64,000 nt of DNA from Methanotrichaceae archaeon (GTDB taxonomy: Archaea > Halobacteriota > Methanosarcinia > Methanotrichales > Methanotrichaceae): positions 1 through 64,000 of the forward strand of contig JABLXE010000010.1 of NCBI GenBank assembly GCA_013178225.1, read 5' to 3'. Positions 1 to 64,000 of this stretch are shown here, in pieces; positions within the stretch are counted from its first letter, which is position 1, and each line of letters begins with the position of its first letter. Made by a program: the position numbers and the translations under genes. A model generated the notes under the pieces. It made no database searches, was not told the origin of the DNA, and worked only from the letters and a program-made list of their open reading frames with translations.

Positions 1-136
1 TTTGCCCATTCTTCCATGTATGGTTTATTAGGGTATACATGAATTTATGGTTTTCGATTCTAAGGAGATTATGATAGCGATATTCAAAGAAGAAGATGAT
101 ATTATACCCTAAATTGCGGAGTTAAGGTTCTAAGAA

Positions 137-640
137 TCATATAACCGATATCGCTCCGCGAATGGTGGATATCTTGCCGGGTCCTTTAGGAGGCACTATT
201 AAAACGGGAACCTTTGAATGGCGAACTACCTTCTCTGCGATGCTGCCGAGGAGGAATTTTCCCAGGCCTGTTTTGCCGATACTGCCCATGACAACGATAT
301 CCGTCTTGGATTCTTCAGCGATCTTCAGGATTTCGCTGGCAGGATGGCCTTCAACGATGGTCTTCTCATAGGCTACACCTGATTCTCTTGCCAGATCTTC
401 TATGTGCTTTACCGCTTCTTCTCCGTTCTCCAATAGAATATTTCTGAGAGCTGAGGCTTCATCCTTGGCGTATGGACTGGGAGCAAAGCCCTCGAATGGC
501 ATGGGGATGTAGCCGCTGGTATCAACTACGTGCATTATTGTAACCTGCCCCTGCCATAGCTTGGCAAGTTCGATGCCCACTCTTGCGGCTTCCTCGCTAT
601 GGGATGAGCCATCTGTGGCTATGAGGATATTCTTGGTCAT
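137..640 (-). CDS. Universal stress protein, UspA family
   Basis: A 167-residue single-domain protein of the UspA/ATP-binding class, expected in the cytoplasm as a nucleotide-binding stress protein. The N-terminus (NILIATDGSSHS) is the usual first strand and loop. A G-2x-G-9x-G-S nucleotide motif is visible at residues 119-133, so it probably binds ATP. Length is normal for a one-domain member. The ATG at 640 has no clear Shine-Dalgarno, while an AT-rich TATA-like block lies around 693-710 on the divergent side, which suits its own promoter. It stands alone, divergent from the glycosidase. The substrate or partner cannot be read from sequence. Confidence 0.93.
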   Translation of the reverse strand: MTKNILIATDGSSHSEEAARVGIELAKLWQGQVTIMHVVDTSGYIPMPFEGFAPSPYAKDEASALRNILLENGEEAVKHIEDLARESGVAYEKTIVEGHPASEILKIAEESKTDIVVMGSIGKTGLGKFLLGSIAEKVVRHSKVPVLIVPPKGPGKISTIRGAISVI

Positions 641-877
641 GACAGATCAAATCGCTAACTGATCTCTAAGCATTATACTATTTTGGTTATTGCTAATTAT
701 ATAATTATTGCCGACCAGCCAGGACGAATCCGCATGCTGTGATCTTCAGGTGAATGATGATTTCATTGGAGTTTTATCTTCACGACCGGGCTTGGGGGAT
801 ATCGCCCTCTGATCCTCAGCAGCATTAGCCTGGATCCAAAATAAAATTAAATAGTAAGTAAGCAAACATAATAAAGA

Positions 878-2479
878 ATGGATGAGCAAATCGCTCTCAT
901 TCTCGTCGTTGCTCTGGTGCTGGCGGGGATTGCTTGGGAATGGAATGGGAGCTGCAGTTCCAATACTTTCGGTCGTGGCTGTGAATTCAATTCAACCACG
1001 GGATGCTCCGGGATACCGGACAGAATCTGTATAGCATCAAGCTACATCCCAGAAACGGAGTCTTCGGGTCATCTCGAATCCACAGAGAATGAAAACCTCT
1101 CCCTTCTTCTGGATAAAGAAGGATTCCGCGATTCACAGGGACGGCTCGTTTACTTTAGAGGCGTAAACCTCGGGGCCAACGCCAAGTTTCCGCCGTTCAT
1201 TCCCTTTGAGGACCCCAAATGGTGGGACGTTCTGGCCTCATGGGGCTACAATATGGTCCGGCTTACCATTTTCTGGGAGGCCATAGAGCCTGAGCCCGGC
1301 GTCTATGATCAGAGGTACCTGGATCAGGTGGAGGAGATGGTAAACGAGGCTTCGAAGAGAGGCATATATGTGCTTCTCGATATGCACCAGGATCAGTACA
1401 GCCGGCATCTGAAAGGTGATGGCGCACCCGACTGGGCTCTGCCGAAAAACGTCGACCCTGATGATAATAGCGGCATTGCAGGGCGTTTCTGGTTCTTTTC
1501 CTATTTCGTCTCCGGTGATGTTAGGGCCAGCTTTTCCAACTTCTTCAAATCCGGTTATCTTAAGAGTCATTATTATAATTCATGGAAGGAAGTGGCTAAA
1601 CGGGTGAACGATAGTCCAAATGTCCTGGGATATGATATCATGAACGAGCCCTTCGGGGGAGGAATTCCAAATGACGAAGGGCAATTTGAGAACGCCTTTC
1701 TGAGGCCGTTTTACGGTGAGGCCATCTCCGCCATACGTGAGGTCGATCCAGATGCAGTGGGCTTCGTTGAGCCATCAATCATCGACCTCTACAAATCGAG
1801 GCTCGGCCCCTTTGAAACTGACCGTCTGATTTACGCTCCCCATATCTACCGGTCCTTTTCCTGGAGAGCTGTCCTGGTCCCTGATAAAGAGGGTACATCT
1901 TTTGGTGCCCTCTTAAGCCTTCAGAGGAAAAAGGCCGATGAACTGGAAATGCCGCTATTCATCGGAGAATTCGGTATCCCCTGGGATACTAATCCTCTCT
2001 GGGGAAGGAACAGATCCGTAAACGAAGCCATGACGGCCCTTGAAGGCGGCTTCGTGAGCAATGCCTACTGGGATTTCAGCGTGGAAAACGGTAGCGCATG
2101 GAACGAGGAAGATTACTCAATCATCGATGATCAAGGCCGTCCCAGGGGCCTGGAAGTAAACGTCCGTCCCCATGTCATCAGGTTGGGTGGGTCGCCAGTG
2201 TATCAATCGTTTCACCCGGACACCAGGGATTACCGCCTGATATTTGAGGGAAATGCCGGCAGTGCGCCAACCATCATCCACATTCCAGAAAATGTGCAGT
2301 ATCCAGATGGGTTCATGGCATGCATATCCGACGGGTCTGTGAAATACAACCGGAGCAGAGGAGAGCTGTGGTATCAACCCGGCCTGACGGGATGCCACTA
2401 CATCAACATAGTTGCATCTGCTCCGACCAGGGGTACGGCCGGGAAAGATCCGGGCTGTCGGTTGAATTGCCATCCCTGA
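878..2479 (+). CDS. Exported glycoside hydrolase family 5 (endoglycoceramidase/cellulase-like)
   Basis: A 533-residue protein with a hydrophobic N-terminal segment (about residues 5-20), so probably exported or membrane-anchored. The (beta/alpha)8 GH5 hallmarks are present: the acid/base glutamate in an MNEP motif (E257), the nucleophile glutamate in FIGEFG (E364), an HIY motif between them and an LDMHQD strand-4 motif. An insertion-rich loop and a C-terminal beta-type region after about residue 430 resemble the endoglycoceramidase-like GH5 branch more than classical cellulases. The ATG at 878 has no Shine-Dalgarno but AT-rich sequence just upstream, so it may be leaderless. The substrate is unknown. 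Such an enzyme is unexpected in an energy-specialised methanogen. Confidence 0.85.
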   Translation: MDEQIALILVVALVLAGIAWEWNGSCSSNTFGRGCEFNSTTGCSGIPDRICIASSYIPETESSGHLESTENENLSLLLDKEGFRDSQGRLVYFRGVNLGANAKFPPFIPFEDPKWWDVLASWGYNMVRLTIFWEAIEPEPGVYDQRYLDQVEEMVNEASKRGIYVLLDMHQDQYSRHLKGDGAPDWALPKNVDPDDNSGIAGRFWFFSYFVSGDVRASFSNFFKSGYLKSHYYNSWKEVAKRVNDSPNVLGYDIMNEPFGGGIPNDEGQFENAFLRPFYGEAISAIREVDPDAVGFVEPSIIDLYKSRLGPFETDRLIYAPHIYRSFSWRAVLVPDKEGTSFGALLSLQRKKADELEMPLFIGEFGIPWDTNPLWGRNRSVNEAMTALEGGFVSNAYWDFSVENGSAWNEEDYSIIDDQGRPRGLEVNVRPHVIRLGGSPVYQSFHPDTRDYRLIFEGNAGSAPTIIHIPENVQYPDGFMACISDGSVKYNRSRGELWYQPGLTGCHYINIVASAPTRGTAGKDPGCRLNCHP

Positions 2480-2496
2480 CAGGCCAAAGAGCGCAA

Positions 2497-2510
2497 ACCT
2501 TATTAATAAA
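2497..2510 (+). promoter_or_regulatory. TATA-like promoter element of tRNA-Cys
   Basis: The AT-rich stretch CTTATTAATAAAAC lies about 30-40 bases before the tRNA 5' end in otherwise GC-rich sequence, at a spacing that fits an archaeal TATA box serving the tRNA. Assigned from position and composition only. Confidence 0.5.
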
Positions 2511-2539
2511 ACTAAAAAATGGCATTAGGGTATCGACTT

Positions 2540-2611
2540 GCCAAGGTGGCGGAGCGGCTACGCAATTGCCTGCAGAGCAATACCACTCCGGTTCGAATCC
2601 GGACCTTGGCT
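2540..2611 (+). tRNA. tRNA-Cys (GCA anticodon)
   Basis: A full cloverleaf can be drawn. The acceptor stem GCCAAGG (2540-2546) pairs with CCTTGGC (2604-2610). The anticodon stem ATTGC/GCAAT encloses loop CTGCAGA with anticodon GCA, and the T arm TCCGG-TTCGAAT-CCGGA is perfect. The discriminator base is T, as expected for tRNA-Cys. CCA is not encoded. There is no intron. T-rich runs follow within about 70 bases and may terminate transcription. No copy of its 3' end is seen elsewhere in the window, so it is not an obvious integration site here. Confidence 0.97.
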
Positions 2612-2767
2612 TAGACTGGTATGGTTAGCCGCGGGATCGGCTTCGAACTTGGAAGATCCTGCGGCATTTCGGCTCTCTTTTTGGCATCTTGTTTTTCGTC
2701 TCTCCGGAAGAGAATTATAAGTGGACATCTTAGGCCATCAGCGTCAAGCCGCTGAGGGCCCGTTTGC

Positions 2768-3724
2768 ATGAATTCCATCTACATCAGCCTGCTGGAGTCC
2801 ATAGCCATCATTATGGGATTGATCCTGATCGCGCTTTTCTTGCGAAAACGGGCGATCATCTCCGAAGAGCACAGGCCGCTCTTTGCCCGGCTGGTAACCG
2901 ACTTCTCCCTGCCTGCTCTGATATTCACGGGCCTTGCCAGAGAGAGCTTCGAGGAAGCGGAGCTTGTTGCCGTGGGCATAGTGGCCACAGCTCTCCTGTT
3001 CTGCATGGTACTGGGATGGGCAGCCGGACGTCTCCTCGGGCTGAAGGCCGGCCAGCTCGGAGCCTTCATCATGGTTGCAAGCTTCGGAAGCTCTTCCACG
3101 CTGGGCTACGCCTTGATCAGCCAGGCATTTCCCAACGACCCCACAGCTCTGGCCGAGGCGGTGGTGATAAGCGAGCTGGGTGTCGGAATCCTCATATTTA
3201 CTCTCGGGGTGGCTGTGGCCATATATTTCGGCCAGGGAAGAGGAGGATCGTTTTCCTCCGGGCTGAGGACCTTCCTGAAGTCTCCCATATTTATAAGCCT
3301 GATTTTTGGGCTCGGCTTCTCTCTTCTCGGGCTGCCGCTTACGAATCCTGTCCTCAGCATTCCTCTAAGAGTCCTGGACGTCATAGGCGGCTCTCTTGCC
3401 ATCTTCGTGGCTTTCGCAATCGCGCTCATGCTAAGGCCGATTCCGGTGAGGACGCTCGGGCTTCTGATCGTGGCTGCAGGGTTGATAAAATTGATTGCAA
3501 AGCCCCTGATCGCCTTTTCTATGGCCCGGTTCGAAGACCTTCCCCTGACCTTGACGGAGATATTGTTGATCGAGACCGCCATGCCCTCGGGAACCGTTGC
3601 TGCCGTTCTCGCGGATCGCTACGGCTGTGACGGATCGATCGCCTCGGCGCTGGTCATTGCGACCTACGGCTTGAGCCTGGCCACCATCCCTCTGATCATG
3701 CTCATCACCATCTGCCGTCCCTGA
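2768..3724 (+). CDS. AEC-family (auxin efflux carrier-like) permease
   Basis: A 318-residue, strongly hydrophobic protein with about ten predicted membrane helices in two five-helix halves, typical in length and pattern for the AEC/PIN-like family of bile/arsenite/riboflavin superfamily permeases. Characteristic features are the early 'ITDFSLPAL-like' motif (VTDFSLPALIFTGLA region near residues 42-56) and a C-terminal ETAMPSGTVAAVLA segment. Prokaryotic members export or import small organic acids such as malate; the substrate here is unknown. The ATG at 2768 follows GAGG by about ten bases, and a TATAAG-like box lies near 2712. It is monocistronic, convergent with the DUF2117 cluster. Confidence 0.85.
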   Translation: MNSIYISLLESIAIIMGLILIALFLRKRAIISEEHRPLFARLVTDFSLPALIFTGLARESFEEAELVAVGIVATALLFCMVLGWAAGRLLGLKAGQLGAFIMVASFGSSSTLGYALISQAFPNDPTALAEAVVISELGVGILIFTLGVAVAIYFGQGRGGSFSSGLRTFLKSPIFISLIFGLGFSLLGLPLTNPVLSIPLRVLDVIGGSLAIFVAFAIALMLRPIPVRTLGLLIVAAGLIKLIAKPLIAFSMARFEDLPLTLTEILLIETAMPSGTVAAVLADRYGCDGSIASALVIATYGLSLATIPLIMLITICRP

Positions 3725-3779
3725 GTTGATGGCCGGCTTCCTCGGATTGGCGGTTTTGAGATGCAGTTGGCTATTTGGC

Positions 3780-4862
3780 TTATAACCTATCGATTTGAAC
3801 GATGCTCTGGCCGGCGATATCGGTAATCTTTCGCAGGAGATCATCTGCGGCGATGGACGTCTTATCTCTGCCCTGAAAGATCTCTTCCCTTATTCGCCGC
3901 CCGATGATATCATCGCATCCGGGCTCCACTCTGATCACGGTGCTGCCTGGGTGAATTGTGGTTTTGCAAGAGAGGCCGTCGAGATCCCCGTCCACGATCC
4001 CGATGACCGGAATGCTCAAGCGGGCCAGGATATCTCCGGCAACCGAGGTGGTATCATCGCCCACGGTGACTGCGATACAGGTTCCCTCTGCCACATTGAA
4101 GGCATCCTCAGCACAGTGGTCTATCAAAGCTGCCCCGCTTCCACGGCAGGACACTGAGCCCGGCCTGGCCTCGGTCCGGCGGATCTTTCCGCTGCGGATG
4201 ATGGACTTCTCGAGGTCGAAGGCCGGCAGCTTCTCCAGTCCGTGAGGCTTAAGGGTGGCGCCCTTAATGTTCAAAATGCGGCCATTCGAAGCCTCTATCT
4301 CTACGTTTTCTTCGGTGGCTCTTCCCACCACCACCCCGTTAATGGAAATGGGCTCGCCGGGGACCACTCCAAATAGAAGGCGCTTCGAGATGTCTCCCTC
4401 GCGGCTGTAACTCTCGGAAGAAACGGGCCGCTGAAGCTCCAGTCCCAGATCTGTGGCTGCAGTTGCGGCGAACTCGCCTGCGCCGCCAACCAGCTCGGCC
4501 ACGAATCTGCCTCCGCAGTCGATCTGAATCAGGGGTTTGGTGATACCTGCGATGGCTGCAACCTGCGTTCCAAAGGCCAGCCCGCTCTCTCTGGTCTTGG
4601 CCGAATTGAGGATTACCAGGATATCGGAGCTGTCCTGAAGGAGCAGAAGGGACTGGCTGGGCCTTCGTGCCGGGCTTACCCCGATCAGATCTCCTAAATC
4701 GGCATCGATCAGGGCCACCCGGCCCATGGTGCCGCCCAGAAGTGCCGTGACCTCTCCGAACCTTTGCAGGTAATTAAGAAGCTTGAGGGCTGCCCCGGAG
4801 TCGATCACCTCCGGGCCGTGTACCACGACTCCTATCTTAACCGCCGGATTCCAGGTTCTCAT
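3780..4862 (-). CDS. DUF2117 family protein
   Basis: A 360-residue soluble protein that I recognise as DUF2117, a family I associate with methanogens and for which I know no function. The N-terminal Rossmann-like strand reads KIGVVVHGPEVIDSG, and the rest alternates strands and helices with several glycine-rich turns. It is the last gene of the minus-strand cluster, and its start codon overlaps the 3' end of the DUF2098 gene by about 26 bases, so the two are probably co-translated. The start was taken as the ATG at 4862; initiation a few codons later cannot be excluded. No catalytic motif stands out. Biochemical role unknown. Confidence 0.8.
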   Translation of the reverse strand: MRTWNPAVKIGVVVHGPEVIDSGAALKLLNYLQRFGEVTALLGGTMGRVALIDADLGDLIGVSPARRPSQSLLLLQDSSDILVILNSAKTRESGLAFGTQVAAIAGITKPLIQIDCGGRFVAELVGGAGEFAATAATDLGLELQRPVSSESYSREGDISKRLLFGVVPGEPISINGVVVGRATEENVEIEASNGRILNIKGATLKPHGLEKLPAFDLEKSIIRSGKIRRTEARPGSVSCRGSGAALIDHCAEDAFNVAEGTCIAVTVGDDTTSVAGDILARLSIPVIGIVDGDLDGLSCKTTIHPGSTVIRVEPGCDDIIGRRIREEIFQGRDKTSIAADDLLRKITDIAGQSIVQIDRL

Positions 4863-5115
4863 CCTGCATTCTGACTTCCTTCATCATTTCCTGCTGGGCT
4901 TTCAGGCGCTCCTGGATCTGCTCGATGCTCATTCCTTCCAGCTCTCTTCTCTCCGGAGCGTGTTCGATCGGCTCAAGGGCGTCCAGCCTGTAATAGAGTT
5001 CTGTGGAGTCCAGAAATGCCCACTTTTCTCCATCCTCTTCTTTTAAGACCTTCACTTTTCCAATAGTGCCCGTGCCCTTGTACCTGACCAGACTTCCTTC
5101 TGATATCTCCACCAA
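4837..5115 (-). CDS. DUF2098 family small beta protein
   Basis: A 92-residue protein matching DUF2098, a short family I associate with methanogens. The first half has the feel of a small SH3-like barrel (VRYKGTGTIGKV, then WAFLDSTELYYRLDALEPI). The second half is a charged, probably helical tail rich in Glu, Gln and Met. It lies between a 150-residue unknown protein and DUF2117 with near-zero spacing, indicating one transcript. A binding or scaffold role is plausible from the fold guess but nothing in the sequence gives a substrate. Confidence 0.78.
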   Translation of the reverse strand: MVEISEGSLVRYKGTGTIGKVKVLKEEDGEKWAFLDSTELYYRLDALEPIEHAPERRELEGMSIEQIQERLKAQQEMMKEVRMQDENLESGG

Positions 5116-5125
5116 CGTAAATCAC

Positions 5126-5578
5126 CTATAATCTGTCGATTCTTACCCTGCCCTGAAATCCCTCGACTGCCGCCCCCTGATCCAAGCCCGAGATTGTCAG
5201 GTCGTGAAATTCCTCTGATCCGCACAGCACTTCCTGTTCCGGATGGGTGCCGGGCTCTATCCGGCAGGAGAGGCGGGTTCTGGGGCCGATTGAGACTACG
5301 GTCTTCAGCCGGGGAGAGGCGGGGTGGCCTTTAGGAAGAACGATTAAGGGGGAGCCCAGCTCGCGGATCTGATAAATGGTGCATTTCAGGCCGCGGATAA
5401 CTTTTTCCCCGGGTTGAAATGAAGAGGCTACGATCAGATCCTCGGGCTCGGTGAACAGAACCACTTCCTCGGTCTCTTTTTCCAGATAAAAATAATTGCC
5501 AAGGGTCTTGGCAATGGCTACGGTGCCGCATTCTCCCAGGAGGAGCGCGACTTCATCACCGGCAAAGGAGATGCGCAT
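5126..5578 (-). CDS. Conserved-context hypothetical protein, beta-rich (150 aa)
   Basis: I do not recognise this 150-residue protein. It starts MRISFAGDEVALLLGECGTV and looks mostly beta-stranded with glycine and proline turns, without membrane segments, signal peptide or a conserved metal motif; cysteines at about residues 17, 47, 101 and 119 are not arranged as a zinc knuckle. It is ten bases upstream of the DUF2098 gene and six bases downstream of the small zinc-ribbon gene, so it is a middle member of this minus-strand operon. It is probably a soluble partner of those proteins, which is inference from context only. Confidence 0.65.
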   Translation of the reverse strand: MRISFAGDEVALLLGECGTVAIAKTLGNYFYLEKETEEVVLFTEPEDLIVASSFQPGEKVIRGLKCTIYQIRELGSPLIVLPKGHPASPRLKTVVSIGPRTRLSCRIEPGTHPEQEVLCGSEEFHDLTISGLDQGAAVEGFQGRVRIDRL

Positions 5579-5584
5579 GACATT

Positions 5585-5737
5585 TCAGGCTGGCTTTACG
5601 TTCCTGGACTTGCAGGAGGGACACATGGGACGCCTGCCCATAGCCTTAAACCTGTTTTTGCAGTCCAGGCACTCGAAGTCCTTGGCCGCTATGGATTCAA
5701 TATCTCCCACGTCCGGGCCGCCGCCGACTGTACACAT
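5585..5737 (-). CDS. Small zinc-ribbon protein (50 aa)
   Basis: A 50-residue protein too short for usual ORF cut-offs. It carries two CxxC knuckles, CLDC near residue 23 and CPSC near residue 39, spaced 13 residues apart, which forms a single rubredoxin/zinc-ribbon-type metal site. The tail ends in KSRNVKPA, and basic residues around the knuckles suggest nucleic-acid or protein contact. The ATG at 5737 is preceded by a GGTGAA-like Shine-Dalgarno, and the stop is six bases before the next gene start, so it belongs to the operon. Similar stand-alone ribbons occur in methanogens, but no function is known to me. Confidence 0.8.
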   Translation of the reverse strand: MCTVGGGPDVGDIESIAAKDFECLDCKNRFKAMGRRPMCPSCKSRNVKPA

Positions 5738-5800
5738 GATGATTCACCTCTATCATTTTGTATTGCACATCTGGATATTTAAATCAGGCGGACATTGCCT

Positions 5801-6361
5801 TTATGATACTGCAGCTATACGCTCCAAAAGGGCCTTGATGAATCTCTGCAATTGAGCCAGGTCGCCATCGTTGCAGATTCTGATATCCGCTTCGTTGATC
5901 AGCTCATTCATTCCCCAGCCCAGCTCGCGGGAGTCCCGGTTTGACAGCACAGATTCGGCATTCGACCCTTCTTTAGCATCATCCGCCCTTCCCCGGGCAA
6001 TTACCCTCTGCAGACGGGCTTCCGGCGGCGTCCACACCTCGACCAGCACGAACTGCTGAGAATGGGCCCGGAAGAAATCGGCCTCGGCCTTGGAGCGCAG
6101 TCCGTCTATCACCGCCAGCTCTTTTCCGGTTTTGGCAGCCGAGTCCAGGGTTCTCCTGGCCACCACGTCGGGCCCTTCCCCGGCTCTGAGCATGTTTCCC
6201 ACCCGCCCTAGGTTTTCGTCAGTAGCAGATAGTCCCAACCTGGCGGCTTCGCTGCGGATGACGTCTCCCATCACCACCACGGCCAGGCCCATGTCTCTTG
6301 CCACCCTGGAGGCCTCGCTCTTCCCCGATCCCGGCATGCCAACGAAACCTATCAGCTTCAA
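5801..6361 (-). CDS. UPF0200 P-loop kinase-like protein (dephospho-CoA kinase-related)
   Basis: A P-loop NTPase of the archaeal UPF0200 group, distantly related to dephospho-CoA and adenylate kinases. The Walker A motif GMPGSGKS sits at the very N-terminus after an LIGFV strand, and a basic lid-like stretch (ARLQRVIARGR) is near the middle, as in small-molecule kinases. The frame stays open to TTG 6385, but an AGGAGA sequence inside that extension lies nine bases before TTG 6361, so I chose 6361 (186 residues). The substrate is not established. Encoded between the radical-SAM gene and the zinc-ribbon gene on the minus strand. Confidence 0.78.
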   Translation of the reverse strand: MKLIGFVGMPGSGKSEASRVARDMGLAVVVMGDVIRSEAARLGLSATDENLGRVGNMLRAGEGPDVVARRTLDSAAKTGKELAVIDGLRSKAEADFFRAHSQQFVLVEVWTPPEARLQRVIARGRADDAKEGSNAESVLSNRDSRELGWGMNELINEADIRICNDGDLAQLQRFIKALLERIAAVS

Positions 6362-6419
6362 TTTTTTCGTCTCCTGAGTTCCCAAGTTTCAAGGCCAAAA
6401 AGGGGCCTCGGAGCCATTT

Positions 6420-7220
6420 CTACTTTTCCCATTTCGTGACCGGCAAGCCTCTGACGGCAACGGGCACCAGATCTGCTAATAATTCCGACATCCGTTTTAG
6501 GTCATCTAACGGAACCGGGCGGAACTCCATCTCCCTGGGCCGTCCCTGCTGCAGCACCAAATTTTGCAGGCCGTGCCCCGGATGGGACTGAAGGGCCGAA
6601 GAGAGATCTGTGGCGATCTCTTTCACCTCTGCGGCAGCAGGAGACGCGGGAAAGACGGTCACCCGTATCTCCAGGGACACGCCGGATGCCAGAGCCGCCT
6701 CCAGGCTCTCCCAGACTTTCAGGCAAACGTCTTTTCGTCCGGTGGCCCTGGCATAATCCTCTTCTCGCAAGGTGGATTTGATATCCAAAAAGAGCTTATC
6801 CAGCAGGCCCTCGTCTAATAATTCTTTTAGGCGCTCCGGATAGTACCCGCAGGTCTCCACTCCTGTCTGGAGGTTCAGGCTTTTGGCCAGGCGGAGCAGG
6901 GCTCTGGATGCCTCCGGCTGCATGAGGGGCTCGCCGCCTGAGAGGACCAGGGCGCTTACCAGCGGCTTTGCAGATGCCTGGTCTGCAGCCTCTTCGATAG
7001 TTATCTGGCCCGGTTGAAGGTTCAGGCCGGTTCCTCTTATGATATGCCGCAAGTCTCTGGAAAGGGCCGGGAACTCGACCGGGCTCTGGCCGGCCTGAAG
7101 CTCGAAGTTATGACAGAACGGGCAGCGAAGGGGGCAGCCTCTCAAGAACACCACCGTGCAGGCGCGGCCGGTCCAGTCCACAGTTGACAGCGGAATCGTT
7201 CCGCCCAGGTTGACCTTCAT
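6420..7220 (-). CDS. Radical-SAM activating enzyme, anaerobic RNR activase (NrdG)-like
   Basis: A 266-residue radical SAM protein. The iron-sulfur cysteines are C29, C33 and C36 (RGCPLRCPFCHNF), the C-x3-C-x2-C signature, followed by a GGEP motif (SGGEPLMQP). The short N-terminal lead-in (GTIPLSTVDWTGR) resembles the activases of anaerobic ribonucleotide reductase and pyruvate formate-lyase. By family it would generate a glycyl radical on a partner enzyme; no such partner is encoded in this window. Its ATG overlaps the stop of the upstream coiled-coil gene in an ATGA, indicating translational coupling. A different glycyl-radical or modification target remains possible. Confidence 0.85.
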   Translation of the reverse strand: MKVNLGGTIPLSTVDWTGRACTVVFLRGCPLRCPFCHNFELQAGQSPVEFPALSRDLRHIIRGTGLNLQPGQITIEEAADQASAKPLVSALVLSGGEPLMQPEASRALLRLAKSLNLQTGVETCGYYPERLKELLDEGLLDKLFLDIKSTLREEDYARATGRKDVCLKVWESLEAALASGVSLEIRVTVFPASPAAAEVKEIATDLSSALQSHPGHGLQNLVLQQGRPREMEFRPVPLDDLKRMSELLADLVPVAVRGLPVTKWEK

Positions 7221-8500
7221 TCTCGGCTCGCGTCTGCCTGAATCTCAATCTTCACCGGATGACCGGCGATCTTCTCCATCCTCTCTTGAAGCTCGGCCTG
7301 GTGCTGGGAAAGGCTGCTTTCCAGTGCTGCCAGGCTGTCCCGGCTCTGCAATAGCTCCGGCTCCAGCCTGCGAATCTCCCGCCGGTGACTTGCCAGATCG
7401 TCTTTGCACTGCCGGAGACCTTTGCCGGCTTCCTCCAGTTGCACCTTCAGCAGGCCGGCCTGAGAATTAATCTCGCGGTGACGCGATTTCAGCTTCTGAA
7501 GAGTTTTATCCTGAATCAGGTGGTCCAGGTGCTGCAGGGTCTTCTCCTTCTTGCGGTCCTTGAGGCCCAGGACGGCCAGGTTCTGACGCAGCTCCTGCAG
7601 AGGTTCGGCCACATCCTGATCAAGCGCCTCCAGTGGGGTGCGGGAAAGCTGTTCCAGCCTCTGCCGGTACTGAAGGCTCAGCCTATCGCAGGCCCCCTGC
7701 TTCACTATCCTGTCCAGGGCTTTGGAGAGCGGAGCTACCAGATCGGTCATCTGGGCCTCGATCTGCCGCATCTCGTCGTTCTTCTGGTCCAGGAGCTGCT
7801 CCAGCTCACGAGACCTGCGACCGGCATCGCTCCTCTCCAGCTTCTGCTGGCCGGCGTCCAGACGGGCCTCGGCCTCTCGCAGCTGTGCAAGCCTCTCTTC
7901 GGCCTTTGCCGTCTCAGCGGACAGATCGGATATCTGCGCCGTCTCCTGCCGGAGCTTGGCCGCCAGGTCGCGGCAGAACCAGATCTCCTCTCTCTCCCGG
8001 CGTTTGCCTGCCGTCAGCTCCTCCAGCTCGACCAGCAGACGGCTCAGCCGGTTGAAGTCGCCGTTGATCTTCTCCGACTCGGCCGGAAATACGGCAGCCA
8101 TGTACCTCTGGGCGCGGCCGAACTTGGAAACGGCGGTGCCGAGGCCCTTTACCGCCGTCCAGTGGTACTGGGTGGCAGATTCGATGTCAGTCTTCTCCGG
8201 AGGAGCTATCTTTCTGGCCAGGGTGCCGATGTGTTTTAAGACCTCGCTCCTGGCGGCGAGCCCGGCCTTGAGCAGTCGCGGAGGTGTGTTCTCCTGCGGC
8301 TGGGCAAAGGAGAGCGATTCGAGATCCCTTTCCAGGTCCTGCGCAATTCTGTCCATCTCGCGGTAGATCTCCTTCAGCCTCTTCTCGAGATCGGGGTCCT
8401 GCGTCTGCCGGTCCAGCCAGGCATCCAGATCGGAGAGCTGCAGGCTGTGGTTCGAATCGTTCTCGCTCGGTCTCTGAAATATCTTCTTTATCCAGTTCAG
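7217..8500 (-). CDS. Long coiled-coil protein with probable CTG start, coupled to hel308
   Basis: A 427-residue, highly charged protein dominated by heptad-like helix (about residues 100-400), with long runs of Glu, Gln, Arg and Leu, as in SMC-arm or tropomyosin-like proteins. No ATPase motif is visible. The first in-frame ATG is at 8356, but the frame is open further upstream and reads NWIKKIFQRPSEN directly from a CTG at 8500. That CTG overlaps the Hel308 stop as CTGA and is preceded by AGGAGG seven bases away, the geometry of a coupled restart. I take CTG 8500 as the start. The gene lies between a repair helicase and a radical-SAM gene; a structural role in DNA transactions is only a guess. 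Confidence 0.75.
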   Translation of the reverse strand: MNWIKKIFQRPSENDSNHSLQLSDLDAWLDRQTQDPDLEKRLKEIYREMDRIAQDLERDLESLSFAQPQENTPPRLLKAGLAARSEVLKHIGTLARKIAPPEKTDIESATQYHWTAVKGLGTAVSKFGRAQRYMAAVFPAESEKINGDFNRLSRLLVELEELTAGKRREREEIWFCRDLAAKLRQETAQISDLSAETAKAEERLAQLREAEARLDAGQQKLERSDAGRRSRELEQLLDQKNDEMRQIEAQMTDLVAPLSKALDRIVKQGACDRLSLQYRQRLEQLSRTPLEALDQDVAEPLQELRQNLAVLGLKDRKKEKTLQHLDHLIQDKTLQKLKSRHREINSQAGLLKVQLEEAGKGLRQCKDDLASHRREIRRLEPELLQSRDSLAALESSLSQHQAELQERMEKIAGHPVKIEIQADASRE

Positions 8501-10596
8501 GGTAGGGCCTCCTGGGCTTTGAGCTGGCCGAAAACTTTCTCAGCGACCTTCGGTCCTATCAGCCTGGACAGCTCCTCCAGAGGTGTGCAGGAGAGCTTTG
8601 ACAGGCTGGTGTAACCCGCGGCGTAGAGCTTCCTGGCCCTGGCTCTTCCTATTCCCTTCAGCTCCAGGAGCGCCAGCAGGTCGGGTCCCGCTCCATAGTG
8701 CAGCCGCTGGGATAGCTGCTCGGCCCTGTAGTTCAGACCCAGCTCCTGGTGCTTGGATATCTCGGACAGAGAATGCATGAGCCACTCGGCGGTCTCGGCC
8801 AGGCGTCGAATGTCTCCGGGGCCTATCCGGTATCTGTCGCTGATCTGCTCCTCTTTGGTCTCCGAGATCCAGTCCATGAGCATGGCTGAGGTCTTGGCCT
8901 GGCGGAGCAGGAAGTCGTAGTTGTCTTCCTGGCTGAGTTCCTCGTAGTGCTCATCGATGAAGGACTCGATCCAGTGGTCTGAGGCGTTCACATAGAGGGT
9001 GTCCATGTCCGGGGTCATGGTGATTGTATGCAGAAGAGCCAGGTCGCTGGGGCTCTTTCTGGACTTGAGGCTCTCGATCATGATGATGGCGCTCAGCGGA
9101 TCGATGTACAGCCTGGAGACCAGAGATCCGAGCCGGGTCGGCCTGAGGTCATCCTCAGGCCCCTCCACGATCATTCCGTTGTCGGCCAGGAACTGCAGCA
9201 CCCTTTCCAGGGTGATGTCCAGACGCCAGGGGTCCTGCTGGTGAGCGAAGAACGTGGTCTCAATGAACTCCTTCAGCCCTTTTTCGCTGCTGACAAAGCC
9301 CGCGCTGATGGTGGAGAGGATGTGGGTCCTAAGAGCGCTCTCGCTGGCCAGCTTCGACCAGATCTCCTCAGGGGAGCCGAAGATGTAGCCCTCCATCAGC
9401 TCCTTCATCTCCGAGCTGGACTTGGCCATGAGAAACGACTCGCCGTGAGGGTCCAGCCCCGGCCTTCCGGCCCGGCCGGCCATCTGGCGGTACTCGATCA
9501 CCGGGATCGGGACCATGCCCGAGCCATATTCGTAGCGCTTGTAGCTTTTTATCAGCACCCTTCTGGCTGGAAGGTTCAGGCCGGCGGCAAGCGTGGGAGT
9601 GCTGGCGATGACCCTTATCTTGTTGTCACGAAAGCCCTGCTCCACCAGGGATCTCTGCTCGGCCAGCAGGCCGGCGTGATGAAAGGCCACTCCCCGGGAG
9701 ACGCAGGATGCAAGCCGCCGGCAGGTCTCGCTCTCGCCGGTGGCGAGCACCTTTTCCGAGAGCGCCTTCTGCTCTGGGCCCTGCAGCGACAGCTCTGCGG
9801 AAAGCTTCACCGCCGTGCTCTCGGCGTTGCGTCTGCTGTTCTCGAAGACCAGGATCTGGGCCGATTGGGATAGTGTGTCTTTGACCAGCGATAGAGCCTC
9901 ATCTTTTCCGCCCTGAAGCGGTGCCTCGCCATCGGCAAAGACCATCTTTCCGAGGCACAGCACCCCCTCCCGGAGCTTGATGGGCCGCCAGTCGCTTGAC
10001 ACCAGCTCAGCTTTCAGCCAGTCGGCGATCTCGGCCCCGTTGGCGACGGTAGCGGAAAGACCAATGACCTGCATGTGAGGGTTGAGCCTGATCAGCTTGG
10101 TCATGGTCATCTCCAGGGTGGGTCCGCGGCTGGGCTCGTTTAGGAGGTGAATCTCGTCCACCACCAGGACGGCCAGGTCTCTTACCCAGCTGGCTCCGTT
10201 TCTCATCAGGGAGTCGGCCTTCTCCGAGGTGGCGATTATGATCTGGTTTCTCCCCAGCCGCTCATCTTTTTTGTCGAAGTCTCCGGTGCTGATGCCCACC
10301 TCGACTCCCAGCTTTTTAAACCGCCGGAAGGACTCGAACTTCTCCGAGGCCAGGGCGCGCAGGGGCACGATGTAGAGGCAGCGCTCGCCTTGAAGAGCGG
10401 CCCGGAGCATGGCCAGCTCGGCTAAAAGGGTCTTTCCGCTGGCGGTTGGCATGGCCAGGAGCATGTTCTTCCCTTCCAGGAGCCCCCGTTCTACCGCCTC
10501 GGCCTGGGGAGGATAAAGCTCCTTGTAGCCCCGTTTTTGGTATTCTTCGATGGCCTCGGGAGGAAGCCAGGTCTTCAGATCGCTTATCTCCAGCAT
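8497..10596 (-). CDS. hel308: ATP-dependent DNA helicase Hel308
   Basis: A 699-residue superfamily 2 Ski2-like helicase. Seen in order are the Q motif (Q31), Walker A PTASGKT (residues 50-56), the DEIH Walker B box (147-150), motif III SAT, motif VI QMAGRAGRPG and a C-terminal helix-hairpin-helix (LKGIGRARARKLYAAG), followed by the family's winged-helix/ratchet ending. Length fits Hel308. In archaea it unwinds lagging strands at stalled forks and assists recombination repair. It opens the minus-strand cluster and shares a divergent promoter region with dapL. GAGGACC precedes the ATG. The stop overlaps the start of the coiled-coil gene. Confidence 0.96.
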   Translation of the reverse strand: MLEISDLKTWLPPEAIEEYQKRGYKELYPPQAEAVERGLLEGKNMLLAMPTASGKTLLAELAMLRAALQGERCLYIVPLRALASEKFESFRRFKKLGVEVGISTGDFDKKDERLGRNQIIIATSEKADSLMRNGASWVRDLAVLVVDEIHLLNEPSRGPTLEMTMTKLIRLNPHMQVIGLSATVANGAEIADWLKAELVSSDWRPIKLREGVLCLGKMVFADGEAPLQGGKDEALSLVKDTLSQSAQILVFENSRRNAESTAVKLSAELSLQGPEQKALSEKVLATGESETCRRLASCVSRGVAFHHAGLLAEQRSLVEQGFRDNKIRVIASTPTLAAGLNLPARRVLIKSYKRYEYGSGMVPIPVIEYRQMAGRAGRPGLDPHGESFLMAKSSSEMKELMEGYIFGSPEEIWSKLASESALRTHILSTISAGFVSSEKGLKEFIETTFFAHQQDPWRLDITLERVLQFLADNGMIVEGPEDDLRPTRLGSLVSRLYIDPLSAIIMIESLKSRKSPSDLALLHTITMTPDMDTLYVNASDHWIESFIDEHYEELSQEDNYDFLLRQAKTSAMLMDWISETKEEQISDRYRIGPGDIRRLAETAEWLMHSLSEISKHQELGLNYRAEQLSQRLHYGAGPDLLALLELKGIGRARARKLYAAGYTSLSKLSCTPLEELSRLIGPKVAEKVFGQLKAQEALP

Positions 10597-10614
10597 TGGT
10601 CCTCTAATCTTAAA

Positions 10615-10632
10615 TAGTACGTGAAAGTACTA
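10615..10632. promoter_or_regulatory. Perfect 6-bp inverted repeat between hel308 and dapL
   Basis: TAGTAC-GTGAAA-GTACTA is a perfect six-base dyad with a six-base spacer, about 20 bases upstream of the hel308 start and next to a TTTAAG TATA-like sequence on the minus strand. Its position over a promoter suggests an operator, but no regulator is known and a chance dyad is possible. Confidence 0.35.
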
Positions 10633-10714
10633 CCTGCCGTTAAAGTTCTTAAATGAAATCGGAACTAGAATTGATGCGTTATCGTATATATGCATCTTCC
10701 AAGGAGAGAACCAA

Positions 10715-11866
10715 ATGTATGCCGATCGGATAAAGCACCTTCCACCGTACCTCTTCGCCGCGATCGACAAGGCCAAGGCCGAGGCTCGGGCCAAGGGCGT
10801 GGACGTGATCGATCTGAGCGTTGGCGACCCGGACCTGCCCACGCCGCCCCATATCGTTGAGGCCCTCAACCGGGCCGCGAAGAACCCCCAAAATCATCAG
10901 TATCCTTCATACGAGGGAAAGCTCTCCTTCCGCACGGCTGTTGCGGACTGGTACAGAGAAATCTTCGGGGTGAAGCTTCTCCCGGAAACGGAGGTTCTGA
11001 CGCTGATCGGCTCCAAGGAAGGCATAGCCCACGCGCCGCTGGCGTTCCTCAATCCCGGTGACCTGGCGCTGGTTCCCGACCCGGCCTACCCGGTTTACAG
11101 GACGTCCGTCTCCTTTGCCGGCGGAACGTCCCATATCATGCCGCTATTGAGAGAGAACCGCTTCCTGCCCGACCTTTCAGCCATTGATCCGGCCGTCGCT
11201 CGCCGGGCCAAGCTGATGTTTCTCGACTACCCCAACAATCCCACCGGTGCCTCTGCCGACCGGGAGTTCTTCAAGGAGCTGGTGGACTTTGCCCGGGAGT
11301 ACGACATCCTGGTCCTGCACGACAATCCCTATTCCGAGGTGTACTACGACGGCCAGAGATCTGTCAGCATCCTGGAGATCGAAGGGGCGCGGGACGTGGC
11401 GGTGGAGTTTCATTCTGTTTCCAAGACCTACAACATGACCGGCTGGAGGCTTGGTGCGGTGGTCGGAAACCCCGAGATCGTGGCCGGAATCGGCAAGATC
11501 AAGAGCAACATCGACTCAGGAACCTTCGGAGCGGTGCAGGATGCCGGCATCGCGGCCCTGCAAAGCCCGCCGTCGGTGGTTCAGGACATAAGGCGGATCT
11601 ACCAGAAGAGGATCGACATGCTCTACCCGAGCCTGGTCGACCTGGGGATGGTTCTGGAAAAGCCGCGGGCCACGCTGTACCTGTGGGCCTATGTGGGCGC
11701 AAGTTCCATCGATTATGCCAAGCGGTTGCTGGACCAGACCGGAATCGTGGCCACGCCGGGAGTGGGCTTCGGCCAGTACGGTGAGGGCTACATCAGGTTC
11801 TCCATCACCCAGCCCACCGAGCGGATCAAGGCGGCAGTTGAGCGGCTGCAGAAGATGCGGACTTGA
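10715..11866 (+). CDS. dapL: LL-diaminopimelate aminotransferase-type class I/II aminotransferase
   Basis: A 383-residue PLP-dependent fold-type I aminotransferase. Landmarks include SVGDPDLPTPPHI near the N-terminus, YPNNPTGA in the middle, the Schiff-base lysine K237 in SVSKTYNMTGWR, and a C-terminal arginine region near GEGYIRFS. This matches the archaeal DapL/LL-DAP aminotransferase group, which makes LL-diaminopimelate directly from tetrahydrodipicolinate for lysine synthesis. dapF elsewhere in the window (61.0-61.9 kb) supports that pathway. AAGGAGAG lies about nine bases before the ATG. Related aspartate or alanine aminotransferases share the motifs, so the substrate is inferred. Confidence 0.85.
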   Translation: MYADRIKHLPPYLFAAIDKAKAEARAKGVDVIDLSVGDPDLPTPPHIVEALNRAAKNPQNHQYPSYEGKLSFRTAVADWYREIFGVKLLPETEVLTLIGSKEGIAHAPLAFLNPGDLALVPDPAYPVYRTSVSFAGGTSHIMPLLRENRFLPDLSAIDPAVARRAKLMFLDYPNNPTGASADREFFKELVDFAREYDILVLHDNPYSEVYYDGQRSVSILEIEGARDVAVEFHSVSKTYNMTGWRLGAVVGNPEIVAGIGKIKSNIDSGTFGAVQDAGIAALQSPPSVVQDIRRIYQKRIDMLYPSLVDLGMVLEKPRATLYLWAYVGASSIDYAKRLLDQTGIVATPGVGFGQYGEGYIRFSITQPTERIKAAVERLQKMRT

Positions 11867-11909
11867 TTATTTATCAATATTATTTTAATAAACTTTGGAG
11901 GAAATAAAG

Positions 11910-14759
11910 TTGCTCAGCGATTATTCGGCCCCGGAGATCGAGGCCAGGTGGCAGAGGATCTGGGAAGAGAAGGCGGTCTTTCAGCCGGAGCCCGATTCGC
12001 GCCAGAAGTTCTTCCTGACCATACCTTACCCCTATCTTAACGGCAATCTGCATGCCGGACACACCCGCACCTTCACCATCGGCGATGCCGTGGCCCGCTT
12101 TCGCCGCATGTGCGGGGACAACGTTCTCTTCCCCATGGCCTTTCACGCCACCGGAACCCCGATCGTGGGCCTCTCGGAGCTGATCGCCAACCGCGACCCC
12201 CTGATCTGGGACGTCTATACCAAGCTGCACGGGATTCCCGAGGACGAGCTTTCGGCGCTGACCACGCCCGAGAAGATCGTGGCCTACTTCCGCCGGGAGG
12301 CCAAGCGGGCCATGCAGAGCATCGGCTATTCCATTGACTGGAGGCGGGAGTTCACCACCACCGATCCGGCCTACAACAAGTTCATCGAGTGGCAGTACGG
12401 AATCCTGCGGGGCCTGGATTACGTGGTCAAGGGCAGCCACCCGGTGCGCTGGTGTCCGCACGACAAGAACCCGGTCGAGGATCACGACATTCTGAAGGGC
12501 GAGGACACCACAATCATGGACTTTTCCCTGATCAAGTTCCGGATGGGCGACGACGTCCTGCCCTGTGCCACGCTGCGGCCGGAGACGGTCTTCGGCGTGA
12601 CCAACCTGTGGCTGAACCCGGACGTGAACTACGTGATCGCCAGGGTGAACGACGAGACCTGGGTGGTCTCCAAGGAGGCTTACGAGAAGCTCACCTTCAC
12701 CGACCGGAAGGTGGCCTGGGGATCGGAGATCTCCGGGAAGGAGCTGATCGGAAAGAGGGTCAAAAATCCCCTGACCGGAGCCGAGGTGATCATTCTGCCG
12801 GCCGGATTCGTAGACCCGGACAGCGGATCGGGAATTGTGATGTCGGTTCCGGCTCACGCGCCCTACGATTATCTGGCCTTGAAAGATCTGTACGATGCCG
12901 ACCTCTCGGAGTACGGAATATCCGAAGACCTGCGAAAGATCGGGTTCATCTCTCTGATTGAATCTCCCGGCTACGGGGAGTTCCCAGCAGTCGAGGCTGT
13001 AAACGAGCTGAAGGTCAAAGACCAGAACGATCCCAAGGCCGAGGAGGCCACCAGGCTGGTTTACAGGAGAGAGTTTCACAACGGCGTTCTCAAGGCCAAC
13101 ACCGGGCGCTACGCCGGCGTGGCCGTCTCCAAGATCAAGGACGTGCTGTTAAGGGACCTGATCGAGAAGGGCATGGCCGAGATCTTCTACGAGTTCTCGG
13201 AGACCCCGGTGATCTGCCGCTGCGGCACCCGCTGCGTGATCATGATGGTTAGGGACCAGTGGTTCCTGGAGTATTCCAATTTGGCCTGGAAGGCCCGGGT
13301 GCTGGACTGCCTGGCAGGCATGCAGATCATACCCGAGGAGTTCCGGGTGGAGTTTCAGAACAAGATCGACTGGTTAAAGGACAAGGCCTGCGCCAGGCGA
13401 AAGGGCCTGGGCACGCATCTGCCCTGGGACAAGGAGTGGCTGATCGAGTCGCTGGGCGACTCCACCATCTACATGTCCTACTACATCCTGGCCAAGTACG
13501 TCAATTCCGGGATGAAGATAGACAGCCTGCCGCCGGAGTTCTTCGACTACATCTTCATGGACAAGGGAACGGCAGAAGACGTGGCCAGGGTCACCGGAAT
13601 TGCTCAGGAGACCGTTCAGCAGATTCACAACGACTTCTTCTACTGGTACCCTGTGGACCTGCGGACCTCGGGCAAGGACCTGGTGGCCAACCACCTGCTC
13701 TTCTTCCTGTACCACCACGTGGCCATCTTCCCGCAGGAGCTGTGGCCGCGGGCCCTGGCGGTAAACGGCTTCGTCTCCCTGGAGGGCCAGAAGATGTCCA
13801 AGTCCAAGGGGCCCTTGCTCACGCTCCGCCAGGCGGTGGCCGAGAACGGCGCTGATGTGACCCGGCTGTACATTCTGGGAAATGCCGAGTACACTCAGGA
13901 CGTGGACTGGCGAAACGACGGCGTGGGGGCGGCCAGGGCACAGCTGGAGCGGTTCTACAATTTGGCCCGGGAGATACTGGCCGATAAAAGCATCGACGAG
14001 AGCGCCGAGCCGACGTTAATCGACCGCTGGATGCTGTCCCGGCTGCAGAAGAGGATTGCCGAGGCCACGGTGGCCATGGAGGGAATCCAGACTCGCCGGG
14101 CGCTGCAGAGCGCCTTTTACTTGCTGTACAACGATCTGCGCTGGTACCAGCGCCGGGGCGGGAAGAATCAGTTGCGGCGCGTCTTGTCGGTCTGGGTGCG
14201 GCTGATGGCCCCGTTTACCCCGCACGTCTGCGAGGAGCTGTGGGCCGAGATGGGGAAGGGCTATGTCTCGCTGGCCGAGTGGCCCGTCGCTGATGCGGCG
14301 CTGGTCGATGAGCAGGCCGAGCAGGCCGAGAAGCTCCTGGAGGACACGCTCAAGGACGTCGAGGAGATCGTGAAGGTGACCAAGACCACGCCCAGCAAGA
14401 TCACCCTCTACACCACCCCGGCCTGGAAGCAGGAGATGCTGGGCCTGGCTGCCAAGGCCGCAGCGGGCGGGAAGCTGGACATGGGCGCTCTGATGAAGGA
14501 GGCCATGGCCTCGCCGGCCATCGCAGCGCACAAGAAGGACGCGCCCAAGTATGCCGGGAAGCTGGCCAAGGCCGCTCATTCTCTCAGCGCTGAGGTGCTG
14601 GGCCTGGACGAGTTCGAGACTCTTTCCAGGGAGCGGGATTACCTGGCCAAGGCGCTGGGGGTGCCGGTGGAGGTCTATTCGGCGGACGAGGCCGGTGCGG
14701 ACCCGAAGGGCAAGAGCCGTCAGGCGGAGCCGGGGAGGCCGGCGATATGGATTGAGTGA
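11910..14759 (+). CDS. leuS: Leucyl-tRNA synthetase, archaeal type
   Basis: A class I aminoacyl-tRNA synthetase of about 949 residues that charges tRNA-Leu. The HIGH-type signature appears as HAGH after PYPYLNGNL, the KMSKS loop is present in full (KMSKSKGPL), an editing CP1 domain lies between them, and the archaeal/eukaryal-type C-terminal extension follows. The frame is open from TTG 11895, but GGAGG lies inside that extension, eight bases before TTG 11910, so the second TTG is the likely start. It follows dapL by about 45 bases with an AT-rich gap. The next gene is a foreign-looking defence gene, so leuS marks the edge of the conserved block. Confidence 0.95.
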   Translation: MLSDYSAPEIEARWQRIWEEKAVFQPEPDSRQKFFLTIPYPYLNGNLHAGHTRTFTIGDAVARFRRMCGDNVLFPMAFHATGTPIVGLSELIANRDPLIWDVYTKLHGIPEDELSALTTPEKIVAYFRREAKRAMQSIGYSIDWRREFTTTDPAYNKFIEWQYGILRGLDYVVKGSHPVRWCPHDKNPVEDHDILKGEDTTIMDFSLIKFRMGDDVLPCATLRPETVFGVTNLWLNPDVNYVIARVNDETWVVSKEAYEKLTFTDRKVAWGSEISGKELIGKRVKNPLTGAEVIILPAGFVDPDSGSGIVMSVPAHAPYDYLALKDLYDADLSEYGISEDLRKIGFISLIESPGYGEFPAVEAVNELKVKDQNDPKAEEATRLVYRREFHNGVLKANTGRYAGVAVSKIKDVLLRDLIEKGMAEIFYEFSETPVICRCGTRCVIMMVRDQWFLEYSNLAWKARVLDCLAGMQIIPEEFRVEFQNKIDWLKDKACARRKGLGTHLPWDKEWLIESLGDSTIYMSYYILAKYVNSGMKIDSLPPEFFDYIFMDKGTAEDVARVTGIAQETVQQIHNDFFYWYPVDLRTSGKDLVANHLLFFLYHHVAIFPQELWPRALAVNGFVSLEGQKMSKSKGPLLTLRQAVAENGADVTRLYILGNAEYTQDVDWRNDGVGAARAQLERFYNLAREILADKSIDESAEPTLIDRWMLSRLQKRIAEATVAMEGIQTRRALQSAFYLLYNDLRWYQRRGGKNQLRRVLSVWVRLMAPFTPHVCEELWAEMGKGYVSLAEWPVADAALVDEQAEQAEKLLEDTLKDVEEIVKVTKTTPSKITLYTTPAWKQEMLGLAAKAAAGGKLDMGALMKEAMASPAIAAHKKDAPKYAGKLAKAAHSLSAEVLGLDEFETLSRERDYLAKALGVPVEVYSADEAGADPKGKSRQAEPGRPAIWIE

Positions 14760-14825
14760 TCTTATCCAAAAGGCTAAATCGATTTGAACGCGATGCTCAA
14801 GTTGGTTTAGCTGCAATCTCGTCTA

Positions 14826-14856
14826 TATATTTAAATTATATAAATATTAGGGTGGG
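14826..14856 (+). promoter_or_regulatory. Promoter and SD of the nuclease-SIR2 gene
   Basis: An AT-rich block (ATATTTAAATTATATAAATATT) follows the GC-rich end of leuS and contains good TATA-like sequences. It is followed by GGGTGG, which sits about five bases before the TTG at 14861. This implies independent transcription of the accessory gene. Assigned by composition and spacing only. Confidence 0.5.
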
Positions 14857-14860
14857 TAAA

Positions 14861-16318
14861 TTGGATATAAAAGATTTTATAAAAAATTTAGATAAATATA
14901 CTGGGCCTGCGTCATATCATCTTTTTGAATCCTTAGTTTTGGATTTGGTTCAAAAATATTCAGAAATCCAATCAAAGCCATTTATTCCTCATTATCGTGG
15001 CAAAGGCAAGATTGAGTATGATGGTTTCGCTCCAGAAGGAATTTATGATCTACCTGGGCCAACTGCAATTGAAATAAAGCTGTTGAGAGAAAACATACCG
15101 TATAAATCCTTGCGTGGAACAATAGAAATTGCTCAGAGTGAAGAAGCTATTAGAAGTTTTTTATTAATCGTGGGGAAGAATCTAACTCAAAATCAAAAAA
15201 ATAAAGTTTCCGAAATGCTTCGGAATCCTAATGTATCTCCTATGATCTTAGATTTATCTGATTTGGAACATCTTGCAGACGATCGTGGATTTGCTGTTAA
15301 TACAGTTTCTGATTTATCAAAATCCATTTTTAATAATACTATCTCAAAAGGCCTAAAAGTAGCTCCTAATGAGTGGAAAGAATATAGAAGAGAATATTTA
15401 AATCAATTGAAACAATGCTTTAACTCTGAGGGCCTTGCTCTTTTCTTGGGATCGGGTGTATCTAAAGATGCAGGCATTCCTGTCTGGAATGACCTAATGT
15501 ATAAATTGTCCATTGAGCTAATTCATGATACCTTGAGCCACGAAATGGAAGTTAATGAATGTGAAGAAACGTATATTATAAAACGATTGAAAAGCATTAA
15601 CGAAGCATCTCCTTTAATATTGGCTGGTTATATTCAAGCTGGCCTAGAGGATTCATTCCGAGAAATAATTTCTAAAATCTTGTACAAGAATTATATGCTG
15701 TCGAATAGATATTCGGATTCACTAAACGCTATATCTGAAATGTGCAAAACAGGAAAAATTAGCTCTATCGTTACATACAACTTTGATAGCCTCTTAGAAG
15801 AGATTCTCGATGAAAAGGGATTTCGATTCAAGTCGATATATAGGGATGTGGATTTCCCTTTGCGAAATGAATTAGCTATTTATCATGTCCATGGGTTTTT
15901 GCCAAGGAATAAGGCTATTTACGAAGGCCTATCTGAAAGTCTATTGGTGTTTTCTGAAGAAGGGTATCATTCTTTGATAAAAGATCCGTATTGTTGGTCA
16001 AATATTCTCCAACTGAACCTATTGAGGGAAAAAACTTGTCTGATGATAGGGCTATCTGTAATCGATCCGAACTTGAGGCGGCTTCTAGCAATATCGGCAA
16101 AGAGAATAGAAAAACCAAAGCATTATGTAATACTAGAACGACAAGAGTTTAAGCTGTCATCTGATACAAGCAACGAAATAAGAGATGAAACACTTCGAGA
16201 ATTCGCTAATATCCACCAAAAATTGCAGGAGCAGTCATTTCAGGAGCTCGGCCTTAATATAATCTGGATCGAAAGCTATGACGAAATTCCCGCAATACTG
16301 GAATCGATTAGAGGATAG
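14861..16318 (+). CDS. Putative anti-phage effector: PD-(D/E)xK-like domain fused to SIR2-like domain
   Basis: A 485-residue protein. The N-terminal third has a restriction-endonuclease-like pattern: a helix with HLFESLVLDLV, then a D-containing strand before TAIEIKLL, whose E-I-K could be the (D/E)xK core. From about residue 195 a SIR2_2-type domain follows: the GSGVSKDAGIP nucleotide loop, TYNFDSLLE, the VHGFLP histidine motif and a late GLSVIDPNLRRLL. SIR2-like domains in phage defence commonly hydrolyse NAD+, so an abortive-infection role is likely. Base composition is far more AT-rich than the neighbours, a sign of transfer. The open frame begins with GTG 14756 inside leuS, but TTG 14861 has the better SD. 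The nuclease call is tentative. Confidence 0.75.
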   Translation: MDIKDFIKNLDKYTGPASYHLFESLVLDLVQKYSEIQSKPFIPHYRGKGKIEYDGFAPEGIYDLPGPTAIEIKLLRENIPYKSLRGTIEIAQSEEAIRSFLLIVGKNLTQNQKNKVSEMLRNPNVSPMILDLSDLEHLADDRGFAVNTVSDLSKSIFNNTISKGLKVAPNEWKEYRREYLNQLKQCFNSEGLALFLGSGVSKDAGIPVWNDLMYKLSIELIHDTLSHEMEVNECEETYIIKRLKSINEASPLILAGYIQAGLEDSFREIISKILYKNYMLSNRYSDSLNAISEMCKTGKISSIVTYNFDSLLEEILDEKGFRFKSIYRDVDFPLRNELAIYHVHGFLPRNKAIYEGLSESLLVFSEEGYHSLIKDPYCWSNILQLNLLREKTCLMIGLSVIDPNLRRLLAISAKRIEKPKHYVILERQEFKLSSDTSNEIRDETLREFANIHQKLQEQSFQELGLNIIWIESYDEIPAILESIRG

Positions 16319-16491
16319 CGATTAACACTGAATGAAATCCGAAATATTCTTGTCCCTTCCGAGATTTGAGCGCCCATTTGCATCCTAGGCTGGCAAGAGC
16401 GGTGCCCACCGAAGAAGACCATCTAGCATTTGGAGGAACGCCATCCTATTTCCTATGCCGACCCCAAAGGACGCTCGGCCCTTCAGTCGCC

Positions 16492-16620
16492 ACCTCCAGC
16501 CCATAGGCCCGACTGGCCCCGCCACATCGGGCCCAGCGCCCGGACGCTTGCCAGAGCATGCAGGCGGGAGGCCCATCTGGGGCGAAAGGCGATGGCGAGC
16601 CCCGGAGCGGCACGGCCCGA
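16492..16620 (+). repeat. GC-rich repeat, copy A
   Basis: First of four related GC-rich elements. The conserved 3' core (about 16556-16620) runs from GCATG through AAAGGCGATGGCGAGCC and CCGGAGCGGCACGGCC. The last part can fold as a short GGC-ACG-GCC hairpin. The 5' part contains GGCCCGACTGGCCCC and CGCCCGG blocks shared with copy C. It lies between the SIR2 gene and hicB. The 372-base gap from 16319 to 16690 holds this repeat and no supportable gene. Confidence 0.75.
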
Positions 16621-16690
16621 AGACTATGAAATCTTCTAGATGGATGCAGGAAGCGAAAATCTATATCTCATCGCAGATGATATCTTAACA

Positions 16691-16948
16691 ATGTTCGCAG
16701 AGTACATCAAAGCGGCGATGGATAAAGCAACTTATGAGATCATCGACGATCCGGAGCCCTTTTACGGCGAGATTCCTGAACTTAGGGGTGTGTGGGCCAC
16801 GGGCAAGACATTGGAAGCCTGCAGGGACACCCTCATGAGCGCCCTTGAGGATTGGATAGCCTTTCGGCTCAGGACCGGGCGATCCATTCCAACGATTAAC
16901 GGAGCTTCTATTGTTGTTTCTGCGGAGCCTGTGAGCGTTGTCGAATAA
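16691..16948 (+). CDS. hicB: HicB-family antitoxin
   Basis: An 85-residue HicB-like antitoxin. It begins MFAEYIKAAMDKATYEIIDD and continues with the partial RNase-H-fold pattern EPFYGEIPELRGVWATGKT, then a helix (ACRDTLMSALEDWIAFRL), a region typical of the family. HicB binds and neutralises HicA and usually autoregulates the operon. The frame is open from 16640, but in the decayed second copy (18713) the part before this ATG is not preserved in frame, so I chose 16691. The stop lies within the hicA start region (about 11 bases of overlap), the usual arrangement for hicBA order. Confidence 0.85.
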   Translation: MFAEYIKAAMDKATYEIIDDPEPFYGEIPELRGVWATGKTLEACRDTLMSALEDWIAFRLRTGRSIPTINGASIVVSAEPVSVVE

Positions 16949-17165
16949 GCTCACACCTGTCTCACGGCGAGAACTGATCCGCAGATTAAGGACATTGGGA
17001 TTCGAAGGCCCATTTCCTGGGTCGAAGCATGATGTCATGGCCCGGGGAGACGATTCAGTGATTGTCCCTAATTCTCACCGCGGAGAAGATATTAGCGTCG
17101 ATCTGCTTACTAAAGTACTGAAACAGGCTGGGATCTCCAGGCAAGATTGGCTCAATGCCAAATAG
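16938..17165 (+). CDS. hicA: HicA-family mRNA interferase toxin
   Basis: A 75-residue HicA/YcfA-like toxin with the double-stranded RNA-binding-like fold. The family pattern is visible as SRRELIRRLRTLGFE, then GSKHDVM with the catalytic histidine, and a closing LLTKVLKQAGISRQDWL helix. HicA cleaves mRNA when not bound by HicB. The start is TTG 16938, overlapping the hicB stop. It appears intact, unlike the duplicate at 18959, so this pair is likely the functional one of the island. Confidence 0.87.
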   Translation: MSNKLTPVSRRELIRRLRTLGFEGPFPGSKHDVMARGDDSVIVPNSHRGEDISVDLLTKVLKQAGISRQDWLNAK

Positions 17166-17202
17166 AGCATTTATAATCAATCTCAATTGCCTTCTGTATC
17201 AT

Positions 17203-17322
17203 TCTCCCTTGGCCCGAAGGCCCACCCTGTCACTCCCCCAAGGCCAGGCGCCCTGCGCACGCATAAACACGGGGCCCGCCCAGGCGAAAGGCGATAGCGA
17301 GCCCCGGAGCGGCACGGCCGGC
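17203..17322 (+). repeat. GC-rich repeat, copy B
   Basis: Second copy, about 40 bases after hicA. It begins near CATTCTCCCTTGGCCCGAAGG, containing a GGCC-CGAA-GGCC hairpin, and ends in the shared core GCATAAACAC (17261) through AAAGGCGATAGCGAGCC and CCGGAGCGGCACGGCCG. It has the same orientation as copies A, C and D. The CGGC-ACG-GCCG terminal stem is complete here. Confidence 0.75.
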
Positions 17323-17396
17323 AGTGCAGCTGGGCTAAATACATTATCGAAACTGACCGAGGCAGGGCTAAAGGTATATGGGTTTAATCCTTTGAA

Positions 17397-17645
17397 CTAA
17401 GCCACCTGGTATGAAACTCCAATTGCCTGGAACTCCTTGGTATCCTGGCGCTCCAGCTTGGCCCGGATCTGCTCAAACCTTCTCACGGTCTCCTGCGTGT
17501 ATAGCCTCTCTCCACAGCGCAGGCATACCTCAGCGCAAACCTTCAGAACCGCAGTATTCACACCTCCGCGTAGGATCTTCTCAACTTCTTTCTCGACGAG
17601 ATCGCCGCCACAGACCGGGCACTTTTCAAAGGGCATTGTGTTCAT
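17397..17645 (-). CDS. YgiT/MqsA-type zinc-finger antitoxin
   Basis: An 82-residue protein with two CxxC pairs (CPVC near residue 9 and CLRC near residue 41) in the spacing of YgiT-type zinc fingers, the N-terminal half of MqsA-like antitoxins. The C-terminal half is a short helical tail (ETVRRFEQIRAKLERQD). The ATG at 17645 overlaps the stop of the upstream DUF4258 gene in an ATGA and has a GGTGAGGAAG SD, so it is preferred over an in-frame ATG at 17672. It pairs with the DUF4258 gene as antitoxin, in toxin-first order. It looks intact although its partner is frameshifted. Confidence 0.82.
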   Translation of the reverse strand: MNTMPFEKCPVCGGDLVEKEVEKILRGGVNTAVLKVCAEVCLRCGERLYTQETVRRFEQIRAKLERQDTKEFQAIGVSYQVA

Positions 17646-17970
17646 CTCTTCCTCACCTTGCAGCCGTTCCATAGATTCGGGTCAGGTCGGTAAACTGTGA
17701 TCAGGACCGCCCAGCTTTTCTTATCGTTATAAGCCCAAACGCTGTGAACGAAATCCCCACCAAATGTCTGGCCAAATATCAGAACACTTGGGTAGGGCGA
17801 ATCATCTTGATATTCCTCGATGATCTCCCCATGGATGGCCGAAAAGTAGATTTCGTCGAATTGAGCCGATCAGCATTAGCCTCTTCATAAGCATGATCAG
17901 TTATTCTGACCCGGCCCGCATGAATTGCTTTTATGATATCGGTGAACTCCACATGGCCTTTTTCATCCAC
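17642..17970 (-). pseudogene. DUF4258 toxin gene with single-base frameshift
   Basis: The first part reads MDEKGHVEFTDIIKAIHAGR then ITDHAYEEANADRL, the usual DUF4258 opening. It then leaves frame near 17859-17862. In the next frame the protein continues FDEIYFSAIHGEIIEEY, then DDSPYPSVLIFGQTF, HSVWAYN and VLITVYRPDP, which is the rest of DUF4258 through to its stop at 17642-17644. One missing A in an AA run would explain the break. DUF4258 proteins pair with YgiT-type antitoxins and are thought to be RelE/MqsR-like ribonucleases. Either the toxin is inactivated or the base is a sequencing error. Confidence 0.8.
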
Positions 17971-18049
17971 GAATTTATAGGTTCTTATGATGACTATTAA
18001 ATGTTATGTCGCATCGATGAATAACGATTAGCTCATGAACTGAGGCAAG

Positions 18050-18277
18050 ATGCGTGAGCGCAGGAAACAACCTCAATGCCAGAGTTGGGACGAGATCGTC
18101 GTCATCAGGGGTGTCCCTCTCATCTGCGATACCTGTGGCGAGGTCGAGTACACGCTTGATGTATCAAGAGAGATCGATGCGATCATGAAGGAATTCTTTG
18201 CAGGGCGATTGCTGGCCAGGCCCCTGGCGGCAGGGGTGGTTGCATTTGGGCGATATCGGGCGGGGTCGACAGGATGA
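18050..18277 (+). pseudogene. YgiT-type antitoxin remnant
   Basis: The frame encodes IVVIRGVPLICDTCGE, then VSREIDAIMKEFFAGRL and PLAAG, the second CxxC and C-terminal helix of a YgiT-type antitoxin from the 'VAREID...RPLAAG' subgroup. The first CxxC pair expected upstream is missing and the 5' region is broken by stops, while the last 10 residues after VVAFG look unrelated. It has no toxin partner next to it. It is therefore a decayed antitoxin, distinct from the one at 17.4-17.6 kb. Confidence 0.65.
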
Positions 18278-18521
18278 GAATTGCTCATACACATGGGAAT
18301 CGTCCTCCGGAGAGGGGCTGGGGGTAGCCCGCACATCGACTACAGTGCGCCCTAATGAGAACTCACCCGATAAACCAGCAACGTGCGGAATCAAGGAAGA
18401 AATATCTTCTCAATACTTGAAACCTGTATTCACGGGGAAAATCCTGAGGCTCCGCCACCCAGGCCAACAGTTGCAGCCGCTTCTCCAAGCCTTTCCCCGC
18501 AAAGCTGCGGCCCTTTTTGTC

Positions 18522-18642
18522 TCCATTCCCGGCCCGAAGGCCCGACCGGCCACCACGCACCTGCGCCCGGAAGCCCTGCCCACGCATGAACACAGGCCTA
18601 CCTGGGGCAAAGGCGTAGGCGAGCCCGGAGCGGCACGGCCGG
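18522..18642 (+). repeat. GC-rich repeat, copy C
   Basis: Third copy. It starts near CTCCATTCCCGGCCCGAAGG, resembling copy B, while its middle (CGACCGGCCACC, GCGCCCGGA) resembles copy A. The core from 18584 reads GCATGAACACAGGCC through CAAAGGCGTAGGCGAGCC to GAGCGGCACGGCCGG. Like copy A it is followed by a hicBA locus, so A and C may have moved with the hicBA duplication. Confidence 0.75.
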
Positions 18643-18712
18643 AGGGCAATGGAATGCACTGGATGGATGCAGGGAGCGAGATCTATATCTTATCGCAGAT
18701 GATATCTTAGCA

Positions 18713-18969
18713 ATGTGCGCAGAATACATTAAAGCGGCGATGGACAAAGCAACTTATGAGATTATCGACGATCCTGAGCCCTTTTATGGCGAGATTTCTG
18801 AACTTAGGGGTGTGTGGGCCACGGGCAAGACATCGGAAGCCTGCAGAGACAACCTCATGAGCGCCTTGAGGATTGGATAGCCTTTCGGCTTAGGACCGGG
18901 CGATCCATTCCAACGATTAACGGAGCTTCTATTGTTGTTTCTGTGGAGCTTGTGAGCGTTGTCGAATAA
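18713..18969 (+). pseudogene. hicB: Decayed second hicB copy
   Basis: Near-identical to the hicB at 16691. It starts MCAEYIKAAMDKATYEIIDD, then loses frame near 18864, where one C of the intact copy's GCCCTTGAG is missing. The frame ends at TAG 18878-18880 after LMSALRIG. The original ending (to TAA at 18967-18969) is still recognisable. A few substitutions are also present (for example P to S in GEISELRG). It is a duplicate inactivated by a one-base deletion. Confidence 0.88.
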
Positions 18970-19066
18970 GCTCACTCCTGTCTCACGGCGAGAACTGATC
19001 CGCAGATTAAGGACATTGGGATTCGAAGGCCCATTTCCTGGGTCTAAGCATGATGTCATGGCCCGG
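18959..19066 (+). pseudogene. hicA: Truncated second hicA copy
   Basis: The first 36 codons match the hicA at 16938 (SRRELIRRLRTLGFE and GSKHDVMAR). Identity then stops abruptly after GCCCGG at 19066, where sequence of an IS3-type transposase gene on the opposite strand begins. The toxin's C-terminal half is absent. The catalytic histidine remains but the protein would be incomplete. Confidence 0.87.
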
Positions 19067-19290
19067 TCTTTGTACTTGTTCCCGTTTCCACTGAATGCTT
19101 TTTCGGGATTCTCAGCTAAATCTTCCCTCCACCGGGAAGGTAGGCTCGGATGGATGCCGTGCTCCTGGGCGATCTGAGCTAAAGGCTTGCCAGACTCAAG
19201 CTCGGCTACTACCGATATCTTGAATTCTCGGTCGTAGCGTCGCCTCGTCTTCTTCATGCACTTCCCTCCATAAGTTGACATTGCTTAACT
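19067..19290 (-). mobile_element. Fragment of an IS3-type element (OrfA N-terminus)
   Basis: On the minus strand an ATG at 19257, preceded by GAGGGAAG, begins MKKTRRRYDREFKISVVAEL. It continues with SGKPLAQIAQEHGIHPSLPS and RWREDLAENPEKAF, the helix-turn-helix of IS3-family OrfA transposases. After about 63 residues it runs into hicA' at 19066, so the rest of OrfA, all of OrfB and one end of the element are missing. One terminal end probably lies shortly beyond 19275 (TGTCAACTTATGG on the minus strand). This is a relic, incapable of moving itself, and it marks a deletion or insertion breakpoint inside the duplicated toxin gene. Confidence 0.78.
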
Positions 19291-19423
19291 CATTGTCTAC
19301 TCGGAGTGGTGCACTCCAAGAGAATGATTAGTCGAGCGAGCATCGCATTTAAGTCCTCTCAGTGGGTGATTTCGTTTGCAGATCGATGCATTAATCTGTT
19401 GAAAAAGCAAAGAGATATGTAAA

Positions 19424-19714
19424 ATGTACCTGAACGACCTCTTGAAATCTAAGCGCAAGGAGATCCTTAGAATTGCCGCTAAGCACGGCGCCCGCAATGT
19501 GCGGGTCTTCGGTTCTGTGGCCCGCGGCGAGGCCGACTTCCAAAGCGATATAGATCTCCTGGTAGAGTTCAAGCGGGGAACGACCTTGCTTGGCCATGCT
19601 GCTTTAGTGCTGGAGTTGGAGGACCTCTTGGGCGTTAAGGTCGATGTTGTGAGCGAACGTGGGCTTCGAGACCGGGTTAGAGAGCGCGTGCTACGAGAGG
19701 CGGTAGCCATTTGA
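19424..19714 (+). CDS. MNT-type nucleotidyltransferase antitoxin (MntA-like)
   Basis: A 96-residue minimal nucleotidyltransferase. The polymerase-beta motif GSVARGEADFQSDIDLLVE is complete, with catalytic aspartates in SDIDL, and a VDVVSERGL strand follows. MntA proteins silence the HEPN toxin encoded next door by AMPylating it. The start is the ATG at 19424 (MYLNDLLKSKRKEIL). Its TGA stop overlaps the TTG start of the HEPN gene by four bases. About 130 bases of non-coding sequence separate it from the IS relic, including a small GGAGTG-GTG-CACTCC hairpin at 19303-19317. Confidence 0.88.
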   Translation: MYLNDLLKSKRKEILRIAAKHGARNVRVFGSVARGEADFQSDIDLLVEFKRGTTLLGHAALVLELEDLLGVKVDVVSERGLRDRVRERVLREAVAI

Positions 19715-20052
19715 GGGAAGACCGAGCCTGGCTTCTGTATATTCTGGAGGCATTAGAAAAGATCGAAAAATATTCTGCCAAAGGCGAGCGAGCATTTCAT
19801 GATCAAGAGCTAATTCAAGTATGGATCATCTATTATATCCAGGTCATTGGTGAGGCTGCTAATCAATTATCGTCTTCGTTTAAGATGGAGCACGATAATA
19901 TACCGTGGAGAAGCGTTACTGCCATGAGAAATGTCTTGGTGCATCATTATTTTGGGATTGATTTAGACGAGGTTTGGGATACGGTCTGCATCGATTTGCC
20001 GGCGCTTAAATCTATGGTGCTGGAGATAATAGCTGAAAATCAATTGGATTAA
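19711..20052 (+). CDS. HEPN-domain toxin (HepT-like)
   Basis: A 113-residue all-helical HEPN protein. The RNase motif R-x4-6-H is present as RNVLVHHY near residues 72-79, and YIQVIGEAANQLS earlier is the typical second helix. HepT toxins cleave RNA and are controlled by MntA. TTG 19711 overlaps the MNT stop, implying coupled translation. The pair looks intact. The GC-rich repeat copy D follows about 40 bases after its stop. Confidence 0.87.
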   Translation: MREDRAWLLYILEALEKIEKYSAKGERAFHDQELIQVWIIYYIQVIGEAANQLSSSFKMEHDNIPWRSVTAMRNVLVHHYFGIDLDEVWDTVCIDLPALKSMVLEIIAENQLD

Positions 20053-20088
20053 TACATCCTCACTAACATCGCCATAACCTACGCAAGC

Positions 20089-20181
20089 CCACATTGCCAC
20101 CGGCTCCCGGCCTCCTGCCCCGAGCATGCACGCAGGGCCCGCCTGGGACAAAGGCGGAGCGAGCCCCGGAGCGGCAGAGCC
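20089..20181 (+). repeat. GC-rich repeat, copy D
   Basis: Fourth and most divergent copy, after the HEPN gene. Its core from 20124 reads GCATGCACGCAGGGCCCGCC, then ACAAAGGCGGAGCGAGCC and CCGGAGCGGCAGAGCC. The terminal stem is kept as GGC-AGA-GCC although the loop differs from ACG in the other copies, so the hairpin may matter more than the loop. Its 5' part is shorter and less alike. Confidence 0.7.
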
Positions 20182-20191
20182 AAACCATGGT

Positions 20192-22177
20192 TTATACTTG
20201 CCCCAGCTCGCCGCAGAAACGATTAGAGATTTCTCGGATCCTATCTTCTGATCCCAGCAGTATGATTATATCGTCTTCTTGCAGCCTGAAATTCTCTTCC
20301 GGGTTGTTCAGTGTGTCTGAGCCTCTCATAACTGCCAAGATCTGGATGCCGTCTCTTTCCGGCAGCAGTTCTGAGATCGTTCTTCCGGCCGCGGGAGAGC
20401 CCGGACATACCAATAGCGTTCTTATCTCCTCCGTCAAAATGCTGACACTGGCATCACAATAGGGCTCATTAGAGAGGCTTCTGAACATATCGTATCCGTC
20501 GGCCCTTATCTGAGCAACGAAGCTCTCGATATTCTCTCTGGGAACTTGATAATAGCTGAGAACACGGGAGAATATTTCAACCGATGTTTCGTATTCCTCC
20601 GGTATCACCTCATTGGCTCCAAGATCGTGCAGAGGCTTCATCTCCTGGATGTATCTGGTTCGGGCGATTATGAAAAGATCCGGATTCTGCCTTCGAGACA
20701 GCTCAGTTATCCTGCGAGTGGCTGCCGGGTCCGAGATAGCAATCACCATTACCCTGGCCTTCTTTATTCCCACGTGCTGCAAAACGGTTTCTGTTGCAGC
20801 ATCACCAAAGTATATCAGTTCACCGTTCTTTTTCTCAAGTCTCACTATCTCCGGATCTGTTTCCACAATCAAATAAGGTATTCCTTCTACTTTTGCTGAC
20901 CTGGCCACGTTCCTGCCGTTGACTCCGTAGCCTATGATTATGAGATGATCATCGAGAGCGGCAATCTCCTTAGCCACGGATGGGTGGGGCCTGGCCTTGA
21001 GACTCTTCAGGCCGGGAACGCGCAGCATCCCATCGGCCACCCGCGGCGAGGCCGCCATCACCAGGGATGTGGCCGCCATGGTCAGAACCGTCACGTCCAA
21101 GAATAGCTGGTAGACCTCTTCGGAGATGAGACCGCTATCAAGTCCTACCTTGGAAAGGACGAACGAGAATTCCCCTATTTGGCTCAGGGCCAGCGCCACC
21201 ATGACGATAATTCGCAGTGGTAGCCCGATAACGGATATGGCAAATCCAGCTATCAATGCTTTCAGGACGATTACCGCCAGGGTCAGGAGAACGATGAAAA
21301 GGGGATTTTGAATCAGCAAATTGACGTCCAGCAGCATGCCGATGGAGATGAAGAAGATGCTGGTGAAGGCGTCCCGGAGTGGAACCACGTTTCCGAATGC
21401 CTGGTGGCTGTAAGGCGATTCTGATATTATGAGCCCGGCCAGAAATGCTCCCAGTCCCAGCGAGAGGCCGGCCAGGGAAGTGGCCCAGGCCACTGCAAAG
21501 CAGATGGCGACTATGCTGAGCAGGAAAAGCTCCCGGTCTCTGGTTTGGGCTATGTGGTAAAGCACCTTGGGAACCACCCACTTAGCACAGATTATGATAA
21601 GTACGATTAGGGCCAGGGCTTTGGCCATGATCAAGGCCACCGGATCGCTCAAAGACCGGGCAGCACCAGGGAGCAGAGGGATCATGAGCATCATGGGAAC
21701 CACAGCGATATCCTGGAAGATCAGAACCCCCAGTGTGGTCCTTCCGTAGAGGCTGTCGAACTCTTCTTGCTTCTGAATTATGCGCAGCACAATCGCCGTG
21801 CTGCTTAGCGATACCAGGAAGCCGAGCATTACTGCCTGGCCGATGGGCTGCCCCAGATTGAGCATTATCAGGGAGACGATGAGGATGGTCAGAAGGACTT
21901 GCAGCGATCCTCCTACCAGGACGTACTTCTTGAGCCGGAGAATATCCTTCAGGGATACCTCAATTCCCACGGTGAACAGCAGCAGCACGACTCCTATCTC
22001 CGCCAGGATCTCTACCTGCTCGCTGGCCTCGATCAGCCCTAAGCCTTGGGGACCGGCCAGCACGCCTGTTAGCAGGAACCCAACAACTGTGGGAGCCCTG
22101 ATGCGGTGAAAGATGAACAGGACGGCTACAGAAAGCCCTATTACTACTACTATATCTCTGAGCAGCTCAAGTTCCAT
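20192..22177 (-). CDS. CPA2 (KefB-type) cation:proton antiporter with TrkA-N and TrkA-C domains
   Basis: A 661-residue membrane protein. The first 380 or so residues form about a dozen membrane helices of the Na+/K+:H+ exchanger fold. A cytoplasmic TrkA-N (RCK) domain follows, starting at LIIIGYGVNGRNVA with the GxGxxG NAD(H) motif and an acidic end to strand two (IVETDPE). A TrkA-C domain occupies about residues 570-655. By family it exchanges K+ or Na+ for protons and is gated by nucleotide or ligand binding to the RCK domain. It is transcribed alone, convergent with the toxin-antitoxin island. Confidence 0.92.
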   Translation of the reverse strand: MELELLRDIVVVIGLSVAVLFIFHRIRAPTVVGFLLTGVLAGPQGLGLIEASEQVEILAEIGVVLLLFTVGIEVSLKDILRLKKYVLVGGSLQVLLTILIVSLIMLNLGQPIGQAVMLGFLVSLSSTAIVLRIIQKQEEFDSLYGRTTLGVLIFQDIAVVPMMLMIPLLPGAARSLSDPVALIMAKALALIVLIIICAKWVVPKVLYHIAQTRDRELFLLSIVAICFAVAWATSLAGLSLGLGAFLAGLIISESPYSHQAFGNVVPLRDAFTSIFFISIGMLLDVNLLIQNPLFIVLLTLAVIVLKALIAGFAISVIGLPLRIIVMVALALSQIGEFSFVLSKVGLDSGLISEEVYQLFLDVTVLTMAATSLVMAASPRVADGMLRVPGLKSLKARPHPSVAKEIAALDDHLIIIGYGVNGRNVARSAKVEGIPYLIVETDPEIVRLEKKNGELIYFGDAATETVLQHVGIKKARVMVIAISDPAATRRITELSRRQNPDLFIIARTRYIQEMKPLHDLGANEVIPEEYETSVEIFSRVLSYYQVPRENIESFVAQIRADGYDMFRSLSNEPYCDASVSILTEEIRTLLVCPGSPAAGRTISELLPERDGIQILAVMRGSDTLNNPEENFRLQEDDIIILLGSEDRIREISNRFCGELGQV

Positions 22178-22328
22178 GCAGATTTGCCATTAGAAATGGG
22201 CTCCTTTAAGAATATTCTTATCAACATTTTTTAAGGCAGCTGCAGACTCTCATTTATTGTAACAACAGCCTTAAAAAACCAGCGATGATTTATTAAGGTT
22301 GAAAAGATTAAGTATTGTTGGTGAGAAA

Positions 22329-22685
22329 ATGTTCCAAAAAATGTCAGGCAGTTCCGGAAATGTCGTTGGTTATAAGGCGGTAGGGACTCTTACGGCCTCA
22401 GACTACAAGAAGCTGGAGCCCGAAGTTAAAGCACTGGTGGAAAAACAGGGCAATATTCGAATGTTGTTCGACATGAGCGAATTCAAATGGGAAAAGGCAG
22501 AGGCATGGGTCTCTGATCTCAAGTTTGGGTCTGAGTTCCATAATAAAATAGATAAGATGGCCATAGTTGGAGATAAAAGCTGGGAAAAGTGGATGACGCA
22601 CCTGGCAAAGCACCTCTATGCCCGCGATGCCAAATACTTCAAGTCTGCAGAGACCGATAAGGCCTGGGCCTGGCTAAAGGAGTGA
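22329..22685 (+). CDS. SpoIIAA-like (STAS-fold) protein
   Basis: A 118-residue protein of the SpoIIAA-like/DUF3478 type, with the alternating pattern seen in these STAS-like proteins: VVGYKAVGTLTASDYKKL, then NIRMLFDMSEFK, MAIVGDKSWEKW and a closing YFKSAETDKAWAWL. Members are small cytoplasmic proteins, sometimes lipid-associated, without an established reaction. The frame is open from TTG 22299, but GGTGAG just before ATG 22329 makes the latter the better start. A likely terminator hairpin follows the stop. Confidence 0.82.
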   Translation: MFQKMSGSSGNVVGYKAVGTLTASDYKKLEPEVKALVEKQGNIRMLFDMSEFKWEKAEAWVSDLKFGSEFHNKIDKMAIVGDKSWEKWMTHLAKHLYARDAKYFKSAETDKAWAWLKE

Positions 22686-22692
22686 TCATCTC

Positions 22693-22708
22693 CCTCTTTT
22701 TTAAGAGG
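22693..22708 (+). terminator. T-rich hairpin after the SpoIIAA-like gene
   Basis: CCTCTT-TTTT-AAGAGG is a perfect six-base stem whose loop and arm are T-rich, eight bases after the stop codon. It would suit transcript termination. Archaeal terminators mainly need the T tract, so the stem may be incidental. Confidence 0.5.
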
Positions 22709-22908
22709 CTTTCTGGTGCCATTGCTGATAGAATTTTTTGGGCAGTTATCCTTCAAGTCCGCTATGTCAATGCAATATGTCAATGCAACTATAGACCGGG
22801 TGGAAGACTAGCATCAACAGTTTGCATATGATTGGTTAGTTATTTATCCCGTGGATGGCCCCTAAGTCATGGTTAAGGGGAGACCTGAGAATTGGAAGGA
22901 GGCATGAA

Positions 22909-24192
22909 ATGAACGACAGATCTCCAGGCCAGGCAACAAACGATACCAAGGCAGGGGTCAATTCCAACGGCAATGCGAGCATTGCCCTGTGGCAGTCCCT
23001 ATTTATTGCGCTGGTGGTGGGACTCTTTGCGGTGGCATGGCTGGCCGCGTATTCCCAGCTTGAGGCGCTTATCTGGAAAAACGACTTCATGACTGCCAAC
23101 CGCTGGACGATACCAGTGGGGGTGGCAATTCTATCATTGCTGGTCGGACTGGTCGGAAAGTACATGCAAGCGCCCAACCTGATCAACGGAGGCGGCCCGG
23201 TCGATGCCCTGAATGCCGGAGACATCTCCGGCTACAAGACCTTTTGGGGAGCTTTGCTGTCCTCCTTTTTATCTTTGGTCTCCGGAGCAAGCGTGGGTCC
23301 TGAGGGGCCCATCGGCATCCTGGCCGTGGACATATCCGAATGGCTGGCGCAGAAGCTCAAGCTGGCCAGGGAAGCCTTTCTGCCTGCCGGCATGGCGGGT
23401 TTGAGCTCAGCTTACAACGGCATTGTCGGCAATCCGATTTTTGCAGCGCTATTTGCCACCGAGATGAGTGCCGGCAAGGGCGGAATCTCCAGGCTGGTGG
23501 CTGACCTGGCCACAGGGGCGGTGGGCTTCATCCTATTTGCCCTGCTGGGAGTGCCGGCATTTGCGGGCATGCTGGCGGTGCCTCACATAAGCTCGATAAA
23601 GCCGATATGGATCGCATGGGCTGTTCTCCTGGGCGTGATAGGCGCGCTTATAGCGGCATACATAGGAATCGCTTTTCGTATTGCTGACAAGCCCATGAGC
23701 TTCTTCGGGGATCGGATAGTCTTGAGGGCGGTCGTTGCGGGAGCCGTCATCGGCATCGTCTGCTACTTCATCCCGCAACTCATGTTCTCGGGCGAGTCAT
23801 CCATTCATGAAATCGTTGACGACGCCGCCTCCTATGGCATATTTATGCTTCTGCTGATGGCAGTTCTAAAACCTGCGCTAATGGCGCTGTCGTTCAAGGG
23901 AGGCTATCTGGGTGGCCCCATCTTTCCCTCCCTCTTCACTGCGGTGATGGTCGGGCTGGTGGTCAATCAACTGATCCCCAGCCTGCCGCTTGAAATCTGC
24001 CTCACCTGTATCGAGGTGGGCGTTGTAACTCTGGTCCTGAAAGCGCCGCTGACAAGCATTTTATTGGTGGCCCTGGTGGCGGGCGGCAATGCAAACCTGG
24101 ACGGGCTGATAGTCGTGGCCAGCGCGACGGCGCTGATTGCGGGACAGGGACTTCAGGCACTGACAGCTAGGAAGCCGCACGATAGCGAATGA
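22909..24192 (+). CDS. Voltage-gated ClC-type chloride channel/transporter
   Basis: A 427-residue integral membrane protein of the ClC family. The filter-region motif is SGASVGPEGP, a GREGP-type sequence with proline in place of the usual basic residue. Further helices include the GLSSAYNGIVGNPIFAALFA segment and a GGYLGGPIFPSLF segment corresponding to the GxFxP filter motif. No C-terminal CBS domains are present. GGAGG lies six bases before ATG 22909, which I prefer to the in-frame upstream extension from 22855. Whether it is a channel or a Cl-/H+ exchanger cannot be decided from the sequence alone. Confidence 0.87.
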   Translation: MNDRSPGQATNDTKAGVNSNGNASIALWQSLFIALVVGLFAVAWLAAYSQLEALIWKNDFMTANRWTIPVGVAILSLLVGLVGKYMQAPNLINGGGPVDALNAGDISGYKTFWGALLSSFLSLVSGASVGPEGPIGILAVDISEWLAQKLKLAREAFLPAGMAGLSSAYNGIVGNPIFAALFATEMSAGKGGISRLVADLATGAVGFILFALLGVPAFAGMLAVPHISSIKPIWIAWAVLLGVIGALIAAYIGIAFRIADKPMSFFGDRIVLRAVVAGAVIGIVCYFIPQLMFSGESSIHEIVDDAASYGIFMLLLMAVLKPALMALSFKGGYLGGPIFPSLFTAVMVGLVVNQLIPSLPLEICLTCIEVGVVTLVLKAPLTSILLVALVAGGNANLDGLIVVASATALIAGQGLQALTARKPHDSE

Positions 24193-24266
24193 GGCTAAGG
24201 CGCTAGCCCATATGACCCTATTAGCTGGATGGGCTTATGCCTTTTGAGGGCCGGCGACAGGGTCAT

Positions 24267-25157
24267 TCATCCCGTCATTTTCGCCAGCTCTTCTTTTAGT
24301 GCCTGCTGCATCTGCTGGCAGTAGCCGTGCTGGCTGCATCCCACCAGGTACATGGCCTTGGGCTCGCTTGCCCTGGAAAAAGTTCTTTCTGCGTCCTGGC
24401 AGGAGATCACCGTATCGTTCCGGGAGTGAATCATGACCAGCTTCCGGGGCGGGAGGAGACCCAGGTAGGTCTCCGGGTCAATCGACCGGTAGAAGCGAAT
24501 CATCTCCGTGTCTTTGAGCGCTCCTGAGGATACGGCGTCCTCAATTCCAAAGCCGCAGGTGCTGACGGCCACAACTCCCCGGCATTTGGGATCCAGAGCG
24601 CCGGAAATGATTGCAAAACGCGCGCCGTTGCTCTCTCCCATATAGACAATTTTCTCGGAATCGATCTCGCGAAGATCCCTCAGCACCTCGGCTGCCAGCA
24701 TGGCATCGTTGACCATCTCATGCTCGACCGGCTCCTGGCCGTCCAGAAATTTCCTCAAGTCTCCCTGGGGGTCGATGGCGCCGAGGTTTCTCTGATCAAG
24801 CGTCAGGCTGGCATAGCCCAGGCTTGCTAGATGCTCGGCCAGCTTGTGTTCCGCCTCTTTGGTCACCCCAGCTCCGGGAAGAAGAACGATGCCGGGAACG
24901 GGAGAATCGTTGGCCTCGTCAGGAATGAGCAACAGGCCCGCAATCCTCTCATTCTGGCTGGTGAAGTTGATCTCAAAGAGGCGGAAACCGTCGGCGGCCT
25001 TTTCCTCCGTAACCTGATATTCGGGCAGAGACGGCGAAAGCTTCAGCAGGCCGTCTTCGCTTACCGTCCATCCCTCTGCATTCGGCAGCATGCCAACCGA
25101 TATTATTACGATGCAGGCTGCAATCAGAAGCATCGCTGCCAGGCGGTAACTTGCCAT
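24267..25157 (-). CDS. Exported alpha/beta hydrolase (dienelactone hydrolase/acyl esterase-like)
   Basis: A 296-residue alpha/beta hydrolase with an N-terminal hydrophobic signal segment (residues 1-25). The mature part has an IAGLLLIPDE strand and a GIVLLPGAG oxyanion loop. The catalytic serine sits in a GESNGA nucleophile elbow, the acid is probably in HSRNDTV, and the histidine is in CSQHGYC. Two cysteines flank that histidine. The substrate is unknown; carboxylic ester hydrolysis outside the membrane is expected. GGAGGAAAC precedes ATG 25157, which is favoured over an in-frame start at 25172. Monocistronic. Confidence 0.8.
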   Translation of the reverse strand: MASYRLAAMLLIAACIVIISVGMLPNAEGWTVSEDGLLKLSPSLPEYQVTEEKAADGFRLFEINFTSQNERIAGLLLIPDEANDSPVPGIVLLPGAGVTKEAEHKLAEHLASLGYASLTLDQRNLGAIDPQGDLRKFLDGQEPVEHEMVNDAMLAAEVLRDLREIDSEKIVYMGESNGARFAIISGALDPKCRGVVAVSTCGFGIEDAVSSGALKDTEMIRFYRSIDPETYLGLLPPRKLVMIHSRNDTVISCQDAERTFSRASEPKAMYLVGCSQHGYCQQMQQALKEELAKMTG

Positions 25158-25555
25158 GTTTCCTCCAGGCAATATCTAACCGTGATCAATGATTACGGTA
25201 AACAGGTGCCTCATTTAAGTTTCTTTCCTCATTTTCCTCTACTATTGAATCGAAAATTTGTATTGTACGGACTAAATAAAAATTATGCCGCGTTCTGCGT
25301 TGCAGAGGCGAAGAGCAGTCTCATCATCCAAGGCCACATGGTAATTACCATTTGCAGCCTGATCCACAGCGGACGAGGCCTGGGGATGCCTACAGGCCCC
25401 TCTAGGTGAGGCACTGCAGGCCAAATTCTGCAATCGAAATCCGGCAATTGCTTTTAATTTCTGACCAAATTGGGAACTAATAATTATCATGCAGCTATTA
25501 TGAAATCTGACCAGCAAAAGAGGTCTCAATTATGGATATTCAAGCCCTCTGAGAG
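25158..25555. other. Intergenic stretch without supportable gene
   Basis: About 400 bases between the hydrolase and the second MNT gene. A minus-strand frame (25272-25529) is open, but it has no SD and no family resemblance. Just before the MNT gene, an in-frame ATG (25532) is cut off by a TGA at 25550 within what looks like the natural N-terminus (MDIQAL-stop-EMREEIL), suggesting a nonsense change that pushes initiation to 25556. Confidence 0.5.
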
Positions 25556-25819
25556 ATGCGCGAGGAGATCTTGCAGATCGCCTCCAGGAATCGAGCCCGG
25601 AAGGTTCGCGTCTTCGGTTCGGTGGCCAGGGGTGATGCAGATTCTGCAAGCGATGTGGATATCCTCGTGGAGATGGAGCCGGGGAGCAGTCTGCTCGATA
25701 TGGGAGGGCTTCTGATGGATCTACAAGATCTCCTGAAATGCCAGGTGGATGTAGTGACGGAAAAGGGGCTTAGGGAGCGGATTCTGGAAAGAGTATTGAA
25801 AGAAGCAGTAGCAATATGA
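25556..25819 (+). CDS. Second MNT-type nucleotidyltransferase antitoxin
   Basis: An 87-residue MntA-like protein, paralogous to the one at 19424. The motif [19 protein letters not shown] is intact, as are the [19 protein letters not shown] strand and helix. The N-terminus appears shortened because an in-frame TGA interrupts the codons before it. Its stop overlaps the ATG of the HEPN fragment in an ATGA. With the toxin partner truncated, it may be an orphan antitoxin able to act on the other HEPN protein, which is conjecture. Confidence 0.82.
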
Positions 25820-25923
25820 GAGATGACGCCCAGTGGCTGACAGACATCATTGAGGCCATCGAGAGGATTGAACGATATTCTTCCAGAGGAAGAGACCTCT
25901 TCGAGAGAGATGAGCTTGTTCAC
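25816..25923 (+). pseudogene. HEPN toxin fragment truncated at thiC
   Basis: The first 36 residues ([20 protein letters not shown] and YSSRGRDLFERDELVH) match the N-terminal helix of the HEPN toxin at 19711. Similarity then stops, and the frame runs on to 26064 through the 3' end of thiC on the other strand. The RNase motif is missing. The breakpoint lies about 35 bases from the thiC stop, so a deletion appears to have joined the two. Confidence 0.82.
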
Positions 25924-25957
25924 CTGCTCGGGATTCCTGCTATTGTCGAAAGAGCCT

Positions 25958-27232
25958 TCACTTCCGCTCTTTCTCCTTCTCCATCGCCTCTCTGGCCAGC
26001 CGGATCGCGCACAGCTCTGAGCACATGGTGCAGGTATCGGTATCAACGCCCCTTCGATGCCTGATCTGGCGTGCCAGCTGGGGATTGATGGCCGCAGCAA
26101 ACTGCTTTTCCCAGTCCAGGTCCGCCCTGGCCCTGGCCATCTGCAGGTCCTGGGCCCTGGCTCTCTCTTTTACCCCCGGCCGGGTCAGGTCTGCGGCGTG
26201 AGCGGCAACGCGGGTCACGTAGGTGCCCTCGATTATGTCCTCTTTGGTGGGCAGGTCCAGGTGCTCGGAGGGCGTGGTGGCACAGAGGAAATCGGCTCCG
26301 GCCATGCCGGCAATCACTCCGCCCATGGCGGCGGTGATGTGATCGTAACCCGGCGCTATGTCGGTTACCAGCGGCCCTAGCAGGTACAGCGGTGCACCGT
26401 CGGTCAGGTGCTTCATGGCTTTTACCGAGGTCTCGATCTCGTCTGCAGGAACGTGCCCCGGCCCTTCCACCATGGCCTGAACCCCTGCTTTTCGGGACCT
26501 TTTGACCAGCTCGCCTAAGGTGATGAACTCCATGAACTTGGCCCGGTCGGATGCGTCCTCGATGCAGCCCGGCCGCAGGCCGTCGCCCAGAGATAGCGTC
26601 AGCTCATGCTCCCTGGCGATCTCCAGGAGGTAATCGTACTCGGAATAGTAGGGGTTCTCCTCCCCGGTCTCGGAGATGTACTTCATGGTCAGAGATCCAC
26701 CCCGGCTCACCACGCCCATGATGCGGGGATCCTGCCTCAGGCGTTCGAGCGTGTTCTTGGTCACACCCACGTGAACGGTCACGAAGTCCACGCCGTCCCG
26801 GGCCTGCCGCTCTAAGGCATCGAACATGCCCTGCGAGGTCAGCTCCTTCTTCACCGCCGCCTGGTAGATGGGGACGGTTCCAACCGGAACCCGGACCTCC
26901 TTTAGAATAGCTCTGCGGATCAGATCCAGGTCGCCGCCGGTCGACAGGTCCATAATCGTGTCTGCGCCGGCTGCCACCGCCGCCAGGGCCTTTTCCACCT
27001 CGGCCTGTGGGTCGTTCAGGGATTGAGAGCTGCCTACGTTCAGGTTCACCTTGGTGAACAGCATCTCCCCTATGCCCGTTGGATTGATCTCTCGTCTCGC
27101 GTTCCTGGGAACGACCGCCCGTCCTCTGGCCAGGAGCCTCGCCAGCTTCTGCGGGTCAATTCCCTCTCGATTCGCGACCTGCTCCACCTCAGCGGGCAGC
27201 CCACCTCTGCTTGCCTCTTCCATCACCGTCAT
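25958..27232 (-). CDS. thiC: Phosphomethylpyrimidine synthase
   Basis: A radical-SAM enzyme that converts aminoimidazole ribotide to the hydroxymethylpyrimidine phosphate of thiamine. About 424 residues. Family stretches are clear: [38 protein letters not shown], a long SLGDGLRPG loop and MVEGPGHVP. The C-terminal cluster cysteines are in CTMCSELC (C-x2-C-x3-C). The frame continues to 27298 but overlaps the divergent MBL gene. ATG 27232 (MTVMEEAS) or the ATG three codons later is likelier, perhaps leaderless behind the AATATATTA box at about 27240-27250. No riboswitch-like leader is visible. Confidence 0.93.
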
Positions 27233-27283
27233 GGTACCAACTAATATATTGAAGGAGCTACATTGTGTCCCGACGGTGTTTTC

Positions 27284-27925
27284 ATGGTCGAAGTGCATAA
27301 GGTTAGCGGTGCCGCCTTCGATGGCAACGTCTACCTGGTCCTGGACGAGAGGCCCATTCTGGTGGACGCAGGCATGATGGCCGCGCCGACCTTAAAAAAT
27401 ATTAAAAAATATATTGATCCACATGATATCGAAATGATAGTTCTCACTCACTGCCACCACGATCACTCCGGGGCTGCACCGGCTCTCAAGGAGGCCACCG
27501 GTGCCAGGCTGCTCCTGAGCGAAAAGGAGGTGGGCTGTATCGGGGACGACCTGACCACGGTTGCCTACCTCTTCGGCCAGCAGGCTCCCGAATACAAGGT
27601 GGATGGCACCCTCAAGGAGGGACAGATCCTGGACATCGGGCAGTGGAAGCTGCGGGTGCTGGAGACCCCCGGCCACTCGGAGGGGAGCATCTGCCTCTAC
27701 GAGCCCTCCGAAAAGATCCTGTTCTCGGGAGACACGGTGTTCCCAGACGGCAACATCGGCCGGACGGACATGTACGGCGGCGATACCATCAAGCTCATAA
27801 AATCAATCGAGAAGCTGACCGAGCTGGACGTCTCGGTCATGTACCCAGGTCACATGGAGATCACCAACAGGGATGTCAACCGCCAGATACAAATGAGCCT
27901 TCGTTTTGCCAGGAGCGTTCTATGA
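27284..27925 (+). CDS. Metallo-beta-lactamase-fold hydrolase
   Basis: A 213-residue MBL-fold protein with the metal motif THCHHDH (HxHxDH), a later PGHSEGS histidine, an FSGDTVF aspartate and a C-terminal YPGHME histidine, so all ligands for a binuclear metal site are present. It resembles glyoxalase-II-like hydrolases; the substrate is unknown. ATG 27284 has GGTG a few bases upstream and is preferred to TTG 27263. It begins an operon: the stop overlaps the argD start in an ATGA. Its promoter region is shared with divergent thiC. Confidence 0.85.
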
Positions 27926-29103
27926 GGTGCGCTATGAAGTATGCCAGTCTTTCGACAGAACAGCTGATAGAGAGAGAATCCAAGGCCGTGATCCAGACCT
28001 ACACCCGCCAGCCCGTATCTTTAGCCCGCGGCTCGGGTGCGGTGGTCTGGGACCTGGAGGGCCGCGAGTACCTGGACTTTGTGGCCGGGATAGCGGTGAA
28101 CAGCGTGGGCCACTGCCATCCGCTGGTGGTCGAGGCCATCAAGAGACAATCCGAGAAGCTGATTCATACCTCCAACCTCTACTACACCGAGAACCAGGTG
28201 CTGCTGGCCGAGGAGCTAAATGAGCTATCCGGCATGAAGCGGGCCTTCTTCTGCAACTCGGGAGCAGAGAGCGTTGAGGCCGCGCTAAAGCTGGCCCGCA
28301 GGGCGACCAGGAAGTCCGGAATCGTGGCCGCTGAACGTAGCTTTCACGGGAGGACCCTGGGAGCACTGGGCACAACTTACAAGCCGGCCTACCGGGAACC
28401 CTTCGAGCCGCTCTGCGAGGCCAATTTCGTGCCCTACAACGATATCGAAGCCCTGAAGTCAGCGGTCGGGAGCCAGACCGGAGCGGTCATCCTGGAGCCC
28501 GTTCAGGGTGAAGCCGGAGTCTACGTGGGCCGGGATGATTATCTGCGCGCCGCCCGGCAGATCTGCGATGACGCCGAATGTCTGTTGATCTTCGATGAGG
28601 TGCAGACCGGCTTTGGCAGGACCGGCAAGTGGTTTGGCAAAGAGCATTCCGGGGTTATGCCCGACATCATGACTCTGGCCAAGGCTCTGGCCGGTGGCCT
28701 GCCCATGGGGGCCATGCTGGCGGCAGAAACGGTCTCAGAGTCGTTCCAGCGTGGGGATCACGCCTCCACCTTCGGCGGCGGTGCCCTGGTCAGCGCTGCC
28801 GCCTTGGCGACAATTGAGGCTCTCAGAACCGAGAGATTAGTAGAGCGTTCCGCCGAGCTGGGAGAGTACCTGCGCCAGGAGCTACAGAAGCTCGATCCGC
28901 TGGAGGTTCGCGGCCGGGGACTCATGGTCGGCCTGGACCTGCAGGCTGACTGCAAGCAGCTGGTCACAAGGGCGCTGGACAGAGGCGTGCTGCTCAACAA
29001 CACCGGCGAGCATACCATACGGCTGGTTCCCCCGCTGGTCGTGAGCAGGGAGCAGATCGACAGAGTGGTGAAGGTAATTGGAGAATCGCTCTCGCAGGCT
29101 TAG
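27922..29103 (+). CDS. argD: Acetylornithine aminotransferase
   Basis: A 393-residue class III PLP aminotransferase acting in arginine synthesis (N-acetylornithine to N-acetylglutamate semialdehyde). Visible are the DFVAGIAVNSVGHCHP opening, FCNSGAESVEAALKLAR, the LIFDEVQTGFGRTG aspartate region, and the Schiff-base lysine in TLAKALAGGLPMGAM. Archaeal members may also accept lysine-pathway or succinyl substrates. ATG 27922 overlaps the MBL stop and has AGGAG seven bases upstream; an ATG at 27934 with GAGGTG is an alternative. The 3' end overlaps hisC by about 26 bases. Confidence 0.93.
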   Translation: MRCAMKYASLSTEQLIERESKAVIQTYTRQPVSLARGSGAVVWDLEGREYLDFVAGIAVNSVGHCHPLVVEAIKRQSEKLIHTSNLYYTENQVLLAEELNELSGMKRAFFCNSGAESVEAALKLARRATRKSGIVAAERSFHGRTLGALGTTYKPAYREPFEPLCEANFVPYNDIEALKSAVGSQTGAVILEPVQGEAGVYVGRDDYLRAARQICDDAECLLIFDEVQTGFGRTGKWFGKEHSGVMPDIMTLAKALAGGLPMGAMLAAETVSESFQRGDHASTFGGGALVSAAALATIEALRTERLVERSAELGEYLRQELQKLDPLEVRGRGLMVGLDLQADCKQLVTRALDRGVLLNNTGEHTIRLVPPLVVSREQIDRVVKVIGESLSQA

Positions 29104-30133
29104 GCCCTGTTTGGAAAGGCTCTCCCCCTATGTGGCCGGGAAGGGCTTTTTCGAGATCTCCCGCCGCTACGGCCATTCGCCCGATTGGATCGTGAAGCTG
29201 GGAAGCAACGAGAATCCGTACGGCCCCAGTCCGCTGGTGAGGGAGGCTCTCTGGCAGGTATCTCCTGAGCGTTACCCGGAGCCCGAGGAGCTGGTGGAGG
29301 CCCTGGCAGGCTACGCCGGAGCCCCGGAAGAGATGATCGTGATAGGTGCCGGCATGGACGGAGTGATGGACACTCTCACCAGGCTGTTCCTGGAGGAGGG
29401 TGACCAAACCCTGATCCCCATTCCCACCTTCAGCTACTACGAGATCCTGACCACGATCTGCGGCGCTACACCCGTATTCGTCTCCCGGGACGAGGATTTC
29501 CGGATCCCCGCAGGTCTTCCCAATGACGTTCGCATGGCCTTCATCTGCTCTCCCAACAACCCCACCGGAAACGCGGCCTTGGAAGAAGAGGTGCGCTCCC
29601 TGGTCGAGGATAGTGACGCTATAGTGTTTCTGGACGAAGCCTACGTGGAGTTCGCGGACCGGAGCCTGGCTAGCCTGGTCTCGGAGTACGACAACCTGGT
29701 GGTGGGCCGGACCATGTCCAAGGCCTTCGGGCTGGCGGGCCTGCGTCTGGGCTACGCCGTAATGCCGGAATGGATCGCCAGGGAGTATCGCAGGGCTGCG
29801 CCTCCCTTTTTCGGCATCACCTGCGCCTCTGTGGCTGCAGGACTCGCTGCTCTCTCCGATCTGGATTTCATGCGAGAGTCGGTGGAGAAGATCCGGCAGG
29901 AGCGCCGGAGGCTGCAGCGCGAGACCGGATCGCATCCCTCTCAGGCCAACTTCGTCTATTTATCGACCTCTGAGCCCTCCCAGGTGGTGGCAGAGAAGTT
30001 CCTGCAGCGGGGCGTGATAATCAGGGACTGCCGCTCTTTTAGGGGCGCAGGAGAAAATCACATCCGGGTGACGGTCGGAACGCCGGAAGAAAATGACCGC
30101 TTTCTGGCCGCCTTCCAAGAGATATGCGCATAG
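29078..30133 (+). CDS. hisC: Histidinol-phosphate aminotransferase
   Basis: A 351-residue class II PLP aminotransferase of the HisC group, which converts imidazole-acetol phosphate to histidinol phosphate. It shows LGSNENPYGPSP near the N-terminus, CSPNNPTGN, FLDEAYVEF, the lysine in RTMSKAFGLAGLRLG and a late arginine in NHIRVTVG. The start is TTG 29078 with GAAGGT close upstream, inside the argD 3' end. It overlaps the next gene by ten bases. Relatives that serve cobalamin (CobD-type) share the fold but not this exact motif set. Confidence 0.9.
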   Translation: MENRSRRLRPCLERLSPYVAGKGFFEISRRYGHSPDWIVKLGSNENPYGPSPLVREALWQVSPERYPEPEELVEALAGYAGAPEEMIVIGAGMDGVMDTLTRLFLEEGDQTLIPIPTFSYYEILTTICGATPVFVSRDEDFRIPAGLPNDVRMAFICSPNNPTGNAALEEEVRSLVEDSDAIVFLDEAYVEFADRSLASLVSEYDNLVVGRTMSKAFGLAGLRLGYAVMPEWIAREYRRAAPPFFGITCASVAAGLAALSDLDFMRESVEKIRQERRRLQRETGSHPSQANFVYLSTSEPSQVVAEKFLQRGVIIRDCRSFRGAGENHIRVTVGTPEENDRFLAAFQEICA

Positions 30134-30633
30134 CACTTACCGGAACACCCGGAACGGGCAAGACCACGGTCGCAGCTTTGCTGCCCTATGCGGTAATAGA
30201 CATCAACGGCCTGGTGAAGGCGGGGCTGTCGCTGGGACGGGACGAGTCCCGGGACTGCCTGGAAGCGGACATGAACGGGCTGGAGAGACGGCTTCGCGAG
30301 CTGGACACTGACCAAATCGCAGTCCTGGAGGGCCATTTCTCCCACCATTTTGCGGAATGGGCTATCGTCCTCAGGCTTTCTCCGGACCAGCTTCGTCAAA
30401 GGCTGGAGGCCAGAGGCTACAGGCCGGAGAAGGTTCGCGAAAACCTGGAGGCGGAAGCCCTGGATGTGATCCTGGTGGAGGCTGTCGAGCACTGCCCGCG
30501 GGTGGACGAGATCGATACCACCGGCAAGACCGCATCCGAGGTGGCAGCCGCCATCGTAAGAATCGTCGAGGGGAAAGCCGCGTCTCCTCCCGGACAGGTG
30601 GACTGGCTGGAGGATTTCTTTGACTCTGGATGA
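30124..30633 (+). CDS. Fap7/AK6-type adenylate kinase-like NTPase
   Basis: A 169-residue P-loop kinase of the Fap7/hCINAP group. Walker A is GTPGTGKT at residues 7-14, followed by INGLVKAGL, a conserved VLEGHFSHHF strand and an RGYRPEKVRENLEAE lid segment. Archaeal and eukaryal members are small-subunit ribosome maturation factors with weak adenylate kinase activity, binding ribosomal protein S11/uS11. It is embedded in an overlapping operon between hisC and a lipid synthase gene. Confidence 0.88.
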   Translation: MRIALTGTPGTGKTTVAALLPYAVIDINGLVKAGLSLGRDESRDCLEADMNGLERRLRELDTDQIAVLEGHFSHHFAEWAIVLRLSPDQLRQRLEARGYRPEKVRENLEAEALDVILVEAVEHCPRVDEIDTTGKTASEVAAAIVRIVEGKAASPPGQVDWLEDFFDSG

Positions 30634-31228
30634 GCTGCGGAACCGGTCGGGCACCATAGCCGAGCCTCTGGCGGCAGCTGCCGAGAGGACCGGAATCTCC
30701 CCCAACCAACTGACTCTCCTGTCTCTGGCCTTCGCCGTGGCGGCTTTCTGTTTCTACTTCTTCTCCCCGGCCAACGCGAGCCTTCTTTATCTGGCGGCCT
30801 TGATGTCGCTATTGAATGCCGTGGCCGATATGAGCGACGGGGCGCTGGCCAGACGCCTGGGAACTGCTGATCCAAAAGGCGATTTCCTGGACCATGTGGT
30901 GGACAGGTATGCAGACATGCTGGTCTTAGCCGGCATCGTCTTTGCCGGCTATGTTCCCTGGCCGGTAGGCTTTCTGGCCGCGGTTGGCGTTCTGCTTACC
31001 AGCTACATAGGAACTCAGGCCCAGGCCCTTCAAATGGGCCGCTACTACGGAGGCATGATGGGCAGAGCCGACCGGATGATTGTGATATTTCTCGCGACAG
31101 TCGCCAATGCCATCTATCCGGCAAGCATAAACGGACTTTCAGTACTGGGATGGGTGATGTTGGCCATTATGGTTGCCAGCCACGTCACTGCCCTGCAGAG
31201 GCTGTGCTACATCTGGCGAAGGCTTTAG
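30620..31228 (+). CDS. CDP-alcohol phosphatidyltransferase family, archaeal lipid headgroup synthase
   Basis: A 202-residue membrane protein with about six helices. The catalytic signature D-x2-D-G-x2-A-R-x8-G-x3-D-x3-D is complete (D70 to D95: DMSDGALARR, then GDFLDHVVD). By family it joins CDP-archaeol to a polar alcohol such as inositol phosphate, glycerol phosphate or serine; the acceptor is not readable here. TTG 30620 is preceded by GGAGG seven bases upstream and overlaps the kinase stop. Last gene of the operon; its stop overlaps the convergent REC-PAS gene by four bases. Confidence 0.88.
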   Translation: MTLDELRNRSGTIAEPLAAAAERTGISPNQLTLLSLAFAVAAFCFYFFSPANASLLYLAALMSLLNAVADMSDGALARRLGTADPKGDFLDHVVDRYADMLVLAGIVFAGYVPWPVGFLAAVGVLLTSYIGTQAQALQMGRYYGGMMGRADRMIVIFLATVANAIYPASINGLSVLGWVMLAIMVASHVTALQRLCYIWRRL

Positions 31229-32487
31229 TCGGCGGCGTTTTCGCCTTTGACCGGCCTCATAATCCGGGCGGGCTCCACAGCTTGCTTCTGAAAGCAGCAG
31301 ACTTCCATTATGCATGCGATCTGGTCTGCCACTTGCTGCAAGAACGGCAGGACTGTCTCCGGGTCGCCTTCCTTTGGTGACACCACAACTGCTCCCACGG
31401 CCCGGCCGTTGTAGGCCAGGGGTGCAGAAACCCAGCTGCGACTGCTGCCTTGGGGTCGATCCAGCCGCGGCTGCCCAAGAAAATAGTTTGCGCCGCGATC
31501 CTTGACGAAGCCCATCATCTCTTCAATGGGACCTAAAAGGGCATTGAGCACCAGGTTCCCCCCGTCTCGCAGGAATATGCCTCCGATCTCCAGGCCTTCG
31601 AGTCCCTGGCAGAGGTCTACCAGACAGTCTTCGAGATTCTGGTTCGGGTTGGAGCCGGGATCAAGTCCTCGCTTCATTATCCTATTAAGGGCCGTCAGCT
31701 CCCGGTTGCTCTTGGCCAGATTCAGCTCTTGTTCCTTTCTCTGGGTGATATCGAGCAGATTGCCGAGCATGGCCCTCCGGCCTTCGTACTCAATGGGCAC
31801 GGTTCGGAACTCAATCCAGCGCTTTGTGCCGTCTTTGCGAATTATTTTAGATTCATAAACCGGGACCGGCTGATCGTGGTCCACCCGGCCTACGCAATCC
31901 ATCTCATCCGGCTTTACCATCTTCCAGAAGGGCATGCCTATCAGCGATTCCGGATTGCAGCCGAATATCTCACCCAGCTTGGGATTTACGAGCTTGAATT
32001 CCCCATCCTGCAGGATGTAGATGCCGGCCATGGCATTCTCTACAATATTTCTGTGAATGCGCTCCGAGCGTTCGATCTGTTCCCTCATCTTTCGTTCGCT
32101 GACTTTGAATCTGGCCTCGATGATCAGGTTCTCAAAAATATATGGCAGGCTTCTGAAGCTTTCCAGGCTCTTGACCACGTATTTGGTGGCCCGGTTCTCA
32201 AAGGCCACCACAGCCATCTCGGTTGTTCCATGGCCTGAAACCATGACCACCGGCAGGTCCAGATCGAATTTGCGGATCCTCACCAGTACGTCCAGGCCTC
32301 CGATGCCGGGCAGGACCAGGTCCACGGATATGAGGTCGTACGGCTTTCTGGATATCAGCTCCAGACCGTCCTCGCCCGAAGATGCAAAGTCGAGGAAGAA
32401 CTCATCATGATTCCTGAAGCCCTTACGAATTAGTTCGGCATGCTCCGGATCATCCTCAATAACCAGTATCTGATAAGGCCTGATCAT
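31225..32487 (-). CDS. Response-regulator protein with REC, PAS and GAF domains
   Basis: A 420-residue soluble signalling protein. The receiver domain (residues 5-120) has the acidic pair EDD at 11-13 and the phospho-acceptor D56 in ISVDLVLPG. A helical linker leads to a PAS domain (about 140-255, with FWKMVKPDE and a PAC-like DITQRKEQE end), then a GAF-like domain (about 275-400). There is no histidine kinase or DNA-binding domain, so output probably goes through protein contacts. No kinase is encoded nearby. Three closing lines of residues (EPARIMRPVKGENAAD) look unstructured. Confidence 0.88.
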   Translation of the reverse strand: MIRPYQILVIEDDPEHAELIRKGFRNHDEFFLDFASSGEDGLELISRKPYDLISVDLVLPGIGGLDVLVRIRKFDLDLPVVMVSGHGTTEMAVVAFENRATKYVVKSLESFRSLPYIFENLIIEARFKVSERKMREQIERSERIHRNIVENAMAGIYILQDGEFKLVNPKLGEIFGCNPESLIGMPFWKMVKPDEMDCVGRVDHDQPVPVYESKIIRKDGTKRWIEFRTVPIEYEGRRAMLGNLLDITQRKEQELNLAKSNRELTALNRIMKRGLDPGSNPNQNLEDCLVDLCQGLEGLEIGGIFLRDGGNLVLNALLGPIEEMMGFVKDRGANYFLGQPRLDRPQGSSRSWVSAPLAYNGRAVGAVVVSPKEGDPETVLPFLQQVADQIACIMEVCCFQKQAVEPARIMRPVKGENAAD

Positions 32488-32739
32488 AAAACCCGTCCTA
32501 TCGCCAAGGGTGACATGGATATTTTAAATATATCTAATTTTCTAATCACTTATCAAATCTCTAAATAATGTGGGCACTGCAGAAACTGGATAAAGCAAGC
32601 GAAAAATAAGCTGACCATTGGTCAAGGGGGCTTTGGTATGCCTTCGCAACAGCTGCATGTAGAATTTAAATTTAAGCAACTGATGTGAGCCTTTAGCCCA
32701 CCGCCAAAAATAATAGGCTGCAGATTTAATCCATAGTTG

Positions 32740-34893
32740 ATGAGGTATCTGCTTTTGCTGGTAATTCTAGTCCTGGCCGGGCTGTCCGAAGGCCGGACCC
32801 TTATCGTGGATTACGCCGGCTCCGGAGACTCCAAGACCCTGGCGGGAGCGGTCTTTTTGGCCGAGGCCGGGGACACCATCTTGGTCTCGTCCGGACAGTA
32901 TTCAGGAACCTATCTCAACCGCAGCGTCGCCCTGAAGGGAATGCCGGGCGCGACCATAAATGGCGGTGCCGGAAGCGCGCTGATCGTTTCCGCACCGGGC
33001 TGTGAGATCTACGGCCTCACCCTGGAGGCTGGCGGCTCCTCGCCGGCTGTATCCTTGCTGTCATCCGGCAACGTTCTCAACGGCTGCGATATCCGCAGCA
33101 GCGCCACCGGGGTCCTGGTCTCCGGCGGCAACAATACCCTGTCCGAGACGAGCATCAACTGCCCGATCGGAGTTGAGCTGAACGCGGCCGGATGCCGTCT
33201 TATCAACGACACCTTACAGGGAGACACTGGCATCCGGCTGAAGAATGCGGCCGAAAATGAGATCCTGGGATGCAAGATCTCCAGCACGAGCGGCATTGAG
33301 ATTGAATCCTCGCGCCGCAACAAGGTCATCAACAACACCTTTTCGGGAATGGGGTTCGGAGTGGTGCTCACCTCAGCGGAGGAAAATCAGGTCTCAAATA
33401 ACGATTTCTCCGGGCAATATGTGAGCGCCATAGACACGATCGAGTCGCAAGAGAACGATCTCTCCAGGAACCGCATCACCGGCGGCAAGATCGGAATCAG
33501 CCTCAGGCGTTCAAACGGCATCGATCTATCATCCAATCACTGCATCAACAATGAACGTGCCGGAATCTACAGCGATAGCTCCTTTAACTGTACGGTCAAG
33601 GAGAGCGAGCTTTCGGGGTGCGGCAATGGCATCCTCCTCTCCGGCTCCGGCAGCTGCCTCCTGCAGGACAACCGGGCCTTCAACGGGACTTACGGAATCT
33701 CGCTGAGAGGTTCTGTGGGAACGTCGCTCAGGAATAATTCCCTCTATTCCAACCGCTACAACCTGCGAGTGGATGCTGGAGAAGTATCCAGCACCTCTCT
33801 GGCTCAGACGAGCACGGATTTCTACCGTCAGGACATCGACTCGTCAAACCAAGTCGAGGGAAGGCCGGTCTACTATATGGTGGGGGAGAAGGGCCGGGAA
33901 ATTTCCGGATCCTGCGGCTTCCTGGGGCTGGTGGATTGTGACGAGCTGTTGGTGCTTAACCAGAGCATCTCCAACAGCAGTGCCGGGATCCTCATGGTCA
34001 ACTCGACCGGCTGCCGGGTCAAGAACAGCAGCATCTCTTCCTGCGAAGACGGCATGTACATCCTGAAGTGCAGGGACTGGGTGGTGGAGAGCACCGCTGC
34101 GCTCAGGTGCTGGCAGGGGTTCTCAATTGCTGGGTCTACGAACGGCCTGCTGGAGAAGAGCCTGGCCGGCAACTGTTCCGATGCTGGCTACCGTGGCGAT
34201 GACTCCCTCAATCTGACCTTCAGAGACTCAAGCGCCGAATCCTGTGGGACCGGCATTCTGCTCAAGGGCTCGAGGCTCTGCAGTGTGCTTCGCTGCAGCG
34301 CCAGGCAGAACCAGGAGGACGGAGTTCTCTTGTCTTCATCCCACAAGTGCCTTCTTGCGGAAAACCAGGTCTCGATGAACGATCGCGGCCTATCCCTGTC
34401 CGGCTCCAACTCCTGCACTCTGATGAACAACTCTGTCGCGGACAACGCCCAGGACGGCCTCTCCTTCAGCCAGCTTGCCGGAGCTGAGGTAATCGACAAC
34501 CGGGCGAAGAGAAACGGCCAGGGAATATTCGTCCAGTCCTCGCGCAAGCTGAACATCTCCGGAAATGAGCTCTCCTCCAACCTGCGCTACGGCCTCCGGA
34601 TGAGCGGCTCAAGGGAATGCAACGTCAGCGAGAACAAATTCTCGAAGAATGAGATATCCGGAGCGAATCTGGTGGATTGCAGCGGCAATATGCTTTATCA
34701 CAATATCTTTATCGACAACGGCTTCCAGAATGCTGTCGACAACGGAGACAACTCCTGGGATGCGGGCTCCAAGGTCGGCGGAAATTACTGGAGCGACCAT
34801 GCGGTTTCGGGCAACCCCGGCAGTACACCCAGACAGATTCCCAGCAAAGGCCTGGACAGGTATCCGTTTCAGTATCCCTGGGGGTGGAGATGA
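32740..34893 (+). CDS. Exported NosD-like right-handed parallel beta-helix protein
   Basis: A 717-residue protein starting with a signal peptide (YLLLLVILVLAGLSEG). A long series of NosD/CASH-type coils follows, each with 22-24-residue steps marked by N-N-x-(I/L/F) turns such as NKVINNTFSGM and ENDLSRNRITGG. It is probably secreted or surface-anchored, and many NxS/T sequons invite glycosylation. NosD-like repeats bind or process polysaccharide in some proteins, but no catalytic residues can be named. No SD is seen, so it may be leaderless. Its stop overlaps the start of the Ahb gene in an ATGA, linking it to the tetrapyrrole operon. Confidence 0.85.
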   Translation: MRYLLLLVILVLAGLSEGRTLIVDYAGSGDSKTLAGAVFLAEAGDTILVSSGQYSGTYLNRSVALKGMPGATINGGAGSALIVSAPGCEIYGLTLEAGGSSPAVSLLSSGNVLNGCDIRSSATGVLVSGGNNTLSETSINCPIGVELNAAGCRLINDTLQGDTGIRLKNAAENEILGCKISSTSGIEIESSRRNKVINNTFSGMGFGVVLTSAEENQVSNNDFSGQYVSAIDTIESQENDLSRNRITGGKIGISLRRSNGIDLSSNHCINNERAGIYSDSSFNCTVKESELSGCGNGILLSGSGSCLLQDNRAFNGTYGISLRGSVGTSLRNNSLYSNRYNLRVDAGEVSSTSLAQTSTDFYRQDIDSSNQVEGRPVYYMVGEKGREISGSCGFLGLVDCDELLVLNQSISNSSAGILMVNSTGCRVKNSSISSCEDGMYILKCRDWVVESTAALRCWQGFSIAGSTNGLLEKSLAGNCSDAGYRGDDSLNLTFRDSSAESCGTGILLKGSRLCSVLRCSARQNQEDGVLLSSSHKCLLAENQVSMNDRGLSLSGSNSCTLMNNSVADNAQDGLSFSQLAGAEVIDNRAKRNGQGIFVQSSRKLNISGNELSSNLRYGLRMSGSRECNVSENKFSKNEISGANLVDCSGNMLYHNIFIDNGFQNAVDNGDNSWDAGSKVGGNYWSDHAVSGNPGSTPRQIPSKGLDRYPFQYPWGWR

Positions 34894-35351
34894 TCGACAA
34901 ATCCGAGCTTGAGCTGCTCAAAGCTGCTCAGGATGGAATCGCCTTCGAGAAGAGACCTTACCTGGCACTGGGCCGGAAGGTGGACATGCCCGAGGAAGAG
35001 GTCCTGGAAAAGCTGGAGGAGCTGATAGACCGGGGCGTGATCCGCAGGTTCTCTGCCACCATCGGCCATCGCGCCCTGGGAATCGTTGCCAACGCCATGA
35101 TCGCCTGGAGAGCCGGGCCGGAGGAGGTCGCAAGAGCCGGCCGGATCCTGGCCTCATTTGAGGCTGTCACTCACTGCTACGAGCGCGAAACTGCTCCCGA
35201 CTGGCCCTACAATCTCTACACCGTGGTCCACTCCCGGAGCCGGGAGGACTGCATTGCCACTGCCTCCGAGCTTTCACAGGCCTCAGGCCTGGAGGACTAC
35301 AGGATCCTCTTCAGCGAAAGGGAATATAAAAAGACCAGCGCCAGGATCTAG
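34890..35351 (+). CDS. AsnC/Lrp-like siroheme decarboxylase subunit (AhbA/AhbB)
   Basis: A 153-residue protein of the AhbA/AhbB family. It has an N-terminal winged helix-like part (ELELLKAAQDGIAFEKRPYL, then VDMPEEEVLEKLEELIDRGV with IRRFSA) and an RAM-like alpha/beta domain with the characteristic VTHCYERE segment. AhbA and AhbB together decarboxylate siroheme to didecarboxysiroheme on the alternative heme route. Only one subunit is encoded here, and motifs do not let me decide A or B. The adjacent precorrin-2 dehydrogenase, hemA and hemB place it firmly in tetrapyrrole synthesis. GGTGG precedes ATG 34890. Confidence 0.87.
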   Translation: MIDKSELELLKAAQDGIAFEKRPYLALGRKVDMPEEEVLEKLEELIDRGVIRRFSATIGHRALGIVANAMIAWRAGPEEVARAGRILASFEAVTHCYERETAPDWPYNLYTVVHSRSREDCIATASELSQASGLEDYRILFSEREYKKTSARI

Positions 35352-36008
35352 ATGCCTGCTGCAGATTTCGATAGTGAAGGCCGCCGTCTCCTGCCGCTTT
35401 TCTTCAATCTGAGTGACCGGTTGGTTCTGATCCTCGGCGGAGGCGAGGTTGGTGAGAGGAAGGCGCGCCTCTTCTCAGAGTATGCCAGAGTGGCCGTGGC
35501 CAGCAGGGAATTCTCCCCGGGCCTGCTGCAGATGGCAGGTTGCGGGCAGGTGGATCTGGTAAAAGTCGATCTCGCAGAGGGGTTCGAGGATCTGCTGAAA
35601 GGCGCTTTTATAGCGATTCCAGCGACCAGCGACCCTGATCTGAACCGGTCGATCGAGGACCGGGCCCGGGAGATGGGGGTACTGGTGAACAGGGTGGATG
35701 GAGTTGGGGATGTGGTGGTCCCCTCCATCATCCGGAGAGATCCGATCGCCGTTGCCATCTCCTCGCAGAGCCCGGCTCTGACCAAATATCTTCGCCTGCG
35801 CCTGGAAAGGGAGCTTTCCGAGAACTTCTCCGAGATGGCCCGGCTCTTGGCTCAGATGAGACGGGAACTCAAGGGCCAGGTTCCTCAGCAGAAGGAGCGG
35901 GCCAGAATTATCTGGGAGATACTGGACGACCGGGAGGTCTGGGAGCTTCTTGAGGTCTCATACGAAAAGGCCTATATGAAAGCCCGTGAACATGCTGCAC
36001 TCAGATGA
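35352..36008 (+). CDS. Precorrin-2 dehydrogenase / sirohydrochlorin ferrochelatase (Met8/CysG-N type)
   Basis: A 218-residue Met8p-like protein that oxidises precorrin-2 to sirohydrochlorin with NAD+ and may insert iron. The Rossmann motif GGGEVGERKARLF lies near the N-terminus, an IPATSDPDLNR segment follows and then VNRVDGVGDVVVPSII with the family's asparagine-rich turn. The second half is helical, as in the dimerisation region. It begins directly after the Ahb stop codon and its own stop overlaps hemA in an ATGA. Sirohydrochlorin feeds siroheme, and in methanogens also F430 and cobalamin. Confidence 0.88.
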   Translation: MPAADFDSEGRRLLPLFFNLSDRLVLILGGGEVGERKARLFSEYARVAVASREFSPGLLQMAGCGQVDLVKVDLAEGFEDLLKGAFIAIPATSDPDLNRSIEDRAREMGVLVNRVDGVGDVVVPSIIRRDPIAVAISSQSPALTKYLRLRLERELSENFSEMARLLAQMRRELKGQVPQQKERARIIWEILDDREVWELLEVSYEKAYMKAREHAALR

Positions 36009-37252
36009 GCGAGATTGCCTCGATGCTGGTGACCCACCGCAAGGCCTCCATCGATGAGATCGAGAAGGCCTGGCATGGGGATGTGGAGACCCTTCTCAAG
36101 TGGGTGCGCTCGCATGAGCTGGTCGAGGAGTGCGCGGTTCTAAAGACCTGCAACCGGGTGGAGATCTACGTGGTCTCGCACCGGGGAGAGAAGGTGCTGT
36201 TCGAGCTGGCCAAGAAGGCGCGCATCTCCTCTCGCATCATAGATTTTCACGATCACGACGAATCATTGCAGCACCTGCTCCGTCTGGCGGCAGGGGTCGA
36301 GTCCATGATCATAGGCGAGGATCAGATCCTGGGCCAGATGAAGGACCTCTACCAGATGGCCAGGACGGCCGGGACCACGGGGTGGATGCTGGATTCCGCC
36401 TTCAAGAAGGCCATACAGGTGGGAAAGCGGGTGCGGAAGGAGACCTGCATCAACGAAAAATCGATATCCGTGGGATCGGCGGCCGTCGACCTGGCCGAGG
36501 AGATCCTGGGCGACCTCAAGGGCAAAGAAGTCCTGGTAATCGGTGCCGGAGAGACGGGCGAGCTGATCTCCAGGGCTCTCATGGCCAGGGAGATCGGATC
36601 CCTTTACGTCACCAACCGGACCTTCAGCTCGGCAGAGGTGCTGGCCGAATGTCTGGGCGGCATCGCCGTTCCCTTCGAGGAGATGCGGGAGCACCTCTGC
36701 ACCGCTGACCTGGCCATAAGTGCGACCTCTGCTCCTCATTATATACTTCTCAAGGAGGACATCGAACGGGCCATGGAAGGCCGGGAGCGAAAGCTGCTGC
36801 TAATCGACATCGCCAATCCCAGGGACATAGACGAGGCCGCCTCTGAGGTTGGAGGCGTCGAGCTGCACAACATCGACAGCCTTCGGCAGATAAGCAGCGA
36901 AAATATGAGGGCCAGGATCGCAGAGATCGAACTGGTGGAAAAGATCATCAATGAGGAGCTGGGGCTGCTCGAGGCCAAGTACAAGAGGAAGCAGGCTGAA
37001 GATCTCCTGGGCAAGCTCTACTACCAGGCTGAGGGCATAAAGGCGCAGGAGGTGCGGAAGGCTATGAATAAGCTCAGCGCTTACCACACCCTGGGTGAGA
37101 TCGAGCAGCAGGTCCTGCAGGACATGAGCCACTCCATCGTGAACAAGCTCCTGGCCGAGCCCACCAAAGCCCTGAAGGAGGCTGCCGAACGTGGCGACAC
37201 TGCCATGGTCAAGTCTTTATCCGATTTATTCCGTCTGGAGGAGAGCACATGA
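36005..37252 (+). CDS. hemA: Glutamyl-tRNA reductase
   Basis: A 415-residue NADPH-dependent reductase that makes glutamate-1-semialdehyde from Glu-tRNA, the first committed tetrapyrrole step. The catalytic cysteine is C49 in [20 protein letters not shown] motif, the [17 protein letters not shown] nucleotide-binding loop and a C-terminal helical dimerisation domain follow in the usual order. ATGA overlaps on both sides (with the Met8-like gene and with hemB) show tight coupling. hemL is not in the window. Confidence 0.96.
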
Positions 37253-38202
37253 GAAGGATGAGGAGGCTTAGAGCTGCCGGCATTCGGGAGCTGGTGGCTG
37301 AAACGCAATTTTCCCTGAAAAACTTGATCCAGCCCATATTTGTGGACGAGCGGCTAAGCGAGCCTCAGGCCATAAAGTCCATGCCAGGACAGTTCCGCCA
37401 GAGCCTGGAGAGCCTTCCGGCGGAGGCCGGGCTTCTGGAGGACCTGGGAATACCCGCGGTTCTGCTGTTCGGTCTTCCGGCAAACAAGGACGAGATGGGC
37501 ACCGGAGCCTATGATCCGATGGGCGTGATTCAGAGGGCGACAAGGGCCATAAAGGAGACCACCAACCTGATCGTGATCACCGATCTGTGCCTGTGCGAGT
37601 ACACCAGCCACGGCCACTGCGGCCTGGTCCGTGGCCAGAAGATCTTAAACGACGAGACCCTGCCCATTCTCGGCGAGGTGGCGGTAAGCCAGGCTCAGGC
37701 GGGGTCGGATATCATCGCTCCCAGCGGCATGATGGACCACATGATCCGGGCCATCAGAGGCGCTCTGGACCTGGACGGGTTCACCGACACACCCATTCTC
37801 TCCTACGCCGCCAAATACGCCTCCACCTTCTACGGCCCCTTCCGGGAGGCCGCGGAGTCGGGCTTCTCCTTTGGGGATCGCAGAAGCTATCAGATGGACC
37901 CGCCCAACGCCGCGGAGGCCCTGTGGGAGGTGCAGCTGGACCTGGAGGAGGGGGCGGACATGGTCATGGTCAAGCCCGCCATGCCCTATCTGGATGTCCT
38001 GCGGGCGGTAAAGGACATGTTCGGGGTTCCAACCGCAGCCTACCAGGTGAGCGGCGAGTACGCCATGATCGCTGCCGCCGCCGAGCGGGGCTGGTTGAGC
38101 GAGCAGGCCGCGTTTCTCGAGTCCCTGACCTGCATCAGAAGGGCCGGAGCAGACCTGATAATCACCTACTGGGCCAAGAATTACGCCGAGCTGTGCGGTT
38201 AG
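37249..38202 (+). CDS. hemB: Delta-aminolevulinic acid dehydratase (porphobilinogen synthase)
   Basis: A 317-residue TIM-barrel enzyme condensing two 5-aminolevulinates. The zinc-site cysteines are in [24 protein letters not shown] follows, and the Schiff-base lysines are expected in SYAAKYAS and [10 protein letters not shown]. Length is typical. The start is ATG 37249 in the ATGA with hemA, or possibly the ATG nine bases on (RRMRRLR). It is the last gene of the tetrapyrrole operon, convergent with the RNase HI gene. Confidence 0.96.
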
Positions 38203-38234
38203 CACCTCAGGCACCTCAGCGCCCTCGAAGCTGC

Positions 38235-38687
38235 TCATTCTTTCTTCGCGGTGGATGCCCTTGACCGGTTTTGGAGGTCCCTGTACTCCCGGTAGGCCCT
38301 GCGGGACAGCTCGTCAGCTTCCTGGTTCTCTTCTCTTCTAACCCACTGAAAGCTCACCTCCAGCCCCCGGCAGAGCTTCTTTATCTCGGGGACGTACCTC
38401 TGGGAGGTGGCGGACTTCACCTGCCACTCCCCGCGCATCTGCTTGATCACCAGCTGGGAGTCTCCCTTGATCACGATCTTCTCCTCCAGCCCCTTCTTTT
38501 TCACCCAGCGCATGGCTGCCAGCAGGCCCTCATATTCTGCGACGTTGTTGGTCATGCCCCTGCCCTCTCCTACCGCTCCCCAGCCTTCATGTATCGGCTC
38601 GCCGTTTCTTTTCGCAAGATAGCCATAAGCAGCCACACCTCCGGGGTTCACGGGATAGCAGAGCCCGTCGAAATATATGGTGATCAT
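38235..38687 (-). CDS. rnhA: Ribonuclease HI family protein
   Basis: A 150-residue RNase H-fold protein of the archaeal/bacterial type 1 family that cleaves RNA in RNA:DNA hybrids. The catalytic acids D7, E51 (NNVAEYEGL), D76 (KGDSQLV) and D125 (EADELSRRA) are all present. A basic tail (NRSRASTAKKE) closes it. There is no N-terminal hybrid-binding domain. It is monocistronic, convergent with hemB, and has a long AT-rich upstream region (38700-38800) shared with the divergent flavoprotein. Confidence 0.9.
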   Translation of the reverse strand: MITIYFDGLCYPVNPGGVAAYGYLAKRNGEPIHEGWGAVGEGRGMTNNVAEYEGLLAAMRWVKKKGLEEKIVIKGDSQLVIKQMRGEWQVKSATSQRYVPEIKKLCRGLEVSFQWVRREENQEADELSRRAYREYRDLQNRSRASTAKKE

Positions 38688-38841
38688 CCACTCTTCAATC
38701 CGGAAGGCCTCATTTTAAAGTTCATGGTCCGGTTTGATTTTAATTTTTATTAATTATAGAATAAGTTTAAAGCTCAGGTTGCTCTTAAATATTAAAAAAC
38801 GGCAGTAAGAGCTGGATAGCAGGCACCCGGGAAACATAGTC

Positions 38842-39927
38842 ATGAAAAGCTTGAGAGTTGCAGTCATCGGCGGAGGAGTGGCGGGAGCGGAGCTGGTGAG
38901 GGTCGCCCATCCTCATGGTCCCTTGCAGTTCACTCTGATCGAGCCCAAGAACAGGATCGAGTTGCAGGCCCTTTATCCCGAGTACCTGGGGGGCCTGGCC
39001 AGGATGAATGAGCTTACGGCACCCTTAGAGCCCTTCTGCGACCGTGTGGGCGCAAGACATGTGAACGAGCGGGCTTTGCGCCTGGAAGATCATAAGGTGA
39101 TATGCGAGTCGAGCGAGATAGAGTTCGACCTGGCGGTGATCGCCACCGGAGCCTCGCAGAATTACTTCAACCTCAAGGGCATCGAGAACACCTTCTCCAT
39201 CAACACCCTGGAAGAGACCATCCGCGCCCGGCAGTTCGTGGAGGACAGGAATCCGGAGCGAATAATGATTCTGGGCTCCGGCCTGACCGGCGTCGAGACG
39301 GCCTGCGTGCTCTCGGAAGGGCTTGATGCCAGCATCTATGTGGTCGAGGCCCGGGACCGGGTCCTTCCCCAGTTCTCGGAAGCCACATCCGAGCTGATCG
39401 AGAAGGCCCTGTCCAAGAAGGGCGTAAACGTGTTGACCTCGGTGATGGTGGCAGAGGTTCGCGAGGACAGCGTGATCTTCTCCGATGGTTCATCTCTGGA
39501 TTGCGATATGGCCATCTGGACGGCCGGAGTCAAGCCGTCTCCATTCATCGAGGGCCTCGACCTTCCCAAGAAGAACGGCTGGATCCTGGTCGACGAATAC
39601 CTTCACGCCAAGGACGACATCTTCGCCATTGGCGATTGTGCCTGGGTCGAGGTGGGCGGAAAGCTGGCCACCAAAACCGGTCTCGAGGCAGAACGGCAGG
39701 CCAAGCATTTGGCCCGGAACCTGCACCGCCAGGCTGAGGGCCGGCTGCTGGAGAAGTACACGGTCCGGGCCTCGTCCGACAGCCAGGTGGCGCTGATCTC
39801 TCTTGGTTGCGACTGCGCGGTGGGAATCTACGGAAAAATGTGCATCGGGGCGCCCAGCAGGCTGATCTATTCCCTGAAGAGCTGGATCGACAAGTCGTTT
39901 ATAAAGCGGTTCAGATGCAGCAGGTAG
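38842..39927 (+). CDS. FAD-dependent pyridine nucleotide-disulfide oxidoreductase, NDH-2-like
   Basis: A 361-residue two-dinucleotide-domain flavoprotein. The FAD Rossmann loop is VAVIGGGVAGAEL (residues 7-19), an ATGASQNY segment follows, the NAD(P) loop is MILGSGLTGVETA, and the FAD-closing motif is IFAIGDCAWVE. This is the architecture of type II NADH dehydrogenases and related membrane-associated enzymes. There is no redox-active CxxxxC. The basic, partly amphipathic C-terminus (RLIYSLKSWIDKSFIKRFR) could dock on the membrane. The electron acceptor is unknown; quinone is unlikely in a methanogen, so methanophenazine or another acceptor is a guess. Confidence 0.82.
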   Translation: MKSLRVAVIGGGVAGAELVRVAHPHGPLQFTLIEPKNRIELQALYPEYLGGLARMNELTAPLEPFCDRVGARHVNERALRLEDHKVICESSEIEFDLAVIATGASQNYFNLKGIENTFSINTLEETIRARQFVEDRNPERIMILGSGLTGVETACVLSEGLDASIYVVEARDRVLPQFSEATSELIEKALSKKGVNVLTSVMVAEVREDSVIFSDGSSLDCDMAIWTAGVKPSPFIEGLDLPKKNGWILVDEYLHAKDDIFAIGDCAWVEVGGKLATKTGLEAERQAKHLARNLHRQAEGRLLEKYTVRASSDSQVALISLGCDCAVGIYGKMCIGAPSRLIYSLKSWIDKSFIKRFRCSR

Positions 39928-40060
39928 GTCCCTGGACCTCTTTCTATTGCTGATAAAAGCAGTTAAAAATGGCGAAGGCCGCCTTTTCGCTCTTTTTCCG
40001 GCCCCCTCGCTATTCTGTGGGCAAAGCGTTGCTGAAAAGTTTTCCTCTGAGCCTCAGCGT

Positions 40061-40116
40061 CTCTGTGGTTAAGCGTCTGTGCAGTGATATTTGAGCATCA
40101 CGATTTCACCACAGAG
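40061..40116. repeat. Two-tier inverted repeat with CTCTGTGGT arms
   Basis: CTCTGTGGT (40061-40069) pairs with ACCACAGAG (40108-40116), and inside it GTGAT (40084-40088) pairs with ATCAC (40097-40101). It lies in the gap between the flavoprotein and the convergent exported gene, so it could end both transcripts. The CTCTGTG phrase resembles a repeat seen between genes in many bacterial and archaeal genomes. Confidence 0.55.
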
Positions 40117-40130
40117 GCGCAACTCAGGAT

Positions 40131-40724
40131 TCAAGATTTTACGGCCACAGCACTGCCTTTTCCGCTGAGACCGCTGTCTGTGTAAGCCTCGTAGGTGCCC
40201 GACATCCGGTCCTCTCCCGGATCGAGATCTAGCTTGTACTGCTGATTCACCTGGTTGACCCGTCCGTCTACCACCAGCTTGACGTCCAGCATCACGCCGT
40301 CCTCAGAGATGGTGCCGGTTGCTGTAGCCGGAATTTGGCTCTTGTCCAGGATCAGGTTGCCGTAGCCCTGCAGGCGGTCTGAGGACTGAATCAATATCAG
40401 CTCCAGCGAGCGATCGGTCAGGTTCTGCAGGGTTATTCCCCAGGTTCCCGACAGGTCGAGGGCTGAGCTGGCCGTTTCCCCTGGTGCGGGGGCCGCCTGC
40501 TGGGGCGTTGAGTTGGCCTTCCCGCCGTCATCACCGGTCTTTTCATCATCGATCAGGTTCTGGCTGGGGCCGGTGGATGATTTTACGGCCTCATCGAAGA
40601 CCGGATCTTCCAGATAGTCGGTCTCGGGACTGCGGACCACCCATTTTCCGCACCCGGCAAAGGCCGGCCAGGAAAGGACGCTTATGAGGATTGCTATGGT
40701 CAATACTGCAAGCATGAGCTTCAT
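40131..40724 (-). CDS. Exported protein sharing a C-terminal beta domain with its neighbour
   Basis: I do not recognise a named family. The 197-residue protein has a signal peptide (MKLMLAVLTIAILISVLSWP) ending in AFAGC, so it may be a lipoprotein cut before the cysteine. A low-complexity acidic and proline-rich linker (about 25-90) leads to a beta-rich domain of about 100 residues: LSGTWGITLQN, LELILIQSSDRLQGYGNL, ending GTYEAYTDSGLSGKGSAVAV. The same domain ends the next gene. GGTGA seven bases upstream favours ATG 40724 over 40739. Probably surface-located. Confidence 0.7.
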   Translation of the reverse strand: MKLMLAVLTIAILISVLSWPAFAGCGKWVVRSPETDYLEDPVFDEAVKSSTGPSQNLIDDEKTGDDGGKANSTPQQAAPAPGETASSALDLSGTWGITLQNLTDRSLELILIQSSDRLQGYGNLILDKSQIPATATGTISEDGVMLDVKLVVDGRVNQVNQQYKLDLDPGEDRMSGTYEAYTDSGLSGKGSAVAVKS

Positions 40725-40766
40725 TTTGGATTCACCCAATTTTTTGATAAAAAACGGGAACAGTCA

Positions 40767-41870
40767 TCATCCCGTTTTCACTGCGGTTGCAACTCCTTTC
40801 CTGGACAGATTGTCGCCGTCGTATCCCTCATAGCTCCCGGTCAGGGACCCATCGGAGATCTCCAGGTCCATCTCATAGCTCTTGTCTATCTGATTGCCGA
40901 ACTCTCTGACCACAGTCTTGACCTGCAGGCTGACCTCATCGCCTGACACCGATCCGCTAACGGTAACAGGTATCTTGTTCTGCCCGTCAACCAGGTTTCC
41001 TGAGCCCATGATCATGCTGCCGCTTTGAATGAGGATCAGGTCCAGGTAGCCGGCGCTTCCCTGCAGCTGTACGGACCATTTTCCGGCAATGTTCTGAACC
41101 GGAGGCTCGGTTTCTTCTACCGGTACGTAGGTGTCAACAGGAGCCTCCCCTGTCTCCTCTTCGGAGACCAACGGCTTGGGAGTTGGATCAGGCATGCTCA
41201 TGTTGACCTTGTTCGCGGAAGGGTAGGCTCTGGGCCTCTCGTCCGGCGCTATGCGGGGCTTGTTCTGGCTGAAGGTCCCGGTACGCGATGGGGGGTGGGG
41301 ATTGGGGTCGATGACCTCTACCTGTTCTTCCTCCGCATCTTCCGTTTTCCGCTCAGAGCCGGCCTCTTCTATTGTAAATGTTACCTTCTTGCTGGCATCA
41401 AAGCCGTCGGTCTCCAGGTTCTGGCCGTATTTTATCCTGACTTCCACCTCGTTCTGGCCCACGTCATCAGCCCCGGTCTCCCAGACCCAGGTATTGTTGG
41501 AAGTCCAGCCGGTCTGATCGATCATCGCTCCCTCGGTTGACGGCCCTCGGAGCAGGAACTTGTAGCGAACCTGGTCCATCTGAGGAGCTGTTGCCTCCGC
41601 CCTCCAGACGATGGTGCTTCCCGGCGCCTGCGGGCTGGCAGTGTCCGGCACCAGATCCGTTATCTGTGGTTTAGTGGTTGACGATTCAGGCGCCTTTTCA
41701 TTGGCACCGGAGACGTCTGAGTTCTGGTTCTTGCTCACCCAGAAATCCTGGTCGTTGCTGTCGCTTCCCAGCCAGTTGGTGCCGCATCCCGATCCGGCCA
41801 TTGCCGGATGGATGAGCACAGCCAGGCATAAGAGCAGTGCCGCTTCGAGCAGCACGGTTTTGCCGAACAT
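40767..41870 (-). CDS. Exported multidomain protein, paralogue of the downstream gene
   Basis: A 367-residue protein with a signal peptide ending near AMAGSGC, possibly a lipoprotein. An Ig-like/PKD-type domain of about 100 residues follows (PQITDLVPDTASPQAPGSTI and VWRAEATAPQ, then VEVRIKYGQ), then a charged, proline-rich spacer, then the C-terminal beta domain shared with the 40131 gene (IAGKWSVQLQG, LDLILIQSGSMIMGSGNL, SGSYEGYDGDNLSRKGVATA). GGAGGT eight bases upstream favours ATG 41870 over 41891. The two genes are 42 bases apart on one strand and probably arose by duplication. No catalytic motif seen. Confidence 0.72.
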   Translation of the reverse strand: MFGKTVLLEAALLLCLAVLIHPAMAGSGCGTNWLGSDSNDQDFWVSKNQNSDVSGANEKAPESSTTKPQITDLVPDTASPQAPGSTIVWRAEATAPQMDQVRYKFLLRGPSTEGAMIDQTGWTSNNTWVWETGADDVGQNEVEVRIKYGQNLETDGFDASKKVTFTIEEAGSERKTEDAEEEQVEVIDPNPHPPSRTGTFSQNKPRIAPDERPRAYPSANKVNMSMPDPTPKPLVSEEETGEAPVDTYVPVEETEPPVQNIAGKWSVQLQGSAGYLDLILIQSGSMIMGSGNLVDGQNKIPVTVSGSVSGDEVSLQVKTVVREFGNQIDKSYEMDLEISDGSLTGSYEGYDGDNLSRKGVATAVKTG

Positions 41871-42115
41871 TTTCTTCCGAACCTCCACCATTGTCTGCCA
41901 TACCGATTAAATGCTTTAAACCTTCCCCTTGAAAGACGTCAATAGTCGAAGTTATTCTGAGGTCGGCAGCGGCTAATCTATTCCTCGGGAACAATTCTCC
42001 GGCTTGAATTTTCCAAATCGAGTTGGATAGATCGTTCTCGTCGTTAGCTTTATCAATCATTAAAGATCTACAAGCCTGAACCGGCTAATCTTCTAGCCTG
42101 TGGTGATTAAAATGA

Positions 42116-43633
42116 ATGCGTGGGATCGCTTTATCGGGTGAAATCCGATTTCTTGATACGACTCTTCGTGACGGTGAACAGACCCCCGGTGTCTCTTTAA
42201 GCCCGGAGGAGAAAGTTGCCATTGCCGGGGCCCTGGATGCCCTGGGCATTCGGGTCATAGAGGCGGGTTCCGCGGCGACCTCGGCAGGTGAACGCCAGTC
42301 CATCAAGGCCGTGGCCGGACTCGGCCTGGACGCCGAGATCTGCACTTTTGTGCGCGCCAAGGCTTCTGACGTGGACCTGGCTCTGGAATGCGGTGTTGAT
42401 TCGATTCATCTGGTCGTCCCGGTCTCAGACCTCCATATCGAGCGAAAGCTGCGCTCCGACAGGGAGACGGTGCTTCAGACCGCAGTCGAGGTGACGGAGT
42501 ACGCCAAAGACCACGGCCTGCTGGTGGAGCTGTCCGGGGAGGACGCCAGCCGAGCCGACCAGGACTACCTTTCGACCGTTTACCAGGCCGGCATAGAGGC
42601 CGGCGCTGACCGGCTCTGCTTCTGCGACACGGTGGGAGTTCTGGTGCCGGAGTCGGCAGAACGGATCTTTAGCCGGCTCTCAACTCTCGGTGCGCCCCTG
42701 AGCGTGCACTGTCACAACGACTTCGGTATGGCCACTTCTAATACCATTGCCGCCCTTCGCGCAGGAGCGGCGCAGGCCCATGTCACTGTTAACGGGATCG
42801 GAGAGCGCGCCGGAAACACCAGCCTGGAGGAGGTGGTGATGGTTCTGGCCTCGCTTTACGGAATTGATGCCGGAATCAAGTGCTCTGACATCTACCAGCT
42901 CTCCCGCATGGTGTCCCGCATGACCGGCATTCCCGTTGCTCCCAACAAGGCCATCGTGGGCGAGAATGCCTTTACCCACGAGGCGGGAATTCACGTGCAC
43001 GGTCTCTTAGCCGACACCTCGACCTACGAGCCCATGAGCCCGGAAACCGTGGGCCGGAAGAGGCGCATAGTCCTCGGAAAGCATGCTGGTCGGGCGTCGG
43101 TGGAACTGGCACTAAAGGAGTTCGGCCTGGCCGTGACGGATCAGCAGCTGGCCCAAATATTTTCCCGGGTAAAGGAGCTGGGCGATAAGGGCAAGCGCGT
43201 TTCCGATGCCGATTTGCAGACCATCGCTGAGATCGTGCTCTCGGTTCAGAAGGAGCCCAAAGTCAGGCTGGAAGAGCTGACTGTGGTGGCAGGCAACACC
43301 GTAACTCCCACCGCATCGGTAAAGTTGCAGCTCAACGGCACCGAGAAGCTGGAGGCCGGAACGGGGGTCGGTCCGGTGGATGCGGCCATCAATGCCGTCC
43401 GTCGAGCCATCTGTTCCGTAGCGGATATACGGTTAGAGGAGTATCATGTGGATGCCATTACTGGCGGCACAAACGCACTGGTAGAGGTATGGGTTACAAT
43501 GGCTTATGGTGACAGGAAGATAACTGCCAGAGGTGCAGATGCTGACATCATCATAGCTTCGGTTGAGGCTGTGATTGAGGGCATAAACAGGCTGATGCAG
43601 CTTGAGGAGGAGAAAGCGAATGCCGCGGTCTAA
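42116..43633 (+). CDS. cimA: (R)-citramalate synthase
   Basis: A 505-residue member of the isopropylmalate/citramalate/homocitrate synthase family, condensing acetyl-CoA with a 2-oxoacid. The metal/substrate motif is FLDTTLRDGEQTPGVSL, followed by VIEAGSAATSAGER, VHCHNDFGMATSN, VNGIGERAGN and an allosteric C-terminal LeuA dimer domain. The motif wording closely follows the Methanocaldococcus citramalate synthase as I remember it. The ilvB-ilvN-ilvC genes behind it make citramalate, hence the pyruvate route to isoleucine, the best reading. LeuA or AksA function cannot be fully excluded. It overlaps ilvB by 14 bases. Confidence 0.87.
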   Translation: MRGIALSGEIRFLDTTLRDGEQTPGVSLSPEEKVAIAGALDALGIRVIEAGSAATSAGERQSIKAVAGLGLDAEICTFVRAKASDVDLALECGVDSIHLVVPVSDLHIERKLRSDRETVLQTAVEVTEYAKDHGLLVELSGEDASRADQDYLSTVYQAGIEAGADRLCFCDTVGVLVPESAERIFSRLSTLGAPLSVHCHNDFGMATSNTIAALRAGAAQAHVTVNGIGERAGNTSLEEVVMVLASLYGIDAGIKCSDIYQLSRMVSRMTGIPVAPNKAIVGENAFTHEAGIHVHGLLADTSTYEPMSPETVGRKRRIVLGKHAGRASVELALKEFGLAVTDQQLAQIFSRVKELGDKGKRVSDADLQTIAEIVLSVQKEPKVRLEELTVVAGNTVTPTASVKLQLNGTEKLEAGTGVGPVDAAINAVRRAICSVADIRLEEYHVDAITGGTNALVEVWVTMAYGDRKITARGADADIIIASVEAVIEGINRLMQLEEEKANAAV

Positions 43634-45368
43634 GATGACCGGAGCTCAGGCGGTACTGGAGTGCCTGAAGAGAGAAGGAGTAGATGTGGTATTCGGACTG
43701 CCCGGTGGCGTGCTGCTGCCGCTGTACGATGCCATTTATCAGTCTGACATCAGGCATATCCTGGTGCGCCATGAGCAGGGCGCAGCGCACATGGCCGATG
43801 GATACGCCAGAGCCACTGGCAAGGTTGGCGTGTGCATCGCCACATCGGGTCCAGGCGCCACAAACCTGGTCACAGGAATCGCCACCGCCTACATGGACTC
43901 GGTGCCCATGGTAGCCATAACCGGCCAGGTTAACACCTTTCTGATCGGAAAAGACGCCTTCCAGGAGGCGGACATAACCGGCATCACCTTGCCCATCACC
44001 AAGCATAGCTACCTGCTCCGGTCGGCCAGGGATATCCCCAGGGTATTTCGCGAGGCCTTCTACATCGCCAGCACCGGCCGTCCAGGTCCGGTCTTGATCG
44101 ACCTGCCCAGGGATGTGACCGTTGAGGAGATAGAGTTCAGCTGGCCGGAGCTGCACCTTCCCGGCTACAACCCCTCGCTCAAGGCTCACGAGCTGCAAGT
44201 CAAAAGGGCGGCCAAGGCCCTGATGGAGGCGGAGAGGCCGGTAATTTATGCCGGCGGTGGAATAAAGTTCGCCGATGCTCACCAGGAGCTAGTGAAGCTG
44301 GCCAAGACGCTGAACGCTCCGGTGACGACTACTCTCATGGGCGTCGGAACCTATCCTGAGGACGATCCGCTGTCTCTTGGAATGCTGGGAATGCACGGCA
44401 CCAAGTACGCCAATTTGGCCATCCAGGAATCGGACCTCATTCTGGCTGTGGGCGCCAGGTTTGACGATCGGGTGACCGGAAAGATTGCCAGCTTCGCTCC
44501 CCGGGCCCGGATAATTCACATCGATGTGGACCCGGCAGAGATCGGAAAGAATGTGAGGGTGGATATACCGGTGGTGGCAGATGCCAAGAACGCTCTGTCC
44601 GCCCTGCTGGGCCAGATCCAGCCCAAGCCCAGGTCTGCCTGGAATGCCAAGATCGAGGGCTGGAAGAAGGACTTTCCGCTGAAGTACATCCCGGACATGA
44701 ACGTCATCAAGCCCCAGTTCGTGATCGAGAAGCTCTGCGAGCTGGCGCCTGAGGCCGTAATAACCACTGAAGTCGGACAGAACCAGATGTGGGCGGCGCA
44801 GTTCTTCGTGCACAAGGATCCGCGCAAGTTCATCTCATCCGGCGGCCTCGGCACCATGGGCTACGGATTTCCGGCTGCCATCGGAGCCAAAATGGGTTGT
44901 CCCGACAGCGAGGTGATCGACATCGCCGGAGACGGCAGCTTCCTCATGAACTGCCAGGAGCTGGCCACGGCAGTTGTAAACGACATTCCGGTGAAGGTCG
45001 CCATCCTGAACAACGGCTGCCTGGGCATGGTCAGGCAGTGGCAGGAGCTGTTCTTCGAGCGGAGGTACTCTGCCACCATCCTGGGCCGCACCAGCCCGGA
45101 TTTCGTGAAGCTGGCCGAGGCCTTCGGAGCCCTCGGCCTGCGGGCGAGCAAGCCCTCGGAAGTTGAACCGGTGATAAGGGCCGCTCTGGCTTCAGACAGG
45201 CCAACCATCATGGACTTCATTGTGAGTCCGGTGGAGAAGGTGTCGCCCATGGTTCCGGCAGGAGCCACGCTCTCCGAGATCCTGGAGCTGGAGTGGTGCG
45301 AGGAGTCTCATGCCGCGCATGTACACGGGATAGTTGGCATCCCCGGTTCTATGGAGGAGTGCCTATGA
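43620..45368 (+). CDS. ilvB: Acetolactate synthase large (catalytic) subunit
   Basis: A 582-residue thiamine-diphosphate enzyme forming acetolactate or acetohydroxybutyrate. The ThDP-activating glutamate is in VRHEQGAAHMADGYARA, the central FAD/Rossmann-like domain contains AVGARFDDRVTG, and the C-terminal ThDP motif is GDGSFLMN with NNGCLGMVRQWQ. Start ATG 43620 has GGAGGAGAAAG upstream within cimA. The stop overlaps ilvN in an ATGA. Confidence 0.96.
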   Translation: MPRSKMTGAQAVLECLKREGVDVVFGLPGGVLLPLYDAIYQSDIRHILVRHEQGAAHMADGYARATGKVGVCIATSGPGATNLVTGIATAYMDSVPMVAITGQVNTFLIGKDAFQEADITGITLPITKHSYLLRSARDIPRVFREAFYIASTGRPGPVLIDLPRDVTVEEIEFSWPELHLPGYNPSLKAHELQVKRAAKALMEAERPVIYAGGGIKFADAHQELVKLAKTLNAPVTTTLMGVGTYPEDDPLSLGMLGMHGTKYANLAIQESDLILAVGARFDDRVTGKIASFAPRARIIHIDVDPAEIGKNVRVDIPVVADAKNALSALLGQIQPKPRSAWNAKIEGWKKDFPLKYIPDMNVIKPQFVIEKLCELAPEAVITTEVGQNQMWAAQFFVHKDPRKFISSGGLGTMGYGFPAAIGAKMGCPDSEVIDIAGDGSFLMNCQELATAVVNDIPVKVAILNNGCLGMVRQWQELFFERRYSATILGRTSPDFVKLAEAFGALGLRASKPSEVEPVIRAALASDRPTIMDFIVSPVEKVSPMVPAGATLSEILELEWCEESHAAHVHGIVGIPGSMEECL

Positions 45369-45856
45369 AGCACACCATAGCAGTAATTGTGGAGAACAAG
45401 TCTGGCGTTCTCACCAGGATCGCAGGCCTGTTCTCCCGCCGGGCCTTCAACATCGACAGCCTGTCGGTAGGAGCCACCGACAATCCCGACTACTCGCGCA
45501 TGACTATAACCGTCGAAGGCGGCGAAGATGTGCTGGAGCAGGTGATAAAGCAGCTTTCCAAGCTCATCAATGTGATACGCGTGTCCGAGCTTCAGCCTGC
45601 TGAGTCTGTGGAGCGCGAGCTGGCGGTGATCAAGGTGGCTGCCGACCGGGAGAACCGGAGCGAGATCATGCAGATCGTGAACATCTTCCGGGCCTCCATC
45701 ATAGACGTCTCGGCCAGGTCCATGATCATTGAGGTCACTGGGGACGTGGAGAAGGTGGACGCAATAGTGCAGCTGCTGCGGCAGTTCGGGATCAAGGAGA
45801 TGGCCCGCACCGGCAAGGTGTCAATGGTCAGAGGCGCCCGGGTCATCAAGGTCTGA
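45365..45856 (+). CDS. ilvN: Acetolactate synthase small (regulatory) subunit
   Basis: A 163-residue ACT-domain protein that activates IlvB and mediates valine feedback. The N-terminal ACT domain begins HTIAVIVENKSGVLTRIAGL with the RRAFNIDSLSVG motif, and the C-terminal part (VNIFRASIIDVSARSMIIEV) is the usual second domain. ATG 45365 overlaps the ilvB stop. The gap to ilvC (about 115 bases) contains AT-rich sequence that may add a promoter. Confidence 0.96.
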   Translation: MKHTIAVIVENKSGVLTRIAGLFSRRAFNIDSLSVGATDNPDYSRMTITVEGGEDVLEQVIKQLSKLINVIRVSELQPAESVERELAVIKVAADRENRSEIMQIVNIFRASIIDVSARSMIIEVTGDVEKVDAIVQLLRQFGIKEMARTGKVSMVRGARVIKV

Positions 45857-45971
45857 GGCCAAAATAAGCTCAGATCAATCATTTTTTGAGCAAAGCTAGG
45901 GTCATGTTCAAATTGAAATCTTGAATCAGGAAAATCGGAATTATAAAATCGGTAGATAGGAGGTAATGAAT

Positions 45972-46967
<996 letters not shown>

Positions 46968-47193
46968 GATATAATGGGGCTCGGATCGGGGGCAGGAGTC
47001 CTGCCCTGGCCCCTCACCCACTCTTTTGCAGACCTTTCTGCAACGGCTGGCTTTTCATCTGCTATATTTTTCATCTGCTCAATAATTGAGCGCCCATTTC
47101 TCCGGATGGAATGATTGATATGTTTGCAAAAAGGGGCTGTCAATTGAATATCAGAGAAAAATAATGAAGAGGCGGCCAGACGCCGGGGTATCC

Positions 47194-47505
47194 TTAGTTT
47201 CTAGCCACCTTCTTTCCGACGAAGTACAGCAGGCCGCCACAGATGATTACGCCCAGAATGGCCGAGAGGTAATATGCTGCCACCATGCCGGTCTCCGACT
47301 CGTCCCCGGGAAGGGCGTAGTCGGGAACGGGCGCGCTCCACATGGGAGCCAGCTGCTCTAAGCCGGGCGGCACGAAGCCCAGCTTTTCCTCTAGCTCCTC
47401 GGTCCCCCACTCGCCAAAGGTCTCTCCCACCGCCAGAAGGCCCAGGGGAACAAATATCATCAGGACTAGCAGGCCTATGGCCAGGTTTCTAATAATTTTG
47501 TCCAT
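47194..47505 (-). CDS. Nickel/cobalt ECF transporter small subunit (CbiN/NikN, PDGLE-type)
   Basis: A 103-residue membrane protein with one helix at each end and an external loop containing FVPPGLEQLAP, a variant of the PDGLE motif that marks CbiN/NikN accessory subunits. These subunits sit on CbiM/NikM and are needed for Ni2+ or Co2+ uptake. It lies 11 bases behind the CbiM gene and completes the transporter. It is the last gene on this transcript. Confidence 0.83.
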   Translation of the reverse strand: MDKIIRNLAIGLLVLMIFVPLGLLAVGETFGEWGTEELEEKLGFVPPGLEQLAPMWSAPVPDYALPGDESETGMVAAYYLSAILGVIICGGLLYFVGKKVARN

Positions 47506-47516
47506 CGTCTATCACC

Positions 47517-48236
47517 TCAGGCTGGAGCCGCTCTCCTGGTCTTGGCCCTCTTCGATTTCTTGATCTCTTCATAGAGTATGGACGGGTCCGTCTTCTGGAT
47601 GTAGCCGTAAATCAGGGCTGTCACCAGCGCCTCCAGGAAGGAAAAGCCGAGCGCGTGTTCCAGCAGCATGGCTGGCAACGTGATGTTCAGGCCGTAGGGC
47701 ATGTACAGGGGAACTCCGTTGGCATCGGTGTACAGCAGGGGCTGAATTCCGAACATGAATCCGGTTAGCGCTGCAGCCAGAGTCAGGGAAACATAGCCTG
47801 CCACTGCGGCGGCAATTATCCTTCTTGAAGATGTGATCTCTGTATTTCCGCTTAATATCTTGTACACGTAATAGGCTACGAACGGCATTACAACGGCCAT
47901 GTTAAAGCAGTTGGCTGCAATAGCGGTAATTCCTCCATCTCCGAACATCAGGGCCTGCAACACCAGGGCCACGGATATGGCGATCACTGCCGCCCAGGGT
48001 CCCAGGACGATGCCAATTATCGCTCCCCCCACTGCGTGACCTGTGCTACCCCCCGGAATGGGCACGTTGAACATCATAATGACAAATGAAAAGGCTGCGG
48101 CCAGGGCCAGGAGTGGCACCTGCCTGGACCGAAGTTCAGTGCTCATCTTTTTTCCGGCATAAACCCAGATAGGGATCATAATGATCCACATCGCTATGTA
48201 TGTAGATGGGCCTAGATAACCATCCGGAATGTGCAT
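47517..48236 (-). CDS. Nickel/cobalt ECF transporter substrate-binding subunit (CbiM/NikM)
   Basis: A 239-residue membrane protein starting MHIPDGYLG, the N-terminal Met-His that coordinates the metal in CbiM/NikM. About seven helices follow, including the GGSTGHAVGGAIIGIVLGPW histidine segment and the DGGITAIAANCFNM segment. It confers Ni2+ or Co2+ specificity; nickel is likely in a methanogen (methyl-CoM reductase F430, hydrogenase, CODH), but the motif alone does not separate the two. GGTGAAATT precedes the ATG. Confidence 0.9.
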   Translation of the reverse strand: MHIPDGYLGPSTYIAMWIIMIPIWVYAGKKMSTELRSRQVPLLALAAAFSFVIMMFNVPIPGGSTGHAVGGAIIGIVLGPWAAVIAISVALVLQALMFGDGGITAIAANCFNMAVVMPFVAYYVYKILSGNTEITSSRRIIAAAVAGYVSLTLAAALTGFMFGIQPLLYTDANGVPLYMPYGLNITLPAMLLEHALGFSFLEALVTALIYGYIQKTDPSILYEEIKKSKRAKTRRAAPA

Positions 48237-48520
48237 AATTTCACCGAAGGCACTAATCTGCCGCAGTTATAAAAAGATGTCGCATGCAAATACTAAATAT
48301 GAACAATATATAAATTCATCTTAAGGATAGTTATCTCTTGGAGGAAATGGCTTCCTGATGAGGGCGCGTCACAATCGTGAATTGATGCACAGACTCTTAA
48401 TCCATTCTTTTGCTGCAGTGGTTAATGTCAAGAGTGACTAATGTTAAATGTTTAAGTCATGATGTGATGAAAATCCGAGCAGCAGAGGATTCGACCTCCT
48501 TTCAATCATTCACTCATCAC
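48237..48520 (-). promoter_or_regulatory. Gap between transporter ATPase gene and CbiM gene, with likely internal promoter
   Basis: 284 bases within an otherwise compact transporter locus. On the minus strand, AATTTATATATTG (about 48300-48315) is a good TATA-like sequence some 70 bases before the CbiM ATG, followed by more AT-rich sequence. An imperfect dyad TGACTAA...TTTAAGTCA lies near 48436-48460. No gene is seen. CbiM and CbiN may therefore be transcribed separately from CbiQ and CbiO. Confidence 0.5.
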
Positions 48521-49354
48521 TCATCCTAGGTGCTTGTGGCTGTGCGTTTCGTCGTGGGTGTGTCGGTGCTGGTGGGCAATGGTTCCGTGCCGGTGCATGT
48601 GTTTGTGAATGAGGTTTGTGGCCAGCAGCAGCTCCAGATCGCTGAGCACCTCTGTTGTTTTGCGGTCTACCTTGATGGTGTGGTCCTCTCCCATCACCAC
48701 CGCACGCTTGCTGATCTGCTCGATGATGTCCAGGTCGTGAGTGGCGGTGACTACCGTCTTTCCGGCCTCGGCCAGCTCCTGCAAGAGCTCAATTAGCCAT
48801 AGTTGAGTTCGCGGGTCGAGCCCGGCGGTCGGCTCATCCAGCAGCAGGACGTCGGGATTGGTCGCCAGGACTGATGCTATGCACACCTTTTTCTTCTCTC
48901 CGCCGCTCAGGGTATGAGGTGCTCGGTCCCTGAGCTTGGCGATGTCCATCATATTAATTACGTCTTCCACCCTGGATTTTACCTCCTCTGCCGGGAGGTC
49001 CATCTGCAGAGGCCCAAAGGCGATCTCCTCGTAGACGGTGGATGAAAATAGCTGCACATCCGAGTTCTGGAAGACAAATCCCACCTTCTTTCTGAAATAG
49101 GCTCTGAAGGGGTTGTCTTTGATGGAGTCGAATGCGTCTTCGGTGACCATCTGGCCGAAGGCGTAATACTCTCCGGAGGTGGGAAAGACGAGTCCGTCCA
49201 TGATCGCCAAAAGCGTCGATTTGCCGCTTCCGTTGGCGCCCATTATGGAGACCTGCTCGCCGGCCTCTACCTTTAGGCTGATCCCCTTTAAGGCATCTAT
49301 CCTTCCCACGTAGGAATAGGTGACGTTTCTCAAATCGATGATGGGTTCGTCCAT
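48521..49354 (-). CDS. ECF transporter ATPase with histidine-rich tail (CbiO/NikO)
   Basis: A 277-residue ABC ATPase energising metal uptake. Walker A is GANGSGKST, the Q-loop is FVFQNSDVQLFSSTV, the signature is LSGGEKKKV, Walker B is VLLLDEPTAGLD and the switch histidine is in ATHDLDI. The last 30 or so residues are very histidine-rich (HKHMHRH..., HQHRHTH..., HSHKHLG), a likely Ni/Co-binding tail. It follows CbiQ by four bases on the same transcript. Confidence 0.93.
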   Translation of the reverse strand: MDEPIIDLRNVTYSYVGRIDALKGISLKVEAGEQVSIMGANGSGKSTLLAIMDGLVFPTSGEYYAFGQMVTEDAFDSIKDNPFRAYFRKKVGFVFQNSDVQLFSSTVYEEIAFGPLQMDLPAEEVKSRVEDVINMMDIAKLRDRAPHTLSGGEKKKVCIASVLATNPDVLLLDEPTAGLDPRTQLWLIELLQELAEAGKTVVTATHDLDIIEQISKRAVVMGEDHTIKVDRKTTEVLSDLELLLATNLIHKHMHRHGTIAHQHRHTHDETHSHKHLG

Positions 49355-49358
49355 ATTT

Positions 49359-50297
49359 TCAAATCCTGATAATGTTCTGGGAGATCAGCACCAAGATCAC
49401 GCTGATCGAAAAGGCAGAGAGCGCAAACAGGTAATCCGCCGCTTTCAGCCTGAAGTCCTGCATGATCCTGACATCGCCGTCAAATCCGCGCGATACCATG
49501 GCCATGTGCACCTTTTCGCTTATGGCCAGTGATCTTATGAGTATGTAGCCGATTCTTCCTCCTACCCACTTCTGTTCTTCCCGCATGGATCGCGACCTGA
49601 TGGTCCTGGCTCTCTTGGCGATGTAGACCTCTCTTATCAGGTCGGTCAGCAGGAAAATGTAGCGGTAGGCCATCTCCAGGGTTAGCACATAAAGCTTTGG
49701 AACTCCTATCGATCGCAGTGACTTGAAGAGCGTGGCCTGTGGAGTTGTCAGAAAGAGCAGCACCACTGCCGAGACCGATACTACCACTCGCAGGGTGAAT
49801 ACCAGGGCCGCATTCGTTCCCTGGGCTGTAATGTAGATGCTTTCAGGCAGCATTATTGGTCCGATACTTGCATTCTCTCCCAGGTATGCCACCTGGAACA
49901 GCGGATCGCCGGGGAGAAATACGTTGAAGAGCATGGGTATGGAGATTACCAGGGTGAAAAGGGGAATGAAGAGCCAAACGCGTTTGATGAAGAAGCCGAC
50001 ACCAATGAGGCTGGCTGCACACAGCAGCATCTCAAGTATGTAAACCGCAGCGAGAATTCTTGCATCTCTGGTGACGCTCAGGGCAAAGATCAGGGTCAGG
50101 ATGGAGATCATCTTGACCCTCGGGTCGAGGCTCTGCAAGAGTCCGTTTTTATGAGAGAGCTTTTCGGTGTCGAATGTCTCCTGCAAGAAGGCAAAAATCG
50201 TGTCCAGCGTCTTCTGAACGAAGCTCTTTTTGCCAGCTGTTGCTGCATCGCATCTGCAGGGGGATGAATCCACATCCCGCATCCATTCTGGGATCAT
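49359..50297 (-). CDS. ECF transporter transmembrane subunit (CbiQ/NikQ)
   Basis: A 312-residue membrane protein with about six helices and the coupling-helix region (LTDLIREVYIAKRARTIRSR) typical of CbiQ. Before the first canonical segment (LDPRVKMISIL) is an N-terminal cytoplasmic extension of about 60 residues with a CRC pair. The frame is open to TTG 50348, but ATG 50297 forms an ATGA overlap with the stop of a 28-codon upstream frame that has an SD, so I favour 50297. It couples ATP hydrolysis by CbiO to transport by CbiM. Confidence 0.85.
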   Translation of the reverse strand: MIPEWMRDVDSSPCRCDAATAGKKSFVQKTLDTIFAFLQETFDTEKLSHKNGLLQSLDPRVKMISILTLIFALSVTRDARILAAVYILEMLLCAASLIGVGFFIKRVWLFIPLFTLVISIPMLFNVFLPGDPLFQVAYLGENASIGPIMLPESIYITAQGTNAALVFTLRVVVSVSAVVLLFLTTPQATLFKSLRSIGVPKLYVLTLEMAYRYIFLLTDLIREVYIAKRARTIRSRSMREEQKWVGGRIGYILIRSLAISEKVHMAMVSRGFDGDVRIMQDFRLKAADYLFALSAFSISVILVLISQNIIRI

Positions 50298-50380
50298 CGG
50301 TTCTCGTCCGTATCTCGTGCAGGTCTCAACAGAAACATCATCTCCCAAAGAAGGATTGGATTCCCGACCAGGACCGGCAT
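50294..50380 (-). CDS. Possible 28-residue hydrophobic leader peptide before cbiQ
   Basis: A short frame begins at ATG 50380 (MPVLVGNPILLWEMMFLLRP), preceded by AAAGGA two bases upstream, and ends in a TGA that overlaps the ATG of CbiQ at 50297 by four bases. The TATA-like sequence near 50425-50433 would give a short 5' UTR ending here. It could be a coupled leader or an accident of frame. Its central residues are hydrophobic. Only conservation would decide. Confidence 0.35.
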   Translation of the reverse strand: MPVLVGNPILLWEMMFLLRPARDTDENR

Positions 50381-50421
50381 TTTCCTTTACGTCTTCAGGG
50401 GGTTGGTCAGGTTCCTGTTTC

Positions 50422-50454
50422 TACTTAATAAACCTTATCTCGTATTATTAAGTA
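50422..50454. promoter_or_regulatory. Candidate metal-repressor operator over the ECF transporter promoter
   Basis: TACTTAATA (50422-50430) and TATTAAGTA (50446-50454) form a perfect nine-base inverted repeat separated by 15 bases. The left arm overlaps the likely TATA box (minus strand TTTATTAAG) of the CbiQ transcript. Long-spaced palindromes of this shape are typical of NikR operators, so nickel-dependent repression is a reasonable inference. No nikR gene is in the window. Confidence 0.55.
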
Positions 50455-50700
50455 ATATCTATTTTAAAAGAATTCTGCAATAGTGGGGATCCGGCTGAGC
50501 CTTTTCCCATTTCGCGGATTCAAATATCCGTACTGTAAATCGACCCTGAACGGATACAGAAATCGAACTGAAAAGACATATACTATTTATTAATATTGAT
50601 ATCTATCGGACCCCCCTCTGATCAACTCTAACCGGTGGAAATCTGAAATTTTATTTTAAGAATATTAAATTGTATTTTTATGTTTTGCATATAGCATCAT

Positions 50701-50741
50701 CTATATAAGGATCAAGCCTACATCTCCAAAATGGGGTGATC
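50701..50741 (+). promoter_or_regulatory. TATA box and SD of the 50744 exported-protein gene
   Basis: CTATATAAGG at 50701-50710 is a strong TATA-like sequence about 25-30 bases before the expected start site, and GGGGTGAT lies just before TTG 50744. The upstream 50455-50700 region is AT-rich and non-coding, and I see no other element in it. Confidence 0.6.
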
Positions 50742-50743
50742 TA

Positions 50744-51361
50744 TTGAAGAAAATGATCCTATTACTATCTGCCCTATGTCTTGCGGCCATTTGCTGCAAT
50801 TCATCGGCCCAGCAAAGTGCAACTGAGCCAGGATTGACCGTCCTTGCACAGGACAGCAACCAGCAAAACATTTCGGATATGAACCTCACCTATTATACCG
50901 CTACTGAGGATTTTGGTCTGGATGGACTATTCATCGGCGAAGCTGTGAAGTTCACGGCACCAAGCGCCGGATGGAATCTGAAGCAAGTGCAGGTCCTGGG
51001 GTGGAACGGATTCAATGAGAGTACTGGAACCGTCCCCGCAGCCAGCAACTTCCTAATCGAGATCAGGGACGCAAACCTCAACCTGCTCTACAGGCTGGCC
51101 GACACTCAAAATGCCTACTTCACATACCCGATTCCGGTCATCAGGTCTATCGATATTCCCGCCATACCGGTAACAGGCGACTTCTATGTGGTCTTCTACG
51201 ACCGGGGCTCGATGCTGGTTTTCATGGAGCAGGAGGAAGGGTCCGGCAATTCGTACTTCTTCAACAGCGGCAACAAGCAGCTGGAACCTGCCCAGTTCAC
51301 CGTAAACAGCACCAATGAGACTCTGAAGGTCAACTGGCTCATACGGGCCGCAGGAGAGTAA
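50744..51361 (+). CDS. Exported hypothetical protein (205 aa)
   Basis: Family not recognised. A clear signal peptide (MKKMILLLSALCLAAICCNSS) with a CC pair near the cleavage zone suggests secretion or lipid anchoring. The mature 180 residues look like a beta-sandwich: aromatic-rich strands (FYVVFYDRGSMLVFMEQEE) and several N-linked sequons (NIS, NLT, NES, NST, NET). The start is TTG 50744 behind GGTGAT. It is divergent from the metal transporter and has its own strong TATA box. A surface or adhesion role is possible but unsupported. Confidence 0.75.
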   Translation: MKKMILLLSALCLAAICCNSSAQQSATEPGLTVLAQDSNQQNISDMNLTYYTATEDFGLDGLFIGEAVKFTAPSAGWNLKQVQVLGWNGFNESTGTVPAASNFLIEIRDANLNLLYRLADTQNAYFTYPIPVIRSIDIPAIPVTGDFYVVFYDRGSMLVFMEQEEGSGNSYFFNSGNKQLEPAQFTVNSTNETLKVNWLIRAAGE

Positions 51362-51423
51362 ATCTTTTCGGGCTGCAGTTTTGGCGAAAGGATGTTATAT
51401 CCCTACCGCCAAATCTGCAGTCA

Positions 51424-52083
51424 ATGTTTTCCTCCAGCACTGTTTGCATAGGTGGCCTGCCGGGGATCGGCAGCGTGGGTAAAGTGGCTGCCGATTATCT
51501 GGCAACCGCCCTGGAGTGCAGAACCGTGAAACCTTTTCTATCACCCGGTTTTCCGGCTCAGGTGGCTATCTCAGACAATCTGGCTCATCTTCTGTACGTC
51601 GAGCTAAAGATGGCCAAAGGCCGGGAGAACCTTTTTGTCCTGTCCGGCGACGCCCAGCCCTTGAGCGTTCGAGGGATGTACAGCCTTGCGGGAGAGATCC
51701 TTGAATCGCTTAAATCTCGCGGGATAACCGACGTAATTACCCTCGCAGCCTGCGTGGGCGACGGGCGGGAAAAGGTGGTCGGGGTCTGCAGCGATGTTCA
51801 GGCCGCAAAAGAGCTGGAAAAGGCCGGCATTCCGCTGCTTAGCGGCGGCGCCATCGGAGGAATAAACGGGCTCCTGGCAGGTCAGGCTCCCCTTTACGGG
51901 ATGAGGGGCTTTTGCCTGCTTGGGACCACATCGGGAGAGGAGCCGGTCGATCTCAGAGCTGCCGACAACCTTCTTCACGCGCTTCGGCCGCTTTTAGGCC
52001 TGGATTTTGACATAAATGGGCTGGTGATCGAACCCGAAGAGGTAGTCTTCTCTCCTCCGGCCTATGACACGTATTACCGCTAG
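51424..52083 (+). CDS. PAC2 family protein (proteasome assembly chaperone-like)
   Basis: A 219-residue member of the archaeal PAC2 group. It starts with the typical VCIGGLPGIGSVGKVAADYL motif, and contains FPAQVAISDN, FVLSGDAQP and a later GGAIGGINGLLAG glycine-rich loop. Eukaryal PAC2 helps assemble the 20S proteasome; the role of archaeal homologues is less certain. ATG 51424 has no strong SD. It stands between two exported-protein genes and does not overlap either. Confidence 0.85.
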   Translation: MFSSSTVCIGGLPGIGSVGKVAADYLATALECRTVKPFLSPGFPAQVAISDNLAHLLYVELKMAKGRENLFVLSGDAQPLSVRGMYSLAGEILESLKSRGITDVITLAACVGDGREKVVGVCSDVQAAKELEKAGIPLLSGGAIGGINGLLAGQAPLYGMRGFCLLGTTSGEEPVDLRAADNLLHALRPLLGLDFDINGLVIEPEEVVFSPPAYDTYYR

Positions 52084-52250
52084 AAATCAATTGCCGCCAG
52101 ATATGCTTCCGGCATGAAGTTCGGACTGGCATCGCTAGACCCCACAATTTTGCAAGCTCGTCTTCGGCAACTATAATCATAATCTTAATATAATATCCAG
52201 AGGCTCAGAAACTCAAACGTAAAATAGGTCATGGAGGATATAGCTGACAC

Positions 52251-55200
52251 ATGAGATGCCTCAAGGTCGAAGTCATGCTCTCAGTCATGCTCTTTTTGAT
52301 GGTCGCATCCGTCGGCCAGGCCTTGGAAGTGAATGGCCCGGAAGATGCATTGCTGAAAATGGGGGAGGCATCCTTTGCTAAAGGCTCCTACCAAGAGGCT
52401 CTGGATTATTACAACCAGGTACTTTCGACCGTTCCCGATAGCTCTGAGGCCTGGCAGGGAAAGGGAAGGGCTCTGGTCAAGCTGGGGAGGCAAAAGATGG
52501 CGGGCCTGTGCTTTGACATGGCCCTCAGGTACGACCCGCAGAATTCCCAGCTGTGGCTTTTGCGGTCACAGCTGGCTGAGTCGGTGGGGGACTTCTCCAA
52601 GGCCGATGAGGGTTACGAGAAGGCGCTCTCCATAGATCCGGGTTTGGTGGGAGCTTGGCTCGGAAGAGCCAATGCTTCCCTGGGTCTCGGGCTGTACGAT
52701 GAGGCATTGCAGCAACTGGATAATGTCTCCATTCTCGCTGGAAATGCTTCCGCCAAGAAGGGTCGGATCGCTGCCTGGACCGGCAAAGGCCGGTTACTGG
52801 CCGGCCGGGGGGACCTGGAGGAGTCCTTGGACCTGTACGCGAAAGCTCTGGATGCCGATTCCGAGAACGCGGAAGCCTTGACCGGAAAGGCAGAGGCATT
52901 GGTCGGACTGGGCAGGACATCGGAGGCGTCTCTGATTTACGACCAGGTATTAAATCTCCATCCAGGGGACCCGGATGCCTTATCGGGAAAGGCCTCCGTT
53001 CTGGAAAAGAGCGCTCATGAGCTGCTGGAGCAGGGGAAGCTGAAGGATGCTCGGGCCGGGTATGAGCAGGCCTTGGGTCTTGATCCCTCAAGTCAGGAGG
53101 CCACGAGCGGCCTGGCGGAGGTGCTCAAGGCCGAAGGCGGCCGGCTATTGAAAGAGGGACAGGCCGCTCAAGCGCTGCAAGAGTTCGAAGAAGCCCTGCA
53201 GCTGATGCCGGGAGACGCCGGGGCGCAGAAGTTGCGAGACGATGCCCTGCATATGTTAAGAGAGGCGGAGAATGCTTCATCAACTCCTTTTCCCGATGGG
53301 GCCCCGGCAGCGGATCCCCTGGACGATTACGGCTACTGGCAGAGCCAGGGGGAAGAGCTGCTGAAAAACGGCTCCTACATCCAAGCTGCAGAGGCCTTCA
53401 ACCGCTCGGTTGCTCTTTTCGATGATAATGCGCCTGCCTGGGCGGGAAGAGGCTATGCACTTCTTCATTTGGGCCTCCCGGAAGAAGCCAAGGAATCCTT
53501 TGATCGAACGCTGGCCATCGATCATGAAAGTGTCGATGCCTGGACCGGCAAGGGCCTCGTGCTGATCAGCCAAGGGAAATACCGGATGGCCAGGCTCTGC
53601 TTCGATTCCTCATTGCGCATAAACTCCAGCCAGCCCCAGGTCTGGTTCTACAAAGCCCAGGCCGAGCAAGGGCTGGGAGAGCTGCAGGACTCGAATGACA
53701 GCATCGACCGCGGCCTCAAGCTTGATCCGGGAAATGCCTCCATGCTCATGGCCAGGGCTGATCTGCTGCTGAAGATGAACGAACTGCAAAAGGCAGTGGT
53801 CGCATTCGACGACGTGCTGGCCGGCGACGAAAACAATACCCCCGCCCTGCGAGGAAAAGGCCAGGCTCTATTGAAGCTGGAGCGGTTCGAAGAGGCGCTC
53901 GCACCCTTTGAGGCCGCGGCAAGGGTGAATTCAAGCGATGCCGTTGCATATATGGGAATGGCAAAGTCCAACTCGGCCCTCGGCAATTGGACCCCGGCTC
54001 TGCAGGCGTGCAATATTACGCTTCAGCTCGATCCGCAAAATGTCGAGGCCCTGGTGCTGCAGGGAGATCTTCTGTTGTTCATGGCCGACTACGCAAATGC
54101 GTCAAGGTCGTACTCCCGGGCTCTGGAGATCGAGCCGGACAGCTTTCGAGCGGCAGTGGGCCAGGGCGATTCCCTGAGGATGCAGGGAGACAACGATTCT
54201 GCGCTGACCTCCTACCAGGCGGCTCTATCTCAGGACCCGGAGAACTTGAGGGCCCTATTCGGCAAGGGCGAAATCCTGTTTGTTAGAGGCGACTCAGAGG
54301 GCGCGCTTTCCGTTTACGATCAGCTCCTCAAGATCGATCCTGCAAACGTCTCCTCTCTGGTGAACAGGGGCGATCTGCTATTGTCCAGGAGTCCGGAGGT
54401 CGCTCTCCAGTCCTACCAGCGAGCACTGGCCATCGAATCCACAAATATGCGGGCCCAAATCGGAGAAGCTCGGGCCCTGCTGGCAACAGGGAATTTCTCT
54501 TCTTCCCTGGATTCCTACCGGAAGGCCCTGGAGGCGGACAACATGAGCATCGAGGCCTGGTGCGGCAGCGGTGAAGCGCTCCTGGCCTTGGGGGATACAG
54601 TTTCCGCAAAGCGGTCCTTTGAGAGGGCTCTGGAGCTTGAAGAGAACAGCACCAGGGCCTTGCTGGGGCTGGGCGGTGTACATCTCTTTAAAGGCAACTT
54701 CTCGGAAGCCCTATCGCTGTTCGACCGGGCCGTCTTGCAGGACCCGTCTTCTGCAGCGCTTTTTTCCCAGGCAAATGCGCGTTGTGCCCTGGGCGATTAC
54801 GAGGGCTCGCTGGAGCCTTTCCGTCGATCAATACAGCTGGAAGAAAAACCGCAGTCGCTCATGGGAATGGGACTTGCACTGGCAGCTCTGCATAGATATC
54901 CTGAGGCCTTGGGCTGCTTTGACCGCGCCATCGCCCTGGACCCTGAGGATGCCGCAGCCCGGTACAACAAAGGCTGCCTTCAGGCGGCATCCGGAGATTA
55001 CGAGAACTCAAGCCTCAGCTTTTTCCGGGCAAGCGAGATCGATCCCATGAGCAGCAGAATCTGGCGGGCTCTGGCTCAGGTTCTCTTCTCTTCGGGCCGC
55101 TATGATGAGTCTTTGAGCGCCTGGAATCAAACCACGGCTATATTGCCCGATGATGCGGAAGCCTGGTGTTTCCGGGGCCTGGCCCTGAACATGGCCGGTA

Positions 55201-55412
55201 GATATGGTGAGGCTGTGGAGAGCTTTGAGACTTCGATTGGGCTTGAGCCGGGAAATCCCGACGCCTGGTATGGCGAAGGGCTCGCGTTTGTGGCTCTTGA
55301 CCGCCTTGAGGAGGCCCTTATCTGTTTTGAGAAGGTCACAGAGCTAAATCCTATGGACGAGGACGGGCTGCGCAGCCGCTATTTGGTCGAAGCAGCGCTT
55401 GAGAATTTGTAA
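52251..55412 (+). CDS. Large exported tetratricopeptide-repeat protein
   Basis: A 1053-residue protein with an N-terminal hydrophobic signal (EVMLSVMLFLMVASVGQA) followed almost entirely by TPR units of 34 residues, about 25-28 by eye. They have the usual A-W-x-G-K/R-G and Y/F-x-x-A-L-x-x-Y/F-x-x-A-L-x-x-D-P pattern. An irregular segment around residues 330-370 (ENASSTPFPDGAPAADPLDD) splits two arrays of repeats. It probably forms long superhelices outside the membrane, binding other proteins. No enzymatic domain is seen. GGAGGATA lies rather far (about 13 bases) upstream of ATG 52251. Transcribed alone. Confidence 0.88.
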   Translation: MRCLKVEVMLSVMLFLMVASVGQALEVNGPEDALLKMGEASFAKGSYQEALDYYNQVLSTVPDSSEAWQGKGRALVKLGRQKMAGLCFDMALRYDPQNSQLWLLRSQLAESVGDFSKADEGYEKALSIDPGLVGAWLGRANASLGLGLYDEALQQLDNVSILAGNASAKKGRIAAWTGKGRLLAGRGDLEESLDLYAKALDADSENAEALTGKAEALVGLGRTSEASLIYDQVLNLHPGDPDALSGKASVLEKSAHELLEQGKLKDARAGYEQALGLDPSSQEATSGLAEVLKAEGGRLLKEGQAAQALQEFEEALQLMPGDAGAQKLRDDALHMLREAENASSTPFPDGAPAADPLDDYGYWQSQGEELLKNGSYIQAAEAFNRSVALFDDNAPAWAGRGYALLHLGLPEEAKESFDRTLAIDHESVDAWTGKGLVLISQGKYRMARLCFDSSLRINSSQPQVWFYKAQAEQGLGELQDSNDSIDRGLKLDPGNASMLMARADLLLKMNELQKAVVAFDDVLAGDENNTPALRGKGQALLKLERFEEALAPFEAAARVNSSDAVAYMGMAKSNSALGNWTPALQACNITLQLDPQNVEALVLQGDLLLFMADYANASRSYSRALEIEPDSFRAAVGQGDSLRMQGDNDSALTSYQAALSQDPENLRALFGKGEILFVRGDSEGALSVYDQLLKIDPANVSSLVNRGDLLLSRSPEVALQSYQRALAIESTNMRAQIGEARALLATGNFSSSLDSYRKALEADNMSIEAWCGSGEALLALGDTVSAKRSFERALELEENSTRALLGLGGVHLFKGNFSEALSLFDRAVLQDPSSAALFSQANARCALGDYEGSLEPFRRSIQLEEKPQSLMGMGLALAALHRYPEALGCFDRAIALDPEDAAARYNKGCLQAASGDYENSSLSFFRASEIDPMSSRIWRALAQVLFSSGRYDESLSAWNQTTAILPDDAEAWCFRGLALNMAGRYGEAVESFETSIGLEPGNPDAWYGEGLAFVALDRLEEALICFEKVTELNPMDEDGLRSRYLVEAALENL

Positions 55413-55509
55413 TTTTGGCCGTGGCAGATGGGGCCTGGGAAGAGTTTTTCTGGCGGAGATGGAGGTGGTGGGATTCCCTCAGAAGAACTGACTTCCGGCC
55501 AGGCTTGAC

Positions 55510-55962
55510 TCACCATCTGCCTTCGGCTTTTCTCTTGGACTGATAATTGCTATGAGGCTCTGCTAACGCCCCAAGGCTCTCTTCAGACAGCCGGTACTGG
55601 CGGTTGTTTCTATTTCCCCTTCGTTCCAGCATGCCGTCCCGGTTCATCCTGGATAGATAAGTTGAGACTGTGGACAGCTTGATGTCGTCCATCACCGTCT
55701 CATATCTCTCTCGCAATTCCTGAGTTGTGAACCAGGAATTGGGGAACTCATACTTTATGAAATTCTCAAGTCTATCCATAAGCGTTCCGGTGCTGTCATA
55801 CGCTTTGGCCGGCTGAGCCTGGGCTTCAGCGTCGGAGAAGACGCCTGATGCTGTTAGAAAGCCGATGATCTTCTCTCTCAGAGCTTCTCCATCCATGTTT
55901 TGCGACTCGAACTCATGGACGGATTTAAATCCTTTGTCTTCGATCTCGATCCGGATTCTCAT
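55510..55962 (-). CDS. Winged-helix protein with N-terminal charged domain
   Basis: A 150-residue protein. The N-terminal 45 residues form a short alpha/beta unit (MRIRIEIEDKGFKSVHEFES, then ALREKIIGFLTASG). After a linker comes a winged helix (LMDRLENFIKYEFPNSWFTT, with the TVSTYLSRMNRDGMLERRG recognition region), which likely binds DNA. A basic tail (NYQSKRKAEGRW) ends it. I do not recognise the family by name; it looks like a transcription regulator. It follows a 52-codon small frame by 12 bases and faces the TPR gene convergently. Confidence 0.72.
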   Translation of the reverse strand: MRIRIEIEDKGFKSVHEFESQNMDGEALREKIIGFLTASGVFSDAEAQAQPAKAYDSTGTLMDRLENFIKYEFPNSWFTTQELRERYETVMDDIKLSTVSTYLSRMNRDGMLERRGNRNNRQYRLSEESLGALAEPHSNYQSKRKAEGRW

Positions 55963-55974
55963 CTGCGATCAACT

Positions 55975-56133
55975 TCATCTTCCGGAGAGTATTTCCTGGG
56001 GCCCGAATCCGCGTTCCACCAATGTGACCACATCCGGCAGTGATCTCTGTCTGGACCCGGCCCTTGGCTCTGATAGCTGTGAACGCGTCCCCTTCATCTG
56101 CAAGGTGAACAGCTTGATGTGACTTCTGACCAT
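55975..56133 (-). CDS. Possible 52-residue basic protein upstream of the winged-helix gene
   Basis: ATG 56133 is preceded by GAGGGAAAAAC, a reasonable SD, and opens a 52-codon frame (MVRSHIKLFTLQMKGTRSQL, later LPDVVTLVERGFGPQEILSG) that ends 12 bases before the winged-helix start. It is basic and lacks known motifs. It could be a small co-transcribed partner or a remnant. Conservation in relatives would decide. Confidence 0.4.
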   Translation of the reverse strand: MVRSHIKLFTLQMKGTRSQLSEPRAGSRQRSLPDVVTLVERGFGPQEILSGR

Positions 56134-56988
56134 GTTTTTCCCTCTTTCACAGTGAAGCTGTCATGAGGACGGGCTTTTGCGGACTGTCAGTTACTGCGAA
56201 ATCCGCTTGCATCCATCCTATGCGACTCCTGTGTGCCATCCCTTCGTCTCCCTCTTTTCACAGGCTGAGAACGACTGTATTTCGCTGAACCGTTCTCCCT
56301 TCTTTCGATCCGCGCTATTCGGCCGTCCTCAGCCTGTGCCTTCAATTCAAACTCAAATCGCTTCAGTTGCGATCTGCGAAATGTTGTCCCTTTCAACAAC
56401 CCGGAGATCACTCTCTTTCAGGCACCTGTCTTGCAGCCCTACCACAACTACAGCATCTGAGACACAACCGCCCTTCTCGGTTGTGAAAAGCTGTGTATAG
56501 GCTCTTATTCTGGTCCCGGACTTGAGCTTGAACGTTTCACCCTTCTCTTTTGCACTCCCTTATGCCATCCCTTCTGTGTAGAGTACTCCTGCGCGCAAAT
56601 TTTCGGCCAGATCCTGCCGATTGGAAGACCAGCAGGCTGTTCTTCCCCCTTCATTGCTATCCCAGTGTGCCATCCCTTCACGGTGACGTTTTAGCTGCGC
56701 AGAAAAAGGGCCTCTGGCTCGCATTGTGCAGTATCCATCACTTTTTTATATGTAGGACTTGCGTGGGCGAAGTATCCTGATAAACCCTTCATGTACGCTA
56801 CCTCTACCGCTCTAATTTGCTTCGAAGGTCCATTCCATCCCCTCAAGACGAACAGTCCCTCCAATCATCCCCTTCAGGATGTGATCAGACAGGATGTCGC
56901 ATCCTTTCTGACTATAATTAACCTTGTAATAGAAGTATATAAACTTTTCTAAGAGTTGCGCGTTGTAGTTAATCGCTAAAAACTCAAT
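56134..56988. other. Poorly coding region with a repeated GAAGGGATGGCA motif
   Basis: About 850 bases with only short frames. On the minus strand GAAGGGATGGCACAC occurs exactly twice (complements of 56231-56245 and 56665-56679), with a third, 12-base match (56563-56574) and weaker ones near 56840 and 56868. A strong minus-strand TATA (TTTATATA, complement of 56936-56943) sits at its right end, so it is probably transcribed leftward toward the winged-helix gene. It may be a long leader, an untranslated RNA or a decayed gene. One longer minus frame (56187-56411) has no family resemblance. Confidence 0.5.
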
Positions 56989-57354
56989 CTAGAGCTTTTT
57001 TTCAGGATTAAATCCTTTATAGTAGTCTAAATAGTAATTCACAGGGACGGCTGCAGATAGAGAAATTGTATTGAACACAGCTGTGAAAAGAAGATCCAGG
57101 CGATTACTACTATGATAATAGCTATCAGCCAATCTATTCTCTGTGCGCGGGAAGTTGTGAATGCAATTCACAAGATATTTATGCCTATCGAATTTGCAAG
57201 CCCGCTGCGACTGCTGGCAGAGTGTAAATCGCCTTTTGTTTATAGAGTTGTGCGCGGAATAAATCCCGACTTCATCTATAAATTTTAAAAGATAGCCCAA
57301 GGTGCCACAAAGGCATGGCCGTTTGTGTTTTTTAGGACGCCTGATGGAGTTCAA
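56989..57354 (-). CDS. Unrecognised AT-rich open frame (121 aa), possibly a mobile-element remnant
   Basis: The frame is open for 121 residues with a basic, cysteine-containing N-terminal part (KKHKRPCLCGTLGYLLKF) and an aromatic C-terminal part (LLFTAVFNTISLSAAVPVNY, YLDYYKGFN). Composition is more AT-rich than nearby genes. The layout faintly suggests the tail of a transposase, but I cannot name a family. No good SD precedes the TTG start, and it overlaps the small frame at 57332-57454. It may not be a gene. Confidence 0.3.
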   Translation of the reverse strand: MNSIRRPKKHKRPCLCGTLGYLLKFIDEVGIYSAHNSINKRRFTLCQQSQRACKFDRHKYLVNCIHNFPRTENRLADSYYHSSNRLDLLFTAVFNTISLSAAVPVNYYLDYYKGFNPEKKL

Positions 57355-57454
57355 ATTCTTCCTCGATCAGCCAGCTACCGATCTCTTTGAGGTATCTACG
57401 TCGGCGGTCGTCCTCTGCCATCAGCTGAAAAACCTCGAATAGATCTTCATCCAT
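57332..57454 (-). CDS. Possible 40-residue acidic protein
   Basis: ATG 57454 opens a 40-codon frame, MDEDLFEVFQLMAEDDRRRR then YLKEIGSWLIEEEFELHQAS, which reads as one or two amphipathic helices with an acidic start and a basic middle. GAGAGTACG lies just before it. It sits 66 bases downstream of the phosphatase-superfamily gene on the same strand and may be its last operon member. No family recognised. Confidence 0.45.
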   Translation of the reverse strand: MDEDLFEVFQLMAEDDRRRRYLKEIGSWLIEEEFELHQAS

Positions 57455-57520
57455 CGTACTCTCATTCACGCCGTCTGGAATTTAAAGCTATCGCAGAACT
57501 GTGAAGCTGATGGCGGCAGA

Positions 57521-58294
57521 TCACGTTTCTGCCCTGGCCATTATCAGAGCCACATCATAGGGTTCCTGGGTCCTTTTCAGCTTCCCGGCATGTATCGGAT
57601 GGTCTCCACAGATGACGATCAAGGCTCTGGACGATGCTGCCTGAACCACTTTTCCGACACAGGCGTCTATCAAGATGGCCATCTCTCTGATACCATCGGC
57701 TCCTTTGCCCATGTGAACTGCTTTGTCGATGCCTATGAAGTAGGAAACCAGAAGCCTGGGCCTCCTGGACAGCGCATCAAGGGAAAGCTGACAGGAGGCC
57801 CGGTCGAACTCTAGAGGGTCCATGCGGTCGGATATTCCGTTCACAATCTCGATTAGGCCGCTGTAGACCTCGGCGCCGTTCTTCTCCATGACGACCGCCG
57901 ATCTCAGGCCCTGGGCGCTGGCAATCTCCGGGAGGCTCAAAATGCTGGACTCCTTAGCACCCTCTTTGTCGACGATATGGTGGTGCTCGGGCAACAGCCC
58001 GCTCAGAATGGAGGCTATGGAGGGCGTGGTGCGGTTTGAAACCGAACTTGCTCTGAGAAGAAGCCCTCTTTCCACAAGCCTCGGGATGTTCTTCAGTCTT
58101 GGGGAGAGCCATTCGTAGAGCTGGTAGCCCAGGCTGTCCACTATCAGCAGAACGACGCTGTCGCAGCCCCAGCCGATCACCTCTGGAATTGCCCTGCCAT
58201 CAGCCTGAGGCAGGTCTATCTTCAGCACTCCCGCAATGGTTGGAGCGACGTCCAGCAAGCTGAAATGTCTCGCGGTCTTTTCTATCTCCCTCAT
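57521..58294 (-). CDS. Alkaline phosphatase superfamily protein
   Basis: A 257-residue metallophosphatase-fold protein. The expected metal and nucleophile residues are visible in order: LLIVDSLGYQLYEWL (aspartate), NRTTPSIASILSG (threonine nucleophile), a GIDKAVHMG aspartate/histidine pair and CGDHPIHAG. These point to a phosphodiesterase or phosphatase of the nucleotide pyrophosphatase/phosphopentomutase-like branch. It is shorter than most members and has no signal peptide, so it is cytoplasmic. The frame extends to 58327, but ATG 58294 is a natural start. The substrate is unknown. Confidence 0.77.
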   Translation of the reverse strand: MREIEKTARHFSLLDVAPTIAGVLKIDLPQADGRAIPEVIGWGCDSVVLLIVDSLGYQLYEWLSPRLKNIPRLVERGLLLRASSVSNRTTPSIASILSGLLPEHHHIVDKEGAKESSILSLPEIASAQGLRSAVVMEKNGAEVYSGLIEIVNGISDRMDPLEFDRASCQLSLDALSRRPRLLVSYFIGIDKAVHMGKGADGIREMAILIDACVGKVVQAASSRALIVICGDHPIHAGKLKRTQEPYDVALIMARAET

Positions 58295-58418
58295 GGTCCG
58301 TGCCCTGTCATCCCTGGCCAGCAGCACTTAAATCACTTGCTCTTGAGACATCAGGTGTCACGGGACAGCTCCTTTTCCGATATCTTAAATAGGGAAGATA
58401 ATAGAATTTCAAACACGA

Positions 58419-58961
58419 ATGAGTCTTCTTCGGCCCTGGCCCTGCTGGTTGTTGATTGCCGTCTGCGGCTTTCTGGTCTTCAACCTGGTGCAGTCTGCAG
58501 TGGATATCGATTACAGCCACGATGTCAAAGGCACCGGAACCGTGATCACCGATTACCGCATGGACGATCAGAAGAGTTCACAGGCATCTGGAAAAATACG
58601 CGGAACCGGATCGGTCATGAACAAGTACATCTTCATCAGCGAAAATGATTCAAAAAACATCACCATCGAGGATCAATTCGTGTTCTCCCAGGAGCCGGCT
58701 TCCTCAAAGCTGAACCTGGCCGATCTTCCCAGGAGACCTGAGGAACCCTTGAACTTCAGCCTGATGGGCACTCCGTGGGCCGGGAATATCCTGATTTCAG
58801 CCAACAACCAATCAAATCAATCAGATCAATCAAATCAATCAAGCAGCGGCAATGTCGAGCCTCGGGATTTCCGGATAGATTCGGGGCAGCTGGGGCTTGA
58901 GGCCAATCTGACCTCGGATTACCGCTCACGCCTGGTCAATAGCAGCATTCCGAGCAGGTAG
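58419..58961 (+). CDS. Exported hypothetical protein with Asn/Gln/Ser repeat tract
   Basis: A 180-residue protein with a signal segment (PWPCWLLIAVCGFLVFNLVQ). The mature part looks beta-rich: DIDYSHDVKGTGTVITDYRM, GKIRGTGSVMNKYIFIS. Near residues 128-142 is a low-complexity run (NQSNQSDQSNQSS) encoded by tandem ATCAATCA-type repeats at about 58803-58842, likely to vary in length between strains. Family not recognised. It is divergent from the phosphatase gene, with about 90 bases between them. Confidence 0.68.
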   Translation: MSLLRPWPCWLLIAVCGFLVFNLVQSAVDIDYSHDVKGTGTVITDYRMDDQKSSQASGKIRGTGSVMNKYIFISENDSKNITIEDQFVFSQEPASSKLNLADLPRRPEEPLNFSLMGTPWAGNILISANNQSNQSDQSNQSSSGNVEPRDFRIDSGQLGLEANLTSDYRSRLVNSSIPSR

Positions 58962-59090
58962 CTCTTCGGGTGATGGCAGGGATGCTTTTTCCCCGGGTCT
59001 TCCTCCTTTGGGCCGGTGGCATGGGCCAATATTCTAGAATTTTAAGTTTCGCTCCGTACTAAACGTTTATGACCTCTGCGATCGATATCT

Positions 59091-60539
59091 ATGTTCACTA
59101 TGTCCCGGCATCAGGAAGTCTCGGACCATTATTCACAGCTGGCCAGGATATGCGAAGGCGCGGCCAAAGAGATAATCCGGTGCCGAGAGGTTCTGGTGGT
59201 CTCTCATGTGGACGCCGATGGGCTCACTGCGGCAAGCATAATCTGTACCGGACTTGAGAGGCGAGGTCTGGATTATTCCCCCCTTTTCTTCCGGCAGCTT
59301 GATGCGCCGTCTCTGGACCTGATCGCCGACCGGGGTTCCGATCTGGTTATATTCACCGACCTCGGGAGCGGAATGGCCGGGGAGATCTGCGAGCGGGGAA
59401 TTCGGGCTCTGGTCGCCGATCATCACCGCCCGGGTCCCGCACATGAAGACGCGCCTCTGATCTCTCACATAAACCCTCATCTGATCGGGGCCGACGGGGC
59501 CAGAGAGCTATCCGGCAGCGGAACATCATTTCTTCTTGCAAGAAGCCTGGCCGAATCTCCGGGCGCAAACGATGATCTGGCGGCCCTGGCGATCGTCGGC
59601 GCGGTCGGAGATCTCCAGGACATGGCCAGCGGCCAGCTCCTGGGGGTCAACCGGGATATACTGGAGATCGGGCAGAAGGCGGAGGTGCTGTCCTTTTCCC
59701 GGGACATAAAGCTCTTCGGCAGACAGACCCGGCCGGTCTTCAAGATGCTTGAGTACTCCCAGGATCCCTACATTCCCGGCCTTTCCGGGAACGAGGACGC
59801 CTGCATAGCATTTCTCAAAGATTGCGGGATCCGTCTGGGCGGCGAACGCTGGAGGCGCTGGATCGATCTCACTCAGGAGGAGAAAGCGTGCATGGTTTCG
59901 TCTCTTCTCAGGCGGGGCCTGCGGGGCGGCATTTCCAACTCCCGCCTGGAGCGATTAATCGGCGAGGTCTATGTGCTCCTAAGAGAGAGGGAGGGTACCG
60001 AGCTGCGGGACGCGAGCGAGTTCTCAACCCTCTTGAACGCGACAGCCCGTTACGGCCATTCGGATGTGGGTTTAAGCGTTTGCATGGGCGATCGAGGGGA
60101 GGCGTTCGATAGAGCCCGAGATCTCCTGGGCCAGCACCGCCAGAATCTGGTGAACGGCATAAAGCTGGTGAGCGAGAAGGGCATCGTGGCCATGAAGGGT
60201 GTCCAGTACTTCGATGCTGGCGATGCCATACTTGATACAATCGTCGGAATTGTAGCCGGGATGTGTTTTCAGATGGCCGACCGTTCCCGTCCCATTCTGG
60301 CCTTTGCCAGAACTCCGGAAGGGCAGCTCAAGGTCTCGGCTCGCGGAACTCAGGATCTGGTGAAGTCCGGCCTGGATCTCTCGCGGGCCATGTCCTCGGC
60401 TGCGCAGGATGTGGGCGGCGTAGGCGGAGGCCACAATGTTGCCGCAGGAGCCACCATTCCGCCTGAACGCCGGGAGGAGTTCCTCCGCCATGTGGATTCA
60501 ATCGTGTGCCTGCAGCTCAATTCGTCGGCAAAACTCTGA
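59091..60539 (+). CDS. RecJ-like DHH-family phosphoesterase
   Basis: A 482-residue DHH/DHHA1 protein related to archaeal RecJ-like exonucleases, which degrade single-stranded DNA or RNA and in some archaea associate with the replisome. Motif I is VSHVDADGLTAA, motif II FTDLGSG, motif III the ADHHRPG triad; a later YFDAGDAI region and a DHHA1 glycine motif GGVGGGHNVAAGA follow. All metal-binding residues appear present. ATG 59091 is used; another in-frame ATG lies three codons later. Single gene, with an AT-rich upstream at about 59030. Confidence 0.88.
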   Translation: MFTMSRHQEVSDHYSQLARICEGAAKEIIRCREVLVVSHVDADGLTAASIICTGLERRGLDYSPLFFRQLDAPSLDLIADRGSDLVIFTDLGSGMAGEICERGIRALVADHHRPGPAHEDAPLISHINPHLIGADGARELSGSGTSFLLARSLAESPGANDDLAALAIVGAVGDLQDMASGQLLGVNRDILEIGQKAEVLSFSRDIKLFGRQTRPVFKMLEYSQDPYIPGLSGNEDACIAFLKDCGIRLGGERWRRWIDLTQEEKACMVSSLLRRGLRGGISNSRLERLIGEVYVLLREREGTELRDASEFSTLLNATARYGHSDVGLSVCMGDRGEAFDRARDLLGQHRQNLVNGIKLVSEKGIVAMKGVQYFDAGDAILDTIVGIVAGMCFQMADRSRPILAFARTPEGQLKVSARGTQDLVKSGLDLSRAMSSAAQDVGGVGGGHNVAAGATIPPERREEFLRHVDSIVCLQLNSSAKL

Positions 60540-60581
60540 AAGACCTCTGCGGGACGGTATTTAGCGCTGCCTGGAAATCAG

Positions 60582-61016
60582 TTATACCGGGCAGAGCCAC
60601 CAGCAGTCTTCGTCCATGTGGTTCTTGATGATGCGAATATGCTCGTCCATGCTGAAGTTGCCGACGAACATATGATTGATCCTGGACATCTCGTCTCCCG
60701 TCTCCGGGTCCCGGACCAGATAGCTGAGCCTCCCGATGCCTATGAAGTCAGCTTCTATAATCATCTCGGTGATGTTGGCATCGGCTCTCAGCTGCATGTC
60801 TGTGGACAGCCGGGTGGCGTCTGTGAACTCCTTCTTGGCGGTCACGTTCATCATATAATTTTGAAGAAAAGTGCTTTCGCGAAACTTCTGGTCGTAGGAG
60901 AAGAGGTGAGCATTGGGATTGCTCTTGCTTCCGATCTCCATGACGTAGTGCTCTGAACAGGCCGGACAGATCAGGGCCAAAAGCAAAAGCCATGAAAGTG
61001 CCGCCAACAACCGCAT
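60582..61016 (-). CDS. Exported hypothetical protein (144 aa), probable lipoprotein
   Basis: Signal peptide MRLLAALSWLLLLALICPAC ends in a cysteine that could be lipidated. The mature region (HYVMEIGSKSNPNAHLFSYD, later MIIEADFIGIGRLSYLVRD) looks beta-stranded, and it ends DEDCWWLCPV with a C-x3-C pair. Family not recognised. It lies just three bases after dapF on the same strand, so it is probably co-transcribed with that gene, although a functional tie is not evident. Confidence 0.7.
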   Translation of the reverse strand: MRLLAALSWLLLLALICPACSEHYVMEIGSKSNPNAHLFSYDQKFRESTFLQNYMMNVTAKKEFTDATRLSTDMQLRADANITEMIIEADFIGIGRLSYLVRDPETGDEMSRINHMFVGNFSMDEHIRIIKNHMDEDCWWLCPV

Positions 61017-61019
61017 CTC

Positions 61020-61919
61020 TTAGATCTCCTGAGGGAGTCTCCACATATATTCTTCGGAAAGCTCTCCCGTGTAAACCGTGACCGCAGGCCCTTCCATGAA
61101 CGCTCTCTCATCCTCAAAATAGACCATTAGCGGTCCTCCTTTGGTCTCCACCAGGACTTCGTCTTCGATCAGCCCCAGCTTCCGCGCCACCGAGGCACAG
61201 GCCACTGAGCCTGTTCCGCAGGAGAAGGTCTCGCCCTCCACGCCCCTTTCGAAAGTCCTGACCTTAAAGTGCTCGCCGGGCTTGACGAAGTTCACGTTTA
61301 TGCCTTCGGGAAATGCCGGATTGTGCCGGATAATCGGAGCTACCTCATTTATGGGCAGGTCCAGGTCATCGACGAAGGTTACAGCATGAGGAACTCCGGT
61401 GTTCACGGCGGTGATCTCCAGGCCCTCCACATTCTCCCTGATGAATTGTCCGCGGCCGACTGCCGGGATGGACGGCCGGTCGAATCTGGGCACGCCCATA
61501 TCGACCTTGGCCAGGAAGCAGTCGCCTATCTCCCTCACCTGAATCGGTATGGTTCCGGCCAGGGTCTCGACATCGAAGTTCAGCCCGGTATACCCGGCCT
61601 CAAAAGCGTACTTAGCCAAACAGCGAATTCCGTTTCCGCACATCTCCGCCTCGGAGCCGTCCGGCTGCAAGAGCCTCATTCCCACGTCAGCCAGCTGGCT
61701 TCTCACCAGGAACAGGATTCCGTCCGCGCCGATGCCGAAGTTGCGGCGGCAGCAGGCAATAGCAAATCTGCTCTTCGCGGATTCTGGAACTATCTCCCTG
61801 CTCATTTCATCAATGAGCACGAAATCATTTCCGTTTCCGTGCAATTTAGTGAAGGGTACGGCGTGAGGACGAAACGGATCATCCTCAAGGTCTATCTCAG
61901 AAATCTCTGCCAGCTTCAT
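61020..61919 (-). CDS. dapF: Diaminopimelate epimerase
   Basis: A PLP-independent racemase converting LL- to meso-diaminopimelate for lysine. Both catalytic cysteines are visible, in EMCGNGIRC and FSCGTGSVA, with FTKLHGNGNDFVLID at the N-terminus and the GVPHAVTFV motif in the middle. The frame is open from 61958, but ATG 61919 (MKLAEISE), behind a TTAAAC box about 23 bases upstream, is the more natural leaderless start, giving 299 residues. With dapL at 10.7 kb it supports the LL-DAP aminotransferase variant of lysine synthesis. Confidence 0.93.
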   Translation of the reverse strand: MKLAEISEIDLEDDPFRPHAVPFTKLHGNGNDFVLIDEMSREIVPESAKSRFAIACCRRNFGIGADGILFLVRSQLADVGMRLLQPDGSEAEMCGNGIRCLAKYAFEAGYTGLNFDVETLAGTIPIQVREIGDCFLAKVDMGVPRFDRPSIPAVGRGQFIRENVEGLEITAVNTGVPHAVTFVDDLDLPINEVAPIIRHNPAFPEGINVNFVKPGEHFKVRTFERGVEGETFSCGTGSVACASVARKLGLIEDEVLVETKGGPLMVYFEDERAFMEGPAVTVYTGELSEEYMWRLPQEI

Positions 61920-61928
61920 TTTATATAC
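61919..61928 (+). promoter_or_regulatory. TATA box for the HPS-RraA gene
   Basis: TTTTATATAC, overlapping the dapF start codon on the other strand, is the only strong TATA-like sequence before the plus-strand gene. It would place transcription start near 61950, leaving room for the GGTGAT SD at 61965-61970. Confidence 0.5.
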
Positions 61929-61975
61929 CATGCTCTGTTTAAGTGGTCCTTTGTTCAAAGTGGCGGTGATGTGGT

Positions 61976-63259
61976 ATTAAACCCATTCTACAGGTGGCCT
62001 TGGATCTGTTGGAGCTTGACAGATCCATTCAAATAGCCACAGAGGCTGTTGCAGGGGGTGCCGACTGGATAGAAGCTGGAACTCCTCTCATTAAGAGCGA
62101 AGGCATGGATGCTGTGCGCGAGATGAAGAAGGCCCTTCCGGGCGTAAAGATCGTGGCCGACATGAAGACCGTCGACACCGGAGCCATGGAGGTGGAGATG
62201 GCTGCCAAGGCCGGAGCTGACATCGTGGCCATGCTTGCCGCAGCAGACAATTCCACCATCGAAGATGCCATCCGTGCGGCAAGAAAGTATGGCGTAGCTA
62301 TTATGATGGATCTGCTGACAACTGAGGACCCTGTAGCTCGCGCGCGGGAGCTTGACCGTCTCGGTGTCGACTACATATGCGTTCATGTGGGCATCGATCA
62401 GCAGATGACCGGCGGGGATACCATCGATCTGCTTAAGCAAATAGTAAAAGAGGTCAACACGCCGGTTGCAGCAGCAGGCGGAATTGGCGTCGAAACCGGG
62501 CGGGAGGCCGTGGCCAACGGAGCGGCCATCGTGATCGTGGGTGGAAACATCGTCCGCAGCGCGGATGTAACCGGCTCGGCCAGGAAGATCAGGGATGCAA
62601 TCGATCATGCCGGAGCTGCCGGAGCCCTGAAGCGGAAGAGCCTGCATGACGAGATGGTGGAAATATTTAAGGAGGTCTCCTGCCCCAATATTTCCGACGC
62701 CATGCACCGTAAAGGAGCTATGCGCGAGATCTTCTCCGTCAACCGCGGCAAGAAGATCGTGGGGACTGCAGTAACCGTTCAGACTTTTGCCGGCGATTGG
62801 GCCAAGACCGTTGAGGCCATCGACCTTGCCGGGCCGGGAAATGTAATCGTGATCTATAACGGCAGCAAGCATATTGCACCCTGGGGCGGCCTGGCCACGA
62901 TGAGCTGCAAAGTCAAGGGCATAGAAGGTGTTGTGGTCGATGGTGCGGTTCGAGACATCGACGAGATCCGGAACCTGGATTATCCAATCTTTGCCACAGC
63001 TATGGTTCCAAATGCCGGCGAGCCCAAAGGCATGGGAGAGATAAACTCCGAGATCACCTGCTGCGGGCAGACGGTCCGGCCCGGAGACTACATCGTCGGA
63101 GATGATTCCGGCGTGGTGGTAATTCCCAAGGAGCGGGCCTACGAGATCGCCCGGCGAGCCAAAGAGGTGGCGAAGACCGAGAGCCGGCTGTTCGAGGAAA
63201 TCCGGCGCGGAAAGACGCTTTCCCAGGTGGTCAACCTCAAGAAATGGGAAAAGGTCTGA
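61976..63259 (+). CDS. Bifunctional 3-hexulose-6-phosphate synthase / RraA-like protein
   Basis: A 427-residue fusion. The first 210 residues form an OMP-decarboxylase-type barrel of hexulose-6-phosphate synthase ([16 protein letters not shown]-like, [17 protein letters not shown]), the ribulose monophosphate enzyme that archaea run in reverse to supply ribulose 5-phosphate, handling formaldehyde. The remainder is an RraA-like/ribonuclease-regulator-type domain ([25 protein letters not shown]). The first standard start is GTG 61994, but the family N-terminus [13 protein letters not shown] reads in frame from an ATT at 61976, five bases after GGTGAT, so ATT initiation is likely. Confidence 0.9.
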
Positions 63260-63376
63260 TGATAAGCTGTAAATAGATTGAGATAGTTCAAATTCCGAAT
63301 CAAGCAATAGAGGATCGAACGATATTAGTGACACTAACCGGTGGGTTACCCAAGTGGCGAGTTCGAGGAGACTTGT

Positions 63377-64000
63377 ATGGAATTAGAGGACATTATTACT
63401 AAATACCCACCCAGGCAGATAATGCTGATTCCACTGGCTGTTATAGCTCTGGCAATTATCATCCTGGGCGCGACTTATCTCAGCACGGGCTCACCCGTCA
63501 GGCTGGGAGTCGAGTTCACAGGAGGCACTCTTGTAACTGTGCCCACGACCGAATCACAAGGAGTTTTGGAAGAGAAGTTCTCCAGCTATCCCCTCTTGGA
63601 AGTGAGAAACATCGGCTCGAGATATATGATTCAATTCGGGCCCATGGATGACGCCCAGTATGAGGGGCTGGCGGAGTCGATCAACTCCGAGTACAATGAT
63701 GCGGAGATCCGGTACATGGGACCGATTTACAGCCAGGCACTTCAGCAGGAGGCTCTGAGATATATTCCACTATCCTTCTTGTTGATGGCAATTGTCGTAT
63801 TCGTGATATTTCGAGAGCCTTTTGTATCCGGCCTGGTAGTTCTCTGCGCTCTGGCCGATATCTTGATAGCTGCAGCCGCCATGAATGTGGTCGGAATCAC
63901 CCTATCGCTGGGAACCGTGGCCGCTCTGTTAATGCTAATCGGTTATTCGGTGGACACGGACATCCTGCTGTCCATGAGAGTTTTTAGGCGGAAGGGAGAT
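63377..64000 (+). CDS. secF: Protein translocase subunit SecF (5' part)
   Basis: The first 208 codons of an RND-type protein-export subunit that works with SecD in the membrane; the gene runs past the window end. It shows the first helix (IMLIPLAVIALAIIILGATY), the conserved VEFTGGT motif at the start of the external domain, and later helices with ADILIAAAAMNVVGITLSLG and IGYSVDTDILLSMR, the proton-path region. ATG 63377 has GAGGAG six bases upstream. The upstream 117 bases look like a promoter region. Confidence 0.95.
   Translation, partial: MELEDIITKYPPRQIMLIPLAVIALAIIILGATYLSTGSPVRLGVEFTGGTLVTVPTTESQGVLEEKFSSYPLLEVRNIGSRYMIQFGPMDDAQYEGLAESINSEYNDAEIRYMGPIYSQALQQEALRYIPLSFLLMAIVVFVIFREPFVSGLVVLCALADILIAAAAMNVVGITLSLGTVAALLMLIGYSVDTDILLSMRVFRRKGD

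What the first reader, a model, noticed from the sequence alone, without database searches (positions are those of the whole stretch)
2768..10596. Long minus-strand cluster linking Hel308 to poorly known methanogen proteins
Hel308, a 427-residue coiled-coil protein and a radical-SAM activase are chained by CTGA and ATGA overlaps. UPF0200, a 50-residue zinc ribbon, an unknown beta protein, DUF2098 and DUF2117 follow closely. Such coupling suggests a shared task around DNA maintenance or enzyme activation, but the activase has no glycyl-radical partner nearby.
Basis: inference. Interest (0 to 1): 0.5.

Follow-up and report, generated by a model that had tools for sequence, protein, structure and literature searches.

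The report
Composite methanogen gene cluster, conserved non-AUG start
The eight-gene row is real, but it is two older gene groups placed side by side, one of them probably tied to switching on the methane-making enzyme, with a widespread unknown coiled-coil gene inserted in some genera that starts at an unusual, long-conserved weak start codon.

Summary
The minus-strand cluster is real (3780-10596; 2768-3724 is a plus-strand transporter). It is not one operon with one task. In Methanotrichaceae two cassettes adjoin: A, Hel308-NrdG2-UPF0200; B, zinc ribbon-beta protein-DUF2098-DUF2117. Genera g3, g7 and g10 have both joined without the coiled-coil gene (CC); g4 and g8 have them apart. CC sits between Hel308 and NrdG2 only in g1, g5, g9 and g11, probably after one insertion. 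Outside the family CC, Hel308 and NrdG2 are not neighbours in the loci examined.

The activase is NrdG2. Its likely partner NrdD is on another contig; in 9 of 10 Methanosarcinaceae-type genomes nrdD is beside the orthologue. DUF2098 matches the subunit that binds McrC in the solved MCR-activation complex, so cassette B is best read as MCR-activation accessories.

CC is a Pfam-less family spread over the phylum, predicted as amphipathic tail, helical bundle, coiled-coil arm and conserved tip. It starts with TTG, GTG or (here) CTG in 53 of 78 genomes of the class; four control genes start with ATG in 71 of 72 cases outside Methanotrichaceae. CC's function and the reason for the weak start are inferred.

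The parts
8497..10596 (-). Hel308 DNA helicase, 699 aa, ATG start
   Evidence: NF002654 946.9 bits (cut-off 887); solved Hel308 2p6r E 3e-187
7217..8500 (-). CC: coiled-coil protein, 427 aa, CTG start overlapping the Hel308 stop (CTGA)
   Evidence: homologues in 171 of 199 genomes of the class; start column aligned; model pLDDT 89.4
8508..8513 (-). Shine-Dalgarno AGGAGG, 7 nt before the CTG start of CC, inside the end of hel308
   Evidence: sequence
6420..7220 (-). NrdG2-type radical-SAM activase, 266 aa, ATGA overlap with CC
   Evidence: TIGR02495 145.4 bits over cut-off 131.15; only protein over the cut-off in the genome
5801..6385 (-). UPF0200 P-loop kinase-like protein, 194 aa (TTG start)
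   Evidence: AAA_17; UPF0200 SSO1041 3h0k E 2e-24
5585..5737 (-). 50-aa zinc-ribbon protein (ZnR)
   Evidence: zinc-ribbon matches under their cut-offs; adjacent to BETA in loci of f1, f3, f5 and f7
5126..5578 (-). BETA: 150-aa protein, no Pfam or NCBIfam match
   Evidence: 77 of 119 genomes of the class
4837..5115 (-). DUF2098 protein, 92 aa (TTG start)
   Evidence: PF09871 92.3 bits; 8s7v/9h1l DUF2098 chain E 7e-8
3780..4862 (-). DUF2117 protein, 360 aa, overlapping DUF2098 by 26 nt
   Evidence: PF09890 369 bits; overlap

Best explanation
The stretch is a family-specific composite, not one functional operon. Cassette A (Hel308, NrdG2, UPF0200) serves DNA repair and deoxynucleotide supply: NrdG2 makes the glycyl radical on NrdD, which is encoded elsewhere in the genome. 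Cassette B (zinc ribbon, BETA, DUF2098, DUF2117) is an accessory set for methyl-coenzyme M reductase: DUF2098 docks on a loop of McrC during ATP-driven activation, and the three linked proteins probably help in or regulate that process. The coiled-coil gene CC came to lie inside cassette A once, in one clade of Methanotrichaceae; its closeness to Hel308 is incidental. CC is most likely a membrane-tethered adaptor (cationic amphipathic N-terminal helix, helical bundle, coiled-coil arm, conserved tip) kept at low level by a conserved weak start codon. Shown: gene order, families, the conserved start column, DUF2098 homology. Inferred: co-transcription, NrdG2 acting on NrdD, the role of UPF0200, cassette B's role beyond DUF2098, direction of the CC move, membrane binding, low expression.
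For: Gene orders in 10 other Methanotrichaceae genera: A and B joined without CC in g3, g7, g10 (g6 as far as BETA); apart in g4, g8 and in the one g5 genome checked for B (G027); CC between Hel308 and NrdG2 in g9, g11 and g5 as in the window. In 20 g5 loci Hel308 is upstream in 19 and NrdG2 downstream in 19, the two gaps being contig ends. The Hel308 tree puts the CC-carrying genera g1, g5, g9, g11 plus g7 in one clade, 97/96. nrdD and the NrdG2 orthologue adjoin in 9 of 10 f3 genomes. Cassette B is complete also in one f7 genome (G150); DUF2098-DUF2117 adjoin in 4 of 4 f4 genomes; ZnR-BETA in the one f3 and one f5 genome examined. DUF2098 co-purifies with McrC and is bound by a McrC loop in Methanococcus maripaludis (PMC12176620, passages), and the window protein matches that chain. 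CC model and conservation. CC start codons.
Against: Hel308-NrdG2-UPF0200 stays together, with or without CC, in 9 of the 10 genera compared, so some functional coupling of these three cannot be excluded. In two g2 genomes, however, no Hel308 lies in the 5.8 kb or more fetched upstream of NrdG2. BETA was not found in the g14, g16 and g17 genomes listed, which presumably have MCR (recall), so it cannot be essential to MCR activation. No DUF2098 was detected beside DUF2117 in 8 f3 and 3 f5 loci. DUF2117, BETA and ZnR are not named among the subunits in the passages read. A radical-SAM protein below the NrdG2 cut-off lies about 5 kb from nrdD on C28, and a weak one 1.4 kb from nrdD in G050, so another activase is not excluded. 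The CC tree leaves g11 unresolved from g3 and g10. No experiment bears on CC.
Confidence: 0.6

Rival explanations
1. The whole row is one operon for DNA maintenance; CC is a partner of Hel308, for instance an SMC-like or fork-binding accessory.
For: CTGA and ATGA overlaps; Hel308 upstream of CC in 19 of 20 g5 loci plus g9 and g11; weak coiled-coil matches to SMC and Rad50 models.
Against: In one search, CC has no Hel308 near it in 5 other Methanotrichaceae loci and 27 loci of other families. The window CC matches no ATPase family. The SMC matches lie far below cut-off and fit any coiled coil. Genera without a CC match (g6, g7) keep Hel308 and NrdG2 together.
Confidence: 0.12
2. The cluster has no functional meaning at all: neighbours by chance in compact genomes, all genes independent.
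For: Cassettes A and B are separate in g4, g8 and the g5 genome checked; most links vanish outside the family.
Against: ZnR-BETA, DUF2098-DUF2117 and NrdG2-UPF0200 each recur in at least two families, in several cases with open frames that overlap, which chance alone would hardly keep.
Confidence: 0.2
3. The TTG start of CC is not selected; it is slow drift of a start codon inherited from one ancestor, and the CTG here is one more drift step or a sequence error.
For: As few as 7 changes between TTG and other states are needed on the CC tree, so there are few independent events. LeuRS also seems to keep TTG in several Methanotrichaceae genera. Five f3 genera and all genomes examined of f9, f17, f20, f26, f27 and f28 use ATG. 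In 16 of 52 TTG cases of the class another in-frame start exists upstream. Published work finds start-codon switches rarer than the same changes at fourfold-degenerate sites (PMC5622118, passages).
Against: TTG carriers in different families are separated by long branches, while four control genes show no TTG in 72 cases outside the family. The same paper finds AUG maintained by selection, and UUG-to-AUG switches more frequent at starts than in non-coding DNA.
Confidence: 0.4

Closest known systems
MCR activation complex (McrC, Mmp7, Mmp17, Mmp3, A2, DUF2098) of Methanococcus maripaludis, 8s7v/9h1l, PMC12176620
   Same: DUF2098 is homologous to the solved chain L (E 7e-8)
   Different: ZnR, BETA and DUF2117 are not named in the passages read; whether DUF2098 here binds McrC is untested
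NrdG2 (TIGR02495), activase of anaerobic ribonucleotide reductase NrdD
   Same: over the family cut-off; CxxxCxxC motif seen in the sequence; orthologues beside nrdD in 9 of 10 f3 genomes
   Different: here separated from nrdD and placed near hel308 and UPF0200
Hel308
   Same: full-length match to solved archaeal Hel308 and domain 4
   Different: nothing notable
UPF0200 (SSO1041, 3h0k)
   Same: E 2e-24 over nearly full length
   Different: function of the family unknown to me; kinase activity untested
SMC/Rad50-type coiled-coil proteins
   Same: long antiparallel helical arm in the model; VIA rows include SMC arms
   Different: 427 aa, no ATPase family match, own helical bundle and amphipathic tail; no Foldseek match at E 0.001

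Membership tests
Hel308 | full-length similarity to Hel308 with helicase core, archaeal domain 4 and C-terminal helix-hairpin-helix | tested here: met
NrdG2 (TIGR02495) | score over the curated cut-off | tested here: met
   145.4 against 131.15 bits
NrdG2 (TIGR02495) | an NrdD glycyl-radical partner in the genome | tested here: met
   C28:87706-89586; not adjacent
NrdG2 (TIGR02495) | activation of NrdD | not testable with these tools
   needs an assay
UPF0200 | full-length similarity to a named UPF0200 protein | tested here: met
   3h0k
DUF2098, subunit of the MCR activation complex | PF09871 over cut-off and similarity to the solved subunit | tested here: met
DUF2098, subunit of the MCR activation complex | binding to McrC | not testable with these tools
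   shown only for M. maripaludis
DUF2117 (PF09890) | score over the curated cut-off | tested here: met
   369.4 against 25 bits
SMC/Rad50 (considered for CC) | ABC-type ATPase head | tested here: not met
   no ATPase family in the table for the window CC nor among the 25 families shown for its 27 aligned relatives (57 families matched in all); the model is almost wholly helical
Any solved fold for CC | structural match standing out from generic helical matches | tested here: inconclusive
   best Z about 12 with mixed unrelated helical chains

The most novel reading that the evidence does not exclude
The zinc ribbon, BETA and DUF2117 proteins are unrecognised accessory factors of methyl-coenzyme M reductase activation in Methanosarcinia, working with DUF2098 and McrC; and CC is a new membrane-tethered coiled-coil scaffold of methane-cycling archaea whose conserved non-AUG start is a selected brake on its synthesis.
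Probability: 0.25. Interest if true: 0.65.

Novelty: new member of a known kind. Interest (0 to 1): 0.4.

Why it matters
MCR makes nearly all biological methane and the structure of its activation complex appeared only in 2025 (PMC12176620), so three linked proteins of unknown function are direct candidates to test in Methanosarcina. Separately, a protein family found in about 126 of 294 genomes of the phylum with strong scores (my count of the rows) has no Pfam entry and no known role, and its conserved non-AUG start offers a natural case for testing whether archaea keep weak start codons on purpose.

Tried and rejected
CC as an SMC/Rad50 relative: rejected for lack of any ATPase match in the tables shown; the NCBIfam matches are far below cut-off. 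CC as partner of a conserved neighbour: comparison of genes within 7 kb of CC in 39 loci gave no neighbour group present in more than 8 loci; the group upstream of CC in 5 f4/f5 loci reads as a TrpB-like protein (my reading). Radical-SAM hits near CC in five loci outside f1 (L045, L058, L059, L069, L070; scores 97-107 against 400 or more for the true neighbours) look like a different radical-SAM group; the NrdG2 hits of the four of these genomes that I searched lie elsewhere (G145 was not searched). Fold of CC: no Foldseek match at E 0.001, and the VIA rows are a mix of helical bundles and coiled coils, including toxin chains that I take as chance; single domains of CC were not folded. BETA: model pLDDT 45.6 from three sequences, not searched further; no PDB sequence match under E 0.1. 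DUF2117: no PDB match under E 0.4. PF10006, used first, was a wrong recall for DUF2098. Start-codon control: LeuRS keeping TTG within Methanotrichaceae shows that persistence inside one family is not special, so the claim rests on persistence between families. The Fisher value of 1.6e-10 treats genomes as independent, which they are not; I do not use it as a probability. Literature: searches on conserved UUG starts, Hel308 neighbourhoods, CC-like proteins, DUF2117/DUF2098, Methanothrix start codons and MCR activation listed nothing that I recognised as a description of the CC family or of this cluster; I saw listings, and passages only of PMC5622118, PMC7531240, PMC2643942, PMC12176620 and PMC3226654. 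Rows dropped: L055, a 100-base piece, from the loci; 2 of 140 genomes (G145, G061) with no residue in the CC start column, leaving 138; four f4 LeuRS proteins that could not be aligned, from the controls. The first line of the Shine-Dalgarno count mixes families whose codes begin with f1; read from its list of failures, 32 of 33 true f1 genomes have a Shine-Dalgarno-like core.
Full report
Observation. The minus strand from 10596 to 3780 carries eight genes in the order Hel308, coiled-coil protein (CC), NrdG2 radical-SAM activase, UPF0200, 50-aa zinc ribbon (ZnR), a 150-aa protein without family (BETA), DUF2098 and DUF2117. Hel308 and CC overlap by four bases (CTGA), CC and NrdG2 by four (ATGA), DUF2098 and DUF2117 by 26; the other gaps are 34, 63, 6 and 10 bases. 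Upstream, the gene for LL-diaminopimelate aminotransferase (DapL) runs the other way.

The organism. So f1 is taken as Methanotrichaceae and the window as a separate genus (g1) in it. The other families are given by code only.

The cluster is composite. In seven long loci of g5 (5), g9 and g11 the order is DapL reversed, then Hel308, CC, NrdG2, UPF0200. Among 29 shorter f1 loci, of 20 g5 loci Hel308 is upstream of CC in 19 and NrdG2 downstream in 19, the exceptions being contig ends; the g9 and g11 loci have both; none of 5 g4 and 2 g8 loci has either. But Hel308, NrdG2 and UPF0200 are together without CC in g3, g4, g6, g7, g8 and g10. Cassette B (ZnR, BETA, DUF2098, DUF2117) follows directly in g3, g7, g10, g9 and the window, as far as BETA in g6 and g11, and lies elsewhere in g4, g8 and the one g5 genome checked for it, G027. 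In two g2 genomes NrdG2 and UPF0200 are next to ZnR and BETA, with no Hel308 in the 5.8 kb or more fetched upstream. A Hel308 tree groups g1, g5, g9, g11 and g7 (97/96). As g7 gave no CC match, one insertion with one loss is the simplest account. The tree is small, inner forks are open, and the CC tree does not settle the place of g11.

Outside the family. In one search, 27 CC loci of f3, f4, f5 and f7 show no Hel308 near CC; no neighbour is kept beyond small sets of loci. Hel308, NrdG2 and UPF0200 are not adjacent in the f3, f5 and f7 genomes by coordinates, some hits lying at contig ends; NrdG2 and UPF0200 adjoin in the four f4 genomes (three of them also). DUF2098 and DUF2117 adjoin in 4 of 4 f4 genomes and, with BETA and ZnR, in one f7 genome (G150); ZnR and BETA adjoin in the one f3 and the one f5 genome examined; DUF2098 was not detected near DUF2117 in 8 f3 and 3 f5 loci.

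The activase. It passes the NrdG2 cut-off and is the only protein of this genome to do so. NrdD is on contig C28, and its C-terminal part shows the usual glycyl-radical region and a pair of CxxC motifs by eye. No NrdG2 lies beside it; another radical-SAM protein, far below the cut-off, lies about 5 kb away. Of 26 other genomes 25 have NrdD; in 9 of 10 f3 genomes it lies directly beside the NrdG2 hit, while in f1, f4, f5 and f7 the two are apart. So the missing partner is probably explained by separation of an old nrdD-nrdG2 pair, with activation across the genome.

Cassette B. The DUF2098 protein matches chain L of the MCR activation complex, E 7e-8. In that work DUF2098 co-purified with tagged McrC and is bound by a flexible McrC loop (PMC12176620, passages). 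Earlier profiling lists DUF2098 among proteins agreeing with a profile of 28 methanogens (PMC3226654, passages). DUF2117 is in 23 of 26 genomes and, of 14 control genomes, only in two methanogens. BETA is in 77 of 119 genomes of the class, and is missing from the g14, g16 and g17 genomes listed, from six other listed genomes and from 22 that the call does not list, so it cannot be a universal need. Guilt by association makes ZnR, BETA and DUF2117 candidates for MCR activation; nothing here proves it.

The coiled-coil family. A single-sequence search finds CC in 171 of 199 genomes of the class. A profile finds matches in 158 of 294 genomes of the phylum; by my count of the rows 126 of these are below E 1e-10, and the other 32, at E 1e-6 to 1e-3, are mostly short matches in other frames and likely generic coiled coils. 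CC is missing from the g2 genomes and from six of seven g16 genomes listed; the seventh, G061, has a copy with an in-frame TAG. No Pfam family is shared by more than 9 of 28 members, and those matches are weak. The AlphaFold2 model (28 sequences, mean pLDDT 89.4, pTM 0.61) has a low-confidence N-terminal stretch, a helical bundle up to about residue 168, a long helical arm going out and back, and short strands near both ends. Over 54 genera, conservation is highest in the first 30 residues, at 76-90, 121-150 and 256-270, and lowest along the arms. The first 11 residues have a mean hydrophobic moment of 0.52, about one standard deviation over shuffles, and the first 12 a mean net charge of +2.5 (138 sequences): this suggests membrane binding but is not strong.

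The start codon. In the alignment of whole frames the first conserved column holds mostly L, V or M while the residues before it are not conserved. Of 138 sequences, with ATG taken where one lies within a few codons, 49 start with TTG, 27 GTG, 57 ATG, 1 CTG (the window) and 4 are ambiguous; by genus, ties broken arbitrarily, 16 TTG, 11 GTG, 25 ATG, 1 CTG and 1 ambiguous of 54. Within the class this is 53 non-AUG of 78 genomes (49 TTG, 3 GTG, 1 CTG), 21 ATG and 4 ambiguous (my sum). Of 52 class members with TTG in the column, 36 have no other ATG, GTG or TTG in frame upstream. A Shine-Dalgarno-like core precedes the codon in 32 of 33 f1 genomes and 0 of 6 f4 genomes. In 19 genomes outside f1, CC starts with TTG in 12 (four of which have other in-frame starts upstream), ATG in 5, and is ambiguous in 2; Hel308, UPF0200, LeuRS and NrdG2 start with ATG in 71 of 72 cases and one is unresolved (my reading). 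UPF0200 and LeuRS were chosen as controls because they start with TTG in the window; LeuRS keeps TTG in several Methanotrichaceae genera, so persistence inside a family is not special. On the CC tree the TTG state needs at least 7 changes. Genome-scale work finds AUG starts maintained by selection, with UUG-to-AUG switches more frequent at starts than in non-coding DNA but rarer than at fourfold-degenerate sites (PMC5622118, passages). A long-kept UUG is therefore against the general trend, but drift is not excluded.

Verdict. The inference of one shared task fails its own test for CC and Hel308. The useful leads are different ones: cassette B as possible MCR-activation accessories, and an unnamed protein family with a conserved weak start codon.

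Noticed in passing
   Followed up: yes
L156 (G061) and L069 (G145): CC appears broken: in-frame TAG in a g16 genome whose listed congeners lack the gene, and a split frame in a g14 genome. In a lineage that reads TAG as pyrrolysine the TAG could also be read through; not tested.
   Followed up: no
G000:C28, L386 1944-2846 and 7695-9980: nrdD has no NrdG2 beside it, but a different radical-SAM protein lies about 5 kb away; a weak radical-SAM hit is also 1.4 kb from nrdD in G050.
   Followed up: partly
L033, 11278-12395 (G052): The DUF2117 gene is split into two frames in this metagenome contig; could be a sequencing error.
   Followed up: no
L366 (G150, family f7): ZnR, BETA, DUF2098 and DUF2117 lie in one tight row in a distant family, the best sign that cassette B is old.
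   Followed up: partly
f4 loci such as L056, L058 upstream of CC: No Shine-Dalgarno-like core before the TTG start in 6 of 6 f4 genomes; possibly leaderless transcripts starting with UUG.
   Followed up: no
window 11895 and 6385: LeuRS and UPF0200 genes also appear to start with TTG here; LeuRS keeps TTG in several Methanotrichaceae genera but not in the other families aligned.
   Followed up: partly
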